A DNA stretch of 64,000 bases from Bacteroidetes bacterium GWF2_38_335. Lineage in GTDB: Bacteria; Bacteroidota; Bacteroidia; Bacteroidales; GWF2-38-335. This document shows positions 1 to 64,000 of the stretch, in pieces. The notes beneath the pieces were generated by a model. That model made no database searches, was not told the origin of the DNA, and saw only the letters and a list, made by a program, of their open reading frames with translations. Made by a program: the position numbers and the translations under genes. The number at the start of each line of letters is the position of its first letter. The stretch's first letter is position 1. The stretch is taken from positions 1 through 64,000 of the forward strand of contig MEOH01000022.1 in assembly GCA_001769535.1 (NCBI GenBank). The letters run 5' to 3'.

Positions 1-284
1 TTTTGGGGCTTAGTCCGGCAGAACGAATATTGAAACGGTTGTCGTTTTTAAAAATATGCTCCGCTGTCCTGCTGCGCTTTTTATTTCGTCCGCATACTAT
101 TAATATGTTTGGTCTTTCTGTCATTTACTTGCTGTTGTTCAAAAATTCTGACTAACCCTCAGTGTTGGTTTTGTTTGGGCATAAAAACAGCTTAACCAAC
201 CGCCAACAGTAAAACTAATTAATTGTAGCGAACTTTCCAAACCGACTGAATCTTAAATAAAACTATCGTGCAATTTGTAGAGTT
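1..284. other. Non-coding; partial copy of cassette-spacer repeat
   Basis: No convincing gene is seen here. Positions about 170-250 closely match positions about 1598-1682: both contain the stretch around AAAACTAATTAATTG followed by GAACTTTCC, and the GGGC-TAAAAAC-GCTTAACCA-CCGCCA stretch before it. The second copy is the body of the attC-like spacer between the next genes, so this end probably belongs to the same series of gene cassettes. A clear terminal inverted repeat is not recognisable in this copy. Confidence 0.55.
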
Positions 285-905
285 TTATTTCTCAATCATA
301 AATCTACTGGTTTTTTCATAATCTCTTTCAACACTGTTTATCGTTCCGTCGTCAAGGTAATCTTTCAAGTCTGATTTTAAAACCTTATTAACCTTGTCTT
401 TTACAAAATAATCTGAATCGTGCATATTTGATACAAATTCATTGTATTGGTAAGCACTATGAATTAGTTCTACGGTGTCCGAGTTAATATTTTTTATTTT
501 TAAAAAGTAATACGTCTTTGAATCATTATCATCATCTCTTATCAGGTAAACATCATTGATCATTGGGTCATTCACAAATTCAGATTTCTCCCTTTGAGTT
601 ATTAAATTTCCAATTACACCGGCAAATACCAATCCAGCTAATAAAATAATCCCTGTATAAAAATAAACAGGGGTTCTTGTGATTGACAAATAGTGGTTCT
701 TTTTTTCCTGATTGAATAAATAACTGCATTTAAGGCAAGCTGATTTTATTGTCTTGATGCCTGAAGGAAATATAGGTATAAAAAAAACATGGAAATATTC
801 CTGATAGACATAGAATCTATGTTCATAACCACCACAATTTTCGCATTTGATTTGAAAATCGTCATGCTTTTTTATTCTTATTTTTCGGCTTCCATAAATT
901 ATCAT
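285..905 (-). CDS. Zinc-ribbon membrane protein, hypothetical
   Basis: This 206-residue protein has an N-terminal zinc ribbon (CENCGG near residue 21 and CLKCSY near residue 57, two CxxC pairs), then one strong hydrophobic helix at about residues 78-103, and a charged C-terminal part of about 100 residues with no motif I recognise. The layout suggests a membrane-anchored protein with the zinc ribbon and tail on opposite sides of the membrane or flanking a hairpin. It is the first of three same-strand genes with inverted-repeat spacers, which suggests a gene cassette. Function is unknown. Confidence 0.7.
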   Translation of the reverse strand: MIIYGSRKIRIKKHDDFQIKCENCGGYEHRFYVYQEYFHVFFIPIFPSGIKTIKSACLKCSYLFNQEKKNHYLSITRTPVYFYTGIILLAGLVFAGVIGNLITQREKSEFVNDPMINDVYLIRDDDNDSKTYYFLKIKNINSDTVELIHSAYQYNEFVSNMHDSDYFVKDKVNKVLKSDLKDYLDDGTINSVERDYEKTSRFMIEK

Positions 906-919
906 GTGCTGAATTTTTT

Positions 920-948
920 AACGTTGAATAACCGTGTTATACCACGTT
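920..948. repeat. attC-like inverted repeat A
   Basis: Two 13-base arms, AACGTTGAATAAC (920-932) and GTTATACCACGTT (936-948), are imperfect reverse complements separated by three bases. The right arm supplies the last codons and the stop of the gene at 937-1560. The arms share the form AACGTnGnnTAAC with the arms of the longer site at 1571-1708. This resembles the outer core sites of integron attC elements, but it does not match the classical RYYYAAC/GTTRRRY consensus exactly and no integrase is in the window. Confidence 0.5.
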
Positions 949-1560
949 TGTTATTTTTTCGATAAGTTTATTTAGTTTATTATTCCAAAAATCATTGTCA
1001 GACCATCTTAATTGACAGTTTTTAATTTTTGAAATTCCGCTTAATTTATTTCCAAATTCTATTTCATGTATTCCGGCAAATAGTTCTGTTCCACGAGCTC
1101 TCCACGCTTCATTACCGGCAGCGCAATACTCATGATACAAATCCTCTTTGCTATTAAATTTGTCTATGTACGGAATTATGTAATTGTAAATGTCTTTTTC
1201 AATGACAGAAAATAATTTGTCAATTTCTGTTTCTTTCGATATTTCATATCGATCTTTTTTCTGTCTGCTCAATTCACTTAAATCTGTGCTTATGATACTA
1301 TAAAAAGTATTTACAGGCAATTTTGGTAGTATTTCTCCTTCTCCAATATATTTGTAGGCCAGAAAGTCAAAAACATGTATATTAAATGAAAATTTTACAT
1401 TCTCATTCGTATTCCAGGAACTTTTTTCTATTGAAATAAATTTAATAAAATCTTCTTCTCTTTTGTAAAAGTGAAGACTTGATTTTATAAATCCGTTTTT
1501 TTTTAAAACAGGTTTAATAAAATCATTAATAAGAGCATTAAATTTCTCTAAACTGTTCAT
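937..1560 (-). CDS. DUF4304 domain protein
   Basis: This 207-residue protein begins with the pattern typical of DUF4304 (a helix ending in IKPVLKKNGF followed by a short strand with FYKRE), a family of unknown function common in mobile and accessory DNA. The rest alternates strands and helices with no catalytic motif that I can see. Its last residues (Asn-Val-Val-stop) are encoded inside the inverted repeat at 920-948, as expected for a gene carried in a short cassette. It lies between two attC-like sites in the same orientation as its neighbours. No signal peptide or membrane segment is seen. Confidence 0.7.
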   Translation of the reverse strand: MNSLEKFNALINDFIKPVLKKNGFIKSSLHFYKREEDFIKFISIEKSSWNTNENVKFSFNIHVFDFLAYKYIGEGEILPKLPVNTFYSIISTDLSELSRQKKDRYEISKETEIDKLFSVIEKDIYNYIIPYIDKFNSKEDLYHEYCAAGNEAWRARGTELFAGIHEIEFGNKLSGISKIKNCQLRWSDNDFWNNKLNKLIEKITNVV

Positions 1561-1570
1561 CTGTTAAGAT

Positions 1571-1708
1571 AATGTGGTATAACGTTTCACGTTATGGTCT
1601 TTTTTGGGCTTAAAAACCGCTTAACCATCCGCCAGTTGTAAAACTAATTAATTGCAGTGAACTTTCCAACAGACGATCGACTAAATTAACACGCGGTTAG
1701 CCCACGTT
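1571..1708. repeat. attC-like inverted repeat B (138 bp)
   Basis: The outer arms are AATGTGGTATAAC (1571-1583) and GTTAGCCCACGTT (1696-1708), which are imperfect reverse complements of each other and similar to the arms of site A at 920-948. The body between them is shared with positions about 170-250. The element fills the whole space between two genes and abuts the stop codon of the gene at 1710. The size and terminal pairing are what an attC site looks like, although the consensus is only approximate. Confidence 0.5.
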
Positions 1709-1709
1709 T

Positions 1710-2432
1710 TTAGTCAAAGTTAATTGTTCGAATTATTTTGTTTTTTTCATATTCGATAATCATTCCCAAAACTTTCTTCCCGTTGCGAATAACATAAAAA
1801 CATTCTGTTCCTGTAAAATAATTGTCTAAAAAATCACCTTCTTTCAAGTAGGTATCTTTTTCAATTTTCCACTTTCCTTGTTTCCTGCCAATTTTGTCGA
1901 AACGATTAATTGTATCTCCGTTAATTACTTCATAAAATGGCTTATAAATATAAAATACAGTATTAATTATTTTTTCTTTCTTATAAGGTTTGTTTTCAAT
2001 TTCTAGGTTAATTATCCAAATCGTGTCATTAATTTTTATAGCTGTGATTTCTCCAATATTATTTTTGGCTTGATTGCTGTCTGGGCATTCGCAAAAACAA
2101 TCCCAGTTATAAATTGTATTAAATTCTTCAGGATTAGAAGTTTTATATAAGTCCTGTCCGGAAACAGGAGTGATTTCAAATTGAATTTCTTCAGAATAAT
2201 GTGAGTCTGTCACAATTTCTGATTCTTTATTTTTAAAATAATAGTAAAACACTATTTTCTGTCCGGCTTTTCTAATTTGAATTTTGTCGTCAGATAATTC
2301 ACAATTATTATAAAAAACAGAAAAAGAATCAGCTTTTTGACTGTACTTTAATTCTTCCACATTTATTGAATTCTGCCCGAAACCAAAATTTATAAAAAAA
2401 TGAATAATATTTAAAAAAAGCACTGTTCTCAT
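1710..2432 (-). CDS. Secreted hypothetical protein
   Basis: The chosen ATG at 2432 gives 240 residues that open with a signal peptide (MRTVLFLNIIHFFINFGFGQ, cleavage near residue 20). An in-frame ATG ten codons upstream would put charged residues in front of the signal and is less likely. The mature protein contains a cluster CFCEC near the middle and repeated GEF/GKW-like turns towards the end (GRKQGKW, KEGDFL), reminiscent of short MORN-like antitoxin-type repeats. Expected location is the periplasm or cell surface. Third member of the cassette-like series. Function unknown. Confidence 0.6.
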   Translation of the reverse strand: MRTVLFLNIIHFFINFGFGQNSINVEELKYSQKADSFSVFYNNCELSDDKIQIRKAGQKIVFYYYFKNKESEIVTDSHYSEEIQFEITPVSGQDLYKTSNPEEFNTIYNWDCFCECPDSNQAKNNIGEITAIKINDTIWIINLEIENKPYKKEKIINTVFYIYKPFYEVINGDTINRFDKIGRKQGKWKIEKDTYLKEGDFLDNYFTGTECFYVIRNGKKVLGMIIEYEKNKIIRTINFD

Positions 2433-2462
2433 AAAATGTGTACTAACTTGAATATCCTCCAC

Positions 2463-2771
2463 ACCCCACTCTTTTCATCCCAATTTGCGCGTATATCTAC
2501 GATAGTCAAATTTAATTATTATTATCAATTAACATTTAAATATACTTCGCAATTTTAGTTGTTCAATTGTCAATGGAATAGGTGGGAGTTGATTAAGGGA
2601 ATTTTTATTGGGCGGGTATATGGTGGTTAAATTGCACATACTCCAAAATCTCGAAACATATTGGCTGAAAAAAGCCCCGGATGCATGCGCCGAAACGAAG
2701 TTTCGTGCAATCCCGAAAGCATTCGGGACTTCATGTTGGGTCTCGTTCCTTGACCACACGAAGCTTAATTA
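2463..2771. other. Non-coding gap with palindromes
   Basis: No supported gene. The stretch holds a short stem-loop (CGAAACGAAGTTTCG at about 2690-2704) followed directly by an 18-base palindrome, TCCCGAAAGCATTCGGGA, at 2711-2728, one of five copies of a palindrome family in this window. Open frames here on both strands lack any family features. Confidence 0.5.
2711..2728. repeat. TCCCGA-type 18-bp palindrome, copy 1
   Basis: TCCCGAAAGCATTCGGGA, a perfect-armed palindrome with a short loop. Related copies occur at 13903, 22256, 22326 and 55498. Confidence 0.6.
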
Positions 2772-4733
2772 TTATGCCTCGTTTTTCATTTTCTCAATCA
2801 TTTCGTTAAAAGCCTTAATCAATATTTTTTTTGTATCCAGAGGAATATTTTTTTTCATTATATAGTCAGCTAAATCATTGCCAACAGTGTCTCCGTGCTT
2901 TTCGATAACAAATTCTAATAATGTCACTAAGAACTCAAAATTTTGCTGAGTTAAGGCAATAGTCATTGCATTAAATTGCGCTTCCTTGTCCCATATTTGG
3001 ATTACGGAGGTAGTCAAAAAAGCAATTAGTGCTTCTTGAAATTTTCCTTTTTTGTCTAATGCAACACCCAGGTTAAACCACGCAAGTCCATTTAAGGGGT
3101 TTGCTTTAATAGCTTCATTGAGAAGATTGATAATCTCATCATCAACGGAAGTTTTTAAAGCGTTCTCAATAAGTTGTGAAGATTTTGTTCTGTCAATATG
3201 TATCGAATCAAGATTTCGATTTATCAATTCAATACAAACAATATTTTTAAGCATCCACTCCTGAATTCTCGCTGTTGTTTCATCAAAATATTTATCAAAT
3301 TGCAAATGAGCTTCCTTAAATTTACCTTGAAAAAACAAGCAATCTGCAATAAGTGCAGTTGTTAATTTATCTTCTTTCGGGAAATTTTTCTCTAATCTGC
3401 TAAATGATTTTGGCTGATGAGTTTTAGATTTTTCTAATGATTTTCGATAGCATGATTCAGCCCAGGCAAAGTGTCCTTTAGAAAAGAGTAGTCCTGCAAT
3501 TTCACGCCACCAATATGACCGCTCTATATAATCTGGGAGAAGTTTTCGAGCCTTAAAATAATGGGATAAAGCGGTATTGGTGTCCAAATTGTTTTTTAAA
3601 ATATTACCCAGATTGTAATGGGATGTCCCTTTTACGGAATCATCTTTTGTTTTTGAAAGCAGGTAGGTCAGGTTTTCGATTCTATACTGTTGAAGCTCTT
3701 TTGACTCTGGGTCAACTGCAAAATAAGCAAGGTCACAAAAGAAAAACACTTCCTGCGGATCTAGATTGATAATGTCTTTTATGAGTTTGTTAAAAAGTGG
3801 TAATTCGCTTTTAGTCCTTGAAAGTGTTAACAAGCCCATTGGATCTAATGATAACATTTCATCTTCAGTAATAAAGGCTCCTTTTTTTATTATCTTTCTT
3901 AAAAGCATCAACGAGCCTTGTATATCGTATTTGGCAAAGCAGATTGCAATTGTCTTTAAAATTTCCTTATTTAAATCATTAACATCATTTTCGTCAAACA
4001 CCGGCCGGTTTAATTCGATACTGTCTTCTTTGATCTCTTTTATTCGAATGTCTTTTTTAAAGCCAAAGGCTTTTATCGTAAAATCTAGTATGTTATCTGG
4101 TTTAGAGAGGTATTTAAGTTCAATATGGTTTGGTAGATACCTAAAGTCAATCGAAATCGTTTTTGAATAGAAATGGTTTATCCACTTTAAGATAGACCTA
4201 TTTAATAGAACACCTATTTCGCCTTCTGCAGTAACTGATATGCCAAATTTCTTTGTTGAATCTAAATCTGCTTCGAATCTTGGAAAGGAAGTTTTATCTA
4301 TCAGATATTTCTTGTCTAATATAACGTATAGGCTTTCTTGTTTATCTTTTATGGTGAATGCATCTATTAAATTATTTGACCATAAGCACCATACTTTCTC
4401 AGTGGTTACTGATACGCAAACGATTAGAACAGGGAGCGATAATGAAGCATAATAGTCTAAATTGGCTACTTCAAACTGCTTTTTAAAAGTATCATTTTCT
4501 ATTACCTGAGATGAACCCTTGAGTTGAACAAAAAAGGTTTTTCCTGTTGATTGACCATTTTTGAAAATCTCCATAAGGTAGTCAACTCCATAGTCAGGCT
4601 TTATTTCTCGAGCAACCCATTCGTCTGGCACAATGTTCGCGAAAATTCGCTGAGATTTCGTCTCAATGATATGTTGTTCAGGTCGTTTCAATAAGATATA
4701 CCATAAAGGCAGTTTGTCTAATAACCTATTCAA
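2772..4733 (-). CDS. DUF4365 nuclease-like domain with TPR repeats
   Basis: The 653-residue protein starts with a DUF4365-type domain (about residues 18-150): a glutamate helix (HIIETKSQRIF), the KPDYGVDYL segment and FFVQLKGSS give the spaced E...D...QxK residues of the PD-(D/E)xK nuclease fold. From about residue 300 onwards there are tetratricopeptide-like helical repeats, the clearest being the segment with NPLNGLAWFNLGVALDKKGK near residue 560. DUF4365 proteins often occur in defence islands, so an anti-phage or nucleic-acid effector role is possible, but nothing here proves it. It stands alone, with non-coding DNA on both sides. Cytoplasmic. Confidence 0.7.
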   Translation of the reverse strand: MNRLLDKLPLWYILLKRPEQHIIETKSQRIFANIVPDEWVAREIKPDYGVDYLMEIFKNGQSTGKTFFVQLKGSSQVIENDTFKKQFEVANLDYYASLSLPVLIVCVSVTTEKVWCLWSNNLIDAFTIKDKQESLYVILDKKYLIDKTSFPRFEADLDSTKKFGISVTAEGEIGVLLNRSILKWINHFYSKTISIDFRYLPNHIELKYLSKPDNILDFTIKAFGFKKDIRIKEIKEDSIELNRPVFDENDVNDLNKEILKTIAICFAKYDIQGSLMLLRKIIKKGAFITEDEMLSLDPMGLLTLSRTKSELPLFNKLIKDIINLDPQEVFFFCDLAYFAVDPESKELQQYRIENLTYLLSKTKDDSVKGTSHYNLGNILKNNLDTNTALSHYFKARKLLPDYIERSYWWREIAGLLFSKGHFAWAESCYRKSLEKSKTHQPKSFSRLEKNFPKEDKLTTALIADCLFFQGKFKEAHLQFDKYFDETTARIQEWMLKNIVCIELINRNLDSIHIDRTKSSQLIENALKTSVDDEIINLLNEAIKANPLNGLAWFNLGVALDKKGKFQEALIAFLTTSVIQIWDKEAQFNAMTIALTQQNFEFLVTLLEFVIEKHGDTVGNDLADYIMKKNIPLDTKKILIKAFNEMIEKMKNEA

Positions 4734-4934
4734 AGATAAAATTATTCAAGTACAAGTAAATAAACAATTTCAAGTATTAATTTTTCCAGAATTGTTTTTT
4801 ATTGCTAGACGTTTGACTGCCATGTTATTATGAAATATTTGGGGGTTGCAAGCTATGATACAATAAAGATATACCAAACTTAGATTTTATATAGCCATAT
4901 ATATAAAATGTTTTACACAGCTTGATGAGTGCAA

Positions 4935-5480
4935 TTAATCTTCTTTTATTGCCTTTTTAATGTTCTCACTAATGTTTGTAGGGAATGATAGGCCTATATA
5001 AAATGCATTATCATAAATTTTCGAATAAGATTCCTTTGCAGATAGACCAATACTCATACCTATCTCTAATCTGACATTTTGATTAAATGTCAAAGCAGGA
5101 CCAACATTCATTATAACAAATGAACTTTCGTCGGTTTTACCTGAATTTGAAGATACCCCAAGTCCAAGACTTAAACCTCCTCTAAACCAAGACTTGCCAT
5201 AAAATAAATCGCCTGATAATACTTGTAAATTAAAAGTTCCAGAGCCGTCTTTATAAAAATCTGGTCGAGTAAAATTTCCTTGTGCATCGATTTCATCCTT
5301 TCCCAAATCAAAATAAACAATCCCTGATGGAGTAATGATATTATAATTAAAAAACCAGCTACTCTTGCCTAATTGGTAACCTAAACTAAACTTTTTTGTA
5401 TTATCAATAGTTGGGTCTGGTTGTGCGTAAGTATATGTACTAAGAAGCGCAAACATAACAATAAAAATATTTGTTTTCAT
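4935..5480 (-). CDS. Outer-membrane-like secreted protein
   Basis: This 181-residue protein has a signal peptide ending near TYAQP (residue 20) and then alternating aromatic/glycine-rich strands (YQLGKSSWFFNY, FYGKSWFRGGLSLGLG, FYIGLSFP) typical of a small beta-barrel or barrel-like outer membrane protein. It is encoded 10 bases after the stop of the small gene upstream, so the two are probably cotranscribed. Function unknown. Confidence 0.6.
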   Translation of the reverse strand: MKTNIFIVMFALLSTYTYAQPDPTIDNTKKFSLGYQLGKSSWFFNYNIITPSGIVYFDLGKDEIDAQGNFTRPDFYKDGSGTFNLQVLSGDLFYGKSWFRGGLSLGLGVSSNSGKTDESSFVIMNVGPALTFNQNVRLEIGMSIGLSAKESYSKIYDNAFYIGLSFPTNISENIKKAIKED

Positions 5481-5490
5481 ATCATTAGAA

Positions 5491-5769
5491 TTAATTAATT
5501 GGTATTAAAAGATTATTATAATAAAGTAGAACTTTTCCTTTGGAATCAAAAATCGTCAATTCATACAGATACCATTTATCATTGCGTAAGAATATTAATT
5601 TGCAATTTGATTTATAAGTCTTGTCGTCAGAATTATTAATAACATTAAAATAGACATAAGCTGTGGTATTAGAAGAATCATGTATGCCTAAAACTGAATG
5701 GAATGAGTAATTACTTCCAACAAAAAAAGTATCCCTAAGATAATTCGTTATCAAGTTTGTATCTGCCAT
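5491..5769 (-). CDS. Small hypothetical protein
   Basis: A 92-residue protein with no signal peptide and no motif I recognise. It is rich in aromatic residues and asparagine, and the second half (KLIFLRNDKWYLYEL) looks like beta structure as in small SnoaL/NTF2-like or lipocalin-like domains, but this is only an impression. It precedes the secreted protein gene at 4935 by 10 bases on the same strand. Confidence 0.5.
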   Translation of the reverse strand: MADTNLITNYLRDTFFVGSNYSFHSVLGIHDSSNTTAYVYFNVINNSDDKTYKSNCKLIFLRNDKWYLYELTIFDSKGKVLLYYNNLLIPIN

Positions 5770-6008
5770 TTTTCTTTAATTTTTTGTTCGTTTTTCATTT
5801 TTTTAATTTGACCCAACTTGAATATATTCGCAAAAACCAGTGCAAAAAATACCAATTTGGGCATATATCAACTTTTATCAAATAAAATTTCGTTCCTAAT
5901 CTTTCATATCAACCAATATTTTATCTCTTTAATCCCTCTAACAATCACCCCATAAACCTATCACCCCATAAACCCTTCCAAATACCTCCTCTGCCCCGGG
6001 GTTGTTCA

Positions 6009-6509
6009 TCAGCACGCAATAATCAAACAAGTAACAACCTGAATTGCAAATAAAACAAACAAAGTAATTTCAGCACCATATCTGCTTTTTGTAAAACCAA
6101 AGGTAGGTTTCCTTTGATTGGTATAATTACTATTATAGTACGGAAATTCATTTAACAATTGTTCCCTTATTTGTTTACTTGTTGAATTTTTAATACAGGA
6201 AGTTACAAGCCAGTCAATGTCCTTGCTGCCATATTTTTTTTCAATGGAAAGTGCCGTTAAAACCGAGGCATTTAAAAATTGCCTGGAGATAAATATGTAC
6301 AAGTACATTATAACGAAGCAAACTGCTCCTATCAGTGCAATCCACGCATTTTTGCCTTCAACTGCAAAACCAATTAAAGTAACATCAGCCACTGTTAACC
6401 CGAGAACAACTGAAAATATTTTGCCCTGGATCATCCTGAATGTTTCCATTGATTGCTCCAACTGAATTTGATCAAATTCCGGCATTGGATCGATGCTATT
6501 ATCTGACAT
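6009..6509 (-). CDS. Membrane protein, hypothetical
   Basis: The ATG at 6509 gives 166 residues. It was preferred to one 14 codons upstream because the extra segment is not protein-like. Two adjacent hydrophobic helices at about residues 33-75 are followed by a polar stretch and a third helix at the C-terminus (ITLFVLFAIQVVTCLIIA). Topology suggests a small sensor-type membrane protein. It is transcribed divergently from another multi-helix membrane protein that starts at 6603, with under 100 bases between, so the two may share a control region. Confidence 0.6.
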   Translation of the reverse strand: MSDNSIDPMPEFDQIQLEQSMETFRMIQGKIFSVVLGLTVADVTLIGFAVEGKNAWIALIGAVCFVIMYLYIFISRQFLNASVLTALSIEKKYGSKDIDWLVTSCIKNSTSKQIREQLLNEFPYYNSNYTNQRKPTFGFTKSRYGAEITLFVLFAIQVVTCLIIAC

Positions 6510-6602
6510 AATAAAATTTTTGCAATTATACAAAATAATTTTTGAATTCAAAATATATTACTATTTTTACCTGAGTCTTTACTAAACAAAAAAACAAAAA
6601 AA

Positions 6603-7343
6603 ATGGCGGAAGATAATTACAAATACCTGCTCGATAAAACTATCGAAACACAAAAAAGCACCTCCAAAAAACTAGTAAGAAACCTGCTTTTACAATTAGC
6701 CAGCATTGTGCTGGCATTTGGACTGTCAAATAATTTATTGGAAATACAAATTTTAGCAATGGATTATTTAAAAATACGTGATACTCAAATAATTTTGATT
6801 CTACTCCCTGTTTTACTTTTATATTTGTTTATTGAATTTGGATTCCTGGTTAGCTTATTTATATCATGCGTAAAAACGAAACAAATTTTATCAAAAAAGT
6901 TATTTGAAGATTGTGATGGAGAAGTACATTTTGATGAAAATAAAATAAAATTTGTGAAAGCATCCATGAAAGGTACAAGCCTTTTTGAACCAATGGCGTA
7001 TGATTTTCCAAAAGATAAAACAATTTTTCCTCTGAATTTTGCATCAGTTTCAATTGCTTTTCTTTTGATGTATTTGAATAATTTTTTTACCCTTTATATT
7101 GCAAATGATCATTTATGTAAAAGTGATTATTCATTGATTTATGGAATATACATTGCAATTGCAATTCCTTTTTATTTGAGTTTTGGTTATACGCATAAAA
7201 ATAATAAGTTGATTTGGTACTCTATGTGTCTTGCAATAATTGCTCTTGTTGTTTCATCTATTATTATTAGTGATTCCCATGAAAGATTGTTGGATTATCT
7301 CCCTGATATAGTGATAAAAGATCCTGAAATTCATTGTAATTAA
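6603..7343 (+). CDS. Membrane protein, hypothetical
   Basis: A 246-residue protein with about five hydrophobic helices: near residues 25-50, 58-88, 140-165, 178-198 and 205-225. A polar loop of about 50 residues (TKQILSKKLFEDCDGEVHFDE) lies between helices 2 and 3. No enzymatic motif is visible. Divergent neighbour of the membrane protein at 6009. I considered a link with effector membrane proteins of nucleotide-based defence systems, but there is no cyclase or sensor gene nearby. Confidence 0.6.
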   Translation: MAEDNYKYLLDKTIETQKSTSKKLVRNLLLQLASIVLAFGLSNNLLEIQILAMDYLKIRDTQIILILLPVLLLYLFIEFGFLVSLFISCVKTKQILSKKLFEDCDGEVHFDENKIKFVKASMKGTSLFEPMAYDFPKDKTIFPLNFASVSIAFLLMYLNNFFTLYIANDHLCKSDYSLIYGIYIAIAIPFYLSFGYTHKNNKLIWYSMCLAIIALVVSSIIISDSHERLLDYLPDIVIKDPEIHCN

Positions 7344-8049
7344 TTTTTTGAAATTAATATGGCAGAATGACAAAACAAGTTATTCTAAAGCCATTAAATA
7401 ATATTTATTCTTTTGAAAGACAATGAAATGAATAAATTGTTGTGTTTAATATATTTTTGACAAATTGTATAGAAAGCCCTCAAAACCATAAAGCCAATCT
7501 TAAACTAAAATGCAAATCTCAGGATTGATGATTGCGCTCGCTCGTCCACATTTGTTTGCATCACGATTGATACATCGGGATGGTGCGACTCATTGCCAAA
7601 ATAAAAGATAAAACTCATCAGCTACGATGAAGCCGCGCGGTGGCCCGAACGAATCGGCGCGCCATGCGATGGCCATGCGGGGGGAAGCCTTATTCGTTCT
7701 TGATTTTTTGTTTTACTTTTTGATCAAGCAAAAAGTAAAAGCCCGTCCGGCTTAAGGACAAAAGCAAAATCAATCCAATAAACACCATCAAAACCCTCAA
7801 ACACAAAAAAAGATATAGTCCGGTGCTCTGCACCTTAACTTTAGAGATATTCATATATTCTACAGAGAGTACGGTGCTCTGCACCTTAATTCCACACAAC
7901 TATATTTTTAAATCAGATAAAACTGTTTGTTTTAAACCCTCGTTTTCCGGGGGCAATTTTGTAACTTCAATTGGTATATCAATTTTGTAAGAAAGCTGAT
8001 TAACCAATATCAATATAAAAAAATCCCTTTTTTAAAGCCCTCTTCCAAC
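7344..8049. repeat. Interspersed composite repeat R1 and flanks
   Basis: No gene is supported. Positions 7534-7764 form a composite repeat also present at about 13603-14031, 18571-18918 and, more divergent, 22555-23106. The shared parts in order are a GCTCGTCCAC segment, a CATCGGGATGGTGCGACTCATT segment, GATGAAGCCGCGCGGTGGCCCGAAC, GGCGCGCCATGCGATGGCCATGC, a strong hairpin at 7711-7740 and GCCCGTCCGGCTTAAGGACAAAAG. Two copies of GGTGCTCTGCACCTTAA follow at about 7820 and 7873. Confidence 0.7.
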
Positions 8050-8808
8050 TTAACCCAAATATCCACAAAACTCCCTAACCCCACAAACATCACACTTCGG
8101 TTTCTCCCCCAGACAAACACCCGGACCACCATTTTGTCCATAAGTAACAAAAACAATATCAATATACCTGATAGCATAGCCGGTTTCCTCAGCAAATTTC
8201 CTACCCACTTCAATGGCTTTATCCGTTAGTTTTTCATTTTCGATAAGACCAAGCCGGTGAAATATCCGGGTAATAACCAGATCAGGTTTTAAGATATTCA
8301 GTCCGATGTCGGACAAAAAATGACAGGCAGTAATTTCGCCCAAATAGCCAAATCTTCTCTGCAGGTCGTGTTGCAGATTAAAAAGGTTTTCCAGTGATTT
8401 CTCAGGGTGAAAAGAGACAATATAATCATGAAAGGATTTATGCTTTTCAATAAGCTTAATAAAGACCTTAGCATTTTTAACAATAGCGTTGATTTTGCCC
8501 CTGTTCCTGATCATGTGGGGATCATCAAGAATTTCATCTATAATATTTCCGTCGTAACAGGCAACAGTTTTAAAGCCGGGCAAATGTTTATTAATAACCG
8601 GAAGTCTTTTGGTCACCTTTTCGGCGCGAAAACCCGAATAAAAGATAATATGCTTCATGATGGTGAAGTATTCCTCATCAGTCCGGCGAATAAACTTCCT
8701 GTCATTGTAACTGAAGTATTTCTTATTGTATTCTTCCTCAGAAAGTCCGAGCTGCTTTTTCAGCGTGGCTTCGGTTTGGGTGAAGATTTGTTTCAGGTTT
8801 GGGGTCAT
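8050..8808 (-). CDS. Tag-like DNA glycosylase with endonuclease III-type Fe-S motif
   Basis: This 252-residue helix-hairpin-helix glycosylase has a Tag-like core: SGFRAEKVTKRLP, the segment DPHMIRNRGKINAIVKNA near residue 95, and LGEITACHFLSDIGLN near residue 170 leading to KPDLVITRIFHRLGL, matching the DNA 3-methyladenine glycosylase I pattern. The C-terminus has four cysteines spaced C-x6-C-x2-C-x5-C, the exact [4Fe-4S] loop of endonuclease III and MutY, which E. coli Tag does not have. A role in excising alkylated or otherwise damaged bases is likely; the substrate is uncertain. It follows a HAD phosphatase gene by 21 bases on the same strand. Confidence 0.8.
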   Translation of the reverse strand: MTPNLKQIFTQTEATLKKQLGLSEEEYNKKYFSYNDRKFIRRTDEEYFTIMKHIIFYSGFRAEKVTKRLPVINKHLPGFKTVACYDGNIIDEILDDPHMIRNRGKINAIVKNAKVFIKLIEKHKSFHDYIVSFHPEKSLENLFNLQHDLQRRFGYLGEITACHFLSDIGLNILKPDLVITRIFHRLGLIENEKLTDKAIEVGRKFAEETGYAIRYIDIVFVTYGQNGGPGVCLGEKPKCDVCGVREFCGYLG

Positions 8809-8829
8809 TGTATATATATTTATTTTTTA

Positions 8830-9519
8830 TTAAAGCAATTCCAAAATCTCTTTCATTTTCAAAATCTCAAAATATTTTCCCGACGCACTTTTATTTTCAA
8901 TTGTTTCATGCTGCCAGGTAGTGTGATAGGGGATATGCACTGCTTGTCCGCCTATAGAAATAACAGGCAGAATATCCGATTTCAGGGAATTGCCAACCAT
9001 TAAAAACTCTTCAGGTTTTATTTCAAGCCGTTTTAGAAGGTTTAGATAATCCGATTCATTTTTGTCATTCATAATTTCAATGTGATGGAAATGATGAATT
9101 AAGCCGGAGTTGTTTAATTTTCTGTGCTGGTCCAATAAATCACCCTTGGTTGCAAGGATTAAGCGGTAATTGTCTTTCAGCTTATTTAGGACAAAATCAA
9201 CATCATCAAGTAATTCAGTGGGTTTTTCCAATATGGATTTTCCCAGATTGATAATATTTTCAATAGTTTCGGGAGATACTTTTTTGTGACTAATCCTGAT
9301 TGCTGTTTCAATCATTGAGAGCATAAAACCCTTTACACCGTAACCATATTTCTCAAGATTGGTGATTTCGGTTTTGAATAGTTCTGATGAAATTTCTGCT
9401 GCTGGTAAAAAATCAGCAAGGAGTTTGCAAAATTCTTTCTCAGCATCCTGAAAATAGGGTTCATTAACCCACAGCGTGTCGTCGGCGTCGAAAGCAATTA
9501 CTTTGATGTTTTTGGTCAT
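8830..9519 (-). CDS. HAD-superfamily hydrolase
   Basis: A 229-residue phosphatase-like protein. Motif I is FDADDTLW at residues 10-17 with the nucleophilic and acid aspartates; motif II is LATKGD near residue 120; the lysine and the motif III region is FLMVGNSLKSDILP near residue 175. A helical cap lies between motifs I and II, so it belongs to the YjjG/2-haloacid dehalogenase-like class I group, which usually dephosphorylates small metabolites such as nucleotides or sugar phosphates. It sits between the AlbA-domain regulator (11 bases upstream) and the DNA glycosylase, probably in one transcript. Confidence 0.85.
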   Translation of the reverse strand: MTKNIKVIAFDADDTLWVNEPYFQDAEKEFCKLLADFLPAAEISSELFKTEITNLEKYGYGVKGFMLSMIETAIRISHKKVSPETIENIINLGKSILEKPTELLDDVDFVLNKLKDNYRLILATKGDLLDQHRKLNNSGLIHHFHHIEIMNDKNESDYLNLLKRLEIKPEEFLMVGNSLKSDILPVISIGGQAVHIPYHTTWQHETIENKSASGKYFEILKMKEILELL

Positions 9520-9530
9520 TTGGGTTCTAA

Positions 9531-10862
9531 TTATTGGGTTTTAACTTCCCAAAAGCCATTTTTTCTTCCACCTTTTCTTTCAAGCAGCCCTTTTTCTCTA
9601 AAGTTTGCTATTTGTTTTTCCACTGCTCTTGTGCCAATTTTCATTTCTTTTGCTAATTCAGGTATTGTTAATTCCGGATTGCTCTTTAATAATTTTAAAA
9701 GTAGAATATCTAAAATTTCTATGTTCTTTCCCGAACTCTTTCCCGAACTCTTTCCCGAACTCTTTCCCGAACTTATATTTTCATAAACAGGTTCTATTGA
9801 AGGGAATGTCATTCTAATGAAGTTTGTTGAAAACTTAAAGCAGTCTTTTGAATATGTTTGTAAAATTCTAGGAATACCCGACCCAAGATGTTCAACCATT
9901 TCCAAATCTTTGTAAATTCTCATTAATTCTTTATTGCGAGGAATTGAAAATCCCTCAAAAAATTCTTCTCTGTCAACTCCTTCAGGCAAACTTCCCGTAG
10001 ATGTGATTTCTATACGATCAGAAAAAATTTCAAACTTAGGCGGAACTTCTCTTGAATAATCGTTATGAACTATAGCATTTATAACGGCTTCGCGAATAGC
10101 AATTGAATCCCAAAGACGAGAATCCAATCGCTCTTTTGATGTGATTTTGGTGGCAGTGCGATTTTCTAATTCAATCTTATCGAGGACTTGCTTTGTAGAT
10201 TTTATCAAAGAACAATATCCATATTCATTGCTTTCAATTAAATTAACCCTGTCTGTTCCTGAGTATTTAGCTACTTTTATTGATGTTCCATTTTCATCTG
10301 CCATCAGATAAGCCACGTAATTCAGTTTTCCCCCACTAGTGAGAAGTTCCAGATTTTTAGCAAATTTTTCAGTCAGTTTAAGTCCTTTTGCTTCATAGTA
10401 AATCTTTAATTGCTCGAAAGTCAAATCTTGATATTGAGATACCATCTTTCCAATTGAATTTCTTGTGCGTTTAGAAAACAAATCTTCAATCATTGTAATA
10501 GGCATTGGTTCAGCAGCAGAACCAATACGTATAAAACAAGATTTTTCTGTCATTCCATATTTCCGAATATAATATGGTTTTTCGGATCCGCTTGCAACTA
10601 TCAATTTGATTATATCTAGACCATCCCGTTGTTCACAAATAACATCAAACAAACCTAAACAAGAAGGTTGAATATTGTTTTTTAAACGATCCTTAATTTT
10701 TAATTGTATTGAATCAGGGTCTTTAATTCCAATTGTTTTTCCATTTTTATCAATACCAAAATAAATAATGCCACCCTCACGATAGTTCAGAAATGCAATA
10801 ACTTCTTTTTCGAAATTATCTGTCAATTCTTGTTTAAATTCAATTCTATTTGTTTCAGTCAT
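9531..10862 (-). CDS. AlbA_2/Schlafen-type putative DNA-binding protein with HATPase-like domain
   Basis: The ATG at 10862 gives 443 residues. Residues about 5-120 form an AlbA_2 (Schlafen-type) domain (EFKQEL, then YREGGIIYFGIDKNGKTIG). Residues about 240-360 match the RecG-like HATPase_c_4 module (REAVINAIVHNDYS, then EIFSDRIEITSTGSLPEG and the LGSGIPR loop). A linker of four tandem Ser-Ser-Gly-Lys repeats (about residues 366-382) leads to a winged-helix domain at the C-terminus. Such proteins are usually described as transcriptional regulators or ATP-dependent DNA-binding proteins. First gene of a likely three-gene run. Confidence 0.85.
   Translation of the reverse strand: MTETNRIEFKQELTDNFEKEVIAFLNYREGGIIYFGIDKNGKTIGIKDPDSIQLKIKDRLKNNIQPSCLGLFDVICEQRDGLDIIKLIVASGSEKPYYIRKYGMTEKSCFIRIGSAAEPMPITMIEDLFSKRTRNSIGKMVSQYQDLTFEQLKIYYEAKGLKLTEKFAKNLELLTSGGKLNYVAYLMADENGTSIKVAKYSGTDRVNLIESNEYGYCSLIKSTKQVLDKIELENRTATKITSKERLDSRLWDSIAIREAVINAIVHNDYSREVPPKFEIFSDRIEITSTGSLPEGVDREEFFEGFSIPRNKELMRIYKDLEMVEHLGSGIPRILQTYSKDCFKFSTNFIRMTFPSIEPVYENISSGKSSGKSSGKSSGKNIEILDILLLKLLKSNPELTIPELAKEMKIGTRAVEKQIANFREKGLLERKGGRKNGFWEVKTQ
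9727..9774. repeat. In-frame 12-bp tandem repeat
   Basis: Four copies of the 12-base unit CCCGAACTCTTT (+ strand view), in frame with the AlbA-domain gene, where they encode Ser-Ser-Gly-Lys units in the linker before the winged helix. Copy-number change would lengthen or shorten the linker without shifting the frame. Confidence 0.85.
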
Positions 10863-11042
10863 AATAAATCTGATAATCAATTAATCAAAATTAATTAATA
10901 TTTATTGAAGAAGCAGGATTTATCCGAAAAACTAATCTTAAAAAAAAGGTTTATAAAAAACGCGGAAAAGAAGAAAGATAATTTTATCGAAAACAAACTT
11001 CTACTTCAAACTTTTATAATTCTAATAATATTTTCATTTTCA

Positions 11043-11864
11043 TCATATATTGTATAAGTTGCAACCAAATCTCCCAAAATCAAAATTATTAATATAAGTC
11101 GAAAAAGTTCTGAGTTTTTCCAAATCATTTTTTTCAAAAAGTATATGTTCGCAGTCATAAACTTTGCGGGTTTCCAGTTTTCTTTCCTCAGCAGCTTTTA
11201 ACAATGATTTTTTCAGCATTTCAGGATTGCTGATCTTACAACGGTAGTTTAAATATGAAAAATCAGGGTTAAGAAAGTCAATCAGATTGATTACATCATA
11301 AAAATCCCCGTCTTTTTTTCTATTGATGGCGGCAGCAATTTTTGTAGAAAAAAGAATGCCTGAAGGAACAGTGCCTACCGGAGTAGAAACACCAAATCCA
11401 TTCAAAGTTTTAATTTCAGGATTATATAAAAACCCATGAGGTTCTGCTTCAATCTTGATGAAAAATTTTGCTTCCTTTTGCTGACTGATTCCCAAACGAT
11501 ACTTTAATTCAGGAAAGACAAATATTCTGCGAAAGGCATTTAACTCTTCGTGTTTTTTCTTATCCTCAATAATGACTTCATAACCTTGTTTTCTAAGTCC
11601 TTTTTCAACCATTCCGGTCATTTCAATAAACGATTCTCTTGTCAGGTTGAAGCAATCAAAACCGAGGTCTTCCGAAAATCTTTTAATGCCATAAAAGTAC
11701 CTGAGAGCAGTCCCACCAAGAAAACTAATATTGGCAGAATGTTTTCCTGAGAAAAGTAATCGCAGCATGTGATGATGAAGATATTCCTTTACCATCTGGT
11801 CATAAAAACCCGGTTTTTGCATCCATTGTGGATATTGCCTTACTATTTCGGTTAATGCGATCAT
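11043..11864 (-). CDS. AbiEii-type nucleotidyltransferase toxin
   Basis: The 273-residue protein has the AbiEii/AbiGii nucleotidyltransferase motif FLGGTALRYFYGIKRFSEDL near residue 48, with the conserved Gly-Gly-Thr-Ala-Leu-Arg and the acidic pair of the DNA polymerase beta fold (SEDLGFD). The family includes type IV toxins that transfer nucleotides to tRNA. Its start codon overlaps the stop of the AbiEi-like gene by four bases (ATGA), the usual coupling of antitoxin and toxin. The family usually reads SEDLDFD; here the third acidic position is Gly, a possible active-site change. Length is close to the family norm. Confidence 0.85.
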   Translation of the reverse strand: MIALTEIVRQYPQWMQKPGFYDQMVKEYLHHHMLRLLFSGKHSANISFLGGTALRYFYGIKRFSEDLGFDCFNLTRESFIEMTGMVEKGLRKQGYEVIIEDKKKHEELNAFRRIFVFPELKYRLGISQQKEAKFFIKIEAEPHGFLYNPEIKTLNGFGVSTPVGTVPSGILFSTKIAAAINRKKDGDFYDVINLIDFLNPDFSYLNYRCKISNPEMLKKSLLKAAEERKLETRKVYDCEHILFEKNDLEKLRTFSTYINNFDFGRFGCNLYNI

Positions 11865-12493
11865 ATATTATAAATCTTTTTAATGGTAAGGATTTTCTTT
11901 TCCAGACTTATTATTCCGAATCTTTTTAAGAACTCATCCATTTTTTTCCAGTCAATATCATTTTGCAACACCTGTTCATTGAATCTTATTTCTTCCAGGT
12001 CCTGAGCTGTCCGGTAAAAGTCATAAATGTACAAAAGATCAAGAATTGCTTTTTCTTTTTCGGCAATCATAAAATTTCTGTTTTCGCCGTTAACAGTCAT
12101 GTTTTTCAGACAATAGCCAAAGAAAAATGCAGGCTTAACGGAGTAATATTTGTAAACCTTTCCATAAAAATTAAAAACCTGTGTTTTATTGGTGCTGATT
12201 GAAACAGAATTTACGATGTGTTCAGGGATAAGTCCGTAATAAGACAATGCCTCCTGATGACTCACATAAGAAGGTTGGTAAATATTGTTGGCAATCAAAA
12301 AATGATGGTCAGTTACAGAAAGAAATTCTTTAAAGCAATACCAGCCGTTTCTGATTTTTAATATATAGCCTTTTTTTTGCCAGGACAGCAGATTATCAGT
12401 ATTAAATCCGGGGAAAATTATCCGTATTGATGTGATGCTGAATATTCCCTGCTGAAACAGCTTTTCTCTGAAAATGTTAAAACCGGTATTCAT
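11861..12493 (-). CDS. AbiEi-type antitoxin/transcriptional regulator
   Basis: The ATG at 12493 gives 210 residues. The N-terminal 80 residues carry the winged-helix pattern of AbiEi antitoxins (LLSWQKKGYILKIRNGWYCF), followed by the conserved YQPSYVSHQEALSYYGLIPE segment. In type IV systems this protein represses its own operon and counters the nucleotidyltransferase. It is immediately upstream of, and overlaps by four bases, the AbiEii-type gene. No adjacent DNA repeats stand out as its operator. Confidence 0.85.
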   Translation of the reverse strand: MNTGFNIFREKLFQQGIFSITSIRIIFPGFNTDNLLSWQKKGYILKIRNGWYCFKEFLSVTDHHFLIANNIYQPSYVSHQEALSYYGLIPEHIVNSVSISTNKTQVFNFYGKVYKYYSVKPAFFFGYCLKNMTVNGENRNFMIAEKEKAILDLLYIYDFYRTAQDLEEIRFNEQVLQNDIDWKKMDEFLKRFGIISLEKKILTIKKIYNI

Positions 12494-12595
12494 TTCAATT
12501 CTATTTATCCACAAATATACGGATAAACGGAAACAAAAGCAAATTTTAATGAATTTTGATTTGCGGAAAAGTAAACCATGACAATTAGTCCAATT

Positions 12596-12603
12596 TATCT
12601 TTG
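12596..12603 (+). promoter_or_regulatory. Possible promoter -7 box
   Basis: TATCTTTG matches the Bacteroidota -7 consensus TAnnTTTG and lies about 180 bases before the ATG at 12783. No clear -33 TTG at the normal spacing is visible, so this is weak. Confidence 0.3.
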
Positions 12604-12782
12604 TGAGACACTATTTTCGCTATTTGAAATATTTTGTGGTACCTAAATATTTTTGTTTTTAACCTGAGTTTGGTTTAATATTTGTCAAAAATCTTTAAAA
12701 TTCAGTCATGAAATATGCAACAAAAAACACCGTTATAAAATTATAAGCGTATTGTAACTAAAACCCTTTAATACCTATTCAT

Positions 12783-13532
12783 ATGAAAAACTTCATATTA
12801 TCAACAGTATTTGTTCTGACATTGATTTTCAATGCGCAGGCAACAACATGGTATCCAAGTGAGGCAACCTGTCCTGTTTGCAAAACTACCGGTAACTTTA
12901 ATCAGGTTGGCAGCTATGGTGGTTATATTTATCAGTGGGAAACAAAATTCCAATATTTTTACTGGCCTCTTACCGATGACCAATCTGTTTACTCCTGCCT
13001 CAAATGCAATTTTACAACGTTTATGTGGGATTTCGACAGTATTCCTCCTGATAAGACAGAAGAAATCAAATTAATACTTAAGGATATTGATTTTGGAAAA
13101 AAGTACGATGATTACACTTCTATTCCCATGCATAAAAGACTTGAGGTTGCTGAAAAAGTTTATTCGGTTCTTGGAAGAGATGATGATTTTTGGTGCAGGT
13201 TTTACAGAGTAATGGGATACCATTACGAATCAGATCAACAAACCGATAATGCTAAAATTTGCAGGGATAAAGCAAAAGGTTTAGCTGAGAAAATGCTCAC
13301 AGACACTGCAAGATCAGGGCAGGAGAAAGAAAGTTATTACATCATTGCCTGCATGGACTATTTTACCGGATTGAAAGACGAAGCATTGGTATATCTGGAA
13401 AAAGCAGGCAAGGAAAAATATAATAACCAGAGTTGGGAAAAGGAAAACAGTGATAACCTAAATGATTACCTTGATGATATTATTTCACAATACAAGGAAA
13501 TGATTTTGGAAGAGAAAAAAACTAAGGAGTAA
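12783..13532 (+). CDS. Secreted DUF2225-like protein
   Basis: A 249-residue protein with a signal peptide (about residues 1-20, ending in NAQA). Two CxxC pairs (CPVCKTTG near residue 31, CLKCNF near residue 77) form a zinc or redox ribbon with the intervening sequence, and the second half is helical with TPR-like character (YYIIACMDYFTGLKDEALVYLEKAGK). This is the layout of DUF2225 proteins, whose function is unknown. Likely periplasmic. It stands alone, followed by repeats. Confidence 0.7.
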   Translation: MKNFILSTVFVLTLIFNAQATTWYPSEATCPVCKTTGNFNQVGSYGGYIYQWETKFQYFYWPLTDDQSVYSCLKCNFTTFMWDFDSIPPDKTEEIKLILKDIDFGKKYDDYTSIPMHKRLEVAEKVYSVLGRDDDFWCRFYRVMGYHYESDQQTDNAKICRDKAKGLAEKMLTDTARSGQEKESYYIIACMDYFTGLKDEALVYLEKAGKEKYNNQSWEKENSDNLNDYLDDIISQYKEMILEEKKTKE

Positions 13533-13902
13533 ATGGAATGAATCGGCGTGCCATGCGATGGCCATGCGTGGGGAATTTTAATGAGGATAATCTCATTATA
13601 GGAAACAAAAATGGAACTCAGAATACTATACCTATCAAGAACATGTCGGTAAGGCTTGCCGCGTGCGTTGGCTCGTCCACCGGAGTTTACATCCCTGTTG
13701 AAACAACGGAATGCTTCAGTCAGGAGCCAAAATAAGAGATAAAACTCATCAGCTAAGATGAAGCCGCGCGGTGGCCCGAACAACTGAGCGAAGCGGTCTC
13801 ATGGAGCGAAGCGGAATAAATCGGCGCGCCATGCGATGGCCATGCGGGGGGAACATTGCGTAAGCTCATGAAGCGAAGCGGAATAACCCTTATTCGTTCT
13901 TG

Positions 13903-13920
13903 TCCCGATAGCAATCGGGA
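13903..13920. repeat. TCCCGA-type 18-bp palindrome, copy 2
   Basis: TCCCGATAGCAATCGGGA sits inside composite repeat R2 exactly where copies R1 and R3 continue without it (CGTTCTTG joined to TTTTTGTTTTAC), so it looks like an insertion. Confidence 0.75.
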
Positions 13921-14185
13921 TTTTGTTTTACTTTTTGATCAAGCAACTGAGCGACAGCGGTCTCATGAACGCCTATAAAATAAACACCGGTGAATAAAAA
14001 GTAAAAGCCCGTCCGGCTAAAGGACAAAAGCCAATAAGTCGAAAGTCCATAAAGTCGAAAGTCCATAAAGTTGGAAGATGGAAGTCCGAAGTCCGTCCTC
14101 CTTCCCTGAAGCTACAAAGGGCATAGAGGAGGAAGAGTGGAGTAATAAGAACAATTCCATAATTAAATGTCAATTGGTGAAACAA

Positions 14186-14301
14186 ACTCCGAAGGAGTTG
14201 CCCAACCATAACCCCGGCCTTCAGGCCGGGGACATACCCCACGAAAAGGAAACCGCCGGCCATAAGCATAATAGAACGATACATTCCTTCCCGGCGGAAA
14301 T
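14186..14301 (+). repeat. Three-hairpin module M1
   Basis: Three successive stem-loops: ACTCCGAAGGAGT, CCCCGGCCTTCAGGCCGGGG and a longer one with ends ACCGCCGGCC and TTCCCGGCGGAAAT about 45 bases apart. The same modules recur at 33878, 41105 (reverse), 45208 (third hairpin only) and 56786. Confidence 0.75.
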
Positions 14302-14370
14302 AAATGATTAAGTAAATATTTTAAAAATATTGACTATCGGTTTATATTAACAATAGTAAACCATTTTATG

Positions 14371-14568
14371 TCCATCATTGCGAAGAGCTTGGCCGGATTA
14401 TTGGATTTGAACAAAGGCCAATGCGATGAAGCAACTTAGTAAAACGATCTCATGAACTTAGTGAATAATCTCCTAATCGAATCCACGGTTTAATCAGCAG
14501 ATTGCTTCATCGCATCAACTTTTTAAGTAATCCATTTAATTTGTCTACCCTCTTCGCAAAGACGGTCA
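14371..14568. repeat. MITE-like inverted-repeat element, copy 1
   Basis: About 198 bases bounded by TCATTGCGAAGAG and CTCTTCGCAAAGACGGTCA, with inner arms GCGATGAAGCAA and GATTGCTTCATCGCAT. It is a diverged copy of the element at 25438-25639. No coding capacity. Confidence 0.7.
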
Positions 14569-14631
14569 ATTATGTGGTTTGGTGCTTATAAAAAATTAAA
14601 ATTGGAAAACAAATAATGGATAAAACATCTT

Positions 14632-15312
14632 TCATCTTCCCCGATACTCATTTAATTTTATAAACCTAACATTTAAAGGCATTCTTTTGTCCGAAACCAT
14701 TAATTCATAAACCCCATCCTTTAATCTACTAACATTTACTTTTCCGCCTTCCCCTGTTTTTTCTTCACATACCTTTCGGCCTGTAAGATCATAAATCTGA
14801 CAGAAAACGCCTTCTGCCGGTTCTCCCTGCCTGTACTCTAAAATAATATACTCACGGGCCGGACAAGGATAAACCCTGTATTGATTTGTCGGTGTTTTCT
14901 GCACTATCCCTACGTAAGAACTATCGGGCACCCTCTTTCCCCTGAATTTGATTGAGTATGGATGGTAATCGGGTGGGGGCATTGAGAGCCCTGAAAAAGA
15001 AATGAACAGACTGTCTTCATCAAAAAACCGTGTAAATCCTTCTGCTGAATTTCCATAGCAATAGGAATACCAGGTTTCAAACCCGGCTGCGTTCCATACA
15101 CCCATTGGCCCATGCAAGACTACACCGCAGATTCCAATATTGATGTCTGTTACATAAGTCGTGTCGCTTGTTATAGTCCAATCAGGATCATCAAAATATT
15201 TAAAATAAAAAAGACCCTTGTACATTCCAACAAGCGAGTCGGGCACTGGCTCTTGCGCATAGCTGCTTGCCAGCCCAAAAAACATAATAACAAACAGTAA
15301 AAATCTTTTCAT
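14632..15312 (-). CDS. Secreted T9SS C-terminal domain protein
   Basis: A 226-residue protein with a signal peptide (cleaved near SSYAQ, residue 20), a central domain of about 120 residues with no family I recognise, and a type IX secretion sorting domain over the last 75 residues (starting at YRVYPCPAREY, with IYDLTGRKV and LKDGVYELMV). Such domains carry proteins across the outer membrane for surface attachment or release. It is last in a three-gene run, two bases after the glucanase gene, so it is probably cosecreted with it. Confidence 0.8.
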   Translation of the reverse strand: MKRFLLFVIMFFGLASSYAQEPVPDSLVGMYKGLFYFKYFDDPDWTITSDTTYVTDINIGICGVVLHGPMGVWNAAGFETWYSYCYGNSAEGFTRFFDEDSLFISFSGLSMPPPDYHPYSIKFRGKRVPDSSYVGIVQKTPTNQYRVYPCPAREYIILEYRQGEPAEGVFCQIYDLTGRKVCEEKTGEGGKVNVSRLKDGVYELMVSDKRMPLNVRFIKLNEYRGR

Positions 15313-15314
15313 GG

Positions 15315-16574
15315 CTAATAATTATGGTTCATTTTATCAATAATCGACCCGGGCACTTCTTCAACAGTTCCGCCCGATTTATCATTTATCGGGTACACCC
15401 TGCTAAACACCTTGTCCTTAAGACATACATTAAAAAGCACACTGTTTCCGTTGCCAATAGTTGTGCCTTCGTTCATCAGTATATAATCCGATGCCCAAAA
15501 ACTCTGATTGGTCACATTTTCAAGGTTAAAAGTGCCCCCCGTGATTATCGACACATGAACACTGTTAATATAAGTGGCAGGATTAAATGAAGTTAGAAAA
15601 TAACCATTGTTCGAACTTGTGTTTGGTTGATATACCCTTATGTAATCAATTTCATTAATATAAGGGAACTGTGTTCCGTTTGCATTAATGGTATCGTATG
15701 GCACACAATAATTGTCAAGCGGCTGGTAACAACCCCCCTGGTTTACGATCATGAACATGGGACTCATTTTTTCGGGATTATTTAACGAGCTGTGTACCAG
15801 AACATCGTTAATATAATACTCAATGCTGTTCGAGGTCCAGTTTAATGCTGTTTTATACCAAACTCCGGGCTCAAAATTACCAAGTACTTTTGCCTCGTGA
15901 TTGGCCGTTGTATTTGCAAATTTCTGGTAATGACACCCAACCATAGCATGGTTATATTGATCATCACAATCTTCGCAATAAGCATTGGTTTCGGGAAAAT
16001 CTATCTCGCTCCAGTAGTTGGTAACCGTTCCGTCACCACCACTCCACAGCCAAAAACCGCCTCCGTGACCACCATAATTTTTCGGTGTAGGCGGCAATTC
16101 AGGATATTTGAACCTCATCTCAAAGTAGCCGTACTTAATATGAAATTTTGAAAATATCATTCCTGCAGTAAAGTGAAACAGCAATGAATCTCTTTCCCAT
16201 ATGCCCCCGGGCCAGTTCCAGACCTCCCCCCAGTAATCTTCCTTTTTTGTTGTAAGCAAAAGCTTTCCTCCGCTCAACGGGGTGTTCGATTGCTCAAGCG
16301 TATGGTTCGAGTAGCTTTTCCATACTTTAATTGCTGCCTGTGGTATCAGTGTTGTTGTATTACACCACAAATACTTGTAATTTGTACGCTGATGCCACGG
16401 ATATCTTTGAAACCAAAATGTCGAATCAATTACTGCTCCGTTAAATTCCTCAGCATATACAAGCTCATATGCCGGATCAACGGGCGGAGTTTGCGCATAG
16501 CTTGGAGTTGTTGTCATAAGTAGAAACCTTGTGACAAATATAATCATGATTAATTTTAACAATGTGCTTTTCAT
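15315..16574 (-). CDS. Glycoside hydrolase family 16 protein
   Basis: A 419-residue secreted enzyme with a signal peptide ending near TPSYAQ (residue 28). The catalytic site is the GH16 motif SEIDFPET near residue 189, with the nucleophile and acid/base glutamates four positions apart. Surrounding features include FNGAVIDSTFWF at the start of the fold and the FEPGVWYKTALNWTSNSIEYYIND beta segment. Substrates of the family include beta-1,3-/1,4-glucans, agar and carrageenan; the sequence does not show which. A further 100 residues follow the catalytic domain. Encoded six bases after the S74/T9SS gene and two before the T9SS protein gene. Confidence 0.9.
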   Translation of the reverse strand: MKSTLLKLIMIIFVTRFLLMTTTPSYAQTPPVDPAYELVYAEEFNGAVIDSTFWFQRYPWHQRTNYKYLWCNTTTLIPQAAIKVWKSYSNHTLEQSNTPLSGGKLLLTTKKEDYWGEVWNWPGGIWERDSLLFHFTAGMIFSKFHIKYGYFEMRFKYPELPPTPKNYGGHGGGFWLWSGGDGTVTNYWSEIDFPETNAYCEDCDDQYNHAMVGCHYQKFANTTANHEAKVLGNFEPGVWYKTALNWTSNSIEYYINDVLVHSSLNNPEKMSPMFMIVNQGGCYQPLDNYCVPYDTINANGTQFPYINEIDYIRVYQPNTSSNNGYFLTSFNPATYINSVHVSIITGGTFNLENVTNQSFWASDYILMNEGTTIGNGNSVLFNVCLKDKVFSRVYPINDKSGGTVEEVPGSIIDKMNHNY

Positions 16575-16580
16575 ATTGCA

Positions 16581-17768
16581 TTACTTTGAAATGATCATTC
16601 TTTTTGTATCGTATTCGGTACCATTTACAACCAGACTATAATAATACATGCCGGGGTTAAGCTCGTTACTGCTTATGGTCAAACTCCCGCTTCCGTTTAC
16701 CGGGTATGTTATAACAAGTTTACCTGTCATATCAAAAACAATAATCGAACTGTTTTCTGTTTCTGAAGGGATTTTGTATTTTATTTCTGTTGTGTTGTTG
16801 AACGGATTTGGTATATTTTGTCCTAAAAGTGGTTTCTCTCCCTTCGTGTCTGTGTTTTCATCACTCCGGCTTTTTGTGCTTCCGGTAAATGAAAAACAGC
16901 ATAGGTCAATATTGTTTTCCATTTCCCTGATTTTGCTTTTTTGCTTTTCGATTTCGTTTTGTTGCTCTTTTATTGATTCAATTAAATACGGAATGATGGC
17001 ATTATACGATATTAATTTGTTGTGAAGGGAATCATCGGTAATTACAGCTTCAGGTATAATTTTTTCCACTTCCTGTGCAATTAGTCCTGTGTTTAAATTT
17101 CTTTTGGCGCTGTCGGTTTTCCAATAGTATGACACGCCGTTGAGCTTCATAACTTTTTCAAGACAATCGTTAAGCTGTGTAACATCTGTTTTTGATTTTA
17201 AATCAGAATTTAAAAATACATTCCTTACCGAGATATCAATAAAGTTGCCCCCCGGGGTATTATAAAAAACTATTTTGTTCGAAGGACTGTATATTCTGGG
17301 GTCAACAGCATAAAGTTCAATATTGACGGCAGTGTTGTACCCCGGGTAAATATATGCAAACCTTGAAAGTCCGCAAAACGCATAAAACTTTACTCCGGAA
17401 ACAGGACTTGAATTGAAAGCAAAATTGCCGTTGGCATCAATTAGCATCCTTTGTGTTCCGTTGGTACTTATTCCCAATGAGCCTGCAGCAGGATGAAAAA
17501 GACCTGTTTGGTCATTATTGTACCATGTGTAATCAGGCGTTGTTGCCGATGAATAAACATTGTTGCCCCTGATCAATGCCGACGAAGTAATTGTTGATGA
17601 CAATCCCGCAAAGCCGATCTTGCTCCCGGTAATAAAATGAGTTAGCCCTTTTTCTGATGGTGAACTTGTGTTCCCGATTGAAACTTTTCCTTCCGGAAAA
17701 ATCTTGATCTGTGAATACGATAAATAACCAAGCATTAAAAATGCAGCAATAAAAAACATTTTTTTCAT
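16581..17768 (-). CDS. S74-type tail-fibre chaperone domain protein with T9SS signal
   Basis: This 395-residue protein has a signal peptide (about residues 1-19), a fibre-like region, and a peptidase S74 intramolecular chaperone domain from about residue 192 (SDLKSKTDVTQLND, then NTGLIAQEVEKIIPEAV), followed by a coiled coil (IKEQQNEIEKQKSKIREMEN). The last 80 residues are a T9SS sorting domain (GQNIPNPFNNTTEIKYKI, LNPGMYYYSLVV). In phages the S74 domain helps tail spikes trimerise and then cleaves itself; in Bacteroidota it occurs on surface proteins. First gene of the glucanase operon. Confidence 0.85.
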   Translation of the reverse strand: MKKMFFIAAFLMLGYLSYSQIKIFPEGKVSIGNTSSPSEKGLTHFITGSKIGFAGLSSTITSSALIRGNNVYSSATTPDYTWYNNDQTGLFHPAAGSLGISTNGTQRMLIDANGNFAFNSSPVSGVKFYAFCGLSRFAYIYPGYNTAVNIELYAVDPRIYSPSNKIVFYNTPGGNFIDISVRNVFLNSDLKSKTDVTQLNDCLEKVMKLNGVSYYWKTDSAKRNLNTGLIAQEVEKIIPEAVITDDSLHNKLISYNAIIPYLIESIKEQQNEIEKQKSKIREMENNIDLCCFSFTGSTKSRSDENTDTKGEKPLLGQNIPNPFNNTTEIKYKIPSETENSSIIVFDMTGKLVITYPVNGSGSLTISSNELNPGMYYYSLVVNGTEYDTKRMIISK

Positions 17769-19112
17769 ATAAATAATTTTTTTGTGCTTTGGTTGTCCCC
17801 CTCTAAAGCGGTTTCTGAATATTTAAAAAAGCGTGGGACGATAGTAATTACCCTGCACTGTCGGAATAAGAAATAAACTCATCCGCCTGCCGACGGATGA
17901 GCCGTTAACTTACTATTCCATGTGTGTAAAAATTACCAGTTTTTGCGACTAGAATAACAGCTAACGCTTTTTTATAAAATTTCACTTTTAAAAAACATGC
18001 TATATTTTGATTATCGACAAAAAAAAGCGTGGAACAAAATCCTGCCTGTCACAAGGTACTGGTATACCCGCACACAAAACAGAATCAGCCCACGCAAATG
18101 TGAAATCATCACTTATTATTCAATGTGTGCTAAAAATTACCAGTTTTTGTGACTCGAATAAAAGTAAATAGCTGTTTTTTATTATTAAAAGAACACCACT
18201 AGAAAATATTTAGTTAAACACAAAATACGGTCAAATAAAATAAAAAAACAATAGGAATCATTAAAAATCAGTATTGCTACTGAAGTTTCAATTCACCGTT
18301 TTCTGTCTTTTATTCCTTTATTTTTTAGGCCATTCGCCAATTTAAAATAAATTATGTGCTGCAAAATCAATGAGTGAATTAACGTAACTATACCGATAAA
18401 CAATCCCCGAAAGGGCAACCCCCGCAGAATTCAGAAAAAAACTCGTTAACTTGTTTCGAAAGTTATCTACATGAAGGGTAAGTCCGTTGGCCGCTTTATA
18501 TTCCTCAACCAAAAGCTAAATCAACCCAAAAATTCACATCATAACCAACAAACACTACGTATAACAATTAAAAAAAAATAGTCCGGTGCTCTGCACCTTT
18601 ATTCTACTCATGAACGCAATGTCAATAAACAAAAATGGAACTCAGAATACTATACCTATCTAGAAAATGTCGGTAAGGCTTGCCCCGTGCGTCGGCTCGT
18701 CCACGTGTGTTTGCACCACGATTGATACATCGGGATGGTGCGACTCATTGCCAAAATAAGAGATAAAACTCATCAGCTAAGATGAAGCCGCGCGGTGGCC
18801 CGAACGAATCGGCGCGCCATGCGATGGCCATGCGGGGGGAAGCCTTATTCGTTCTTGATTTTTTGTTTTACTTTTTGATCAAGCAAAAAGTAAAAGCCCG
18901 TCCGGCTTGAGGATAAAATATAAAGTATTGAAAAACCGCAAATAGTTTTTCACGATTTTTAAATGAGTTTTTGCAAAAAGTCTAAATCATGAAACAAAAT
19001 ATATATCAAATCAAGAGGTAGTGCGGTAAAATATTTTAAAAACAAATAGTAATCAACAAAATTTCAAGTAATTATAAAAGCTGTATGCCAAAAATATTCA
19101 AATCGTCACAAG
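17769..19112. repeat. Non-coding region with tandem ~150-bp units and composite repeat R3
   Basis: No gene is supported. Near the start, two related units (about 17825-17966 and 18020-18178) share the head AAAAAAGCGTGG and the tail ATGTGTG-TAAAAATTACCAGTTTTTG-GACT-GAATAA. They lie in the region upstream of the secreted-protein operon. Positions 18571-18918 are composite repeat R3, beginning with GTCCGGTGCTCTGCACCTTTATTCTACTCATGAACGC-type sequence. The rest is AT-rich with no recognised structure. Confidence 0.6.
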
Positions 19113-19244
19113 TCAGGACATTAACAGAATTCTGAGCCGCGGTTTCATACGCCTCGTGCGAACTGAAACCATTATGCAAATTCCGGCACAAATCACCAGA
19201 TATATTATATAAAAGACCGGATTAAAAAGAATATCTATTTCCAT
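19113..19244 (-). CDS. Small single-pass membrane protein
   Basis: A 43-residue frame starting with ATG at 19244 and ending with TGA at 19113. It has one hydrophobic helix (PVFYIIYLVICAGICIMV) followed by a strongly basic tail (RTRRMKPRLR). It begins two bases after the stop of the lipoprotein gene at 19247, continuing a chain of genes with no gaps, which is the main argument that it is real. Function unknown. Confidence 0.5.
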   Translation of the reverse strand: MEIDILFNPVFYIIYLVICAGICIMVSVRTRRMKPRLRILLMS

Positions 19245-19246
19245 TT

Positions 19247-19963
19247 TTATGGGATTGTATCAAAATTAACCCTTTTTAACCTCACCTCCATCATAAAAAA
19301 GGATTCGGTTTTTAATTCATTTTTGCTTTCAAAAAGTTGGTACTTTTTTTTTGAAATATCCATCACTTCTATCATCAGTTTTTTGTCGCTCATACCATAT
19401 AAAACAAACAGATTATTATCAATCCATTTTGCATCTTCAATAAAACAACCCGGACCATAAAAAGCAATGCGTTTCACTGTTTTGTTTTTACGGTCAGCCA
19501 GATCAATTTCCTGATCAACTTCACCACCTCCACAATAGAGGTTCCCTTTTTCATCTTTTTTGAAACAAAGCTGATAAGAATCCAGATCAATATATTTCGA
19601 ATGATCAGGCGAATTTATCAGGAAAGGGAGGTGATTAACATTGAATTCCTTTGAAAAATCACCATAAACACTACCAGTCATAATATTTTCAATTTTTCCT
19701 TTGCTGCAAACAAAACCACTGTCATTACTAAAATCAGCGATATTTTTTTTGTAATAGTCTGCCCAGACCGGATTTATTTCAATGCATTTTTGTAATAGAA
19801 TTTTATCACATTTTGGGGTTGAAGTATCCTTTTCAACGGTTCTTTCAATTTTCGTTGATTCTGTTTCATTGTTGCAACCAATACAAAAGATGAAGACAAT
19901 CAGGATTAAAAATTTTAAGTTGTTTTTATGCATGTTTTTTCGAAATGATTTTACAATAGACAT
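19247..19963 (-). CDS. Lipoprotein, hypothetical
   Basis: A 238-residue lipoprotein. The lipobox is FCIGCNN, after a hydrophobic stretch LKFLILIVFIFCIG. The ATG used directly abuts the TGA of the upstream gene; an internal ATG ten codons later would give a more compact signal peptide. The mature part shows short beta-propeller-like repeats (KNKTVKRIAFYGPGCF, NNLFVLYGMSDKKLMIEVMD) but no named family. Middle member of a gapless three-gene run. Confidence 0.65.
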   Translation of the reverse strand: MSIVKSFRKNMHKNNLKFLILIVFIFCIGCNNETESTKIERTVEKDTSTPKCDKILLQKCIEINPVWADYYKKNIADFSNDSGFVCSKGKIENIMTGSVYGDFSKEFNVNHLPFLINSPDHSKYIDLDSYQLCFKKDEKGNLYCGGGEVDQEIDLADRKNKTVKRIAFYGPGCFIEDAKWIDNNLFVLYGMSDKKLMIEVMDISKKKYQLFESKNELKTESFFMMEVRLKRVNFDTIP

Positions 19964-20404
19964 TCATTTATTTTTTTGTTCAAAAAACACCGGATTTTCA
20001 ATAATAAAAATAAGGTGCCCGCAGGTATCATTAATTACCCTGAAAAGATCATTTATATTTTCCGTTTTTTTGATTTTAATTATCAGAGCAATTACTGTAA
20101 TAAAAAAACCAATTATAATACCCGTCAGGGATGCTCCGCCGACTGCACTCAGGGTTTGTTTGTTTTTCTGATTGCGGAATTTTTCCACATCATCCTCAAA
20201 AAGAACGGGGAATTTATCGGTCATTTCCAGAAACTTCATGTTTCCGGTGGCCGTTCCATAGTTTATTAATATTGAAATAGTTCTGTTGTAAAACTCAACA
20301 AAATCCTTAGAATTGTCAATATTATATGGATCCTGCGAATATCTCATCAGATTCCGTAAAGAAATTAGCAAGTCATCTTCCTGGTAATCCTTTTGATATT
20401 TCAT
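19964..20404 (-). CDS. Small membrane protein, hypothetical
   Basis: A 146-residue protein with a helical N-terminal 85 residues, one membrane helix (GGASLTGIIIGFFITVIALIIKI) and a short C-terminal part ending FFEQKNK. No motif recognised. Its TGA directly abuts the ATG of the lipoprotein gene at 19963, so the two are translationally coupled. Confidence 0.6.
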   Translation of the reverse strand: MKYQKDYQEDDLLISLRNLMRYSQDPYNIDNSKDFVEFYNRTISILINYGTATGNMKFLEMTDKFPVLFEDDVEKFRNQKNKQTLSAVGGASLTGIIIGFFITVIALIIKIKKTENINDLFRVINDTCGHLIFIIENPVFFEQKNK

Positions 20405-20510
20405 ATCTGACAGAAATTTATTTTCTCAGCAAGTTTAAGAATTATTTTGATTTTGAGCAATCTGTTATACTGTACCGAAAATAAATAGCATCATTTTTTG
20501 CATTTCCTCA

Positions 20511-20539
20511 ATTATCCTATATTTTTACAATAGGATAAT
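20511..20539. promoter_or_regulatory. Inverted repeat before lipoprotein gene
   Basis: ATTATCCTAT (20511-20520) and ATAGGATAAT (20530-20539) are perfect reverse complements with a nine-base spacer, ending ten bases before the ATG at 20550 and lying between divergent transcription units. It could be a repressor operator or a leader hairpin. Confidence 0.5.
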
Positions 20540-20549
20540 TCAATCAAAA

Positions 20550-21371
20550 ATGAGATCATTACTGCTTGCCACCATTATATGCTTTGTTTTAGCTTCATGC
20601 GACAACAACCAGCAATCAAATGAGCAAAAGAGTAAAGCAACTACCGACACCATCTCCGATACCATCCCCGACACCACCACCCAAATTGATAACAGCTTCA
20701 AACCCATAAAACCGGAATATTGCCTGACCTTCGATAAAGACTCCGGGTTTATTTTAGGCGAAGAAGGAAGAAAGTTTGTTTTTTCTGCATCTTTATCCGA
20801 TACAGTTGGAGCATATTGGGACAAGAATTATAATACAAACCTTGCAGGAAAGTATTACAAAACAAAAAACGGCAGTGTTTTCCTTTGCATAAGAGATATG
20901 GGAAAAGTTAGTTACGCCATGTATTTTATAATGGAAATTAAAAATGACGGAACAATAATAAGCTGTGAAACATATGGAATGGGTTCGCATGAATGTTGCT
21001 GGGATAAAGAAATCGGATTTTATAAAATAAATGATTTTTATTACTTCAAATCGTGTGGAACTGGGACTGCATTTTGCTCAACAGATTTGTATGTATTTAA
21101 AAGTATTATTCCTCAAAATGAAATTTCTGCAATCTGGTTATACTACTGGAGTGGTTATCCGGCAGATAAGGAAGAAGAATTAACCGGTAAACTTAAAATA
21201 GTTGGCGATACGATCGTAGTAAACTACAAATGGGAACAGGGTGTCCGGAATGAAGAGAACAGGCATTTTATGGTTAAAAACTCCGATAAATTTACAGTTA
21301 AATACGTTCATGAGGGAGAGGGGAATTGGAGGGCGCTGGATAGTACTAAAATTTATAAGTATGGGATATAG
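20550..21371 (+). CDS. Lipoprotein, hypothetical
   Basis: A 273-residue lipoprotein with lipobox LASCDN at about residue 16. A low-complexity Thr/Asp/Pro segment (DTISDTIPDTTTQ) tethers the mature domain. The domain contains CETYGMGSHECCWDKEIGF and CGTGTAFC, so disulfides are likely. No family recognised. It is preceded by a perfect 10-base inverted repeat and is divergent from the small membrane protein operon. Confidence 0.65.
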   Translation: MRSLLLATIICFVLASCDNNQQSNEQKSKATTDTISDTIPDTTTQIDNSFKPIKPEYCLTFDKDSGFILGEEGRKFVFSASLSDTVGAYWDKNYNTNLAGKYYKTKNGSVFLCIRDMGKVSYAMYFIMEIKNDGTIISCETYGMGSHECCWDKEIGFYKINDFYYFKSCGTGTAFCSTDLYVFKSIIPQNEISAIWLYYWSGYPADKEEELTGKLKIVGDTIVVNYKWEQGVRNEENRHFMVKNSDKFTVKYVHEGEGNWRALDSTKIYKYGI

Positions 21372-22094
21372 TTAAACCTAAAACATAGTAAATCTATGTA
21401 TAAAAAAACACAACCCTATTATCCCAAGGTCTGAAAGACCGTTCTGTAACAACATCGGGTGAAGCAAAGCGCAGCGCAGTGTAACCCGATGACCCCCGTC
21501 ATCCGACAAAATCAGTCCAATCAGTATCCATCCAATAAAAAACCCACCTCCCATCCCCAAGGTCTGAAAGACCGTTCTGTATCAACATCGGGTGGAGCAA
21601 AGCGCAGCGCAGCGTAACCCGATGAATTAAAACCAACAAGCGTTGCAAATCCAAAACCACGTCAGAAAATTAAAGTTATTCGTTGCGGTGAAAAAAAACA
21701 CTAATCACCGCAAAAATGCGGTAAATAATTTGTGTATATACATGAATTAAGGATTATTTAATGATCTCCAAAAGGAGAGTCCCGTCAACAAAAAAATACC
21801 TGAACATCGCTTGGGGCAATATTTTTCTCCTACCACAAAGGCAATAACATTCGACATCATCCCTCATACATCATACATTATTTCCAGGGATTATTTCATG
21901 ATCCCAAAAGGAGTAGCTTCAAAGAAAAAACCCTGTCCGGCGCTTGAGGCGATATTTTTCTTTCCCCTACTCATATAGGCTATAACATTCGACATCATCC
22001 CTCATCCACCATACATCATACATCATTTCTTGAGCGCCGGTTCGGTCTTTTTTTGCACAACCCGATTTCAAAGCGGAGCTTTGATCGGGTTATA
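21372..22094. repeat. Non-coding region with two tandem/direct repeat pairs
   Basis: No gene is supported. A 69-base unit occurs at 21424-21492 and 21557-21625 (AAGGTCTGAAAGACCGTTCTG, then CATCGGGTG-AGCAAAGCGCAGCGCAG-GTAACCCGATGA; two nested hairpins). A second, strictly tandem, unit of about 137-140 bases occurs at 21751-21887 and 21888-22027, sharing GGATTATTT-ATGATC and ATAACATTCGACATCATCCCTCAT. These occupy the space downstream of tRNA-Ser. Confidence 0.65.
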
Positions 22095-22130
22095 CAAAAA
22101 AAGCCCGACCCTATCGGGTCAGGCTTTTTT
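22095..22130 (-). terminator. Intrinsic terminator of tRNA-Ser
   Basis: On the - strand the sequence forms AAAAAAGCC-TGACCCGATAGGGTCG-GGCTTTTTTT directly after the tRNA CCA end, a strong stem followed by a T run. Confidence 0.85.
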
Positions 22131-22133
22131 CTT

Positions 22134-22224
22134 TGGCGGAGAGACAGGGATTCGAACCCTGGGTCCCGTAAAACGGGACAACGGTTTTCGAGACCGCCCC
22201 ATTCGACCACTCTGGCATCTCTCC
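22134..22224 (-). tRNA. tRNA-Ser (anticodon CGA)
   Basis: Read on the - strand, this 91-base gene begins GGAGAGATGCC, has the D-arm GAGTGGTCGAATGG, the anticodon loop CTCGAAA (anticodon CGA, reading UCG), a long variable arm with the stem GTCCCG-TTTTA-CGGGAC, the T-loop GGTTCGAATCC and an encoded CCA. The acceptor stem GGAGAGA pairs with TCTCTCC. The long variable arm is diagnostic of a class II tRNA, here serine. Confidence 0.95.
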
Positions 22225-22244
22225 ATATTTTTGCGGATCAGCTT

Positions 22245-22293
22245 CAGACCGCCCCTCCCGATAGCTATCGGGACGACCCTCTGGCATTTCTCC
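22245..22293 (-). pseudogene. Broken tRNA-Ser fragment 1 with palindrome insert
   Basis: On the + strand AGACCGCCCC and CGACC-CTCTGGCAT-TCTCC match the 5' half of tRNA-Ser at 22185-22224, but in place of the D-loop bases there is an 18-base palindrome, TCCCGATAGCTATCGGGA (22256-22273). The fragment lies 20 bases upstream of the intact tRNA in its transcription direction. Confidence 0.7.
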
Positions 22294-22320
22294 AAATAGT
22301 GCAAATTAAAGAACCTATGA

Positions 22321-22356
22321 CGCCCTCCCGATAGTCATCGGGACTGGCATTTCTCC
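22321..22356 (-). pseudogene. Broken tRNA-Ser fragment 2 with palindrome insert
   Basis: A shorter remnant: CGCCC, then the palindrome TCCCGATAGTCATCGGGA (22326-22343), then CTGGCATTTCTCC, matching the tRNA 5' end with the same C-to-T difference in the acceptor stem that fragment 1 carries. This shared change suggests fragment 2 derives from fragment 1 or its ancestor. Confidence 0.65.
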
Positions 22357-23164
22357 AATAAAAGAACCTCAACGGGCTGCAAATTTATAAATTATTGGGA
22401 TAAATGCATGAATATGCACAAAGATTGTTGAAAATGGCAAATAACCCTTTTATTCAATATGCCTATCGGGAAACATTAATAATAAGACCATCATCGCATA
22501 AATCTTGAAAAGTTAATGGAATTATTATAAAGTGCATATATATGAAACATATCGGTCAGGCTTGCCCCGCGCGCCAGCTCATCCACGTGTGTTTACATCA
22601 CAACTTCAACGTTGGGAAGGTGCGACCCCGATAGCTATGCCAAAAAAAATGGATCAATAATCCCATACCCAAAATAAAAACACCTCGGGCAGGCTTGCCC
22701 TGTGCGCTGGCTAGTCCACGTGTGGTGCGAAAGGCGGGTCATCCTTGCCCAAGTGGGGCATGGCCAGCGCGAAGGATTACCCGACTTTTTCACACGTGGT
22801 GAATTTTTCTGTTACTCTTTTGTTTGGCAGACAAAAGAGTAAAGCCCGTCCGGCTTAAGGACAAAAGATAAATTAAACCATAAATACCATCAAATACAAT
22901 AATAAAAGATATAGTCCGGTGCTCTGCACCTTTATTCTACTCATGAATGCTATGTCAATAAACAAAAATGGACCAACAAATTTATTCCTAAAACAAAATA
23001 CCTCGGTCAAGCTTGCCCCGCGCGTTGGCTCGTCCACGTGTGTTTACATCACGATTGATACATTGGGATGGTGCGAATCATTGCTAAAATAAGAGATAAA
23101 ATTCATATGTCATTTAGAAAAACCACAAATTGTAAGAAGAAAATTTTTAATACCAAAGAAGACT
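22357..23164. repeat. Composite repeats R4 and R5
   Basis: No gene is supported. Diverged versions of the composite repeat occur at about 22555-22640, 22683-22866 and 22983-23106, with the GGTGCTCTGCACCTTTATTCTACTCATGAA segment at about 22918. The version at 22683 carries a hairpin TTACTCTTTTG-TTTGGCA-GACAAAAGAGTAA in the place where R1 and R3 have TTTTACTTTTTG-ATCAAG-CAAAAAGTAAAA, followed by the same GCCCGTCCGGCTTAAGGACAAAAG. Confidence 0.65.
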
Positions 23165-24280
23165 TTACTCAATAACCATTTTCCCCCTATAAACCACTTC
23201 CCCTAACAAAAGACTAACCAGATAAACCCCCGGTTTCGGATCACTAATGAAAACCTTGCTTAACTCAAAGCTAATCTCCTGATAGCCTTCTTTAATCTGT
23301 ATCTCTTGCTTTAATATTTCATGGCCCGCCAGATCAGTTATCGAAAGCTTAGCTTCTGAATAATTCCCGCCATCAAAAGCAATGCTGAAACTTTTTGTTA
23401 TGGGATTCGGGTAAAGAAACATGTCATCCTTTACTTGTTTTACATTTGTGGATCCGGGAAAAATTACCTGACGGTCGAGCAGACTGTCGCTTACTGAGAT
23501 GCACTCGATAACCAGACTGTCGCTGTAAGCATTGCACAGCAAGGCCCCATGGATTCCTGAAACCCGCTTCAGACTGTATTCGTTTACTGTCGTAAATGCC
23601 CTGAGGTCACCGCCCCCGATCCCCGCAACAAAATAATAAACACCGCTGACAAAAAGCCTTTCATAATCATGATCATGTCCGCTGAATACCGCCGTTGCTC
23701 CCCATTCTGCAAATGGCCACTGCATCCAGGTTGAGTTTCCATGATTGCCCGATGTGTAGGGCGGATGATGAAAAAATATCAGCTTCCAAGGTGCCGTTGA
23801 TTCTGCCATTGCCGATTCAAGCCATAATCCCTGAATTGAATAGTAAAATGGCCCGTCGGGCTCCGTGCCCGCACTGTTTAAAATAAAAATATGCACATTT
23901 CCTATCAAAGTATCATAATACCGCTCATTTCCGGGTAATGTGAAATATTCTAAATATTGTGTCAAACCATCTCCCTCCTGATCATGATTTCCTAAGGTTG
24001 ATACAAATCGGTTATGGGTGGCTGTTGACCCGTATGCCCCATAATATGGGTAAATATAATCACTGAAATATCTTCCTATTTCATGGTCAATTGTATTACA
24101 GGCTGGATCTGAAAGATCGCCTACCGTAACAATAAATTCAGGATCCCACGATTTTACCAGCTCCGATGCATTGATTGTATCACAGGTTGCCGAATACCGG
24201 AAATCACCTATAATACCGAATTTTTGAGAAAACAGATGTCCCGCAATTAATATCAGTGATATGGCTAAAATCCTTCTCAA
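23165..24280 (-). CDS. Secreted metallophosphatase with T9SS domain
   Basis: A 371-residue protein with a signal peptide (residues 1-18) and the calcineurin-like metallophosphoesterase motifs in order: FGIIGDFR (23), VTVGDLSD (51), TLGNHDQEGD (95), FFHHPPYTSG (169) and FSGHDHDYER (200). These provide the two-metal site of purple-acid-phosphatase-like enzymes. The last 80 residues form a T9SS sorting domain (MFLYPNPITKSFSIAF, ITDLAGHEIL, KPGVYLVSLL). It is exported to the cell surface and hydrolyses phosphoesters of unknown identity. Its ATG overlaps the stop of queG by four bases. Confidence 0.9.
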   Translation of the reverse strand: MRRILAISLILIAGHLFSQKFGIIGDFRYSATCDTINASELVKSWDPEFIVTVGDLSDPACNTIDHEIGRYFSDYIYPYYGAYGSTATHNRFVSTLGNHDQEGDGLTQYLEYFTLPGNERYYDTLIGNVHIFILNSAGTEPDGPFYYSIQGLWLESAMAESTAPWKLIFFHHPPYTSGNHGNSTWMQWPFAEWGATAVFSGHDHDYERLFVSGVYYFVAGIGGGDLRAFTTVNEYSLKRVSGIHGALLCNAYSDSLVIECISVSDSLLDRQVIFPGSTNVKQVKDDMFLYPNPITKSFSIAFDGGNYSEAKLSITDLAGHEILKQEIQIKEGYQEISFELSKVFISDPKPGVYLVSLLLGEVVYRGKMVIE

Positions 24281-25215
24281 TCCTTTTTTTGAATAAAAGT
24301 AATGTTTTTTCTCAATCTTTCAAATCCTTTTTCTATAACAACCGACCCCTCAAAAAGTTCATCGAACAACGCTTTGTCCATCTCATGCCACTCCTGACGT
24401 GTTAAATCAAGCAGCTTTTGTTTTGGTTGAAACCCGGACTCGGTATTGCATGGAACTTTCGCGTTCCACGGACAAACATCCTGACAAATGTCACAACCAT
24501 ATACCCTGTTCCTGAATTTTTCCTTTAACTCAACCGGTAAATCACCTTTGTATGATGTGGTTAGATAGGTGATGCATTTTCTCACATCCAACACCCTGGG
24601 CTCAATCAGTGCGCCGGTCGGACAAGCATCCAGACATTTTGTACAGGTGCCGCAATAATCATTAGACGACCGGTCAAATTCAAGCTCAATATCCACAATC
24701 AGCTCACCAATAAACACAAAGGAACCATGATTCCTGTTGATCAGATTGCAGTTCTTTCCAACCCATCCCAGTCCGGCCTGCCGTGCATAAGAACGATCAA
24801 GTACCGGACCCGAATCTACAAAAACCCGTAAGCCGGTTTTTTTAATATTCTGGTTAATAAATTCGGCCAGTTGATACAGTTTGTCTTTCAGCACTACATG
24901 GTAGTCTTTTCCATAGGCATATTTTGAAAGCACCGGGGCCTCCCCATCGGTTTGCTTCTTATCTGAATAATAGCTGAGCAATACCGAAATGACCGATTTG
25001 GCGTTTTCAACCAGCTTTGAAGCATCAAGCCGTTTCTCCAGATTATTTTCCATGTAATGAAGCTCACCGTGATAGCTGTTTTCAAGCCAGCTTTTTATGC
25101 GGGGCTCGTCTTCTTTGAGAAAAACAGCCGGACTGATTCCGCATGCCGAAAAACCCAGGTCAAGAGCGGCCTTTTTTATTTTTTCAGAATCATTATGCAC
25201 ATTACTCGAATCCAT
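24277..25215 (-). CDS. queG: Epoxyqueuosine reductase QueG
   Basis: The ATG at 25215 gives 312 residues. The protein has the QueG N-terminal domain (LGFSACGISPA), the cobalamin-binding region (DSGPVLDRSYARQAGLGWVGKN), and two [4Fe-4S] clusters (CGTCTKCLDACPTGAL near residue 188, CDICQDVCPWN near residue 243), as in epoxyqueuosine reductase, which performs the final step of queuosine synthesis in tRNA using B12. Length is slightly under the E. coli enzyme because the C-terminal HEAT-like extension is missing, as is common in Bacteroidota. The four-base overlap with the metallophosphatase gene suggests cotranscription only. Confidence 0.95.
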   Translation of the reverse strand: MDSSNVHNDSEKIKKAALDLGFSACGISPAVFLKEDEPRIKSWLENSYHGELHYMENNLEKRLDASKLVENAKSVISVLLSYYSDKKQTDGEAPVLSKYAYGKDYHVVLKDKLYQLAEFINQNIKKTGLRVFVDSGPVLDRSYARQAGLGWVGKNCNLINRNHGSFVFIGELIVDIELEFDRSSNDYCGTCTKCLDACPTGALIEPRVLDVRKCITYLTTSYKGDLPVELKEKFRNRVYGCDICQDVCPWNAKVPCNTESGFQPKQKLLDLTRQEWHEMDKALFDELFEGSVVIEKGFERLRKNITFIQKKD

Positions 25216-25221
25216 GAACAC

Positions 25222-25781
25222 GGTTTATTTAAACAAAATTACTAAAACTAATTGACATGATAGATGGAAAAATGATTTTCTGACTTTTTACAATTAATGA
25301 TTATCGGAAGCATTAATAAATGAAACTCTTGTTTTTGAACTTCCTTGCGAGGCCTAAAATTTTTGTTTCAAAATTCACAAAACACGATGACATCGTGACG
25401 CCATAAATAGCTAATTGGCAGCCTTCAAATCCAGTCGTGACCGTCATTGCGAAGAACTTAACCACACTAATCGATTATAAACAAGGCCTATGCCATGAAG
25501 CAACTAAGTGAAACGATCTCATGAACGAAGTGAATAATCTGCTTTTAATGATTCACATTTTTAATCAAGAGATTGCTTCATCGCATTAACTTTTATTGTT
25601 ATCCATAAAATTTGTTTGCGCTCTTCGCAATGACGGTCAACATGTATTTTTGATTCTATATATGAAAAATAAAATAATAGTCCGGCTTAAGGACAAAAGC
25701 TAAACCACCCCAATAATTACTAAAACTAATCGACATAACCTTTAAAAAAAAATGCTAAATTTGAATCTGATATTATAATAA
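25222..25781. other. Non-coding gap with MITE-like element
   Basis: Holds the inverted-repeat element at 25438-25639 and, at about 25677-25700, the AGTCCGGCTTAAGGACAAAAGC end of the composite repeat family. Nothing else is recognised. Confidence 0.6.
25438..25639. repeat. MITE-like inverted-repeat element, copy 2
   Basis: A 202-base element with perfect 18-base terminal inverted repeats, TGACCGTCATTGCGAAGA at 25438 and its complement ending at 25639. Inner arms ATGAAGCAA and TTGCTTCAT form a second pairing. Copy 1 is at 14371-14568. No coding capacity and no clear target duplication. Confidence 0.8.
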
Positions 25782-27149
25782 ATGAAATACCAAATAATAT
25801 TTTTGCTTGCAATAATAGCCCTGACCGGAAACTCCCAAAAGGACTCCCTGACGACCCGAAAAATATTCAACACCGCCCTGTTGTCAAACCAAATCTACGA
25901 AGACCTCGGGGTCTTATGCAAGGAAAGTCCGGGCCGCCTCTGTGGATCCGATAACGCCGCAAAAGCCATAAACCTGCTTTCAGGAATGCTTAAGGATGCC
26001 GGTGCCGATACCGTTTACCTGCAGGAGTGCATGGTGCGGAAATGGGATAGAGGCAAAATCGAAAAATGCCTGGTCAGCTCTAAATCCGGGGGGACTTTTG
26101 AAACAGACATCTGTGCCCTGGGGGGCTCCGTATCCACCCCTGAAAAGGGTATTACTGCACAAGTCATTGAACTCAAAAACTTTGATGATCTGGCCAAAGC
26201 CGGAAAAGAAAAGATAAATGGAAAAATAGTTTTCTTCAACCAGCCGCTCAACCCCGAACATTATTATACTTTCAATGCTTATGGCGAATTTGCTAAACTG
26301 AGGGTGTACGGAGCAAAGGAGGCCTCGGCATACGGAGCGGTCGCTGTAATTGTCAGATCAATGACTTTGAAAACCGACAATCAGCCACATACCGGAATCA
26401 TGCGCTACAAAGATGCTGCTGTACAGATACCGGGTGCTGCCATTAGTACCGTTGATGCCGACAGATTGAGCTTATCCCTGAAAAATGACTCCGCTCTTAC
26501 GGTTTCTCTGACGCTCGACTGCAAAGAACTCCCCGAAGTGCCATCTTACAATGTCATTGCTGAAATTAAAGGTAGTGAGTTTCCTGATGAATACATCGTC
26601 GCCGGCGGCCATACCGATGCCTGGGATAACGGCGAAGGTGCCCACGACGACGGCGCTGGCTGTGTTCAGAGCATCAATATCCTCCGGATTTTTAAACAGG
26701 CTGAAATAAAACCAAGACATACCCTCCGGATCATCATGTTCATGGATGAGGAAGTGGACCAGCGCGGTGCAAAAAAATACGCCGAATCGGTCTCTCAAAA
26801 AAAAGAAAAACATATCCTCGCCCTCGAAAGCGACCGCGGTGGATATACTCCACACGGCTTTTCCATGGAAATCTCCAAGGAACTTTATGAAAAAGTTATC
26901 CAATGGAAAAAACATTTTCTCATGTATGGTGTCTGGTTTTTTGAAATAGGCGGCTCAGGCGTGGATGTCGGACCGCTTGCCAAACTCGGTATCCCTTGCA
27001 TGGGACTGGTTACCGACTCTCAACGTTATTTTGATATCCAACATGCCCCTTCGGATACTTTTGACAAGGTAAATAAACGGGAATTACAACTTGGAAGTGC
27101 TGCCATGGCCACAATGATATGGTTTTTTGACCAATATTTTGCGCAGTAA
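25782..27149 (+). CDS. Secreted M28 family metallopeptidase
   Basis: This 455-residue peptidase has a signal peptide (about residues 1-18), a PA domain (about 115-250) and the M28 catalytic domain from residue 255. Zinc ligands are visible in order: His277 (GGHTDAWD), the aspartate of AHDDGAG near 289, the glutamates of MDEEVD near 323, Asp351 (ESDRGG) and the histidine of DIQHAPSDT near 425. The family comprises aminopeptidases and carboxypeptidases with two zinc ions. It probably degrades peptides in the periplasm or outside the cell. Lone gene with repeats upstream. Confidence 0.9.
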   Translation: MKYQIIFLLAIIALTGNSQKDSLTTRKIFNTALLSNQIYEDLGVLCKESPGRLCGSDNAAKAINLLSGMLKDAGADTVYLQECMVRKWDRGKIEKCLVSSKSGGTFETDICALGGSVSTPEKGITAQVIELKNFDDLAKAGKEKINGKIVFFNQPLNPEHYYTFNAYGEFAKLRVYGAKEASAYGAVAVIVRSMTLKTDNQPHTGIMRYKDAAVQIPGAAISTVDADRLSLSLKNDSALTVSLTLDCKELPEVPSYNVIAEIKGSEFPDEYIVAGGHTDAWDNGEGAHDDGAGCVQSINILRIFKQAEIKPRHTLRIIMFMDEEVDQRGAKKYAESVSQKKEKHILALESDRGGYTPHGFSMEISKELYEKVIQWKKHFLMYGVWFFEIGGSGVDVGPLAKLGIPCMGLVTDSQRYFDIQHAPSDTFDKVNKRELQLGSAAMATMIWFFDQYFAQ

Positions 27150-27262
27150 ATCAGATGTTTAGGAAAAAAAACCGAAAATTAGGTGACGAAACAGCATTTT
27201 TTTTACATGAACTATTGACTCGTGTACACTAAATTTGTAAATTCGCATCCTAATACATTTTT

Positions 27263-27601
27263 ATGATGAAGAAGATTGCGATACCAACCGACAACAATGT
27301 TTCAATTTCCGACAATTTCGGTAAAGCAAGATGGTTTAAGATTATCAGCGTTGAGGAAAACCATCTGGAAACATTAGATTACATTGAGAACAAAACTCAT
27401 GCCTACGACCCGGAAAGCCGTCAGTCTTACGAAGCCATAATGAGCGCTTTAAAAGACTGTGAGGTAATTATCACCCGTAATATGGGTAAAGGTATTCAGG
27501 AAGAATTACAAAGCGTAAACAAAAAGGTAATTTTTACTAAAGAAATTCAGATGGATGCTGCAGTTGACAGCTTCATCAGAGGTAGTCAGACAAAAAAATA
27601 G
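27263..27601 (+). CDS. NifX/NifB-type dinitrogenase cofactor domain protein
   Basis: A 112-residue protein of the dinitrogenase iron-molybdenum cofactor (NifX/NafY) fold: KKIAIPTDNNVSISDNFGKA at the N-terminus and CEVIITRNMGKGIQEEL near residue 70. In nitrogen fixers this fold carries metal-cluster precursors; stand-alone versions are common in anaerobes without nitrogenase and are thought to bind Fe-S or other clusters. No nif gene is nearby. A bidirectional terminator follows. Confidence 0.85.
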   Translation: MMKKIAIPTDNNVSISDNFGKARWFKIISVEENHLETLDYIENKTHAYDPESRQSYEAIMSALKDCEVIITRNMGKGIQEELQSVNKKVIFTKEIQMDAAVDSFIRGSQTKK

Positions 27602-27631
27602 ACCGAATCCGTATTATTTTATCTGACTTTG

Positions 27632-27676
27632 ATTCGTCAAAAAAGCCACATTGGCATTTTTGACGAATTTTTTTTA
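27632..27676. terminator. Bidirectional terminator
   Basis: ATTCGTCAAAAA and TTTTTGACGAAT are perfect arms, with a small inner GCCACATTGGC stem and a T run after the right arm. It separates the convergent NifX-like and NamZ-like genes. Confidence 0.8.
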
Positions 27677-28921
27677 ATACAACAGATATTTCTCCCTGAT
27701 CTTTTTAAATTTTTCAAGACCATCCTTCCAGGTCGCCCGTATCTCTTCAGCAGTTTTCCCCTCAATAATCTGCTTACGCAAAACATCATTTCCCGCAAGT
27801 TTTTCAAAAAGATTGTCTTTCAGGAAGAACTTGGTTTTGGATGGAAATGCTTTATAAATATCTATCAGATATTCTATCCTGATTTCTGAAATTAATTCCG
27901 ATGAATCGGGAAATGTTCTGAGATCATAACCAAAACATTGCTTTCCCTGCAATACCGGAGTTTTTGCGCCTTCATTGGACTTGGGAGTGAATGAAAAATC
28001 CTTGTCTCCAAGTCCCTTGAGAAGCGGATGGCCAATTACCTGAAACTGCATGTCGGTCCCCCTGCCTATACTCAGCGTGGTGGCTTCAAATAGACAAAGT
28101 GACGGGTATAAATTAACCGCCCTGAAATTGGGCAGATTGGGCGATGGCTTTACCGGAAGCTCATAAATCTTTGAATGATCGTAATTCTCACAAGTTATAA
28201 CGGTCAGGGCGCACTGAATGCCATTTTTGAGCCATTTCTCTCCGTTGATCATCTGCGCATATTCCCCAATGGTCATCCCATGCACAATCGGCACCGGATG
28301 CATCCCCACAAACGAGGTAAATTTCATGTCTAGGACCGGACCGTCAACATAGTGCCCGTTTGGATTTGGCCGGTCGAGCAGTATCATCGGAATGTTGTTT
28401 TCGGCACAGGCCTCCATCATATAATGCAAAGAAGAAATATACGTGTAGAACCGGGCACCCACATCTTGCATATCGAAAACCATAAGTTCAATATCTTTTA
28501 GATCGGCCGGACTGGCTTTTTTTGTGTTTCCGTAAAGAGAAATCACCTGAATACCGGTCTTTTCATCAGTGTAATTGCTTACCGATTCACCTGCATCTGC
28601 CTTTCCCCTGAAACCATGTTCCGGACTGAATATCTTTACCACATTGATTTTAGCAGCAACAAGCGAATCTACTAAATGAACAGCCCCAATCATGGAAGTC
28701 TGGTTGCCCATTACCCCAACTTTTTTACCCTCTAAAAGTTTCAGATATTCACCCGTCCTTTCAGCACCGGTAATGATTTTTTCAACCGGAATCTCTTTTG
28801 CTACTTCCTTTTTAATGTCAGACTTCTTTTCCGAACTCCCGTCCGATTGCGCATTGTTGCACGATATTGTCACCAACATCACACATATTAAAAAAAACAA
28901 ATTTATTTTATGTGTCCTCAT
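27674..28921 (-). CDS. NamZ-like exo-beta-N-acetylmuramidase (DUF1343) lipoprotein
   Basis: The ATG at 28921 gives 415 residues; it was chosen because it starts a lipoprotein signal (KINLFFLICVMLVTISCNN). The mature protein has the DUF1343 signatures VGVMGNQTSMIG, FSPEHGFRGKADAGE, DMQDVGARFYTY and LLDRPNPNG. Characterised members such as Bacillus NamZ release N-acetylmuramic acid from the non-reducing end of peptidoglycan fragments, so a role in cell-wall recycling is likely. Located in the periplasm, anchored to a membrane. A 7-base tandem array lies just upstream. Confidence 0.88.
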   Translation of the reverse strand: MRTHKINLFFLICVMLVTISCNNAQSDGSSEKKSDIKKEVAKEIPVEKIITGAERTGEYLKLLEGKKVGVMGNQTSMIGAVHLVDSLVAAKINVVKIFSPEHGFRGKADAGESVSNYTDEKTGIQVISLYGNTKKASPADLKDIELMVFDMQDVGARFYTYISSLHYMMEACAENNIPMILLDRPNPNGHYVDGPVLDMKFTSFVGMHPVPIVHGMTIGEYAQMINGEKWLKNGIQCALTVITCENYDHSKIYELPVKPSPNLPNFRAVNLYPSLCLFEATTLSIGRGTDMQFQVIGHPLLKGLGDKDFSFTPKSNEGAKTPVLQGKQCFGYDLRTFPDSSELISEIRIEYLIDIYKAFPSKTKFFLKDNLFEKLAGNDVLRKQIIEGKTAEEIRATWKDGLEKFKKIREKYLLY

Positions 28922-28946
28922 CTTATTTAACTTTTTACCCATATTA

Positions 28947-29023
28947 CATAACCCATAACCCATAACTTATAACCCATAACTTATAACCCATAACCCATAA
29001 CTTATAACTCATAACCCATAACC
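28947..29023. repeat. 7-bp tandem array (CATAACC)n
   Basis: Eleven contiguous 7-base units, mostly CATAACC with CATAACT and TATAACC variants, between the divergent namZ-like and permease genes, starting 25 bases upstream of the namZ-like ATG. It occupies the expected promoter region of both genes. Confidence 0.9.
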
Positions 29024-29104
29024 CACATTTTATTATTCAAAAAAATTCCCGTAGGTTTGCAGTAAACTTACATATTTTTCAAAACCTGACAAAGAAAAAG
29101 ATAT

Positions 29105-30355
29105 TTGAACACCGAATATTTCATAGCAAAAAGAATAACCTGGGGCAAGGAAAGCAAAGGCAATATTTCAAAACCAATTGTAAATATTGCCATTGTCGCC
29201 ATTGCTCTTGGTTTGTGTGTTATGATTCTTGCAGTATCCATTGTTACAGGTTTTAAAGATGAGATTCGCCGCAAAGTGGTTGGGTTTGGTTCACATATTC
29301 AGATCATCAACCACGATACCAATTATTCATACGAGTCTTTTCCCATTGACCGCCGCTCGGTTAACACTGAAAATATCCTTAAAATTGAAGGAGTGGAACA
29401 CATTCAGGTTTTTGCTACCAAAGCAGGGATTATGAAAGCGGGCGACCAGAATCAGGGTATTGTGCTTAAAGGGGTGGGGACAGATTTTGACTGGACTTTT
29501 TTTGAAAACAATCTGGTTGATGGAAAAAAAATTGATGTGAACGGCAAGGAACCTTCTGGTGAAATTCTGCTTTCCAGATATCTTGCAAACCTCCTCAAAA
29601 TTGAACTTGGCGACAGCATTAAAGTGTTTTTTGTGGACGAAAACGGGAAACTGAGAGGCAGACCTTTGGTTGTCAGCGGATTGTATGACACCGGACTGGA
29701 AGAATTTGATAAGCTGTTCGGACTGGTTGACATCAGACATATTCAGAAACTTAACAACTGGAATGAAAATCAGGTTTCGGGTTTTGAAATCATGATTAAT
29801 GATTTTGATAATCTGGATGAACTTACCGGTGAAGTGAAAAACCTTGCAGGATACACTTATAACGAAGATGGAACAAAACTTAAGGTGGAGTCTATTAAGG
29901 AAAAATATCCTCAGGAATTTGACTGGCTCGAGTTGCAGGATATCAATGTGTGGGTGATTTTAATTATCATGATTGCAGTGGCAGGCATCAATATGATTTC
30001 CAGTCTGCTCATCCTCATCCTCGAACGCACCACCATGATTGGAATTTTGAAATCGCTTGGCGCGCAAAACTGGAGCATCAGGAAAATATTTCTTTATAAT
30101 GCCGGGTTTTTGATCGGGCGCGGATTGCTTTGGGGAAATATTGCTGGAATTGCGGTTTCGCTCATTCAGTTTTATTTTCATGTTATTCCGCTCGATCCTT
30201 CAATATATTACATCAATACTGTGCCGATCAATTTCAATATTTTTCACATCCTGCTGCTCAATGCCGGTTCTTTTATTGTCATTGTGTTCATGCTGGTTGT
30301 TCCTTCCATGATTATATCCAAAATTACCCCGGTTAAGGCTATTTCATTTAAATAA
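29105..30355 (+). CDS. FtsX-domain ABC transporter permease (LolC/E-like)
   Basis: A 416-residue membrane protein with a TTG start at 29105; no better ATG exists close by. The first transmembrane helix is at about residues 25-50 (IVNIAIVAIALGLCVMILAV), a periplasmic domain follows (about 50-270), and three C-terminal helices form the FtsX module (MISSLLILILERTTMIGILKS). This is the layout of lipoprotein-releasing permeases LolC/LolE. The ATPase partner is not in the window. Four bases before the aldolase-like gene, so likely cotranscribed. Confidence 0.85.
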   Translation: MNTEYFIAKRITWGKESKGNISKPIVNIAIVAIALGLCVMILAVSIVTGFKDEIRRKVVGFGSHIQIINHDTNYSYESFPIDRRSVNTENILKIEGVEHIQVFATKAGIMKAGDQNQGIVLKGVGTDFDWTFFENNLVDGKKIDVNGKEPSGEILLSRYLANLLKIELGDSIKVFFVDENGKLRGRPLVVSGLYDTGLEEFDKLFGLVDIRHIQKLNNWNENQVSGFEIMINDFDNLDELTGEVKNLAGYTYNEDGTKLKVESIKEKYPQEFDWLELQDINVWVILIIMIAVAGINMISSLLILILERTTMIGILKSLGAQNWSIRKIFLYNAGFLIGRGLLWGNIAGIAVSLIQFYFHVIPLDPSIYYINTVPINFNIFHILLLNAGSFIVIVFMLVVPSMIISKITPVKAISFK

Positions 30356-30359
30356 AACC

Positions 30360-31415
30360 ATGAATATCCAATCACCCTCTTTTATAATTGACAAACAAAA
30401 ATGCTTGTCAAATATCCGTTTTATGTCAGATAAGGCAAAAACACACAGTGTACAGTTCAGACCGCATTTCAAGACTCATCAGAACGCTGGTGTCGGAGAG
30501 TTATACCGATCTGAAGGCATCAGAAAAATAACCGTTTCTTCTGTTGATATGGCTGAATACTTTATGAATCTCGGCTGGGATGATATTACCATTGCTTTTC
30601 CGGTAAACATCCGTCAGATGGATAAGATCAATCTCATCGCCCGAAAAATTAAGTTGAACCTTGTGGCAGAATCAACCGGGGTTGTGAAATATCTTGACCA
30701 AAACCTCAAATCAAAAGCCGGCTTGTTTATTAAAATTGATGGCGGATATAACCGCACAGGAATAATTCACCATGATATTGAAAACATTTCTGAGGTTGTC
30801 AAAGCATCAAGGGATTCCTCAAACATTGAATTGAAGGGTTTTCTTATTCACTCGGGACATACTTATGCTGCCCAATCAGTGAAGGAAATTCTGGAAATAC
30901 ATCATGAAAGTCTGGCTATTGCCGGAAACCTGAAAAATAAATTTCCCGGACTCATGGTCTCCATTGGTGACACGCCGGGATGCAGTCTGGCCAATGATTT
31001 CACAAATATCGATGAGATAAGGCCCGGCAATTTTGTTTATTATGACATGATGCAGTACTTTCTTGGCTCCTGTTCTTTTGATAAAATTGCTGTGTCAGTG
31101 GCTTGTCCTGTCGTTTCTGTCCATCCGCATAAAAAAGAGGTGGTGGTTTATGGCGGAGCAGTTCACCTTTCAAAAGAGGTGTTGAATATCAATAACAGCA
31201 GATATTACGGGGGTTGTACGCTTTTGGGTGACAATCACGGTTGGGGAAAATTGCTTGAAACCTGTTTTGTTAAGGGCGTTTCACAGGAGCACGGAATTAT
31301 AAGTGCCGGTGAAAAATTAATTTCAACAATCAAACCGGGCGACCTTATCGGCGTTATTCCTGTTCATTCCTGCCTTGCGGCTGACCTTCTCAGGAAAAAC
31401 ACCATCATGATATAG
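30360..31415 (+). CDS. D-threonine aldolase / D-serine dehydratase-like PLP enzyme
   Basis: This 351-residue fold type III PLP enzyme has the N-terminal alanine racemase-like barrel with the PLP lysine in RPHFKTHQN near residue 38, KIDGGYNRTGI near residue 130, and the metal-binding end (HSCLAADLL) near residue 340. DNHGW near residue 290 matches the D-threonine aldolase/D-serine dehydratase group. The probable reaction is retro-aldol cleavage of D-threonine or dehydration of D-serine. The exact substrate cannot be read from sequence. It follows the permease gene by four bases. Confidence 0.85.
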   Translation: MNIQSPSFIIDKQKCLSNIRFMSDKAKTHSVQFRPHFKTHQNAGVGELYRSEGIRKITVSSVDMAEYFMNLGWDDITIAFPVNIRQMDKINLIARKIKLNLVAESTGVVKYLDQNLKSKAGLFIKIDGGYNRTGIIHHDIENISEVVKASRDSSNIELKGFLIHSGHTYAAQSVKEILEIHHESLAIAGNLKNKFPGLMVSIGDTPGCSLANDFTNIDEIRPGNFVYYDMMQYFLGSCSFDKIAVSVACPVVSVHPHKKEVVVYGGAVHLSKEVLNINNSRYYGGCTLLGDNHGWGKLLETCFVKGVSQEHGIISAGEKLISTIKPGDLIGVIPVHSCLAADLLRKNTIMI

Positions 31416-31480
31416 GGTAAAAATATTTTCACGTGTAATTTATATGAAAGAACTTTTATAAACAATTAACAAGAAAAAAC

Positions 31481-32581
31481 ATGAAAACGCTGAATCTTAA
31501 ATCCCTGTTGGCAATTTTGCTCTTTTTTGCTTTCATGGTATCCCTGAACACAGGATGTAAAAAAAAGGATGAAGACAAAGAGGAAAAGGGTGCCCTCAAC
31601 ATGAGCATCTGCGACGCACGCAATCCCCATTCCGAAGCTAAGGATGGCATTATAGAATCTTCAGATCTCACCAAATGTGAAATCACAATCTCTAAAATTC
31701 AGGTGAAAGACGCTGCCGGCGATTACCTGGATGTGCTTACAACCCCTGCAACCATTGATCTGAGAGATTTTACAGCTTCAGTCAGCGACCTCGTTGCCAT
31801 TGAAATTCCGGTTGGTTCCTATACTGCCGTAAAGGTTTTCATATCCGGAATCAGCACCACCTATGAAGGAAACAACTACACTTCTTCAACCACTGCCCCG
31901 GCAACAGCCACACTGGCAGCTCTGCCCGGCACTACTTTCACCGAAGCACAGGGCGTTGTTGACGCATTTCCGGCCGGAGAAATTGCCTGTGAAATGCCTT
32001 TGAGCTTTACCCTAGCCGATCAGGATGACCTTGAATCAATCAGGTTGTTCTTTGATGCCGACGCTTCTACCTATGTGGTTTCTTACACTTATTCAACCTA
32101 CACCTTTAATTTTGCAGCCATCCGCGAACTTCCCATGTTCGGAATCATTCTCGAAGAAGGAATCCAGCAGATCAGACACAGTCCGCCCATGGGCATCACC
32201 ATTGCAGGCAGTGACGTAAATTACTACGGAATTCATACCTTCATTGATTTCAACGGAAAGGGCGGAACAATCAATTCGCACACCTCACAACATGTTTTCA
32301 GAGGCGAAGACGGCACCCTGCTGGTAAACGCTGAAGATATGGCTGTCAACACCAATCCGCTTACTCCAAACACCGTTGCCGCAACAGGCGAAAGCGACAT
32401 CAGATCCGACGAAACCTTCAGGTACTCACAAATAGTTTCAAACCTTGCAACAGCCGGTTACACTCTGGAATCAGGAAAAACATACTATTTCAGTCTGAGA
32501 AAAACCTGGAACATCACCACCGACGGACAAACATACGATCTCACCAGAATCTGTGAACCAATTCCGGTAACCATTCCTTAA
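31481..32581 (+). CDS. DUF4382 lipoprotein
   Basis: A 366-residue lipoprotein with lipobox LNTGCKKK near residue 26. Residues about 38-180 form the DUF4382 domain (LNMSICDARNP, then VKDAAGDYLDVL and IPVGSYTAVKVFI), a beta-sandwich found on Bacteroidota surface or periplasmic proteins of unknown function. The remainder is beta-rich and Thr/Ala-rich. Expected on the outer membrane. Followed by a clear terminator. Confidence 0.8.
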   Translation: MKTLNLKSLLAILLFFAFMVSLNTGCKKKDEDKEEKGALNMSICDARNPHSEAKDGIIESSDLTKCEITISKIQVKDAAGDYLDVLTTPATIDLRDFTASVSDLVAIEIPVGSYTAVKVFISGISTTYEGNNYTSSTTAPATATLAALPGTTFTEAQGVVDAFPAGEIACEMPLSFTLADQDDLESIRLFFDADASTYVVSYTYSTYTFNFAAIRELPMFGIILEEGIQQIRHSPPMGITIAGSDVNYYGIHTFIDFNGKGGTINSHTSQHVFRGEDGTLLVNAEDMAVNTNPLTPNTVAATGESDIRSDETFRYSQIVSNLATAGYTLESGKTYYFSLRKTWNITTDGQTYDLTRICEPIPVTIP

Positions 32582-32605
32582 AAAACTCATCATACGCTTA
32601 ATATT

Positions 32606-32636
32606 AACAGCATCACCCGCAAGGTGGTGCTGTTTT
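32606..32636 (+). terminator. Intrinsic terminator
   Basis: AACAGCATCACC-CGCAA-GGTGGTGCTGTT followed by TTT, 25 bases after the DUF4382 gene stop. The next gene is convergent. Confidence 0.8.
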
Positions 32637-32669
32637 CACTCCCCTCCTCCGGAGGGGCCGGGGGTGGGT

Positions 32670-33704
32670 CTACACCACCACCTTACAAGTAGAAAACACC
32701 CCGTCAAACCCTAATCTCACCAAAAAAATCCCCTTTTCAGAAAAAATCTCTGTTCTTTCAGAAGAAGAAAGCTCTTTCATGGCCACAGCTCTCCCCATGC
32801 AATCAAAAACCCAAACAGAAATTTCCTTTTCAGAAACATTATTGATGATAATTTTTCCTTCGGCAGAATAAACATCACAGTTTATTTGATCAACAGGATT
32901 TTCAATTCCAATATAATACCCATAGATTTCACCAACGTATTCAGGATGGTCAATAAACGGATTGCGGTTGTTCTGGATGTCATATATTGCGTTATTGCGG
33001 TCAATTTCTTTCTGACTCACGGGATCTTCATAGTCCCATTTTTTCATCAGATTCAGTCCCCAGGTTTTTAGCTGAGCTCCATCGGTCATTTCTGATCCCG
33101 GCCACCCCGAATCTTCGCCAAGGTAACGCACAGTCATGTATAAATAATTGCGGGCAAAATCTCCCTTAAAATCATCAATGGGCTCGAAAACTGTTCCTGA
33201 ATACCCGGGAAAATTACAGTTTCCCAGCTTGCTTCCGTTTTCAGATGTCCAGTCGGCACTCCCCACTTCACCAAAGGGATAATTGGAACGCATGCCGTTT
33301 ACATATCCGTCGGTGGGAACCAGATGGAATAAATCTGAATACATGGGAGATACCTCTCCGCCAAACCAGCTCTTGGGCCACGAATGTTCGCGGTTATAGC
33401 AGTCGCCTTCGCCACCGTAGGAGCCACATTGGTCGCTGCTGGTAAAACTGTATTCATAGGGAGGCGTGCCACCCGGAATATCCGAATACATATCCCAAAC
33501 CTTGCCGTTGGATTTTACATCGGTGGTTTCAAAAGCAACGTGCAAATAATCATATGTTTGTGCATCATGATCATTGATAATTTCATGCAAAGCTGATTTT
33601 AATGCAGTTCCGGTCAACCCTTCGGCACTGTCGTAATACCCGGCCGGAATCTGTCCGTAAGATACGGATGCAATCAGCATCAGGAAAAAGAAAAACTTCC
33701 TCAT
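32670..33704 (-). CDS. Secreted endonuclease I with T9SS-like tail
   Basis: The 344-residue protein has a signal peptide (residues 1-17, ending SYG) and an endonuclease I (EndA/NucM) domain: the catalytic beta-beta-alpha metal motif YNREHSWPKSWF near residue 102 and DLFHLVPTDGYVNGMRSN near residue 124. The enzyme cleaves DNA and RNA without sequence preference, probably for nutrient phosphate or nucleotides. The last 75 residues look like a divergent T9SS sorting domain (VWVFDCMGRAV, EKGIFLVRLG), so it should be exported across the outer membrane. Confidence 0.9.
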   Translation of the reverse strand: MRKFFFFLMLIASVSYGQIPAGYYDSAEGLTGTALKSALHEIINDHDAQTYDYLHVAFETTDVKSNGKVWDMYSDIPGGTPPYEYSFTSSDQCGSYGGEGDCYNREHSWPKSWFGGEVSPMYSDLFHLVPTDGYVNGMRSNYPFGEVGSADWTSENGSKLGNCNFPGYSGTVFEPIDDFKGDFARNYLYMTVRYLGEDSGWPGSEMTDGAQLKTWGLNLMKKWDYEDPVSQKEIDRNNAIYDIQNNRNPFIDHPEYVGEIYGYYIGIENPVDQINCDVYSAEGKIIINNVSEKEISVWVFDCMGRAVAMKELSSSERTEIFSEKGIFLVRLGFDGVFSTCKVVV

Positions 33705-34177
33705 AAATCATTTTTTTTGCAAAATTACAATATTTACAGGAATGGGGATTAAAAAAAACTGTTAAAAAGGAGGGGGGGCGGAAGTCGGAAGTCCGAAGTC
33801 GGGAGTCGGAAGTCCGCCTCCTTCGCAAAAGCTACGGAGGGTAAAAAGTCAGAGTACAATTAACTTTATGGAACGGCAACTCCGGAGGAGTTGAATAATA
33901 GTAGCCCCGGATGAAATCCGGGGTAATGAGTCATGTAAAAAAACCGCCGGCCGAGAGCTTAAAAAAGAACAGGAATACTATCCCGGCGGAAACGAATGAT
34001 GAAGTCCAAAAAGCCGGAAACCGTATGATTAACCTGAAAGACCGCAACAAACAATCAAAATTCGCGCATTAGCGGCCCCCTCAAACCTCTTTTTTCAATC
34101 AAAATTCGCAAATCCAATAATTATCGGATAGCAGCAAAACAAAAAATTCCTTTCCTTTGTACCATAAAACCAAAACC
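33705..34177. repeat. Non-coding gap: AGTC array and hairpin module M2
   Basis: No gene is supported. A five-unit 7-base array of AGTCGGA/AGTCCGA units is at 33783-33817. Module M2, at 33878-33993, contains ACTCCGGAGGAGT, CCCCGGATGAAATCCGGGG and the ACCGCCGGCC to TCCCGGCGGAAA hairpin, in the same order as M1. Confidence 0.7.
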
Positions 34178-34630
34178 ATGAGAGCCGTTATACAACGTGT
34201 AAAAAGAGCATCCGTAACAATCGAAAACAAACTCTTTTCAGAAATTAACCACGGTTTGCTGATCCTATTGGGTATCGAAACTGCCGACAATGATGAAGAC
34301 ATTGAATGGCTGAGCAAAAAAATTTCCCAATTACGTATTTTCAATGATTCAAACTCAGTTATGAACCTTGATGTAAGAGAAGTCAAAGGCAGCATGATTG
34401 TTGTCAGTCAGTTCACTCTCCACGCCAAAACAAAAAAAGGCAACAGGCCATCCTACATCAATGCAGCAGTTCCCGATATTGCCATTCCGCTCTACGAAAA
34501 ATTTGTAAAACAATTGCAACTGGACTCGGCTGTCCCCGTCAAAACCGGTCAGTTCGGCGCCATGATGGATGTGGAACTGATCAATGACGGTCCGGTTACG
34601 ATTTTTATTGATTCTAAGAACAGGGAATAA
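34178..34630 (+). CDS. dtd: D-aminoacyl-tRNA deacylase
   Basis: The ATG at 34178 gives the canonical 150-residue Dtd starting MRAVIQRVKRASV. Motif SQFTLHAKTKKGNRPSY near residue 78 carries the SQFTL catalytic strand, and VKTGQFGAMMDVELINDGPV near residue 127 carries the second conserved NxGPV loop. The enzyme hydrolyses D-amino acids and glycine wrongly attached to tRNA. An in-frame ATG seven codons upstream would add residues absent from the family. Confidence 0.95.
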   Translation: MRAVIQRVKRASVTIENKLFSEINHGLLILLGIETADNDEDIEWLSKKISQLRIFNDSNSVMNLDVREVKGSMIVVSQFTLHAKTKKGNRPSYINAAVPDIAIPLYEKFVKQLQLDSAVPVKTGQFGAMMDVELINDGPVTIFIDSKNRE

Positions 34631-35263
34631 TTGATAATCGCTTCGCGGATTTTGGTTCGCTGGCCAGCGAATGCCTTCGGCGATGTTTGCTATGCGAGAT
34701 TGGATTTCGGTGCGCTGCACCTTTTTTTTCGGGCTGAATATATTTCTACAGAGATTTTGGTGCGCTGCACCTAATTTTTGGCAAATACGATTTTCTACAA
34801 ACAGCATGGTGCTCTGCACATAGCCGTCAGGCTTATTTCACAACAAAATGATTATCAATTCATAACAAAGAGATCCCTCGCTGCGCCCGAGAGGACAGTT
34901 CGTGTTTTGTGTTGGGCAGGTAGGTTGGGGAAGGCGGCTTTGCCGCCTTCCCCAACCTACCTGCCCCAATTCCAAAACAACCATTGTCATCCCGAACCGC
35001 CCAAAAGCGGTGAGGGATCTCTTTGTCATAAACGATATTTAATATCGAAAAATCTTAACCTGACGGCAATGTGCGCTGCACCTTTTTTTTCCTGCGCTGA
35101 ATAGATTTCCTTGTTTTGTGTTTAGCAACGGCATGGCTAACAAACGGTGCAGCGCACCGCAACCTCTGTAGCAAATAGTTTCGAATAGGATTAAGGTACA
35201 GCGTACCGGAACCTTCCAGACGGATTTTCAATTCAAAAACAAAAGGTATTTGACAATTATGAA
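34631..35263. repeat. Large nested inverted-repeat region
   Basis: No gene is supported. Several GGTGCGCTGCACC-like palindromes occur at about 34711, 34759, 34806, 35070 and 35140-35210. A perfect 25-base hairpin lies at 34914-34966, and inverted copies of a module containing GATCCCTC...CATAA and CCTGAC-GC flank it on both sides (about 34803-34905 and 34982-35085). Confidence 0.7.
34914..34966. repeat. Perfect 25-bp hairpin
   Basis: The left arm 34914-34938 and right arm 34942-34966 are perfect reverse complements with a three-base loop (TTT). The arms begin GGGCAGGTAGG and end CCTACCTGCCC. There is no T run afterwards, so it is not a typical terminator. Confidence 0.9.
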
Positions 35264-36289
35264 TTATTTTTTTGGAACTACAGTGATTTCTTTTTCAAAA
35301 GGATAATACTTCGGTCCCTTTGGGGTATCATATTTAAAAAACCCTTTTATCATCTGTTTTCCAGATTTGTTAAAAACCTTTTTAAATGTACCCCCGTTGA
35401 ATTTGTTGTTTTCCAATTTAACCCAGTCTTTTCCCTCTTCTCCAAGCAAATGAAAGCTGTAAGGTTCAAAATCACCAACATAAATTTCATAATTGAACAT
35501 TGAAGGAGAATCAACCTCCATATTATATATCTCTGCTTTAAATTCTGTTCCTACATTGATTTCATAATCTGTTGAAATAACAACTGTTTCATATTTCTTG
35601 AAGTCCTGCCAATAATAGTTCAAAAAGGTTATGAGAAATTTTAAAATTGTGTTCTCTGCAACTCTGAGGTCTAATTGTATTTTATTTAAAATTATGATAT
35701 TTTCTAAAAGGGATTTTTCATTAAACATATCTGTTTCCCATGTTTCATTTTCAGATTTTGTGCTTAATAGCTTTTTAATGGCAAGTCTCACATCATCTCG
35801 CTCTTCACATTTTTGATACTTCTCAATTATTTTTAAAACCTGCATTTTATGCTCTTCAAGTCTTTCACTGATTTTTTCTGCTTTTCCTTCCTGGAATAAT
35901 ATTACAGTACATTCCGGGCATTGTTCTTCCTGATTCAATTTTGAATAGTCAATATAAAAATCATTCTTTAATTGAACTATTGCTTCATCATGATCTGATT
36001 CAATCAAAAGCTGTTTCTTTATTTTTGAAATGTAGCTATATGTCTCTTGAAAACTTGTTTGGATATCCATACTCAATTCGTACATTTTTGCAGTTCTATT
36101 AGCAGAAAGTAGATACTGTTTTTCAAAATCAAGATATATTGATTCATTTGATTCTTCAATTGCTCTGATGGAATTTTCTATACCTTCGTTCATCAACATC
36201 AAAGTCCGTGTTTCAGACTTTAGCTCATCCCTGTTATTGCATGCAAGAATAAAAGCAAATGATATGGCAATTAGAATTATTATTCTCAT
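35264..36289 (-). CDS. GldM-like lipoprotein
   Basis: A 341-residue lipoprotein (lipobox FILACNN near residue 17). It resembles the periplasmic part of GldM, the T9SS motor shaft protein: an N-terminal helical domain with LMNEGIENSIRAIEESNESIY near residue 32, the IILNKIQLDLRVAENTILKFL segment near residue 198, then beta domains (VVISTDYEINVGTEFKAEIY) and a GKQMIKGFF...YPFEKEITV end. True GldM has an inner-membrane helix and about 500 residues with more C-terminal domains; here the membrane helix is replaced by a lipid anchor and the C-terminal domains are missing. Function is inferred only by resemblance. Confidence 0.65.
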   Translation of the reverse strand: MRIIILIAISFAFILACNNRDELKSETRTLMLMNEGIENSIRAIEESNESIYLDFEKQYLLSANRTAKMYELSMDIQTSFQETYSYISKIKKQLLIESDHDEAIVQLKNDFYIDYSKLNQEEQCPECTVILFQEGKAEKISERLEEHKMQVLKIIEKYQKCEERDDVRLAIKKLLSTKSENETWETDMFNEKSLLENIIILNKIQLDLRVAENTILKFLITFLNYYWQDFKKYETVVISTDYEINVGTEFKAEIYNMEVDSPSMFNYEIYVGDFEPYSFHLLGEEGKDWVKLENNKFNGGTFKKVFNKSGKQMIKGFFKYDTPKGPKYYPFEKEITVVPKK

Positions 36290-36356
36290 GATAAACCTGA
36301 TTATTTATTCAAAAATAGAAATATTTTGGAAGAAAACTTCAAAAATCGTAAATCAG

Positions 36357-36397
36357 TGTTCCTTGTTCGATATTTTTTGATTTAAGAACAAGGAACA
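36357..36397. repeat. Intergenic inverted repeat
   Basis: TGTTCCTTGTTC (36357-36368) and GAACAAGGAACA (36386-36397) are perfect 12-base arms around a 17-base AT-rich loop between two - strand genes. It may act as a weak terminator for the phosphatase gene. Confidence 0.5.
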
Positions 36398-36420
36398 TCG
36401 ATTTAAGAATAACGAATAAC

Positions 36421-38556
36421 CTAAATACGCATCCCCATAACCGTAACATCATCCACCTGCTCATTCTCGCCCCGCCAGGTCTCGAAGGTTTCATCAAGGA
36501 TGTCTTTCTGCTCGCTCATGGGCAACTCCGAGATCTTCAGGAATAGCTCCCGCAGATTTTTAATCTTGAACTTTTTATTGTTTGGTCCGCCAAACTGATC
36601 CTCGTAGCCGTCGCTGAGCAGATATAAACATTCGCCCTTTTCAAGCTGTATGTCATGATTGGTAAATGGCTTCATGTCGATATGAATGGCCACCGGCTGC
36701 TTGTCGGGCTTGACCTCAACGGCATAAACTCCGTTTTCGGCCGGTTCTGAAACCGAAAATCCTTCTTTTTCAAAACGCGAAAGATCTTTGCCGGTGATAA
36801 TGAAAAGCGGGTTGTTGGCACCCGAAAACTGTAGCTTTTTTGTTTTTTTATCGAGCACACACAGCGTAATATCCATGCCGTCTTTTTGCTCGCCAGACTG
36901 TCCCTTTTGTTGCAATGCCTCAATAATTGAATCTCTCAGATGATCAAGAATTTCACTGGCTTTGGTAACTTCTTTTTTGCGAACTATCTCGTTAAGGAAA
37001 CTCACGCCGAGCATGCTCATGAAGGCACCCGGAACACCATGGCCTGTGCAGTCGGCTACGGTAAATATCAGCCAGTCGTTGATTTCTGTGGCCCAGTAAA
37101 AATCTCCGGATACAATGTCCTTGGGTTTAAACAGAATGAAATGCTCGCCCAGAATGTTGTTTGCATATTCACCCGTGGGAAGTACGGCATTCTGAATGCG
37201 TTTGGCATAAGTAATGGAATCGGTGATTTCCTTTTTCTGTTCCTCGATGTGGTCTTTCTGTTTCATGACCAGGTCGCGCTGAATGGTAATTTCGTCGCGC
37301 TGTGTTTCAATCTCATCACGTTGTGCGGTGATCTCTTCCTTCTGCTGCATGATTTCCTCGTTTCTTTTGGAAATCTCATCACGCTGGGCTTCTATTTCGC
37401 GCTTCTGTTTTTCGAGCAGTACATTGGCTTTCCGCTTCTGATTGTACCCGCGGATGACAAGCAAAGTCAAAACAATAACAAGAATAAATCCCGATATTAC
37501 AATGGTCTTGGTTTTGTTCACTTCTTCAAGAAAATCCTTTTCGGGAACGACCACGGCGATGTAAAATGATTTTTTCGGACTCAGTTTAAAATGCTTGATG
37601 CCGCACCACCAGCTTTCGCCGTCATAATTGAAATAAAACGGAGTAGCATCTTTTCTGCCGTTTTTCTTCCATTCCTTTACTGCTTCAGCAACAACCGGCG
37701 TGTGAATATCTGTGAGTGGCTTAAGAACATGGGCTTTCAATGAATCGGTATTTTTAAAAAGATCCGATCCGGGCAAACCGATAACCATTTCCGCATCATT
37801 GAAAATAAAGGCCTTGCCGTTGGGCGAAACCTCAAGGTTTATGGTAAATTTTGAAATATCCGTTAAAAGAATATCGAAGGCAATAACTTTTGTTACGATT
37901 GAATCGACTGCACAGTCCCATTTTATTGAGGCAGTAATTCCGGGATCACCGGTGGTTTTAAAAGTATAGGGATCGGTCCAGGCGGGCTGATCGTTAAATG
38001 AATTGGTGATGGCCTCGACATACCACGGTTTTCCGGTGGGAAAATTTGACGAATCGCCATCCTTGATCCATTTTTCCATCATGGTGCCCTTGAGATACTC
38101 ATCGTAGAGCCATCTGTAACGGGTAACCGGAATGTTTTTTGCCGGATCTTCGGTGATGCGGTTTTGCCAGGTGGAATCTTCCTCAAGCAGCATGTATTCA
38201 TCACCTTTTGAAGAGGCAATGAGCATGGACGAAACCTGCGGGGAGTTTTTTAAAAACGGGATAAAATAAGGGTTCAATACCTCCGAATTAATTTCACCAA
38301 AAAGTTCAGCTTTACCCCGGTCGCGGGCAATGAGCAAATTGCTGACCACCGGGTCAAAAAAATCGTGCAGCTCGGTTTCGGTTTTGGATGTGGTTCTTTT
38401 GATCAGCGAATGAGAAAGCGCATCAACGGTCTGCGAAAGATTATACAACATCACAATGAGCACGGCAATGGAAACCGGCATCACAAAAATGATGATGTTG
38501 CGCAGGTTAAACCAGCCAACCAATGTTTTTAATATGCCCAAAATTTTTTTCACCAA
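36421..38556 (-). CDS. Membrane SpoIIE-type serine phosphatase with extracytoplasmic sensor
   Basis: A 711-residue receptor. A membrane helix at about residues 20-39 is followed by a double-Cache-like periplasmic sensor (about 45-345; WYVEAITNSFNDQPAWTDPY near 188), a second helix (about 349-368), a long coiled coil of repeated QRDEI-type heptads (about 375-450) and a PP2C-like SpoIIE phosphatase domain (from about 478) with VSGDFYWA, VADCTGHGVPGAFMSMLG and the final EQVDDVTVMGMRI metal-binding aspartates. Such proteins turn an external ligand into dephosphorylation of an anti-sigma-factor antagonist or other target. No partner is adjacent. Confidence 0.9.
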   Translation of the reverse strand: MVKKILGILKTLVGWFNLRNIIIFVMPVSIAVLIVMLYNLSQTVDALSHSLIKRTTSKTETELHDFFDPVVSNLLIARDRGKAELFGEINSEVLNPYFIPFLKNSPQVSSMLIASSKGDEYMLLEEDSTWQNRITEDPAKNIPVTRYRWLYDEYLKGTMMEKWIKDGDSSNFPTGKPWYVEAITNSFNDQPAWTDPYTFKTTGDPGITASIKWDCAVDSIVTKVIAFDILLTDISKFTINLEVSPNGKAFIFNDAEMVIGLPGSDLFKNTDSLKAHVLKPLTDIHTPVVAEAVKEWKKNGRKDATPFYFNYDGESWWCGIKHFKLSPKKSFYIAVVVPEKDFLEEVNKTKTIVISGFILVIVLTLLVIRGYNQKRKANVLLEKQKREIEAQRDEISKRNEEIMQQKEEITAQRDEIETQRDEITIQRDLVMKQKDHIEEQKKEITDSITYAKRIQNAVLPTGEYANNILGEHFILFKPKDIVSGDFYWATEINDWLIFTVADCTGHGVPGAFMSMLGVSFLNEIVRKKEVTKASEILDHLRDSIIEALQQKGQSGEQKDGMDITLCVLDKKTKKLQFSGANNPLFIITGKDLSRFEKEGFSVSEPAENGVYAVEVKPDKQPVAIHIDMKPFTNHDIQLEKGECLYLLSDGYEDQFGGPNNKKFKIKNLRELFLKISELPMSEQKDILDETFETWRGENEQVDDVTVMGMRI

Positions 38557-38623
38557 TGTTATTTAATCGCAGAAAGATAATCAAAAGATCATAAATTCAT
38601 AATATCCCTTTACAAAATTTGTA

Positions 38624-38698
38624 TCCCCGTAGAGACGCAACATATTGCGTCTCCGTTTTAAAATGCTGATGCATTATAAAACACATCAGCATTTTAAA
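38624..38698. terminator. Two hairpins after rnhB operon
   Basis: GTAGAGACGCAA-CATA-TTGCGTCTC at about 38626-38652 is followed by TTTTAAAATGCTGATG and CATCAGCATTTTAAAA arms (38656-38698). The second hairpin with its A/T flanks could terminate the - strand rnhB transcript. A lone CCCCGGCTTTCAAGCCGGGG hairpin follows at about 38745-38764. Confidence 0.5.
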
Positions 38699-38766
38699 AC
38701 GCACGCGCATTTTTTAACCCATGTGCCGTCCAACATTAATATAACCCCGGCTTTCAAGCCGGGGAC

Positions 38767-39378
38767 CTAAAACTCAAAACTCAATTGCATGCTCTTCAAA
38801 TGAAATGTTTTACGGTGATATTTGCAATACCCGTGTTTCATGATAGCCTCCACATGGTCCTTGGTGGGATAACCCTTATTTTTTTTCCAATTATACTGCG
38901 GAAACTCTTCGTGCAGGGCGATCATAAAATCATCACGGTAAGTCTTGGCCAGTATTGATGCCGCTGCAATGGACATCATTTTGCCATCGCCTTTAACAAT
39001 GCATTCGTGGGGAATATTTTTATAGGGCTTGAATTTATTCCCGTCAATCAGCAAATAGGCTGGTTTCTTTTTTAGTTTGTCAACGGCTCTGTGCATGCCG
39101 GTGATTGAGGCGTTCAGAATATTGATTTTGTCAATTTCGTTGTTATCGAGCATGGCAACTGCAAACGCAAGGGCGTCGCGCTCGATCATTTCCCTGAGTT
39201 CATATCTTTTTTTCTCACTGAGTTTTTTGGAATCATCCAGCAATTCATTCTTATAGTTCTTCGGAAGAATCACCGCCGCCGCAAAAACCGGTCCGGCCAG
39301 ACAACCCCGTCCGGCCTCATCGCACCCCGCTTCCACGCGGCCTTTTTTCAGATACGGGAGAAGCTTGTTTTTTGTCAT
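38767..39378 (-). CDS. rnhB: Ribonuclease HII
   Basis: A 203-residue enzyme with the RNase HII signature AGCDEAGRGCLAGP at residues 17-30 (catalytic Asp20 and Glu21), LLIDGNKF near residue 107 and ASILAKTYRD near residue 140. It removes ribonucleotides and RNA from RNA-DNA hybrids. Its ATG overlaps the stop of the glycosyltransferase gene by four bases, so it belongs to the tadA-glycosyltransferase-rnhB transcript. Confidence 0.95.
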   Translation of the reverse strand: MTKNKLLPYLKKGRVEAGCDEAGRGCLAGPVFAAAVILPKNYKNELLDDSKKLSEKKRYELREMIERDALAFAVAMLDNNEIDKINILNASITGMHRAVDKLKKKPAYLLIDGNKFKPYKNIPHECIVKGDGKMMSIAAASILAKTYRDDFMIALHEEFPQYNWKKNKGYPTKDHVEAIMKHGYCKYHRKTFHLKSMQLSFEF

Positions 39379-40502
39379 TGCCCAAGTGTTTTCTCAACGG
39401 AGTTCCATAGGTTTTCTGCCGATTTATCCCAGGAAAATTTCTGTCTTTGTACGATTGATTTCTCAATGAGTGTTTTTCTCAGCTTTTCATCCTTATACAT
39501 TTTTATCATGGCGTCTCTGATCGAATCCACTGAAAATGGATCCGTAAGCAGGGCCGCATCTCCCGCTACCTCGGGCATCGAAGTAACATTTGAAGTGATA
39601 ACCGGCACGTCGCAGTTCATGGCTTCGATGATTGGAATTCCAAAACCCTCAAAATACGGAACAAAGGTCAGGGCCAGGGCTGAGCCGACTACTTGCCTTA
39701 GGTCGGCCGGACTTAGTCTTCCGGTGAAAATCACATCGTTCCTGAATTTCATGCTGTTATAAACACTGTTGATGTCAGTTGTTTTAAACATTTTTTCGCC
39801 CACAATGACCATTTTTACACCACAGTTGGTTTCTTCTCTGAATGCATCATAAGCCTGTAAAAGTCGGGACACATTTTTTCGCGGATGAAGCGCACCAACA
39901 AACACAAAATATTGTTCTCCATTGGTCCGGGCATTTCTAACAGCTTCTATTTCCTCTGCCGAAAGCGGCTTGTACATTTCATTGCAGCCATTGTACACCA
40001 CATCGATTTTGTCAAGCGGAATGGAAAAACTTTTTGAAATATCCTGTTTCGAATATTCCGAAACGGTGGCAATGCGGGTGGCTTTGGCGGCAAATTTCGG
40101 AAAGTATTTATTGTAATAATTTGATGTTGAAGCTGGTAAATCCTGTGGATAATGAACGAAATTTATGTCGTGTATTACCGGTAACGATTTCACTTTTGTT
40201 CTGAGTGAAAGATATCCGTCGGGAGAAAGAAACAGGTCTGGCTTGTGTTTTTTAAAAACAATGGGAAGGGAATAGTCAAACCATATTTTCCACAAAAGCG
40301 GGTGACGTGTTTGCGGGGGAATGACAACCGGACTGATGTTGTCAGAAAAAATAAATTCCTGATCGGGCTTTCGGTCAAAAATAAAAACAAACTTGTGTTC
40401 TTTGTGGTTTTGGGTAATTCTTTTTAATGTTTCACAGGTAAACCAACCGATTCCTTCGAGTTTACCTTTTATTAAAAGCCGTGTATTGACCGCAATAACC
40501 AT
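39375..40502 (-). CDS. Glycosyltransferase family 4/1
   Basis: The ATG at 40502 gives 375 residues (an earlier in-frame ATG would overlap tadA). It is a GT-B fold enzyme: an N-terminal acceptor domain starting MVIAVNTRLL, the linker FVGALHPRKNVSRLL near residue 200, and a C-terminal nucleotide-sugar domain with PYFEGFGIPIIEAMNCDVPVI near residue 285, whose glutamates are the E-x7-E motif of family 4. It probably transfers a sugar for cell-surface polysaccharide or glycan synthesis. Substrate unknown. It begins right after tadA. Confidence 0.9.
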   Translation of the reverse strand: MVIAVNTRLLIKGKLEGIGWFTCETLKRITQNHKEHKFVFIFDRKPDQEFIFSDNISPVVIPPQTRHPLLWKIWFDYSLPIVFKKHKPDLFLSPDGYLSLRTKVKSLPVIHDINFVHYPQDLPASTSNYYNKYFPKFAAKATRIATVSEYSKQDISKSFSIPLDKIDVVYNGCNEMYKPLSAEEIEAVRNARTNGEQYFVFVGALHPRKNVSRLLQAYDAFREETNCGVKMVIVGEKMFKTTDINSVYNSMKFRNDVIFTGRLSPADLRQVVGSALALTFVPYFEGFGIPIIEAMNCDVPVITSNVTSMPEVAGDAALLTDPFSVDSIRDAMIKMYKDEKLRKTLIEKSIVQRQKFSWDKSAENLWNSVEKTLGQ

Positions 40503-40503
40503 T

Positions 40504-40938
40504 TTAATTTCTTTTTTTCTGAAAAAATTCTTTGAGGATGGTGGCACATTCCTGTTCCATCACACCTCCTGTGATTTCTGTTTTTGGATGCAATATTTCT
40601 TTGCCTGTCAGATGAAATCCCCTTTTTTCATCACGTGCTCCGTAAACAATTCTTTTTAATTGTGTCCAATACGATGCTCCGGCACACATCACACAGGGCT
40701 CGAGGGTAACGTACAAAGTGCATTCATCGAGGTATTTGCCGCCCAGAAAATTTGCTGCTGCCGTAAACGCCTGCATTTCGGCATGGGCCGTAACATCATT
40801 TAGTTGCTCGGTCAGGTTATGCGCCCGTGAAATAATTCGTCCGTTGCAAACAATCACAGCACCCACCGGCACCTCATCCTTTTCGAATGCCTGTCGCGCC
40901 TGTTCCAGTGCCTGTTTCATGTATAAAATATCATCCAT
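40504..40938 (-). CDS. tadA: tRNA-specific adenosine deaminase
   Basis: A 144-residue zinc deaminase with the catalytic HAEMQAF at residues 52-58 (His52 ligand, Glu54 proton shuttle) and zinc cysteines in PCVMCAGA (Cys82, Cys85). It converts adenosine 34 of tRNA-Arg(ACG) to inosine. The length and the VPVGAVIV strand fit TadA rather than guanine or cytosine deaminases. Head of a three-gene transcript with a glycosyltransferase and rnhB; its upstream region holds a 7-base tandem array. Confidence 0.92.
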   Translation of the reverse strand: MDDILYMKQALEQARQAFEKDEVPVGAVIVCNGRIISRAHNLTEQLNDVTAHAEMQAFTAAANFLGGKYLDECTLYVTLEPCVMCAGASYWTQLKRIVYGARDEKRGFHLTGKEILHPKTEITGGVMEQECATILKEFFQKKRN

Positions 40939-41339
40939 TTTTCAAAATAATAGTCTGAAGTCCAAAGTCCAAAGTCTGAAGTCCAAAGTTCAAAGTCCGA
41001 AGTCCGAAGTCGGAAGTCGGAAGTTGTCATTGCTTCGCTGCTCTTCCAAGTCTCCCGACTTGGAAGTGTCTCCCTACTTTAGCTCACTTTATACTTCCTC
41101 CTCCATTTCCGCCGGAACTGTATTTTTGGTCCTAAAAACTTTACGGCCGGCGGTGTTTTTATCACCTTTTTAACCCCGGCCTTTAGCCGGAGCTGAATTA
41201 AACTGGCCCTTTTAACCTTCAAAGCTTTAGCAAAGATGGTCCGGGCCGTGTGTTCCATAAGTTTAATATAGTCAGTCAACCCCAAACCAGAAACCCCAAA
41301 CCCAAACCCAACCCCCCATCAACTTTTCCCAAAAATATA
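40939..41339. repeat. Non-coding gap: AGTC array and hairpin module M3
   Basis: Ten 7-base AGTCCRA-type units lie at 40952-41021, just upstream of tadA. Module M3 is at about 41105-41191 in reverse orientation (TTTCCGCCGGAA...GGCCGGCGGT, then CCCCGGCCTTTAGCCGG). A run of A and C (CCCAAACC-like) precedes the aspS promoter. Confidence 0.7.
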
Positions 41340-41347
41340 TATCTTTG
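41340..41347 (+). promoter_or_regulatory. Possible aspS promoter -7 box
   Basis: TATCTTTG matches the Bacteroidota TAnnTTTG element, 62 bases before the aspS ATG. The -33 box is not evident. Confidence 0.4.
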
Positions 41348-41409
41348 CCCCGCAATTCAGGTTGCAAAGTAAAAAAAAAACAAGCATTTTTCACTATAAA
41401 TTTAAAAGT

Positions 41410-43164
41410 ATGTACAGAACCAATAACTGCGGCGAATTAAGAATAGAACATGTCGGACGTGAAATAGTACTCAGCGGATGGGTTCAGAAAATCAGGGATA
41501 AGGGATTTATGATGTGGATTGACCTTCGCGACAGGTACGGAATTACTCAGTTAATTTTTGATGAAACATATACTCCGAAAGAGCTTATGGAAAAAGCCCG
41601 TGGCTGTGGTCGCGAATTTGTAATCAAAGCAACCGGAACAGTGGTTGAAAGATCTTCTAAAAATCCGAATATTCCTACCGGCGATATTGAAATTAAGGTA
41701 ACTGAACTTGAAATTCTCAATAAATCTGAAGTTCCGCCTTTTACCATCGAAGACGAAACCGACGGTGGCGATGAGCTCAGAATGAAATACCGTTATCTGG
41801 ATTTGCGCAGAAACCCGGTGAAAAAGGGAATTTTGCTGCGACATAAAATGGCCCAGGAGGTAAGAAAATATCTGGACGGACAGGGATTCGTTGAAGTTGA
41901 AACTCCCGTACTCATCAAATCAACTCCCGAAGGTGCCAGGGATTTTGTGGTGCCTTCAAGGGTTCACCCGGGCGAATTTTATGCGCTGCCCCAGTCTCCC
42001 CAAACCTTCAAACAGCTTTTGATGGTTGCCGGTTATGACCGCTATTTTCAGATTGTAAAATGCTTCAGGGACGAAGACCTGCGCGCCGACCGTCAGCCCG
42101 AATTTACACAAATTGACTGTGAAATGGCTTTCGTTGAAAGGGAAGACATTTTAAATACTTTCGAAGGTCTTGCCAAACACATGTTTAAAACAATTAAAAA
42201 TGTTGAATTCCAAGGCGATTTTCCAAGAATGTCCTATCAGAAAGCCATGGAACTGTATGGCTCCGACAAGCCGGATATCCGCTTCGACATGCATTTTAAT
42301 GACCTCACTGAAACTGTAAAAGGTAAGAATTTCCCGGTTTTTGACAGTGCCGAATTTATCGCAGGGATCTGCGCCAAAGGATGCGGTGAATATACCAGAA
42401 AACAACTCGACGAACTTGTATTGTTTGTGCAGAAACCTCAAATTGGATCGAAAGGACTTGTTTACGTTAAATGCAATGAAGATGGGACTTTCAAATCAAC
42501 TGTAGATAAATTTTATAATAATGATGACCTGAAAATCTGGGCACAGAAAATGAACGCTGCCCCGGGTGACCTGCTGTTGGTTTTAGCCGGAACAAAAAAG
42601 CAAACCACCAGTGCGCTTTGTGAGCTCAGACTGGAAATGGGCGAAAGACTCGGACTCAGGGATAAAAATAAATTCTGCCCGCTTTGGGTAGTTGATTTTC
42701 CTTTGCTGGAATGGGATGAAGAGTCAAAAAGATTTTTTGCCATGCACCATCCCTTTACTTCACCGGTGAAAGAAGATATTGGCCTGTTTGAAACCAATCC
42801 GGGGGACATCCGTGCCAACGCTTATGATTTTGTGGTAAATGGCGTTGAAGTTGGTGGCGGCTCTATCAGAATCCACGACGAAAAACTTCAGTCAACCATG
42901 TTTAAAACCCTCGGGTTTACTCCCGAAGAAGCACAGGCACAGTTTGGCTTCCTGCTGAACGCATTTAAATATGGTGCGCCTCCCCATGGTGGAATTGCAT
43001 TCGGTTTTGATCGCTGGACAGCCATGTTTGCCGGAAATGATACCATCCGCGACGTGATTGCTTTTCCCAAAAACAATGCAGCTAAAGATGTGATGATCGA
43101 TTCACCCGCAACCATTTCAAATGAACAATTGAAAGAATTAAGTATAAAAATTGACCAAAAATAA
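41410..43164 (+). CDS. aspS: Aspartate-tRNA ligase
   Basis: The ATG at 41410 gives 584 residues, the normal bacterial length; an earlier in-frame ATG adds 16 residues that are not conserved. The anticodon-binding OB fold is at the N-terminus ([10 protein letters not shown]...[11 protein letters not shown]), class II motif 2 is [18 protein letters not shown] near residue 217, the bacterial GAD insertion lies at about 295-415, and motif 3 is GIAFGFDRW near residue 530. It charges tRNA-Asp (and tRNA-Asn in organisms with the amidotransferase route). Confidence 0.97.
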
Positions 43165-43218
43165 GATGTTTTTATTTACTGATATTTTTAATTTAAGTTA
43201 ATCATTCTAAAAATAATA

Positions 43219-43250
43219 AAAAGCTTAGCATTGTGCTAAGCTTTTTTTTT
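43219..43250 (+). terminator. aspS terminator
   Basis: AAAAGCTTAGCA-TTG-TGCTAAGCTTTT followed by a T run; perfect 12-base stem between aspS and sppA. Confidence 0.9.
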
Positions 43251-43280
43251 GTAATTTCATCCCATAAAACAGAACAAACC

Positions 43281-45038
43281 ATGAAATTTTTAAGAAACCT
43301 TCTGGCATCATTTTTAGGTACCATCATAGCCGGCACCTTGCTGATATTTATCGTTTTCGGAATGATTACCGCTCTCTTGTCCATGGATGACGAAGTGGTG
43401 ATAAAAGACAATTCAGTTCTTTTGTTGAAACTTGATCGTCAGGTTGTGGACAGGGTGTCCGATAACCCCTTTGACAACCTGAACATTCAGGGAATGAACA
43501 TCGAGGATAAAATGGGTCTGAATGACCTGTTGAATGTGATAGATAAAGCATCGCGCGATGAAAAAATCAAAGGAATTTTTATGAATATCACCGATTTATC
43601 GGCCGGCGCAGCTACACTTGAAGAAATCAGAACTGCGTTAATGGAATTCAAAAAATCAAAGAAATTTATCATTGCATACAGTGATCAGTATTCTCAGGGG
43701 GGATATTATCTGGCGTCTACAGCCGATAAAATTTATCTGAACCCCGAAGGACTGGTTGAGTTCAGAGGAATGAGTGCCAATCTCATGTTTTTTAAAAATG
43801 CCTTGCAGAAACTTGAGGTGGAGCCTGTAATTATCAGGGGAACGGGAAATAAATTCAAATCGGCCGTGGAGCCGCTTACCGAGGAAAAAATGTCGGAAGC
43901 TAACCGCAAACAGACTTCCGTTTACATGGGTTCAATATGGCAGCATATATTAAAAGGAATCTCCGAATCAAGAAATATTCCCGTTGACAGTCTGAATGCC
44001 TTTGCCGACAACATGACCATCAGAAATGCACAGGCCTGTTTGGATAACAAACTGGTTGACGGACTAATATACTTTGATGAGGTGCAGGATGAACTTAAAA
44101 AACTTGTTGAGGTTGAAGATGACAAGGATTTTAATATGGTTGGCTACGAACGCTATAACAAATATGCTAAATTCCAGCCCTTTGCCGCACATAAAATCGC
44201 CGTCATCTATGCAACCGGCGAAATTGGCATGGGCAAAGGTGATTTTGAAACCATCGGATCAGAAACCTTGTCGGGACTGATCAGAAAAGCCAGGAAAGAC
44301 AACAGGATAAATGCCATTGTACTCAGGGTAAATTCGCCCGGAGGAAGCGCCCTGGCTTCTGAAGCCATCTGGCGTGAGATGGAACTGGCTTCTAAGGAAA
44401 AAGTCGTGGTGGTTTCCATGGGAGATGTTGCCGCATCAGGTGGATACTATATTGCCTGCAATGCCGATACCATTGTTGCAGATCACACCACTCTGACAGG
44501 ATCAATTGGCGTTTTCGGAATTATTCCGATCATTGACAAGTTCATGAAAAACACACTCGGAGTTACTTTTGATACTGTGAAAACCAACCTGCATTCCGAT
44601 ATCGGATCAATGTACCGACCCATGAATGACGACGAAAAAGCCGTTATCCAGTTTGAAGTAGACCGTATTTACTCTTCTTTCCTGAGCCACGTTTCCAAAG
44701 GCAGAGGAATTGAAGTCGCAATGGTCGACAGCATCGGACAGGGAAGAGTCTGGTCAGGCATCAACGCCCTCGAACTTAAATTGGTGGATGTGCATGGCGG
44801 ACTAACCGATGCCATTAAAATTGCTGCAGATATGGCCGGATTAAAAACATGGACCATTGAAGAACTTCCCGTACAAAAAGATCCTTTCGAAAAAATAATG
44901 AATATAATGAGCAAAGGCAATTCAGCCATGATCTCAACAGGATTTCCCGAAGGAGACAGAATCCTGAAAGCGTTTAAATCCCTTTCAGGTATGCGTGGCA
45001 TTCAGGCGAGGATGCTGTTTGATCTGGAGATTAAGTAG
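43281..45038 (+). CDS. sppA: Signal peptide peptidase SppA, 67K type
   Basis: The ATG at 43281 gives 585 residues beginning with a membrane anchor (LLASFLGTIIAGTLLIFIVF). Two ClpP-like S49 domains follow. The catalytic lysine is expected in the first domain (near GTGNKFKSAVEPL, residue 190) and the serine in the second at GDVAASGGYYIACNAD near residue 385, as in E. coli SppA. It cuts signal peptides left in the membrane after export. Single gene, with the aspS terminator just upstream. Confidence 0.95.
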   Translation: MKFLRNLLASFLGTIIAGTLLIFIVFGMITALLSMDDEVVIKDNSVLLLKLDRQVVDRVSDNPFDNLNIQGMNIEDKMGLNDLLNVIDKASRDEKIKGIFMNITDLSAGAATLEEIRTALMEFKKSKKFIIAYSDQYSQGGYYLASTADKIYLNPEGLVEFRGMSANLMFFKNALQKLEVEPVIIRGTGNKFKSAVEPLTEEKMSEANRKQTSVYMGSIWQHILKGISESRNIPVDSLNAFADNMTIRNAQACLDNKLVDGLIYFDEVQDELKKLVEVEDDKDFNMVGYERYNKYAKFQPFAAHKIAVIYATGEIGMGKGDFETIGSETLSGLIRKARKDNRINAIVLRVNSPGGSALASEAIWREMELASKEKVVVVSMGDVAASGGYYIACNADTIVADHTTLTGSIGVFGIIPIIDKFMKNTLGVTFDTVKTNLHSDIGSMYRPMNDDEKAVIQFEVDRIYSSFLSHVSKGRGIEVAMVDSIGQGRVWSGINALELKLVDVHGGLTDAIKIAADMAGLKTWTIEELPVQKDPFEKIMNIMSKGNSAMISTGFPEGDRILKAFKSLSGMRGIQARMLFDLEIK

Positions 45039-45725
45039 GTTGCCGTTTGGCTTGTGAATTACACCCAACACATAATATGAACTGTCATCCCGAACGCAGT
45101 GAGGGATCTCCTTGCCATAACTCGATAATCATTTTATTGCAAAATAAACCTGACAGCTATGTGCAGAGCACTACACCCTCTGCAGAAATTGCATATTGAT
45201 TAGTTATACCGCCGCCCAGGAATATTTTAGAACCAAAAAAGCAATTGCGGCGGAAATGGAAACGATTTTTCAATGCATAGTAAAATGAAGGATTAGATTA
45301 AAACCGTTCATTTAATTGTGTTCAAATCAAAATTAAAAAAGCTTCAGATTTTCTCACCTTTTTCCATCCGAAATTTATCCTGTTTCCGACTCGTTTTTTT
45401 TCATTTCCATCCAAAAAACGCGTTTCACGGTTTTCCATATACCATGGTTTTTCCTGGTGGGCTTTTTACACCTTCAATGTTTTCAAATACATTATAATCA
45501 ATCACATAACAAAATACAAGCAATTATAAACCATAATTTATAGTTAACCAATTGCGTAAAAGTATCGGTTTTTAACCCCGAAACCTGCTTAAAATTACCC
45601 TGTAAAATCAGTAACCTGCTCTCTGTTTTTCCCCTTCATGGCAAAATACCTTTACAATACAAAATTGATCATTGAAATTTTGAAAAAGAAAAAAACAATA
45701 ATTAATAACAAAAAACTCTTTAGCC
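45039..45725. other. Non-coding region upstream of the hydrogenase locus
   Basis: Positions about 45078-45190 contain the GTCATCCCGAAC...GAGGGATCTC...CCTGACAGC...GTGCAGAGCAC module that is also found at 34803-35085, and 45208-45256 is a third-hairpin copy (ACCGCCGCC...GGCGGAAAT). The remaining 470 bases before the receiver gene at 45726 are AT-rich with no gene; the promoter of the hydrogenase cluster is probably here, but I could not place a convincing TAnnTTTG box with a -33 partner. Confidence 0.55.
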
Positions 45726-46220
45726 ATGAAATCGAAAAAAATCTTAGTTGTGGATGACGATATCGACATCATAACTGTTCTGGAAACGCTTCTTAAAAAA
45801 GAAGGATACGAAGTTGTTACCGCTTCTAATAAAAAAGAAGGTATCGAAATGATTAAAAGTGAAAAACCCGACCTGGCAATCCTTGATGTGATGATGACCA
45901 CTCAGTATGAAGGATTTGAACTGGCAAAGGAACTCCTCGACAACCCACAGTTTAAGGAAATCCCCTTCCTGATCCAGTCTTCTATTGATATTCTGACCAC
46001 TACAAAAGCAGCTGTTCAGGAAATGGCAAGGGAATTCAGGAAAGATCCAAACTACAAAGATCTGCAGGTTCTTTTGGTTAAAAACGTAACCACCGGTGAA
46101 GCTGGTATTGACTACCGCACCGAAAAAGGTGAATCTGTTTGGTTCCCCGTAAACGGCTTCGTTAGAAAACCTGTTGAAGCTGCCAGAATTCTTCCCGAAA
46201 TCAAAAGAATTTTAAACTAA
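45726..46220 (+). CDS. Stand-alone response regulator with extended receiver
   Basis: A 164-residue receiver protein: acidic pocket VVDDDID at residues 8-14, phospho-acceptor Asp54 (AILDVMMT), and the conserved lysine in FVRKPV near residue 148. Between beta strands 4 and 5 there is an insertion of about 45 residues (around QEMAREFRKDPNYKDLQVLL and YRTEKGESVWFPVNG) not found in ordinary receivers. There is no DNA-binding or enzymatic output domain. It is first in the hydrogenase locus, 85 bases before hydC, and is a candidate partner for the hydrogenase-linked histidine kinases downstream. Confidence 0.85.
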   Translation: MKSKKILVVDDDIDIITVLETLLKKEGYEVVTASNKKEGIEMIKSEKPDLAILDVMMTTQYEGFELAKELLDNPQFKEIPFLIQSSIDILTTTKAAVQEMAREFRKDPNYKDLQVLLVKNVTTGEAGIDYRTEKGESVWFPVNGFVRKPVEAARILPEIKRILN

Positions 46221-46222
46221 AA

Positions 46223-46280
46223 AGGTCTGCTCCGTGAAACGGACCTCTTTACAGACAGGCAGTGTAATAACTGCCTGTCT
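46223..46280 (+). promoter_or_regulatory. Two hairpins between receiver gene and hydC
   Basis: GGTCTGCTCCGTGAAACGGACC forms a first stem and AGACAGGCAG (46253-46262) / CTGCCTGTCT (46271-46280) form a perfect 10-base second stem. There is no T run, so a processing site or mRNA-stability element between the regulator and the enzyme genes is more likely than a full terminator. Confidence 0.5.
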
Positions 46281-46305
46281 TCACTAAAAAATTACCCGGA
46301 AAAAA

Positions 46306-46767
46306 ATGAAAGCACTCAACGAAATTGTAAAAAACTATCCCGGAAAAACACGGGATAACCTGATTCCGCTCTTACAGGAAATCCAAAATAATCAGGGCTA
46401 TCTCTCTAAGGAATCCATTGTTGAAGTGGGTAAATATCTTAACCTGCCTACCAGTAAAATTTTTGGTGTGGCAACTTTTTATAACCAGTTCAGATTCCAA
46501 CCCCTGGGCAAATTTCATATCCAGGTGTGCCGCGGAACTGCCTGTCACGTCCTTGGCTCTGCCACCGTGCTGCAGGAACTGGAAAAACATCTGCATATCA
46601 AAGCTGGTCAGACTACCCGCGATGGTTTTTTCAGCATCGAAGTGGTGGCTTGTATTGGCGCGTGCGGACTGGCTCCGGTCATCTGTGTGAATGGAAATTT
46701 CCATGCCGGCGTTACTGCAACTTCCATCAAGGAAATTATTGAAAAATATAAAACTCAGGAGGCCTGA
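46306..46767 (+). CDS. hydC: Bifurcating [FeFe]-hydrogenase gamma subunit (NuoE-like)
   Basis: A 153-residue thioredoxin-like [2Fe-2S] protein with ligands Cys75, Cys80, Cys116 and Cys120 (VCRGTACHVLG and ACIGACGLAP). This is the NuoE/HydC family; in trimeric electron-bifurcating hydrogenases the subunit passes electrons between the flavin subunit and the catalytic subunit. The N-terminal 70 residues form the helical NuoE head. It lies two bases before hydB. Cytoplasmic. HndA is the equivalent name in Desulfovibrio. Confidence 0.93.
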   Translation: MKALNEIVKNYPGKTRDNLIPLLQEIQNNQGYLSKESIVEVGKYLNLPTSKIFGVATFYNQFRFQPLGKFHIQVCRGTACHVLGSATVLQELEKHLHIKAGQTTRDGFFSIEVVACIGACGLAPVICVNGNFHAGVTATSIKEIIEKYKTQEA

Positions 46768-46769
46768 TC

Positions 46770-48722
46770 ATGAACAGCAAAAATCAGTCAAAGGAAAAGG
46801 AATTTCTTATCGATGAAATTTTAAGGGATTATACCAATAATTCCCGTGACAATGAAAACAGGGAAAAACTGGCAATTCTTAAAAACGAAAAAATCGATAT
46901 GCCAAATATATTCGTTGGTGCCGGTACTTGCGGACTGGGTGCCGGAGCCGACAAAACCATTGCTGAGGTAAACAAATACCTGAGCGAAAAAAATATCAAA
47001 GCTAAAATTACCGAGGTCGGTTGCATCGGACTGTGCTCTTCTGAACCCATTTTGGATGTCCAGCTTCCGGGCTTTAACCGCGTGTCTTTCGAAAAAGTTA
47101 CCGCCGATAAAGTCAGTGACTTGCTTGAAAATGTTTTTAACCTGAAAATGCCCGAATCCGGCATTCTCGGTCAGTTCCCATGCGAAGGCAGCAGATCATG
47201 GGATGGCGTTAAATCCATTTACGAACATCCGTTTTTTGCCCCGCAACAGCGACTGGTGCTTAAAAACTGCGGAATTATTGACCCGGTTAGTATCACTCAA
47301 TATATTGCCCACGGCGGATATAAAAGTCTCATAAAAACCATCAACACATACAAACCCGTTGAAGTGTGCCAGACCATTATTGACAGCGGTCTGCGCGGAC
47401 GTGGTGGCGGCGGATTCCCCACCGGAATGAAATGGAAATTTGCAAATTCTGAAAACAACCCGCAAAAATACCTCATCTGCAATGCCGACGAAGGCGACCC
47501 GGGTGCTTTTATGGACCGCGCCGTTATTGAAGGCGATCCCCACCGGCTCATCGAAGGTATGGCCATTGCCGGATATGCCATCGGTGCTACAAGAGCTTAC
47601 GTGTACATCAGGGCCGAATATCCCCTGGCCATTAAAAGACTGAAAATTGCCCTGGATGATGCCCGTGATTGGGGATTATTGGGAAAAAATATTTTTGAAA
47701 CAGGCTTTGATTTTGATATCAAAGTGAAAATGGGCGCCGGCGCTTTTGTGTGCGGCGAAGAAACTGCCCTCATGCAAAGCATCGAAGGCAAAAGGGGAAT
47801 GCCCAAACCCCGCCCGCCTTTTCCTACTACCAGCGGACTGTTTGGTAAACCAACCGTGATCAACAATGTGGAAACTTTATCAAATGTTTCCGGAATTATT
47901 GAAAAGGGAAAAGAATGGTTCAGCTCCATCGGAACAGAAAAATCAAAAGGCACCAAAGTGTTTGCTTTATCTGGTAAAGTGGCTCTGACCGGTTTGGTCG
48001 AAATTCCCATGGGCACTACTGTTCGCGATATCATTTTCAATATCGCCGGTGGCATTAAGAACAATAAAAAATTCAAATCGGTGCAGATTGGTGGCCCGTC
48101 AGGCGGATGTATTACCGAACAAAACCTTGACATACAAATTGACTATGAATCATTGATCGGTGCCGGCGCTATGATGGGATCGGGCGGATTGGTGGTCATG
48201 GACGAGGAAACCTGCATGGTGGATGTGGCCAAATTCTTTATGGATTTTATCCAGCGCGAAAGTTGCGGAAAATGTATTCCCTGCCGCGAAGGAACAAAAA
48301 GAATGCTCGAAATTCTCGAAAACATCACAACCAAACCTGTCCCGGGCGACAACAACACTACCCTCGAAAGATTTAAAGGGGTAATGCAACTGGAAAAACT
48401 CAGCCGGGTTATTAAAGAAACTTCGCTGTGCGGACTTGGTCAAACAGCTCCGAATCCAGTTCTCAGCACCCTTAAGTGGTTCAGAAACGAATACGAAGCT
48501 CATATTTTTGACCGTACCTGTCCGGCTGGCGTATGTACCGGATTGAAATCCTACAAAATTGATGTGGACAAATGTACCGGATGTACTGTCTGCTCCAAAA
48601 AATGCCCGGCGAATGCCATCATCGGCTCCAAAAAAACTCCGCATTTTATCGTCGAAGACAGATGTATTGGTTGCGGTGCCTGTGCCGAAGCATGCAAATT
48701 CGAAGCAATTTCTGTGATCTAA
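46770..48722 (+). CDS. hydB: Bifurcating [FeFe]-hydrogenase beta subunit (NuoF-like, NAD- and FMN-binding)
   Basis: A 650-residue flavoprotein. An N-terminal thioredoxin-like domain holds Cys54, Cys85 and Cys89 (GTCGLGAG, GCIGLCS), one cysteine short of the usual four. The NuoF core follows: LRGRGGGGFPTGMKWKF near 207 (FMN/NADH), NADEGDPGAFMDR near 235, and the [4Fe-4S] motif ESCGKCIPCREG near 500. Two ferredoxin clusters end the protein (CTGCTVCSKKCPAN, CIGCGACAEACKFE). This subunit oxidises or reduces NAD(H) and is the probable site of flavin-based electron bifurcation with ferredoxin. Sits between hydC and hydA. Confidence 0.95.
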   Translation: MNSKNQSKEKEFLIDEILRDYTNNSRDNENREKLAILKNEKIDMPNIFVGAGTCGLGAGADKTIAEVNKYLSEKNIKAKITEVGCIGLCSSEPILDVQLPGFNRVSFEKVTADKVSDLLENVFNLKMPESGILGQFPCEGSRSWDGVKSIYEHPFFAPQQRLVLKNCGIIDPVSITQYIAHGGYKSLIKTINTYKPVEVCQTIIDSGLRGRGGGGFPTGMKWKFANSENNPQKYLICNADEGDPGAFMDRAVIEGDPHRLIEGMAIAGYAIGATRAYVYIRAEYPLAIKRLKIALDDARDWGLLGKNIFETGFDFDIKVKMGAGAFVCGEETALMQSIEGKRGMPKPRPPFPTTSGLFGKPTVINNVETLSNVSGIIEKGKEWFSSIGTEKSKGTKVFALSGKVALTGLVEIPMGTTVRDIIFNIAGGIKNNKKFKSVQIGGPSGGCITEQNLDIQIDYESLIGAGAMMGSGGLVVMDEETCMVDVAKFFMDFIQRESCGKCIPCREGTKRMLEILENITTKPVPGDNNTTLERFKGVMQLEKLSRVIKETSLCGLGQTAPNPVLSTLKWFRNEYEAHIFDRTCPAGVCTGLKSYKIDVDKCTGCTVCSKKCPANAIIGSKKTPHFIVEDRCIGCGACAEACKFEAISVI

Positions 48723-48739
48723 TTTTAAAACTATTTGCC

Positions 48740-50464
48740 ATGAACTTTTCTATAGAAGTCAATAATAAAAAAGTAGAAGCCCTGAAAGGCGAAAAACTTC
48801 TGGATACCCTGAACAGAGCCGGAATAAAAGTCCCCACCCTTTGTCACATGAAAGACAGATTTCCTTCGGGAGCATGCCGCTTATGTGTGGTCGAAGACAT
48901 GAATACAGGCAAACTGATTACTTCATGCTCTTTTCCCGCTTCCGAAGGAATGAGGATACAAACACACTCCCCACGGGTTGTTGAATCAAGAAAAACAATT
49001 ATTGAGCTGCTTTTGGCCAACCATCCCGATGACTGCCTTTACTGCACCCGCAACGGAAACTGCGAGTTACAGTCACTTTCTGACAATCTTCAGGTTAGGG
49101 AAAGAAGAATTACTGGCAGAAAAAGCAAAAACAACATGGACTTATCCAGTCCGAGCATCGTCCGCGATCCCGATAAATGCATTCTTTGCGGCAGATGTGT
49201 GCGTGTTTGCGAAGAAGTGATGGAAGTTTCAGCCATTGATTTCATCAACCGCGGAAGCCGCACGGTAATCGGAACTTCCTTTAACCAGGGATTGAACACT
49301 TCGAGCTGCGTAAACTGCGGACAGTGTATCATGGTTTGTCCAACCGGCGCACTCACCGAGAAAAAGCACTACGAGGAAATAAAAAATGCCCTTGCAGATA
49401 AAACAAAAACCGTTGTTATTCAATATGCCCCGACCATATCTGTATCGCTGGCCGAAGAATTTAAAATGAAACCCGGAACGGATATTAACAGAATCATGAA
49501 TGCCGCACTCAGAAAAGTAGGGTTTGATTATGTGTTCGACACCACTTTTTCTGCCGACCTCACCATTATGGAAGAATCGGCCGAACTGATCCAAAGGGTG
49601 CTCAACAACGGAACCTTACCCATGATCACAAGTTGTTGTCCCGGTTGGGTTAAGTTTGCGGAGGAATTTTTCCCCGACCTGCTGCCCCACGTTTCTTCAT
49701 GCAAATCACCACAGCAAATGCTCGGAGCAGTTATTAAAACCTACTGGGCACAAAAAATGAATATGGCTCCTGCAAATATCTATTCAGTTGCCGTAATGCC
49801 ATGCACAGCCAAAAAATTTGAAGCCCAGCGCGAAGAAATGACCACCGAAGGAATAACCGATGTGGATGCCGTTTTAACTACCCGCGAACTGGCTCAGTTT
49901 CTGAAAATGCTGGGCGTGGATATGGAAAATATCGAACCCGAAAATGCCGATTCTCCTCATGGATTCAGATCAACAGCCGGAAAACTGTTTGGTGCGTCGG
50001 GCGGAGTAATGGAAGCAGCATTAAGAACTGCGTATTTTAAAATCACCGGTAATGAAATGCCTCAACTGAAAGTTGACCAAATCAGAGGACTACAGGGAAG
50101 AAAAGAAGCCAATATTAAAGTGGGAGACCTGGAAATTGGTGTGGCTGTGGTATCCGGTTTGGCAAATGCGAAAAAGCTGATGGAAGAAATCAGAGCAGGA
50201 AAATCAAAGGTTCATTTCATTGAGGTAATGGCTTGTCCCGGCGGCTGCATCAACGGAGGCGGTCAGCCCATCGGTGCCGGTGAAAATGCCATCAAAGCCA
50301 GAATGAAATCGCTTTATGATATTGATGAACAGGAAGCAGTAAGGGTATCTCACAAAAACCCCGAAATCATTGAAATTTATAATGAATTTCTGGGCGAACC
50401 CTGTGGACATAAAAGCCACGAATTGCTCCACACAACATACAACAAAAGAGATGTTTTAATGTAA
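48740..50464 (+). CDS. hydA: Bifurcating [FeFe]-hydrogenase catalytic subunit
   Basis: The ATG at 48740 gives 574 residues. Clusters from the N-terminus: [2Fe-2S] (Cys35, 46, 49, 63), His-ligated [4Fe-4S] (His95, Cys99, 102, 108), two ferredoxin [4Fe-4S] (Cys147-157, Cys190-200), then the H-cluster domain with L1 TSCCPGW (Cys299 proton relay, Cys300), L2 MPCTAKK (Met353, Cys355, Lys358) and L3 ACPGGCINGGGQP (Cys499, Cys503). All catalytic residues are present and fall at the same residue numbers as in Clostridium pasteurianum CpI. It evolves or oxidises H2. A small-subunit-like tail ends the protein (GEPCGHKSHELLH). Confidence 0.97.
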   Translation: MNFSIEVNNKKVEALKGEKLLDTLNRAGIKVPTLCHMKDRFPSGACRLCVVEDMNTGKLITSCSFPASEGMRIQTHSPRVVESRKTIIELLLANHPDDCLYCTRNGNCELQSLSDNLQVRERRITGRKSKNNMDLSSPSIVRDPDKCILCGRCVRVCEEVMEVSAIDFINRGSRTVIGTSFNQGLNTSSCVNCGQCIMVCPTGALTEKKHYEEIKNALADKTKTVVIQYAPTISVSLAEEFKMKPGTDINRIMNAALRKVGFDYVFDTTFSADLTIMEESAELIQRVLNNGTLPMITSCCPGWVKFAEEFFPDLLPHVSSCKSPQQMLGAVIKTYWAQKMNMAPANIYSVAVMPCTAKKFEAQREEMTTEGITDVDAVLTTRELAQFLKMLGVDMENIEPENADSPHGFRSTAGKLFGASGGVMEAALRTAYFKITGNEMPQLKVDQIRGLQGRKEANIKVGDLEIGVAVVSGLANAKKLMEEIRAGKSKVHFIEVMACPGGCINGGGQPIGAGENAIKARMKSLYDIDEQEAVRVSHKNPEIIEIYNEFLGEPCGHKSHELLHTTYNKRDVLM

Positions 50465-50473
50465 TTAACGGCC

Positions 50474-52456
50474 ATGGGACACGCAAAAAGAAATAAACTG
50501 GTATTTACTGTCAAGGACAGATGCAGGGTTTGCTACACCTGTCTGAGAGAATGTCCCGTTAAGGCCATTAAAATAATAAACGGGCAGGCAGAGGTGATAA
50601 GCGAAAGATGCATTGGTTGTGGAAACTGCGTTTCAGTATGCAGTCAAAAAGCCAAAGTATATTTTGACTCTGTCGAAAGGGTTGAAAACATGCTTCAATC
50701 AGAACCGGAAATCGTTGCCTGCATTGCGCCAAGTTTCCCGGCTGAATTTTCTGAAATTCCTGACCATAAATTTTTGGTTGGAATGATTAAAAAGCTGGGT
50801 TTTCATAGGGTTTTTGAGGTTGCTTTCGGTGCCGATCTGGTGGCTAAAGAGTATAGCAAACTGATTGAATCGGCAGGGGAAAAAACGTATATTTCTTCTG
50901 ACTGCCCCGCTATTGTTTTTTACATTGAACATTATTATCCCGAACTGATTAAAAATCTGGCTCCCATTGCATCACCCATGGTGGCCATTTGCAGGGTGAT
51001 CAGAAAAAAATACGGTGAAAACACAAAGGTTGTGTTTATTGGTCCGTGTATCGCCAAAAAAGCCGAATCGGATGAGATTGATGAAGCCCTTACCTTTATC
51101 GAACTCAGAACACTTTTTGAACGAAATGCAATTACCGTTGAAAATGCTGATCCTTCTGAGTTTGATTCACCTCATCCCGGAAAGGGCGCTATTTTTCCGG
51201 TTTCAAGAGGATTACTGCAATCGGTAAATATTAAAGATGACATCATTAAAGGCGAAATTCTGGTAGCCTCCGGAAGAATCAACTTCAGGGAAGCAATTAA
51301 AGAATTTGATAACAAGGAAATTGAAGCAAAACACCTGGAACTTCTTTGCTGCGACGGGTGCATTATGGGTCCGGGCATGAGCCAGTGCGGAAAACCATAT
51401 CACCGCAGGGTGCGCATCAGCAATTATGTGAAGAGCCGTCTCGAAGTCCTTGATAACGAAAAATGGTCGGAAGAAATGAATGAATACAACGACATTGTTT
51501 TGTCACAGACTTTCAATCCGGCCGACCGCAGACAGGAAAAACCTGCCTATGATATGGTGGAAAAAATCCTGCTGAGTATGGGCAAAAATGATACCAAAGA
51601 CCATTTGAACTGTGGCGCTTGCGGCTATGACACCTGCATTGAACACGCTGAGGCTATTTTGCTCGGACATGCCGAAAATGAAATGTGCCTGCCCTTTGCC
51701 ATTGAAAAATTACACAAATCTGTTAATGCGCTCAACATATCCAATGAAAATCTTGCCAATGCAAAGTTAGCTTTAAAACAATCTGAAAAACTGGCAAGTA
51801 TGGGACAACTGTCGGCAGGAATCGCTCATGAATTAAACAATCCCCTGGGGGTCATTACCTTATACAGTAATATCCTCAAAGATGAGATTTCTGCTGATAG
51901 CCCTGTCCAGAAAGACCTGCAGCTTATTGTTGAACAGTCTGAAAGATGTAAGAAAATTGTAGGCGGATTATTGAATTTTGCCAGAAAAAATCAGGTCAAA
52001 CTGGTTGAGACAGATTTTGAAAAATTTGTACACCACAGCATTGAATCGGTTATCATTCCAGGCAACGTGCAGGTTGAAATAAAAAGCAGCCTTGTAGATA
52101 AAATGGTCATGATCGATACCGATCAGATGATGCAGGTGCTTACCAATCTTGAGAAAAATGCCGTTGAGGCCATGCCTGCAGGAGGTAATCTGACCATTGA
52201 AATTACCGGCGATAAACAATCTGTCGAAATTGCCATCAATGATAGTGGAACAGGCATCCCAAAAGAAAATATGGAAAAATTGTTTGAGCCGTTTTTCACA
52301 ACCAAGGAACCGGGAAAAGGTACCGGACTGGGTTTGCCCCTGGTTTATGGAATTGTGAAAATGCATAAGGGACAAATCAATGTTGTGTCAAATACCTTGC
52401 CCGAAAACGGACCTGTTGGAACAACTTTTAAAATTGTTTTACCAAGATATAATTAA
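50474..52456 (+). CDS. Sensory [FeFe]-hydrogenase-like protein fused to a histidine kinase
   Basis: A 660-residue fusion. Two ferredoxin clusters (Cys17/20/23/27 and Cys46/49/52/56) lead to an [FeFe]-hydrogenase H domain (about 75-325) with all four H-cluster cysteines: Cys144 (SSDCP), Cys192 (GPCIAKK) and Cys292/Cys296 ([10 protein letters not shown]). The proton-relay cysteine of L1 is Asp143 and the L2 methionine is Gly190. A further four-cysteine Fe-S domain (CGACGYDTC near 380, Cys405) follows, then HisKA with phospho-acceptor His452 (AHELNNPLG) and an ATPase domain ([21 protein letters not shown]). Probable H2 or redox sensor signalling by phosphorylation. Ten bases from hydA and from the next receiver gene. 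Confidence 0.92.
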
Positions 52457-52465
52457 AATAAAAAG

Positions 52466-52864
52466 ATGAAAACAAAACTTAATAAAACCATCCTTGTTGC
52501 AGATGACGACGTGGATTATCTGGAACAAATAAAATTGCAGGTGAAGGAATTTGGCTTTGATGTGATTACCGCAGGAAGTCAGAAAGAAGCAGAAAAACTA
52601 ATGTGCGAACAACGTCCCGATCTTGCACTGTTCGACCTCATGATGGAAAACCAGGATTCGGGTTTTATCCTGAGCTACAAATTTAAAAAATTGTACCCCG
52701 AAGTCCCGGTAATCATTGCTACAGCTGTTACCGCCGAAACCGGACTGGTTTTCAACATCGAAAACAGTGATGATAAAAACTGGATCAGGGCCGACAAATA
52801 CCTTGAAAAAGGTTTGCGTCCCGATCAGTTGCACCGTGAAATAAATAAACTCTTAAAAATCTGA
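52466..52864 (+). CDS. Stand-alone response regulator
   Basis: A 132-residue single-domain receiver with acidic pocket ADDDVD at residues 12-17, phospho-acceptor Asp57 (ALFDLMME), and lysine in KYLEKGL near residue 113. A short insertion rich in Asp/Asn/Lys (ENSDDKNWIRADKY) precedes the lysine, similar to but shorter than that of the receiver at 45726. It is nine bases after the sensor kinase gene and four before the hybrid kinase gene, so it is the best candidate for the phosphate carrier between them. Confidence 0.88.
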   Translation: MKTKLNKTILVADDDVDYLEQIKLQVKEFGFDVITAGSQKEAEKLMCEQRPDLALFDLMMENQDSGFILSYKFKKLYPEVPVIIATAVTAETGLVFNIENSDDKNWIRADKYLEKGLRPDQLHREINKLLKI

Positions 52865-52868
52865 TACC

Positions 52869-53990
52869 ATGGAAAAGTTAAAAGTTCTGGTTGTTGATGA
52901 TGAACCCGGCATCCGCTCGGGCATCGAAAGGATTCTCAGAACTTTTTCTGTAGGATTCCCCTTCCTCGCCGAAGATTTCAGCTTTGACATCATCGAAGCA
53001 GGATCGGGCGAGAAAGCCATCGAAATCATCAATGCTGAAAAAATGGACATAGTCCTTCTGGATAATAAATTACCCGGAATCTATGGAATTGACGTGCTGG
53101 AATACATCAACAAAAACCAACCCGACATTTCGGTCATGATGATTACTTCCTATGCTTCTCTCGATTTGGCCGTAAAAGCCACAAACAACGGGGCATACAA
53201 TTTTATGCCAAAGCCGTTTACTCCACAGGAACTGAAAGCATCCATCGAAAGCATCACCAAACATCTGTTCCTGAAAAGGATGACCAAAAAAATGAACGAA
53301 ACCGGAAAACAAATCAGATTTCAGTTTCTTTCAGTTTTGTCGCATGAACTCAAATCGCCACTCAACGCCATTGACGGATATCTCAAAATCATGAAAGATA
53401 AACAGGTGGGCGAAAACATCGAAGATTACATGGTGATGATTGACCGGTCAATGGAACGCATCAAAGGAATGAGAACCCTGATCATGGATCTGCTTGATCT
53501 CACAAAAATCGAATCGGGCAAGAAAAACCGCGACATCACAATGGTCGATCTTTACGAAGTAGCCCGGTTGGCAATTGATACTGTTGAGCCATTGGCCATA
53601 CAGAAAAATATTAAAGTTCATTTGAATGCCGAAGAAAATATCTGGCTGAAAACCGATAAGGATGAGATGGACATTGTCTTCAACAACCTTATTTCGAATG
53701 CGGTGAAATATAACCGTGATGGCGGCTCGGTTAATGTGAACATTAAAAAAACTGATACAGCTATAACATTCTCAGTCGAAGATACCGGCATCGGAATGGA
53801 TGAGGAAGAAGTATCCCGGCTTTTTGGTGAATTCGTAAGGATCAAAAATGCCAAAACTAAAAATATTACAGGTTCCGGTTTGGGCTTGTCCATTGCAAAA
53901 AAAATGGTTGAACTGAATAACGGAACCATTACGTTAGAATCAAAACCCGATGTGGGCACAAAATTTACTGTAGTAATTCCTGAAAATTAA
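52869..53990 (+). CDS. Receiver-histidine kinase hybrid
   Basis: A 373-residue protein with an N-terminal receiver (VVDDEPG at residues 8-14, phospho-acceptor Asp65 in VLLDNKLPG, lysine in MPKPF near 115), a short coiled linker, HisKA with His159 (LSVLSHELKSPLN) and a HATPase domain (NNLISNAVKYN, DTGIGM, GSGLGL). There is no input sensor and no membrane segment, so it probably takes its signal as phosphate or as a conformation from a partner, plausibly the hydrogenase-linked kinase and the lone receiver upstream. It precedes hydG by five bases. Confidence 0.9.
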   Translation: MEKLKVLVVDDEPGIRSGIERILRTFSVGFPFLAEDFSFDIIEAGSGEKAIEIINAEKMDIVLLDNKLPGIYGIDVLEYINKNQPDISVMMITSYASLDLAVKATNNGAYNFMPKPFTPQELKASIESITKHLFLKRMTKKMNETGKQIRFQFLSVLSHELKSPLNAIDGYLKIMKDKQVGENIEDYMVMIDRSMERIKGMRTLIMDLLDLTKIESGKKNRDITMVDLYEVARLAIDTVEPLAIQKNIKVHLNAEENIWLKTDKDEMDIVFNNLISNAVKYNRDGGSVNVNIKKTDTAITFSVEDTGIGMDEEEVSRLFGEFVRIKNAKTKNITGSGLGLSIAKKMVELNNGTITLESKPDVGTKFTVVIPEN

Positions 53991-53995
53991 CCGCC

Positions 53996-55423
53996 ATGAA
54001 ATTCAATCCGCAGCAATACCGAATAAAAGATGAACCGGGCGTTCCGTTCATCGATCCTGTGGAAATACAGGAAATTATCGATGGCACAGAATCATCTGTT
54101 GAAAAAGTCAGCACAGTGATTGCCAGATCATTTGCCAAGGAACGCCTCAGCATGCAGGATGTGGCTGTTTTAATCAATGCCAGGGATAGCGTTTCAAAGC
54201 AACTGATCAGGGATTCGGCAAAAGAACTGAAAAAACGTATTTATGGAAACAGAATAGTGCTTTTTGCTCCGCTGTATGTTGGAAATTTGTGCAGCAACAA
54301 CTGTTCATACTGCGGATTCAGAGCATCAAATACCGATGCAGTCAGAAAAACCCTCACAGAAAGTGAGCTGATTGAAAACGTCAAAGCCCTTGAGGAAAAC
54401 GGACAAAAACGATTGATTCTGGTTTTTGGCGAACACAGGAATTACTCTCCCGAATTTATTGCCAATGCAGTTAAAACTGTTTATGGCGTGAAATCCGGAA
54501 ACGGAGAAATTCGCAGGGTAAACATCAATGCCGCTCCGCTGGATGAAGAGGGATTCAGAGTTGTAAAGGAAGCCGGTATTGGCACTTATCAGGTTTTTCA
54601 GGAAACATACAACAAATCATCATACGAAAAGTTTCACACTGCCGGAAAAAAGGCAGATTTTAATTACAGATTGGTATCACTGGACAGGGCGATGGTTGCG
54701 GGGATTGACGACGTGGGTATCGGCGCCCTTTTTGGTTTATACGACTGGAGATTTGAAGTTCTTTCACTCATACGTCACGTAAACCACCTGGAAGCTTGTT
54801 TCAATATTGGTCCGCATACCATCTCATTTCCACGCTTGCAAAAAGCCCTCGAAGTGAAAATGGACACCAAATACCTTGTGGATGATGATGACTTTCAGCA
54901 ACTGGTAGCCATATTAAGACTGGCTGTTCCTTATACCGGAATGATTCTCACTGCACGTGAAAGTGAAAAAGTCAGAAAAGAAGTGCTGCAATATGGTTGC
55001 TCCCAGATTGATGCCGGAACAAAAATTGAAATCGGTGCTTATGCCGGAAAATTCAGGGAAAATCAGGAACTCAACCGCGAACAGTTTTACATCAATGACA
55101 ACCGCTCATTGGGCGATGTGGTAAGAGAACTGATCGATGACGGTTATCTGCCTTCATTCTGCACCGCTTGTTACAGAAAGGGCAGGACAGGAGAACATTT
55201 TATGGAGTTTTCGGTTCCGGGATTTATCAAAAGATTTTGCACTGCCAACGCAATCCTCACACTGGCCGAATACATCTGCGATTATGCCGATGAAAAAACT
55301 GCCGAAAAAGGATGGAAGCTGGTGGAAAAAAACCTTGAGGAACTGAAGGATTTTCGCGATACCGACGAACTCAAATCCCGCATCGAAAAAATCAAATCAG
55401 GTCAACGCGATTTGTATTATTAA
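53996..55423 (+). CDS. hydG: [FeFe]-hydrogenase maturase HydG
   Basis: This 475-residue radical SAM enzyme has the cluster motif CSNNCSYC (Cys99, 103, 106) and the C-terminal second-cluster motif CTACYRKG...FC (Cys389, Cys392 and Cys415, spaced C-x2-C-x22-C). HydG cleaves tyrosine to give CO and cyanide ligands on an iron synthon for the H-cluster diiron site. Length matches the family. It opens the maturation part of the locus, five bases after the hybrid kinase, and serves both the enzyme hydA and presumably the sensory H domain. Confidence 0.97.
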   Translation: MKFNPQQYRIKDEPGVPFIDPVEIQEIIDGTESSVEKVSTVIARSFAKERLSMQDVAVLINARDSVSKQLIRDSAKELKKRIYGNRIVLFAPLYVGNLCSNNCSYCGFRASNTDAVRKTLTESELIENVKALEENGQKRLILVFGEHRNYSPEFIANAVKTVYGVKSGNGEIRRVNINAAPLDEEGFRVVKEAGIGTYQVFQETYNKSSYEKFHTAGKKADFNYRLVSLDRAMVAGIDDVGIGALFGLYDWRFEVLSLIRHVNHLEACFNIGPHTISFPRLQKALEVKMDTKYLVDDDDFQQLVAILRLAVPYTGMILTARESEKVRKEVLQYGCSQIDAGTKIEIGAYAGKFRENQELNREQFYINDNRSLGDVVRELIDDGYLPSFCTACYRKGRTGEHFMEFSVPGFIKRFCTANAILTLAEYICDYADEKTAEKGWKLVEKNLEELKDFRDTDELKSRIEKIKSGQRDLYY

Positions 55424-55585
55424 GGAGATTGTAATATGATAAAACAAGGGTTATATAAATTCGCTTTTTCAAGGCATGACAAAATTTTTAAACCTTGTCC
55501 CGACAGTAAATATCGGGATGAGGATTTAGAAATTTTGGCATAACGAAGAAAAAGTAGAATTTAGATAAGCCGCTATGAAAATGCC
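55424..55585. other. hydG-hydF spacer with palindrome
   Basis: A 160-base spacer, long for this operon, containing TCCCGACAGTAAATATCGGGA at 55498-55518, a variant of the TCCCGA palindrome family. No gene. Confidence 0.6.
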
Positions 55586-56821
55586 ATGAACAAAGGAAAG
55601 GATCTTAAACCCCACATCGGAATCTTCGGCCGCACAAACAACGGCAAAAGCTCCTTCATCAACAACCTGACCGGACAAAGGGTTGCGATAGTATCAGATG
55701 TTCCCGGAACCACCACCGACCCAGTGAAAAAATCCATGGAAATATTCGGAATTGGTCCGGCAATAATTATTGACACCGCCGGAATGGATGATGAAAGTCA
55801 GCTCGGAAAAATGCGCGTTGAAAAAACAATGGATGTGCTCAAACTCATCGATGCGGCCGTACTGCTGATTTCAGAAAACAGGTTTGATGAGCCGGAAATC
55901 GAAATGATCAACAGTTTCGCAGAATTCGACATCCCATTTGTGGTGGTGCACAACAAATCAGACCTTGAAGAAATAAAACTTGAAACCATAGAGAAAATAA
56001 GGGCATTTACCACAAGCGCAGTCATCGATTTCTGCAGCATGACATTAAACCAGAACGAAGAGCTGATCGAAGCCCTGAAAAAAACCATTCCCGTCACTGC
56101 TTACCAAAAACCCTCTCTTTTCAAAGGCATGATCAAAGACAAAGATGTGGTGTTGCTGGTAACACCCATCGACTCGGAAGCCCCCGACGGCAGAATGATC
56201 CTGCCGCAGGTAATGGCACTCCGCGATGTTCTCGACAACCATTGTATTTGCATTATTGTCAGGGAAACAGAACTGGAGGATTTTTTCAAACTTGGAATAA
56301 AACCCGCTTTGGTGGTCACCGACAGCCAGGCGTTTAAGTTTGTCTCTTCGATTGTGCCAAAGGAAATTCCGCTCACAGGATTTAGTATCGCCTTTGCCCG
56401 TCTGAAAGGAAATTTCGAACATTTTATTAAGGGAACTCCGGCCATTGACAAGCTTAAAAACGGCGACAAAGTTTTGATACTCGAATCATGCACCCATCAG
56501 GTAAGCTGCGAAGATATCGGTCGGCATAAACTTCCCGACTGGATCAGAAAACACACCGGAAAAGAGATTGAATTCGAAATTGTTGCGGGGATAGACAACC
56601 GGTCAACTATAAACGAAAAATATGCTTTGGTAATTCAATGTGGTGGATGCGTGGCAACCGAAAAACAAGTAGTTAACAAACTGAAACCATTCATTGAAAA
56701 AGGGATTCCGGTTACCAACTACGGCATGGCCATTGCCTGGATGAACGGAATTTTTACCCGTGCCACTAATATGTACCGCATTCCTAACCCCGGCATTCAG
56801 GCCGGGGATATTGACAGGTAA
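55586..56821 (+). CDS. hydF: [FeFe]-hydrogenase maturase GTPase HydF
   Basis: A 411-residue GTPase and scaffold. The N-terminal GTPase has GRTNNGKSS (residues 15-23), GTTTDP (41-46), DTAG (63-66) and NKSD (123-126). The C-terminal cluster-binding domain has Cys302-x-His304 and Cys352-x2-Cys355 (QCGGC; many HydF proteins read HCGGC there). HydF carries the diiron precursor to the apo-hydrogenase. The last eleven residues (NPGIQAGDIDR) and stop codon are encoded by a CCCCGG hairpin repeat found elsewhere in the window as non-coding DNA, so the natural C-terminus has been replaced. Confidence 0.95.
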   Translation: MNKGKDLKPHIGIFGRTNNGKSSFINNLTGQRVAIVSDVPGTTTDPVKKSMEIFGIGPAIIIDTAGMDDESQLGKMRVEKTMDVLKLIDAAVLLISENRFDEPEIEMINSFAEFDIPFVVVHNKSDLEEIKLETIEKIRAFTTSAVIDFCSMTLNQNEELIEALKKTIPVTAYQKPSLFKGMIKDKDVVLLVTPIDSEAPDGRMILPQVMALRDVLDNHCICIIVRETELEDFFKLGIKPALVVTDSQAFKFVSSIVPKEIPLTGFSIAFARLKGNFEHFIKGTPAIDKLKNGDKVLILESCTHQVSCEDIGRHKLPDWIRKHTGKEIEFEIVAGIDNRSTINEKYALVIQCGGCVATEKQVVNKLKPFIEKGIPVTNYGMAIAWMNGIFTRATNMYRIPNPGIQAGDIDR

Positions 56822-56986
56822 AAAAGCCTGAAAGGTAGCTTAATACAGCCTGGGGATACTGATAGGTTAATAGGCCTGAAAGGCCGACTCAATTCAGCCC
56901 GGGGCAACGCCCTGGGTTGAAAAACAGACATAAAAACCGCCGGCCGTGAAGATTATAAAAACAAAAAAGTTTATTCCGGCGGAAAA
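56786..56986 (+). repeat. Hairpin module M4 overlapping hydF 3' end
   Basis: CCCCGGCATTCAGGCCGGGG (56788-56807) lies inside the hydF coding end; then come a GGCCTGAAAGGCC segment, an AGCCCGGGGCAACGCCCTGGGTT hairpin (about 56898-56920) and the ACCGCCGGCC...TTCCGGCGGAAA hairpin (56936-56985). The order resembles M1 and M2 except for the inserted middle hairpin. Confidence 0.8.
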
Positions 56987-57011
56987 ATAGAGGCAGCTAA
57001 TAGAAACAAAA

Positions 57012-58103
57012 ATGAAACCACAAGAAATAACAGATATCATCCAAAAACCCCTTCACTTCCTCAGTGACATCATCACCCTTTTATCCCTGCAAGGCGATGA
57101 AATGAACCTGTTATTCAAAAAAGCCCGCGAAATAAAAGAAAAACACGTTGGCAACGAGGTGTATCTCCGCGGATTAATCGAATATTCAAACATCTGCGCC
57201 AAAGATTGCCACTACTGCGGAATCAGAAAAAGCAACCACGAATGCCGGCGTTACCGGATGACCGATGCCGATGTTCTCGAAGCCGTTCATTTTGCCTGCA
57301 AAAATAATATTCAATCTATTGTCATCCAGTCGGGGGAACTCAGCTCGCCCGAATTTGTTCAATGCATGACCGGACTGCTTGAAAATATTAGAAAATATAT
57401 AGGAAACGATCTGGGCATCACCCTTTCCTGCGGTGAGCAAAGTAAAGAAACCTATGAAAGGTGGAAAAAGGCCGGAGCCACAAGGTATCTGCTAAGAATA
57501 GAAACCACCAACAGGGAACTGTACGAAAAAATCCATCCGAAGAATAAATTGCACAGCTTCGATTCACGACTTGATGCATTGAAACAAATTCAAAAATGCG
57601 GGTTTCAAACCGGGACCGGAGTCATGATCGGACTGCCCGGTCAAACCGTCGAAGACCTGGCCAGTGACATCCTTTTCATGCACGACATGGACATTGACAT
57701 GTGCGGTATGGGTCCGTATGTTGAGAGCATCAACACTCCTCTGTACGAAAGGAAAAGCGAAATTCCCGATGCCGAAACCCGCAGCGACCTCACATTAAAA
57801 ATGATTGCCGTTTTGAGGATTGTAATGAAAGACATCAATATTGCCTCCACCACCGCTTTGCAAACATTGAACCCCAATGGCAAAAAAAATGCGCTTCTTG
57901 TGGGTGCCAATGTCATCATGCCCAACATAACACCAATAAAATGCAAAACCGACTACAATCTGTACACAGGAAAACCCGGCAGTTTCAACACCCGTGAAGC
58001 TGAGCTGGAAAACACCTTTAACATCATATCCGCTGCCGGTACTGAGCCGAATAATGGAAAAAGGGGGGATTCGGTTAGATTTTTGAGGAGAAATAATCCC
58101 TGA
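57012..58103 (+). CDS. hydE: [FeFe]-hydrogenase maturase HydE
   Basis: A 363-residue radical SAM enzyme with the cluster motif CAKDCHYC (Cys62, 66, 69), SGELSS near residue 117 and the TIM-barrel strand IGLPGQTVEDLA near 208. HydE acts after HydG on the iron-CO-CN synthon on the way to the azadithiolate-bridged diiron unit. It lies after a repeat-filled gap of 190 bases following hydF, and is the last gene of the hydrogenase locus. No terminator with a T run is clear after it. Confidence 0.95.
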   Translation: MKPQEITDIIQKPLHFLSDIITLLSLQGDEMNLLFKKAREIKEKHVGNEVYLRGLIEYSNICAKDCHYCGIRKSNHECRRYRMTDADVLEAVHFACKNNIQSIVIQSGELSSPEFVQCMTGLLENIRKYIGNDLGITLSCGEQSKETYERWKKAGATRYLLRIETTNRELYEKIHPKNKLHSFDSRLDALKQIQKCGFQTGTGVMIGLPGQTVEDLASDILFMHDMDIDMCGMGPYVESINTPLYERKSEIPDAETRSDLTLKMIAVLRIVMKDINIASTTALQTLNPNGKKNALLVGANVIMPNITPIKCKTDYNLYTGKPGSFNTREAELENTFNIISAAGTEPNNGKRGDSVRFLRRNNP

Positions 58104-58642
58104 TTCTTCATAATAATGAAATTCAAATTATCCTTATGACGGATAAACAACAATAACTGTGGTTGCCAAAACAAGGAAAAAACCTGAGTTAATGCTCTGT
58201 TTTTGTTGAGCAAAATACAACCAATTAAGGTACAAATATAATCCCTAATAATATCACGTACAAAAACAAATGTAATATTAAGCAATATTACGTATTTTGT
58301 TAAATAATGTTTTTTAACACAATCTAAAATTAGCATGAGCGTTTTTTTTTTTTGAATTTTTGTACCATTGTAGAACATATTTTTATACCGGTAAAATCAT
58401 ATAGTTTTTTTAAGCGGAAGCCGAAAAGCTTAGAGAGAGTAGGTGAATTATAAAACATTTTTTATGAAAAAAGTATTTATTTGTGAGACTTAAATTTCAG
58501 GAGTGAGCGAACTGAAATTTATTAGTCGAACAACCCTCGACAAAGAAATTTGTCGGGGTAAAAGAGATTAATACTCCGCCCCTTGGGGCGAATAGAAAAA
58601 TGTGCTTTATTGATACCCCGTCTGCTTGCAGCGGGGTAGTTC
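58104..58642. repeat. Non-coding region with serial hairpins
   Basis: An AT-rich part contains GTAATATTAAGCAATATTAC (58272-58291), a near-perfect palindrome. From about 58489 there are four consecutive hairpins: AAATTTCAG...CTGAAATTT, CCTCGACAAAGAAATTTGTCGGGG, CCGCCCCTTGGGGCG and TACCCCGTCTGCTTGCAGCGGGGTA, the last ending a few bases before the lipoprotein frame at 58643. No gene. Confidence 0.65.
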
Positions 58643-59425
58643 ATTAAGACAATTGCTATTTTTGTTTATTTATTTGCAATATTTAATATAACTAATTGTT
58701 CAAAGGATGAATTTGCTGAATTGGAACAAAGCAGGTTTGTATTAAAAAATGAATGTGATGTTTCGGTAGGATTATTACATAATAGGGGCCTTGAATTAAT
58801 TTATAATGAACTAAAAAACAACCCCGAACTGCTCAATGGATGGTCTTATGGGAATGAAACCTTAGTTCCGCTGACAAAAATATTTTTAAAAACTGTTTAT
58901 GAAAATGATGAATTGGAATCTGCATTGTTGGGCGCTGAGGAGGTAAATGCTCAGGTTCAATTAGCGGACAGGGATTATTTGGCTTATATTTCCAATTGTG
59001 GAGCAAGCAATGAAGTAAAAGAAATTATTATTGAAATGTTTGATTTCAACAATTCCAGAATAACTCTTGAGTCTGTTGAATTATCTGTAAAAAACGCAAA
59101 GATTAAAGCAGAGAAATTAAATAGGATTGATAAAGAAATTGTTTTATATTCATCCGAAATTTATTTATATTCCTGTTATTACTGGAGCCAAAATGCAACA
59201 AAATGGTTTAAATTATTTGATGAAACAATAACTTCAGATCAGACAAAAGATTTTTGGGTTGATTTAGGAAAGGGTGATGCAATCGGTGCAGTAACTGGTG
59301 CAATGGCTGGAGCAATTGCTGGTGGTGGTGTTGGTGCTGGACCAGGTGCTTTAGGCGGTGGATTAATTGGCTCTGCAGCAGTTTGTTTAGATAGTGCTAT
59401 TGATTGGGTAGTAGGTTTATTTTAA
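58643..59425 (+). CDS. Lipoprotein with lost start codon and glycine-zipper tail
   Basis: The frame opens with ATT, not ATG, and reads I-K-T-I-A-I-F-V, then a hydrophobic stretch and the lipobox ITNC, a normal lipoprotein signal if the first codon were ATG. No other ATG, GTG or TTG lies before the lipobox; the first TTG (58721) is past it. The mature part (about 240 residues) is helical with a glycine-zipper hydrophobic tail (GAVTGAMAGAIAGGGVGAG). The gene may start at ATT or be inactivated. A small two-helix membrane protein gene follows nine bases later. Function unknown. Confidence 0.55.
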   Translation: MKTIAIFVYLFAIFNITNCSKDEFAELEQSRFVLKNECDVSVGLLHNRGLELIYNELKNNPELLNGWSYGNETLVPLTKIFLKTVYENDELESALLGAEEVNAQVQLADRDYLAYISNCGASNEVKEIIIEMFDFNNSRITLESVELSVKNAKIKAEKLNRIDKEIVLYSSEIYLYSCYYWSQNATKWFKLFDETITSDQTKDFWVDLGKGDAIGAVTGAMAGAIAGGGVGAGPGALGGGLIGSAAVCLDSAIDWVVGLF

Positions 59426-59434
59426 TAAAAAAAT

Positions 59435-59635
59435 ATGAATTATAAAGAATTTAGCGTATTGGTTTTCCTGTTTATCAGTTCAATTACAGGAAGTATTTAC
59501 AGATTGATCAACAATTGTGAAAACGAGAATTTCACCAAACTGGTAATTTTAAATTTGGTTTTTATTGGTTTCTCATTTTTGGTTTCATTTATTGCTTTTA
59601 AATATTTTCTGAAGAAGAAAAAAAGCAAAAATTAA
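59435..59635 (+). CDS. Small two-helix membrane protein
   Basis: A 66-residue protein with two hydrophobic helices (FSVLVFLFISSITGSIYRL and LVILNLVFIGFSFLVSFIAF) and a basic tail (KKKKSKN). No family recognised. Its place nine bases after a glycine-zipper lipoprotein suggests the two work together; toxin-immunity pairing is possible but unproven. A terminator follows. Confidence 0.55.
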   Translation: MNYKEFSVLVFLFISSITGSIYRLINNCENENFTKLVILNLVFIGFSFLVSFIAFKYFLKKKKSKN

Positions 59636-59655
59636 CATTCATATCAAACTGAAGA

Positions 59656-59683
59656 ATAACCCAGGCCTTAATGCCTGGGTTAT
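59656..59683 (+). terminator. Hairpin terminator
   Basis: ATAACCCAGGC-CTTAAT-GCCTGGGTTAT, a perfect 11-base stem shortly after the small membrane protein gene. The T run is poor, so termination efficiency is uncertain. Confidence 0.6.
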
Positions 59684-59822
59684 ATAATGGATGTACAGAG
59701 AGGCTTTTAGACCTAACAAAAAATGTTATTTGGTCAGTAGTGAAAAACAATAAGGTTTGTTCTTCCTGTTTTTTTAATCCATTGCTCATCAATTTTATCT
59801 ATTTTTGAATAAAGATTAAAAA

Positions 59823-60947
59823 ATGAAAACCATGAATTCCATCTTAGTTCTTATAGCCGTGATTGTCCTGGCATGCTCTTCACCAGATAGTAGGGATAAA
59901 AAGCAAACCAATGGGGATAGTGTTAAAGTATTTACTGACGAATGCAGCGACCTCTATCTTTTCGACGGATCATACATCAGTCTGGAAGAGAATATTCTGA
60001 TTAAAATGACCGAAACCCCAAAAACCGATTTTACCAAATGTTCCAAATTTGCCCACAGGTTCGAAAATCCCATAAGCGATACCGTTGAGGCCAACGGCTT
60101 TATGTATTGCCTGGAAAACAACAAGGACAAGAAAAAATATAAGATGCATATTTACAAGGATGGAAAATTGACCAAAACCGTTGACCTGCCTGTGGAAAAT
60201 CCTTTGCCCGAAGTGCATGAATATTACATCCACCTGCTGCCATATAAAAATGATGTGATCATGTTCATGGAAGACATGTACACCACACACTATTTTGTGT
60301 GCAAATACAATTCGGATGGTGATTTGCTTTTGCGAAAAGACATTGAGCATACTTATATTACCCATCCCAATTCCAATGAAAATCATTATAACCGGTATTT
60401 GTATTATTTCGGACTCACATCCAATCAGATGATTTTTACATCCCACATCGCTTTCGCAGATAAATTCAAAACCATTCTTTTATCAATGGATGATTTTGCA
60501 ATCACCGAATATGATAAAACAGCCCATGGGGTAATCCTGGATGAAAATGAAGAAAAATTAATCGGATTTGTCAATGAAGATGAAGGACATTTTACAGTTT
60601 ACATGACCGACAATTCAAAATATGAATTCGATATCAAATACGGCAACCCCGGCTGCGATTTCATCCTGAAAGACAGTCTGCTCTACATCGCAAACTATCA
60701 CCCGATTGCCACAGGATCAAGTCTGCATTGCTTCGATTTTAAAACAAAAAAGATGAAATGGACTGCAGATGTGCTGCAGGTCAATGCTTCGCATTCAGAA
60801 TACTGGAACAAAGTCACCCTGAGCATTTACAAAAGTAAAATCATCATGCAGGGCGATGAGGCAAGCGGTTCCTATCTGCAGATTTTCGATGCCGAATCCG
60901 GAAAGCGTTTGGCGCATTTCGGGAATGTGGGTTTGGGGATGGAATGA
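59823..60947 (+). CDS. Lipoprotein, beta-propeller-like
   Basis: A 374-residue lipoprotein (lipobox VLACSS near residue 18). The mature domain has repeated strand-turn units such as FMYCLENNKDKKKYKMHIYK, LLPYKNDVIMFMED, and LLYIANYHPIATGSSLHCFD, which look like a six- to seven-bladed propeller of the kind found in Bacteroidota BF3164-type lipoproteins. No active site is seen. It is convergent with the hipT gene, with two bases between the stops. Confidence 0.65.
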   Translation: MKTMNSILVLIAVIVLACSSPDSRDKKQTNGDSVKVFTDECSDLYLFDGSYISLEENILIKMTETPKTDFTKCSKFAHRFENPISDTVEANGFMYCLENNKDKKKYKMHIYKDGKLTKTVDLPVENPLPEVHEYYIHLLPYKNDVIMFMEDMYTTHYFVCKYNSDGDLLLRKDIEHTYITHPNSNENHYNRYLYYFGLTSNQMIFTSHIAFADKFKTILLSMDDFAITEYDKTAHGVILDENEEKLIGFVNEDEGHFTVYMTDNSKYEFDIKYGNPGCDFILKDSLLYIANYHPIATGSSLHCFDFKTKKMKWTADVLQVNASHSEYWNKVTLSIYKSKIIMQGDEASGSYLQIFDAESGKRLAHFGNVGLGME

Positions 60948-60949
60948 TT

Positions 60950-61903
60950 TTAAATTAAATAAAACTGTTTTGATCTGGTATAAATAATCTCCTTGTATTT
61001 TTTTTGCATTGCATCAGGGAGAAAACTTTGATCCACAAATTCAATCATTGTGGGAATTGTTGTTTTAAATTTTTTCAGTATGTTTTGCTGTGGTTTATCG
61101 GCAATTCCATTGACAGTCATCGCTTTCATAAAATCACTAAGCCTTAACTTTTTCTTTTTGCCATTTAGGTTAAGAGCAAGTTCTTCTGTATCTGAGGGCA
61201 TTACAAGAGCTGTTGAAACCATATCATAAGCAGGGGTCAATGAATATCCTAAATCAAAATTACTGATAAGAGAGAAATTTTTAAGATGCATGTCGGCATT
61301 GCCTGTTATGAATGAAAAAAGGACCTGCTCATAAAAATTTACCAGGTCAAGCCCCGGATTTGCCGAGTACAACGAAATTATTTTACCTATTTGTTCATAA
61401 GAACCATGATATTTATGCTCAGTCATACGTTCAGTTAACTGACACATATCCTCCATATGGATTTTATTTTCATCAAGCCTGTCAATTCTTTTGGTTATAT
61501 AAGCCAGAGATCCTGAATTCATTCTGATAAGTGAGTGCGGAACAGTTGCAATGCCGGCTTGTTCAGCAAGGTGCATTGTCAGGTCTTCCACTTCGGGCAA
61601 ATGATTGTAAAGCTCTGTTTGTGGTTTTAAAATGTATTGTCCCAATAATCCTACAATGGTCAATCTCATTGGCGTGCCTTTTTCTCCGGTTTTTTCCAGA
61701 CCTAGTGATAGCTTGGTCTGTGCGCCTGTAATGGCTGAGTGACTCCTGATTACTTTAAGTCCCAGTTCCATTAAATCTTTATCATTATATGGTAATTCCG
61801 GGGGAATGGGTTTCCCAAAGATCTTTTTACTGCACGCCGGATGGAAATCATCAACATTGTTTTCCAGATTTCCATAACAATACAGACACTTTTTACTATT
61901 CAT
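60950..61903 (-). CDS. hipT: HipT-type serine/threonine kinase toxin
   Basis: The ATG at 61903 gives 317 residues. An N-terminal CLYC...DFHPACSKK metal-binding-like segment precedes the kinase core: SHSAITGAQTKLSL near residue 53 is the Gly-rich loop with candidate autophosphorylation sites, TGNADMHLKNFSL near residue 214 holds the catalytic Asp and Asn, and PAYDMVST near residue 237 the metal-binding Asp. It lacks the N-terminal HipA subdomain, which is encoded by the separate upstream gene, so this is the HipBST arrangement. HipT in E. coli phosphorylates TrpS; the target here is unknown. It overlaps hipS by eight bases. Confidence 0.88.
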   Translation of the reverse strand: MNSKKCLYCYGNLENNVDDFHPACSKKIFGKPIPPELPYNDKDLMELGLKVIRSHSAITGAQTKLSLGLEKTGEKGTPMRLTIVGLLGQYILKPQTELYNHLPEVEDLTMHLAEQAGIATVPHSLIRMNSGSLAYITKRIDRLDENKIHMEDMCQLTERMTEHKYHGSYEQIGKIISLYSANPGLDLVNFYEQVLFSFITGNADMHLKNFSLISNFDLGYSLTPAYDMVSTALVMPSDTEELALNLNGKKKKLRLSDFMKAMTVNGIADKPQQNILKKFKTTIPTMIEFVDQSFLPDAMQKKYKEIIYTRSKQFYLI

Positions 61904-62225
61904 TTTTAATTGATTTATCAATAATTTTTACTGCTCCTATGCAATCTTGACAACAAGTCAAAAGCAAGCCCATCCTGTCTCGTGGATTCATTTTCCAGTT
62001 TTTTTGTGCTATTTCAAGCAGCCATCCTTCCGGTATCAGTCCGTCGAAAAAAGGAAACAGGTTTTTGTCCCGATAAGGAGTTTCATTTTTTGGTAAAGTC
62101 AGACTTACAGGTGGTAATTCATTATTTGAAAGATATTCTTTATTATAAAAAAAGGTATATCCGTTTTCATCTTCAATCAATTCGCCAGCCGGAATCTGAT
62201 GCATATATACTTCAGCTTTTCTCAT
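61896..62225 (-). CDS. hipS: HipS-like antitoxin subunit (HipA N-terminal subdomain)
   Basis: The ATG at 62225 (or another two codons earlier) gives 109 residues starting MRKAEVYMH, the opening of HipA N-terminal domains. Motifs YTFFYNKEYL, PVSLTLPK and FPFFDGLIPEGW match the HipA N-subdomain 1, ending with DRMGLLLTC. In HipBST systems this separate protein neutralises the kinase HipT. Its gene overlaps hipB upstream by 14 bases and hipT downstream by eight, giving tight translational coupling. Confidence 0.85.
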   Translation of the reverse strand: MRKAEVYMHQIPAGELIEDENGYTFFYNKEYLSNNELPPVSLTLPKNETPYRDKNLFPFFDGLIPEGWLLEIAQKNWKMNPRDRMGLLLTCCQDCIGAVKIIDKSIKNE

Positions 62226-62445
62226 CTGCATTTTGTTTTCTGTTTATTGACTGTGGCCCCAGTTCCATTCCGAATAACTGAAGTACCTGATTTACTTTAT
62301 CCATTCTCATGGTTGTTTTTCCTTGTTCAATTTCACGTATAAAACGCAATCCTACTCCGGCTTTTAGTGCCAGTTCCTCCTGGGTTAGTTTCAATTGCTT
62401 CCTTTTTAGTTTAAGGTAAAAAGATAATGCGCTTTTTTGTTTCAT
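62212..62445 (-). CDS. hipB: HipB-type HTH antitoxin/repressor
   Basis: The ATG at 62445 gives 77 residues of a Cro/C1-type helix-turn-helix (LTQEELALKAGVGLRFIREIEQGKTTMRMDK), as in HipB. It should bind the three palindromic operators directly upstream and repress the operon, and form a complex with HipS and HipT. An in-frame ATG seven codons upstream lies inside operator 1 and is not preferred. First gene of the hipBST operon. Confidence 0.88.
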   Translation of the reverse strand: MKQKSALSFYLKLKRKQLKLTQEELALKAGVGLRFIREIEQGKTTMRMDKVNQVLQLFGMELGPQSINRKQNADEKS

Positions 62446-62447
62446 AT

Positions 62448-62465
62448 TATACCTATTTGGGTACA
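62448..62465. promoter_or_regulatory. HipB operator 1
   Basis: TATACCTATTTGGGTACA, a palindrome of the form TATACC-n5-GGGTAtA, two bases upstream of the hipB ATG. Confidence 0.75.
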
Positions 62466-62471
62466 AATATA
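62464..62471 (-). promoter_or_regulatory. hipBST promoter -7 box
   Basis: On the - strand TATATTTG matches TAnnTTTG and abuts operator 1, so repressor binding would block the start site. Confidence 0.5.
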
Positions 62472-62488
62472 ATGAAAAATAATAAATA

Positions 62489-62506
62489 TATACCTTTTAG
62501 GGTGTA
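62489..62506. promoter_or_regulatory. HipB operator 2
   Basis: TATACCTTTTAGGGTGTA, same palindrome, 41 bases from operator 1. Confidence 0.75.
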
Positions 62507-62528
62507 AAATTAATAAGCATATAATATT

Positions 62529-62546
62529 TATACCTATTAGGGTATA
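62529..62546. promoter_or_regulatory. HipB operator 3
   Basis: TATACCTATTAGGGTATA, the most symmetric copy, 40 bases from operator 2. It is 72 bases before the ATG of the divergent lipoprotein gene at 62618, so it may affect that gene too. Confidence 0.75.
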
Positions 62547-62617
62547 AATATAATATTATTTGTTTTCAAAAAAAAATATAGATTTGTAAAAGTGTTTCAG
62601 TTTTATTGGTTCTTTAT

Positions 62618-63127
62618 ATGAAAAACATCTTTTTTTTATTGTTAACATCCGTAATGTTTTTGTCAACCTGCAAAAAGGATGATTCTGATATTTCAAATTA
62701 TTGCTTTGATGTTCCTGAAATTGGAGGGTATATTCAAAGGGATGCAAATGGTTCAACGATTGGAATTGTTGGAAAGCCGATTCATTATCCCGGTGAATAT
62801 CCGGGAGCGTGGATGATGGTATGTCCAAATCCGCTTTTTAGTTATATGAACTCATTTGTGGTATATTGTTCAGACAATACTAATGAAAAGAAGTTATGGA
62901 TAACACGGGCAAAATTTAAAAATCAGTTGTCTCCTACAGGTGTTACCTTGGGAATGAATACTGCTTGGTTGTCGGGTGGGAAAATATTTGAAAAGAAGTT
63001 TGTCGAAAGAGATATACATATTGATAAAAGCCTGTTCACAGAAGGTTATTACAGGGTTTACCTCGAAATTGACGGGCAGGTTTATTACGATAATTTAGTC
63101 ATTTCTAACGAAACAATTTATTATTAA
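62618..63127 (+). CDS. Lipoprotein, hypothetical
   Basis: The ATG at 62618 gives 169 residues with a lipoprotein signal ending in FLSTCKKD. The mature part has a run of aromatic/glycine strands (GGYIQRDANGSTIG, HYPGEYPGAWMMVC) and GYYRVYLEIDGQVYYDN near the end, suggesting a beta-sandwich domain. No family recognised. It is followed two bases later by an outer-membrane-like gene, so the two form a transcript, possibly with the partial gene after them. Confidence 0.6.
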   Translation: MKNIFFLLLTSVMFLSTCKKDDSDISNYCFDVPEIGGYIQRDANGSTIGIVGKPIHYPGEYPGAWMMVCPNPLFSYMNSFVVYCSDNTNEKKLWITRAKFKNQLSPTGVTLGMNTAWLSGGKIFEKKFVERDIHIDKSLFTEGYYRVYLEIDGQVYYDNLVISNETIYY

Positions 63128-63128
63128 C

Positions 63129-63623
63129 ATGAAAGCAAAATTTTTTATTAATCTGGCCATTCTTGGGTTATTGTGTCTGACTGGTTTTTCACAGGATAAA
63201 ACCAAAATAGGGATTGCAGGAACTGTTCAGGACAATCAGTTTGGTGTGAATATCCCAATTTGGGTAGGAGAAAATGCGGTTCTTGCACCTGCCTTTGATT
63301 TTAAGTATGCAAAGACTCAGGGAACAGATATCGGTTTTGGCCTTGCTCTCCGCTTTTATTTTAAAACTGAAAAACTTTGTCCGTATTTTGGTTTAAAAGC
63401 CGGAGCATTGATATATAAAGTTCCTGAAAGCACCTCTTATACATTGGACCTTATTGGGGGCATAGCCTATGGGGCAGAATATTTTATTGATGATAACTTC
63501 AGCTTCGGAGTTGAATTACAGGGAAATATAGCCAAATCCGATGAGTTTTCACTCAGGTTTGGAAACCCCGATGGCATAAATTTCAATACGGCAACCATGG
63601 TAATGGCTACAATATATTTTTAA
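63129..63623 (+). CDS. Outer-membrane beta-barrel-like protein
   Basis: A 164-residue protein with a signal peptide (cleaved near TGFSQ, residue 22) and amphipathic strands alternating with short turns (IGFGLALRFYFKTEKLCPYFGLKAG, IAYGAEYFIDDNFSFGVELQG, and a final VMATIYF). The C-terminal aromatic residue and the strand pattern fit an eight-stranded outer membrane barrel of the OmpA/OmpW-like size class. Function unknown. Confidence 0.7.
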   Translation: MKAKFFINLAILGLLCLTGFSQDKTKIGIAGTVQDNQFGVNIPIWVGENAVLAPAFDFKYAKTQGTDIGFGLALRFYFKTEKLCPYFGLKAGALIYKVPESTSYTLDLIGGIAYGAEYFIDDNFSFGVELQGNIAKSDEFSLRFGNPDGINFNTATMVMATIYF

Positions 63624-63636
63624 TCTACAAAGTATA

Positions 63637-64000
63637 ATGAAATTAAAAACATCCCAAATAACCTGCGTTTTATTTGCCTTGTTTATTTTCATTTTACATT
63701 CCTGCTCCATAACTAAACGGGTTTATCAACCGGGATACCATGTTGAATTGTCAACAAAGTTCATTGATAAACAAAAATCTCCTAACCCCACAAAAGCAGA
63801 AAATGAGACAAATTCCAACACAACAGGACTTTCCAATCAACATCAAAAGGAGTTAGGGTATGAAGAGGAGTATTTAACATCAGGAATGCAGGAAGTTCTA
63901 GAAACGCAATTAGAAAAAACTAATTCTGAAAATACTGAAACGGAGATAAAAATCAGCAAGGTTAAAATAAACAGGAAAGATATTTATAAACCATTATCCT
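63637..64000 (+). CDS. Partial lipoprotein gene running off the window
   Basis: From ATG 63637 the frame stays open to the end. It has a lipoprotein signal ending LHSCSITKR and the motif KRVYQPGYHVEL, which is common just after the lipobox in a group of Bacteroidota lipoproteins with long disordered middles. The next 90 residues are rich in Asn, Thr, Glu and Lys, fitting that pattern. The C-terminal part is not in the window. Fourteen bases after the barrel protein gene. Confidence 0.65.
   Translation, partial: MKLKTSQITCVLFALFIFILHSCSITKRVYQPGYHVELSTKFIDKQKSPNPTKAENETNSNTTGLSNQHQKELGYEEEYLTSGMQEVLETQLEKTNSENTETEIKISKVKINRKDIYKPLS

Follow-up and report, generated by a model that had tools for sequence, protein, structure and literature searches.

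The window analysed here comprises 64,000 nucleotides of contig MEOH01000022.1 from Bacteroidetes bacterium GWF2_38_335 (assembly GCA_001769535.1) and carries, on its forward strand, a hydrogenase gene cluster in the order RRa, NuoE, NuoF, HydA, sensor, RRb, receiver-kinase, HydG, HydF and HydE. The stand-alone receiver RRa (45726–46220), which occurs in the subclade of the window, lies upstream of the NuoE-like (46306–46767) and NuoF-like (46770–48722) subunits of an NADH-linked hydrogenase. These are followed by the catalytic subunit HydA (48740–50464), which scores above the cut-off of the NCBIfam model 'NADH-dependent [FeFe] hydrogenase, group A6', and by the sensor gene (50474–52456). Downstream lie a second stand-alone receiver, RRb (52466–52864), a receiver-controlled histidine kinase of Rec-HisKA-HATPase architecture (52869–53990), recognised from its domains and the locus order, and the maturases HydG (53996–55423), HydF (55586–56821) and HydE (57012–58103). 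Since the gaps from NuoE to HydG are only 2, 17, 9, 9, 4 and 5 bases, this stretch is very likely transcribed as a unit. An earlier reading of the window, made from the sequence only, had placed the sensor inside the hydrogenase operon, which agrees with the tight gaps, with NuoE, NuoF and HydA before it and with HydG after it. A search of the source genome found only two H-domain proteins, the sensor and the HydA directly upstream. No consistent match to sigma-54 or Bacteroidetes promoter motifs was found upstream of the operon.

The sensor open reading frame is real, starts with ATG and encodes 660 amino acids, in which two [4Fe-4S] motifs, an H domain, a C-terminal Fe-S domain, a putative signalling helix, HisKA and HATPase follow one another according to Pfam and motif reading. 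The two ferredoxin-type motifs (50522–50641; C17/20/23/27 and C46/49/52/56; Fer4_10 at residues 13–56) are conserved in all 53 kinase-type relatives compared. The H domain (50711–51373; Fe_hyd_lg_C at residues 80–300) is matched with an E-value of 1.6e-48 and a score of 166 bits, where the cut-off is 22, and was also recovered in the own-genome search. Next comes the C-terminal Fe-S domain (51611–51688; PF04060 at residues 378–407), supported by Pfam, motif and conservation, with the pattern Cx2Cx4Cx16C formed by C380, C383, C388 and C405. A proposed signalling helix (51689–51826) leads from this domain to the phospho-accepting His452 of HisKA (51800–51991; residues 443–506), and HATPase_c (52115–52447; residues 548–658) ends the chain. 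All five Pfam domains exceed their curated cut-offs. The protein is a HisKA histidine kinase with H, N, G1, F and G2 boxes all present (HELNNP at 452, NLEKNA at 558, DSGTG at 590, EPFFTT at 605 and GLGLP at 618), and H452, N562, D590, G594, G618 and G620 are invariant in 53/53 kinase-type relatives. No PAS domain was matched in the sensor at E 0.001, and HisKA begins at residue 443. The domain order on a single chain and the lack of a PAS domain are as the sequence-only reading had them, and its residue numbers (D143, C144, G190, C192, C292, C296 and H452) are all correct. AlphaFold models were of low confidence, both for the full-length sensor with a 7-row alignment (pLDDT 58, pTM 0.38) and for the Fe-S-linker-kinase part with 3 rows (pLDDT 60).

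Relatives of the sensor are widespread in the same order. A search of 393 genomes, with identity taken over the first 429 residues, returned more than 110 proteins of about 650–720 residues and 47–69% identity, together with a second protein class of about 615–640 residues and 41–48% identity. The same architecture is found in another class of the phylum at 39–44% identity, and no relative was found on viral contigs. The relatives come mostly from partly fragmented genomes, and their genes were predicted with a simple ORF script. In the 52 kinase-type loci that were read completely, HydA lies directly upstream of the sensor in 48, RRb directly downstream in 49 and the receiver-kinase second downstream in 48, the order NuoE-NuoF-HydA-sensor-RRb-RecHK being common to both taxonomic classes. 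The receiver-kinase of the other class is a long Rec-PAS-kinase form. In that class (loci L123–L133), the kinase-type operon is frequently succeeded at once by a third receiver and another NuoE-NuoF-HydA set, which often brings a kinase of its own.

The gene that follows the relay genes is rex in 23 of these 52 loci, usually with ribF after it (rex and ribF in 22–23 loci), and hydG in 10. Because of this position of rex, transcription at such loci may respond mainly to NADH. Rex-box-like 18-mers (TTGTTATTTTTTTAACAA type) occur upstream of NuoE in rex-bearing loci, for example L071, L074, L085 and L087; with at least 12 of 14 matches, they are present in 10 of the 23 rex-bearing loci compared with about 1.5% of shuffled sequences. 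Together, the rex genes and the 18-mers suggest that NADH controls transcription in these relatives. In the source genome, rex sits elsewhere (G000:C3:18951-19556). With regard to the relay itself, no DNA-binding domain was found in any protein of the conserved gene set. A relay that ends in a co-encoded sigma-54 or other DNA-binding regulator was rejected for the conserved genes, because such a domain is absent both from the relay of the window and from the long Rec-PAS-kinase found in the other class; for the same reason, regulation of the hydrogenase operon by the predicted relay is hypothetical.

The H domain retains the residues expected of H-cluster ligands, with one reassignment. The L1 motif (50900–50905) contains Asp143, which aligns with CpI Cys299, and the ligand Cys144; the L2 motif (51041–51049) contains Gly190, the counterpart of CpI Met353, followed by Pro191 and the ligand Cys192. 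The L3 stretch reads C292-C293-D-G-C296. The sequence-only reading had named cysteines 144, 192, 292 and 296 as the four ligands, which holds for 144, 192 and 296 but probably not for 292. None of the 53 kinase-type relatives departs from C293 or C296. Position 292 does vary: all 11 relatives from the other class have Phe there, and 2 of the 42 Bacteroidales members have Ser or Gly. On this conservation, the third ligand is most likely C293, paired with C296 in a Cx2C motif (51350–51361). C144, C192, C293 and C296 are all kept in the 53 kinase-type proteins. Wherever L3 is readable in the kinase types it has this Cx2C form, one residue shorter than the Cx3C of the group A, B and D and clostridial sensor sequences compared, and the shortening might alter or prevent a normal H-cluster. 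No mention of a Cx2C loop in L3 was found in the available text of the literature consulted. Gly190 is likewise invariant in 53/53 kinase types, and its alignment with CpI Met353 upholds the earlier view that glycine replaces the L2 methionine; TmHydS has Gly at the same position and Ala at that of Cys299 (PMC8163306, PMC10055695).

Asp143 does replace the proton-relay cysteine, as had been claimed. Reading this change as a plain loss of the relay did not stand up: of all 19 replacements of the cysteine in CaHydA, only Asp retained high activity, with a kcat about twofold lower in C298D (PMC3485046), and Asp at that position in other enzymes moved the reactivity toward H2 evolution (PMC9563086). 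By analogy, Asp143 may well relay protons. Asp is found at this position in 39 of 42 Bacteroidales kinase types and, in a larger set of 125, in 100 of the 118 readable proteins, the remainder having P, S, A, C or N. Since relatives with the same operon in the other class of the phylum have Pro, Ala or Ser, the family does not need an Asp relay, and Asp143 is, judging from the alignment, a lineage feature and no general requirement.

The placement of the sensor among [FeFe]-hydrogenases was assessed with an IQ-TREE maximum-likelihood tree of 58 proteins. The alignment behind it spanned the ferredoxin, H and Fe-S domains but left out L3. Group A was supported at 100/100, group B at 99/96, the branch with D and group C at 95/83, and group C minus D at 89/93, the last being below the starred level of support. 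The kinase type is nested within group C, in the company of the Ruminococcus albus HydS and further sensors of the PAS type; groups A, B and D lie elsewhere in the tree. This accords with the sensory group C membership proposed before. The tree had also been suggested as a check on the H-cluster, and in a sample made up of groups A to D, without Narf-like proteins, the sensor did not come out among proteins that lack one. The features shared with group C are the four H-cluster cysteines (C144/C192/C293/C296, with Cx2C in place of Cx3C in L3), the replacement of the proton-relay cysteine and of Met353 (here by D143 and G190) and the Cx2Cx4Cx16C motif. Against the group A model TIGR02512, the sensor scores 112 bits with a cut-off of 406, and it differs at Cys299, Met353 and CPGGC; against TIGR04105 (monomeric, B1), it scores 175 bits with a cut-off of 450 and lies on a separate branch. 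It is set apart from group D by Gly190 rather than Ser or Thr at the Met353 position, by the presence of the kinase and by its separate branch. The histidine kinase linkage that characterises HydDB group C1 is present as HisKA and HATPase_c on the same chain, and the PAS domain that follows the Fe-S domain in strict M2f (TmHydS-like) proteins is absent. By descent the sensor thus belongs to group C, and its architecture makes it kinase-linked; because it lacks a PAS domain, it is not a PAS-type M2f protein.

The second Bacteroidales protein class bears a PAS-type C-terminal part. Such proteins were seen at L083:3432-5291 and at 33 other Bacteroidales loci (e.g. L004:3622-5484, L074 and L089). 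Considering all groups, a SpoIIE phosphatase gene follows 38 of 41 PAS-type proteins, as it does the R. albus HydS. By H domain, the Bacteroidales PAS class is nested among the kinase types in the IQ-TREE analysis, and a single clade of all PAS-type sensors was rejected (AU p 2.3e-8). The C-terminal parts of the PAS types are nevertheless recognisably related despite this split, so that the simplest reading of the sequences would be that sensor lineages exchanged H-domain parts and PAS-SpoIIE output modules. At least one H-cluster cysteine is missing in 9 of the 34 Bacteroidales PAS paralogues, with the C-terminal Fe-S cysteines kept. Three loci (L099, L101 and L102; e.g. L101:13612-14979) encode a group D sensory hydrogenase of 456–468 amino acids, whose operon also contains DRTGG and HATPase genes; each has a PAS-type sensor a few kilobases from that operon.

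The connection between the Fe-S domain and the kinase shows a regular length. Among 123 scorable proteins, the spacing from C405 to H452 is 47 residues in 109, 40 in 12 and 33 in 2, so that all 123 differ by whole heptads. The tree of these proteins requires a minimum of four independent spacing changes, all of them multiples of seven. If net indel lengths were even over 1–14, this would occur by chance about 4 times in 10,000, a figure that serves only as a guide because the pattern was spotted after the lengths had been inspected. A within-protein control was clear: among six other motif spacings there were 121 departures from the modal length, none of which was a multiple of seven. The heptad spacing suggests that a coiled-coil signalling helix joins the Fe-S domain to the kinase, and in the sensor this proposed helix begins directly at the [4Fe-4S] domain. 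Linkers of whole heptads are common among histidine kinases in general, and the pattern therefore speaks for coupling and not for any particular ligand. LOV and phytochrome kinases are known to connect sensor and DHp by heptad linkers, and in YF1 whole heptads preserve the sign of the response while one added residue inverts it (PMC6798134).

The earlier suggestion that Fe-S clusters wire the hydrogenase directly to the kinase was correct in that an Fe-S domain stands next to the kinase, whereas wiring by electrons is disfavoured. In the group D protein TamHydS, 1 atm H2 fails to reduce the C-terminal cluster, although H2 alters the secondary structure (PMC13104023). This observation, which we infer to carry over to the sensor, and the heptad spacing together favour a path from hydrogenase to kinase that would be mechanical rather than electronic. 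For the next step, a precedent is LvrB of Leptospira, a Rec-controlled kinase that is activated by an upstream kinase and in which receiver phosphorylation builds a coiled coil (PMC13269768). The protein encoded at 52869–53990 shares the Rec-DHp-CA architecture of LvrB and likewise follows a kinase that could charge it, with the difference that its upstream sensor is a hydrogenase. In the short forms of this receiver-kinase, the spacing from KP to His is 44 residues in 41 of 41. By analogy, we propose that the hydrogenase-kinase charges RRb, the receiver of 52869–53990, or both.

The sensor is probably an intracellular H2-responsive sensor kinase that reports the output of the adjoining NADH-linked [FeFe]-hydrogenase, with mechanical coupling through the helix and a relay through RRb and the Rec-kinase. 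In such a system, the maturases would build an H-cluster in the H domain, which would show slow, sensor-type chemistry. H2, the presumed ligand, would be bound and oxidised, with a change in the charge state of the H-cluster and the N-terminal clusters and, as in TamHydS, an altered protein shape. The C-terminal Fe-S domain, in the usual place of a PAS domain, would pass this change mechanically, via a coiled-coil helix in heptad register, to the HisKA dimer, which would toggle between kinase and phosphatase activity. The phosphoryl group would then move to RRb, to the receiver domain of the Rec-kinase whose gene follows, or to both, and from there the signal would reach an output encoded outside this locus. 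Consistent with this proposal, the H-cluster, Fe-S and kinase residues are intact in 53/53 kinase-type relatives, HydE, HydF and HydG are encoded in the same cluster, and the sole other H-domain protein found in the genome is HydA.

Other readings of these data were weighed. The protein might respond to redox state instead of H2, with reduced ferredoxin or another carrier charging the N-terminal clusters and the H-cluster fixing the resting potential by letting electrons out. Such a role would suit the two invariant N-terminal ferredoxin clusters and the NADH-linked enzyme next door, and redox control of the operon is plausible because the NADH-sensing rex comes after the relay genes in so many loci. 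A pure redox sensor would nonetheless have no need to keep four H-cluster cysteines and Gly190 in 53 of 53 proteins, nor to lie beside maturases, and the neighbouring PAS paralogues do lose H-cluster cysteines; we consider this reading rather unlikely.

It appears very unlikely that the protein is a catalytic hydrogenase which also signals, with Asp143 relaying protons and H2 turned over at a useful rate. The CaHydA variant that retains about half of its kcat (PMC3485046) and the prevalence of Asp143 in the Bacteroidales members and the larger set would agree with turnover, but the same-operon relatives with Pro, Ala or Ser, the lack of an electron-partner domain beyond the ferredoxin motifs and the fusion to a kinase argue against it. 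The H domain could also be devoid of a normal H-cluster owing to its shortened L3, in which case the sensing would be done by a [4Fe-4S] cluster or would concern another molecule, e.g. O2 or CO. The Cx2C loop points in this direction, as does the outright loss of H-cluster cysteines in the nine PAS paralogues; the invariance of all four cysteines in the kinase types, and the persistence of the gene beside an active hydrogenase and, in the window, beside maturases, speak against this possibility, which we judge highly improbable.

The sensor had been put forward as the best candidate for a little-described system, and this is half right. HydDB lists a group C1 'histidine kinase-linked (putative)' [FeFe]-hydrogenase (PMC5037454), and in Petrimonas mucosa the C1 gene ING2E5A_0849 lies beside hndABCD (PMC7768429). 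These share with the sensor a Bacteroidales host, kinase linkage, a hydrogenase operon next door and proposed H2 sensing; no difference is known for ING2E5A_0849, which is likened by description alone, a single fused chain not being stated. In Hydrogenedentota, according to the available text of the report, BfuT is an H-domain protein with a kinase domain beside the HydABC-type subunits of the bifurcating hydrogenase BfuABC, sub-type V; it differs in its phylum and in its label, C3 instead of C1, and that text gives no account of neighbouring receivers or linker spacing (PMC11406978). Kinase-carrying forms are thus labelled C1 in PMC7768429 and C3 in the available text of PMC11406978. Given these precedents, the kinase-fused sensory hydrogenase is a known kind, of which 50474–52456 is an additional member. 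PAS-type HydS proteins, such as TmHydS and the R. albus 7 HydS (locus L139), share the two N-terminal [4Fe-4S] motifs, the H domain, the C-terminal Fe-S motif and Gly at the Met353 position. Unlike the sensor, TmHydS has a PAS domain rather than a fused kinase and Ala at the Cys299 position, and the R. albus HydS has a separate SpoIIE phosphatase gene and Cx3C in L3. Group D HydS (TamHydS; L101:13612-14979) also lacks PAS, has the C-terminal Cx2Cx4Cx16C and lies beside a bifurcating hydrogenase, but it has no kinase, falls on a separate tree branch and has Cx3C in L3, with Thr at the Met353 position in three Bacteroidales members and Ser in TamHydS where the sensor has Gly190.

No prior description was found in the literature consulted of the heptad quantisation, the lineage features Asp143 and Cx2C, the conserved receiver/Rec-kinase pair or the module exchange. 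In the boldest reading, there would be a widespread Bacteroidota subfamily in which a [4Fe-4S] domain replaces PAS and drives the kinase mechanically through a heptad helix, the H-cluster is held by the shortened Cx2C loop, Asp serves as proton relay and a dedicated receiver/Rec-kinase relay takes up the signal; its H-domain part would also have recombined with the PAS-SpoIIE module, yielding the neighbouring Bacteroidales PAS sensor. We consider this combination somewhat less likely than not. H2 sensing by 'sensory' [FeFe]-hydrogenases is still deemed putative (PMC8924675), and no experiments on any kinase-fused member were found in the literature consulted. TmHydS and TamHydS, which have been studied in detail, have no output domain with a readable activity. 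A natural fusion of H domain and kinase, encoded in one operon with maturases and probable phosphotransfer partners, would offer a direct assay of the effect of H2 on autophosphorylation or phosphatase activity. If the heptad spacing is true, the insertion of 1–6 residues should change or break the response, and that of 7 should keep it.

Second HydA copies were observed at several loci (L094, L130, L131 and L133), some of them without Cys at an aligned H-cluster position and several with Ser at the C300 position. This is in line with the variable P1 motif that the available text of PMC11406978 reports for bifurcating sub-types in Hydrogenedentota.
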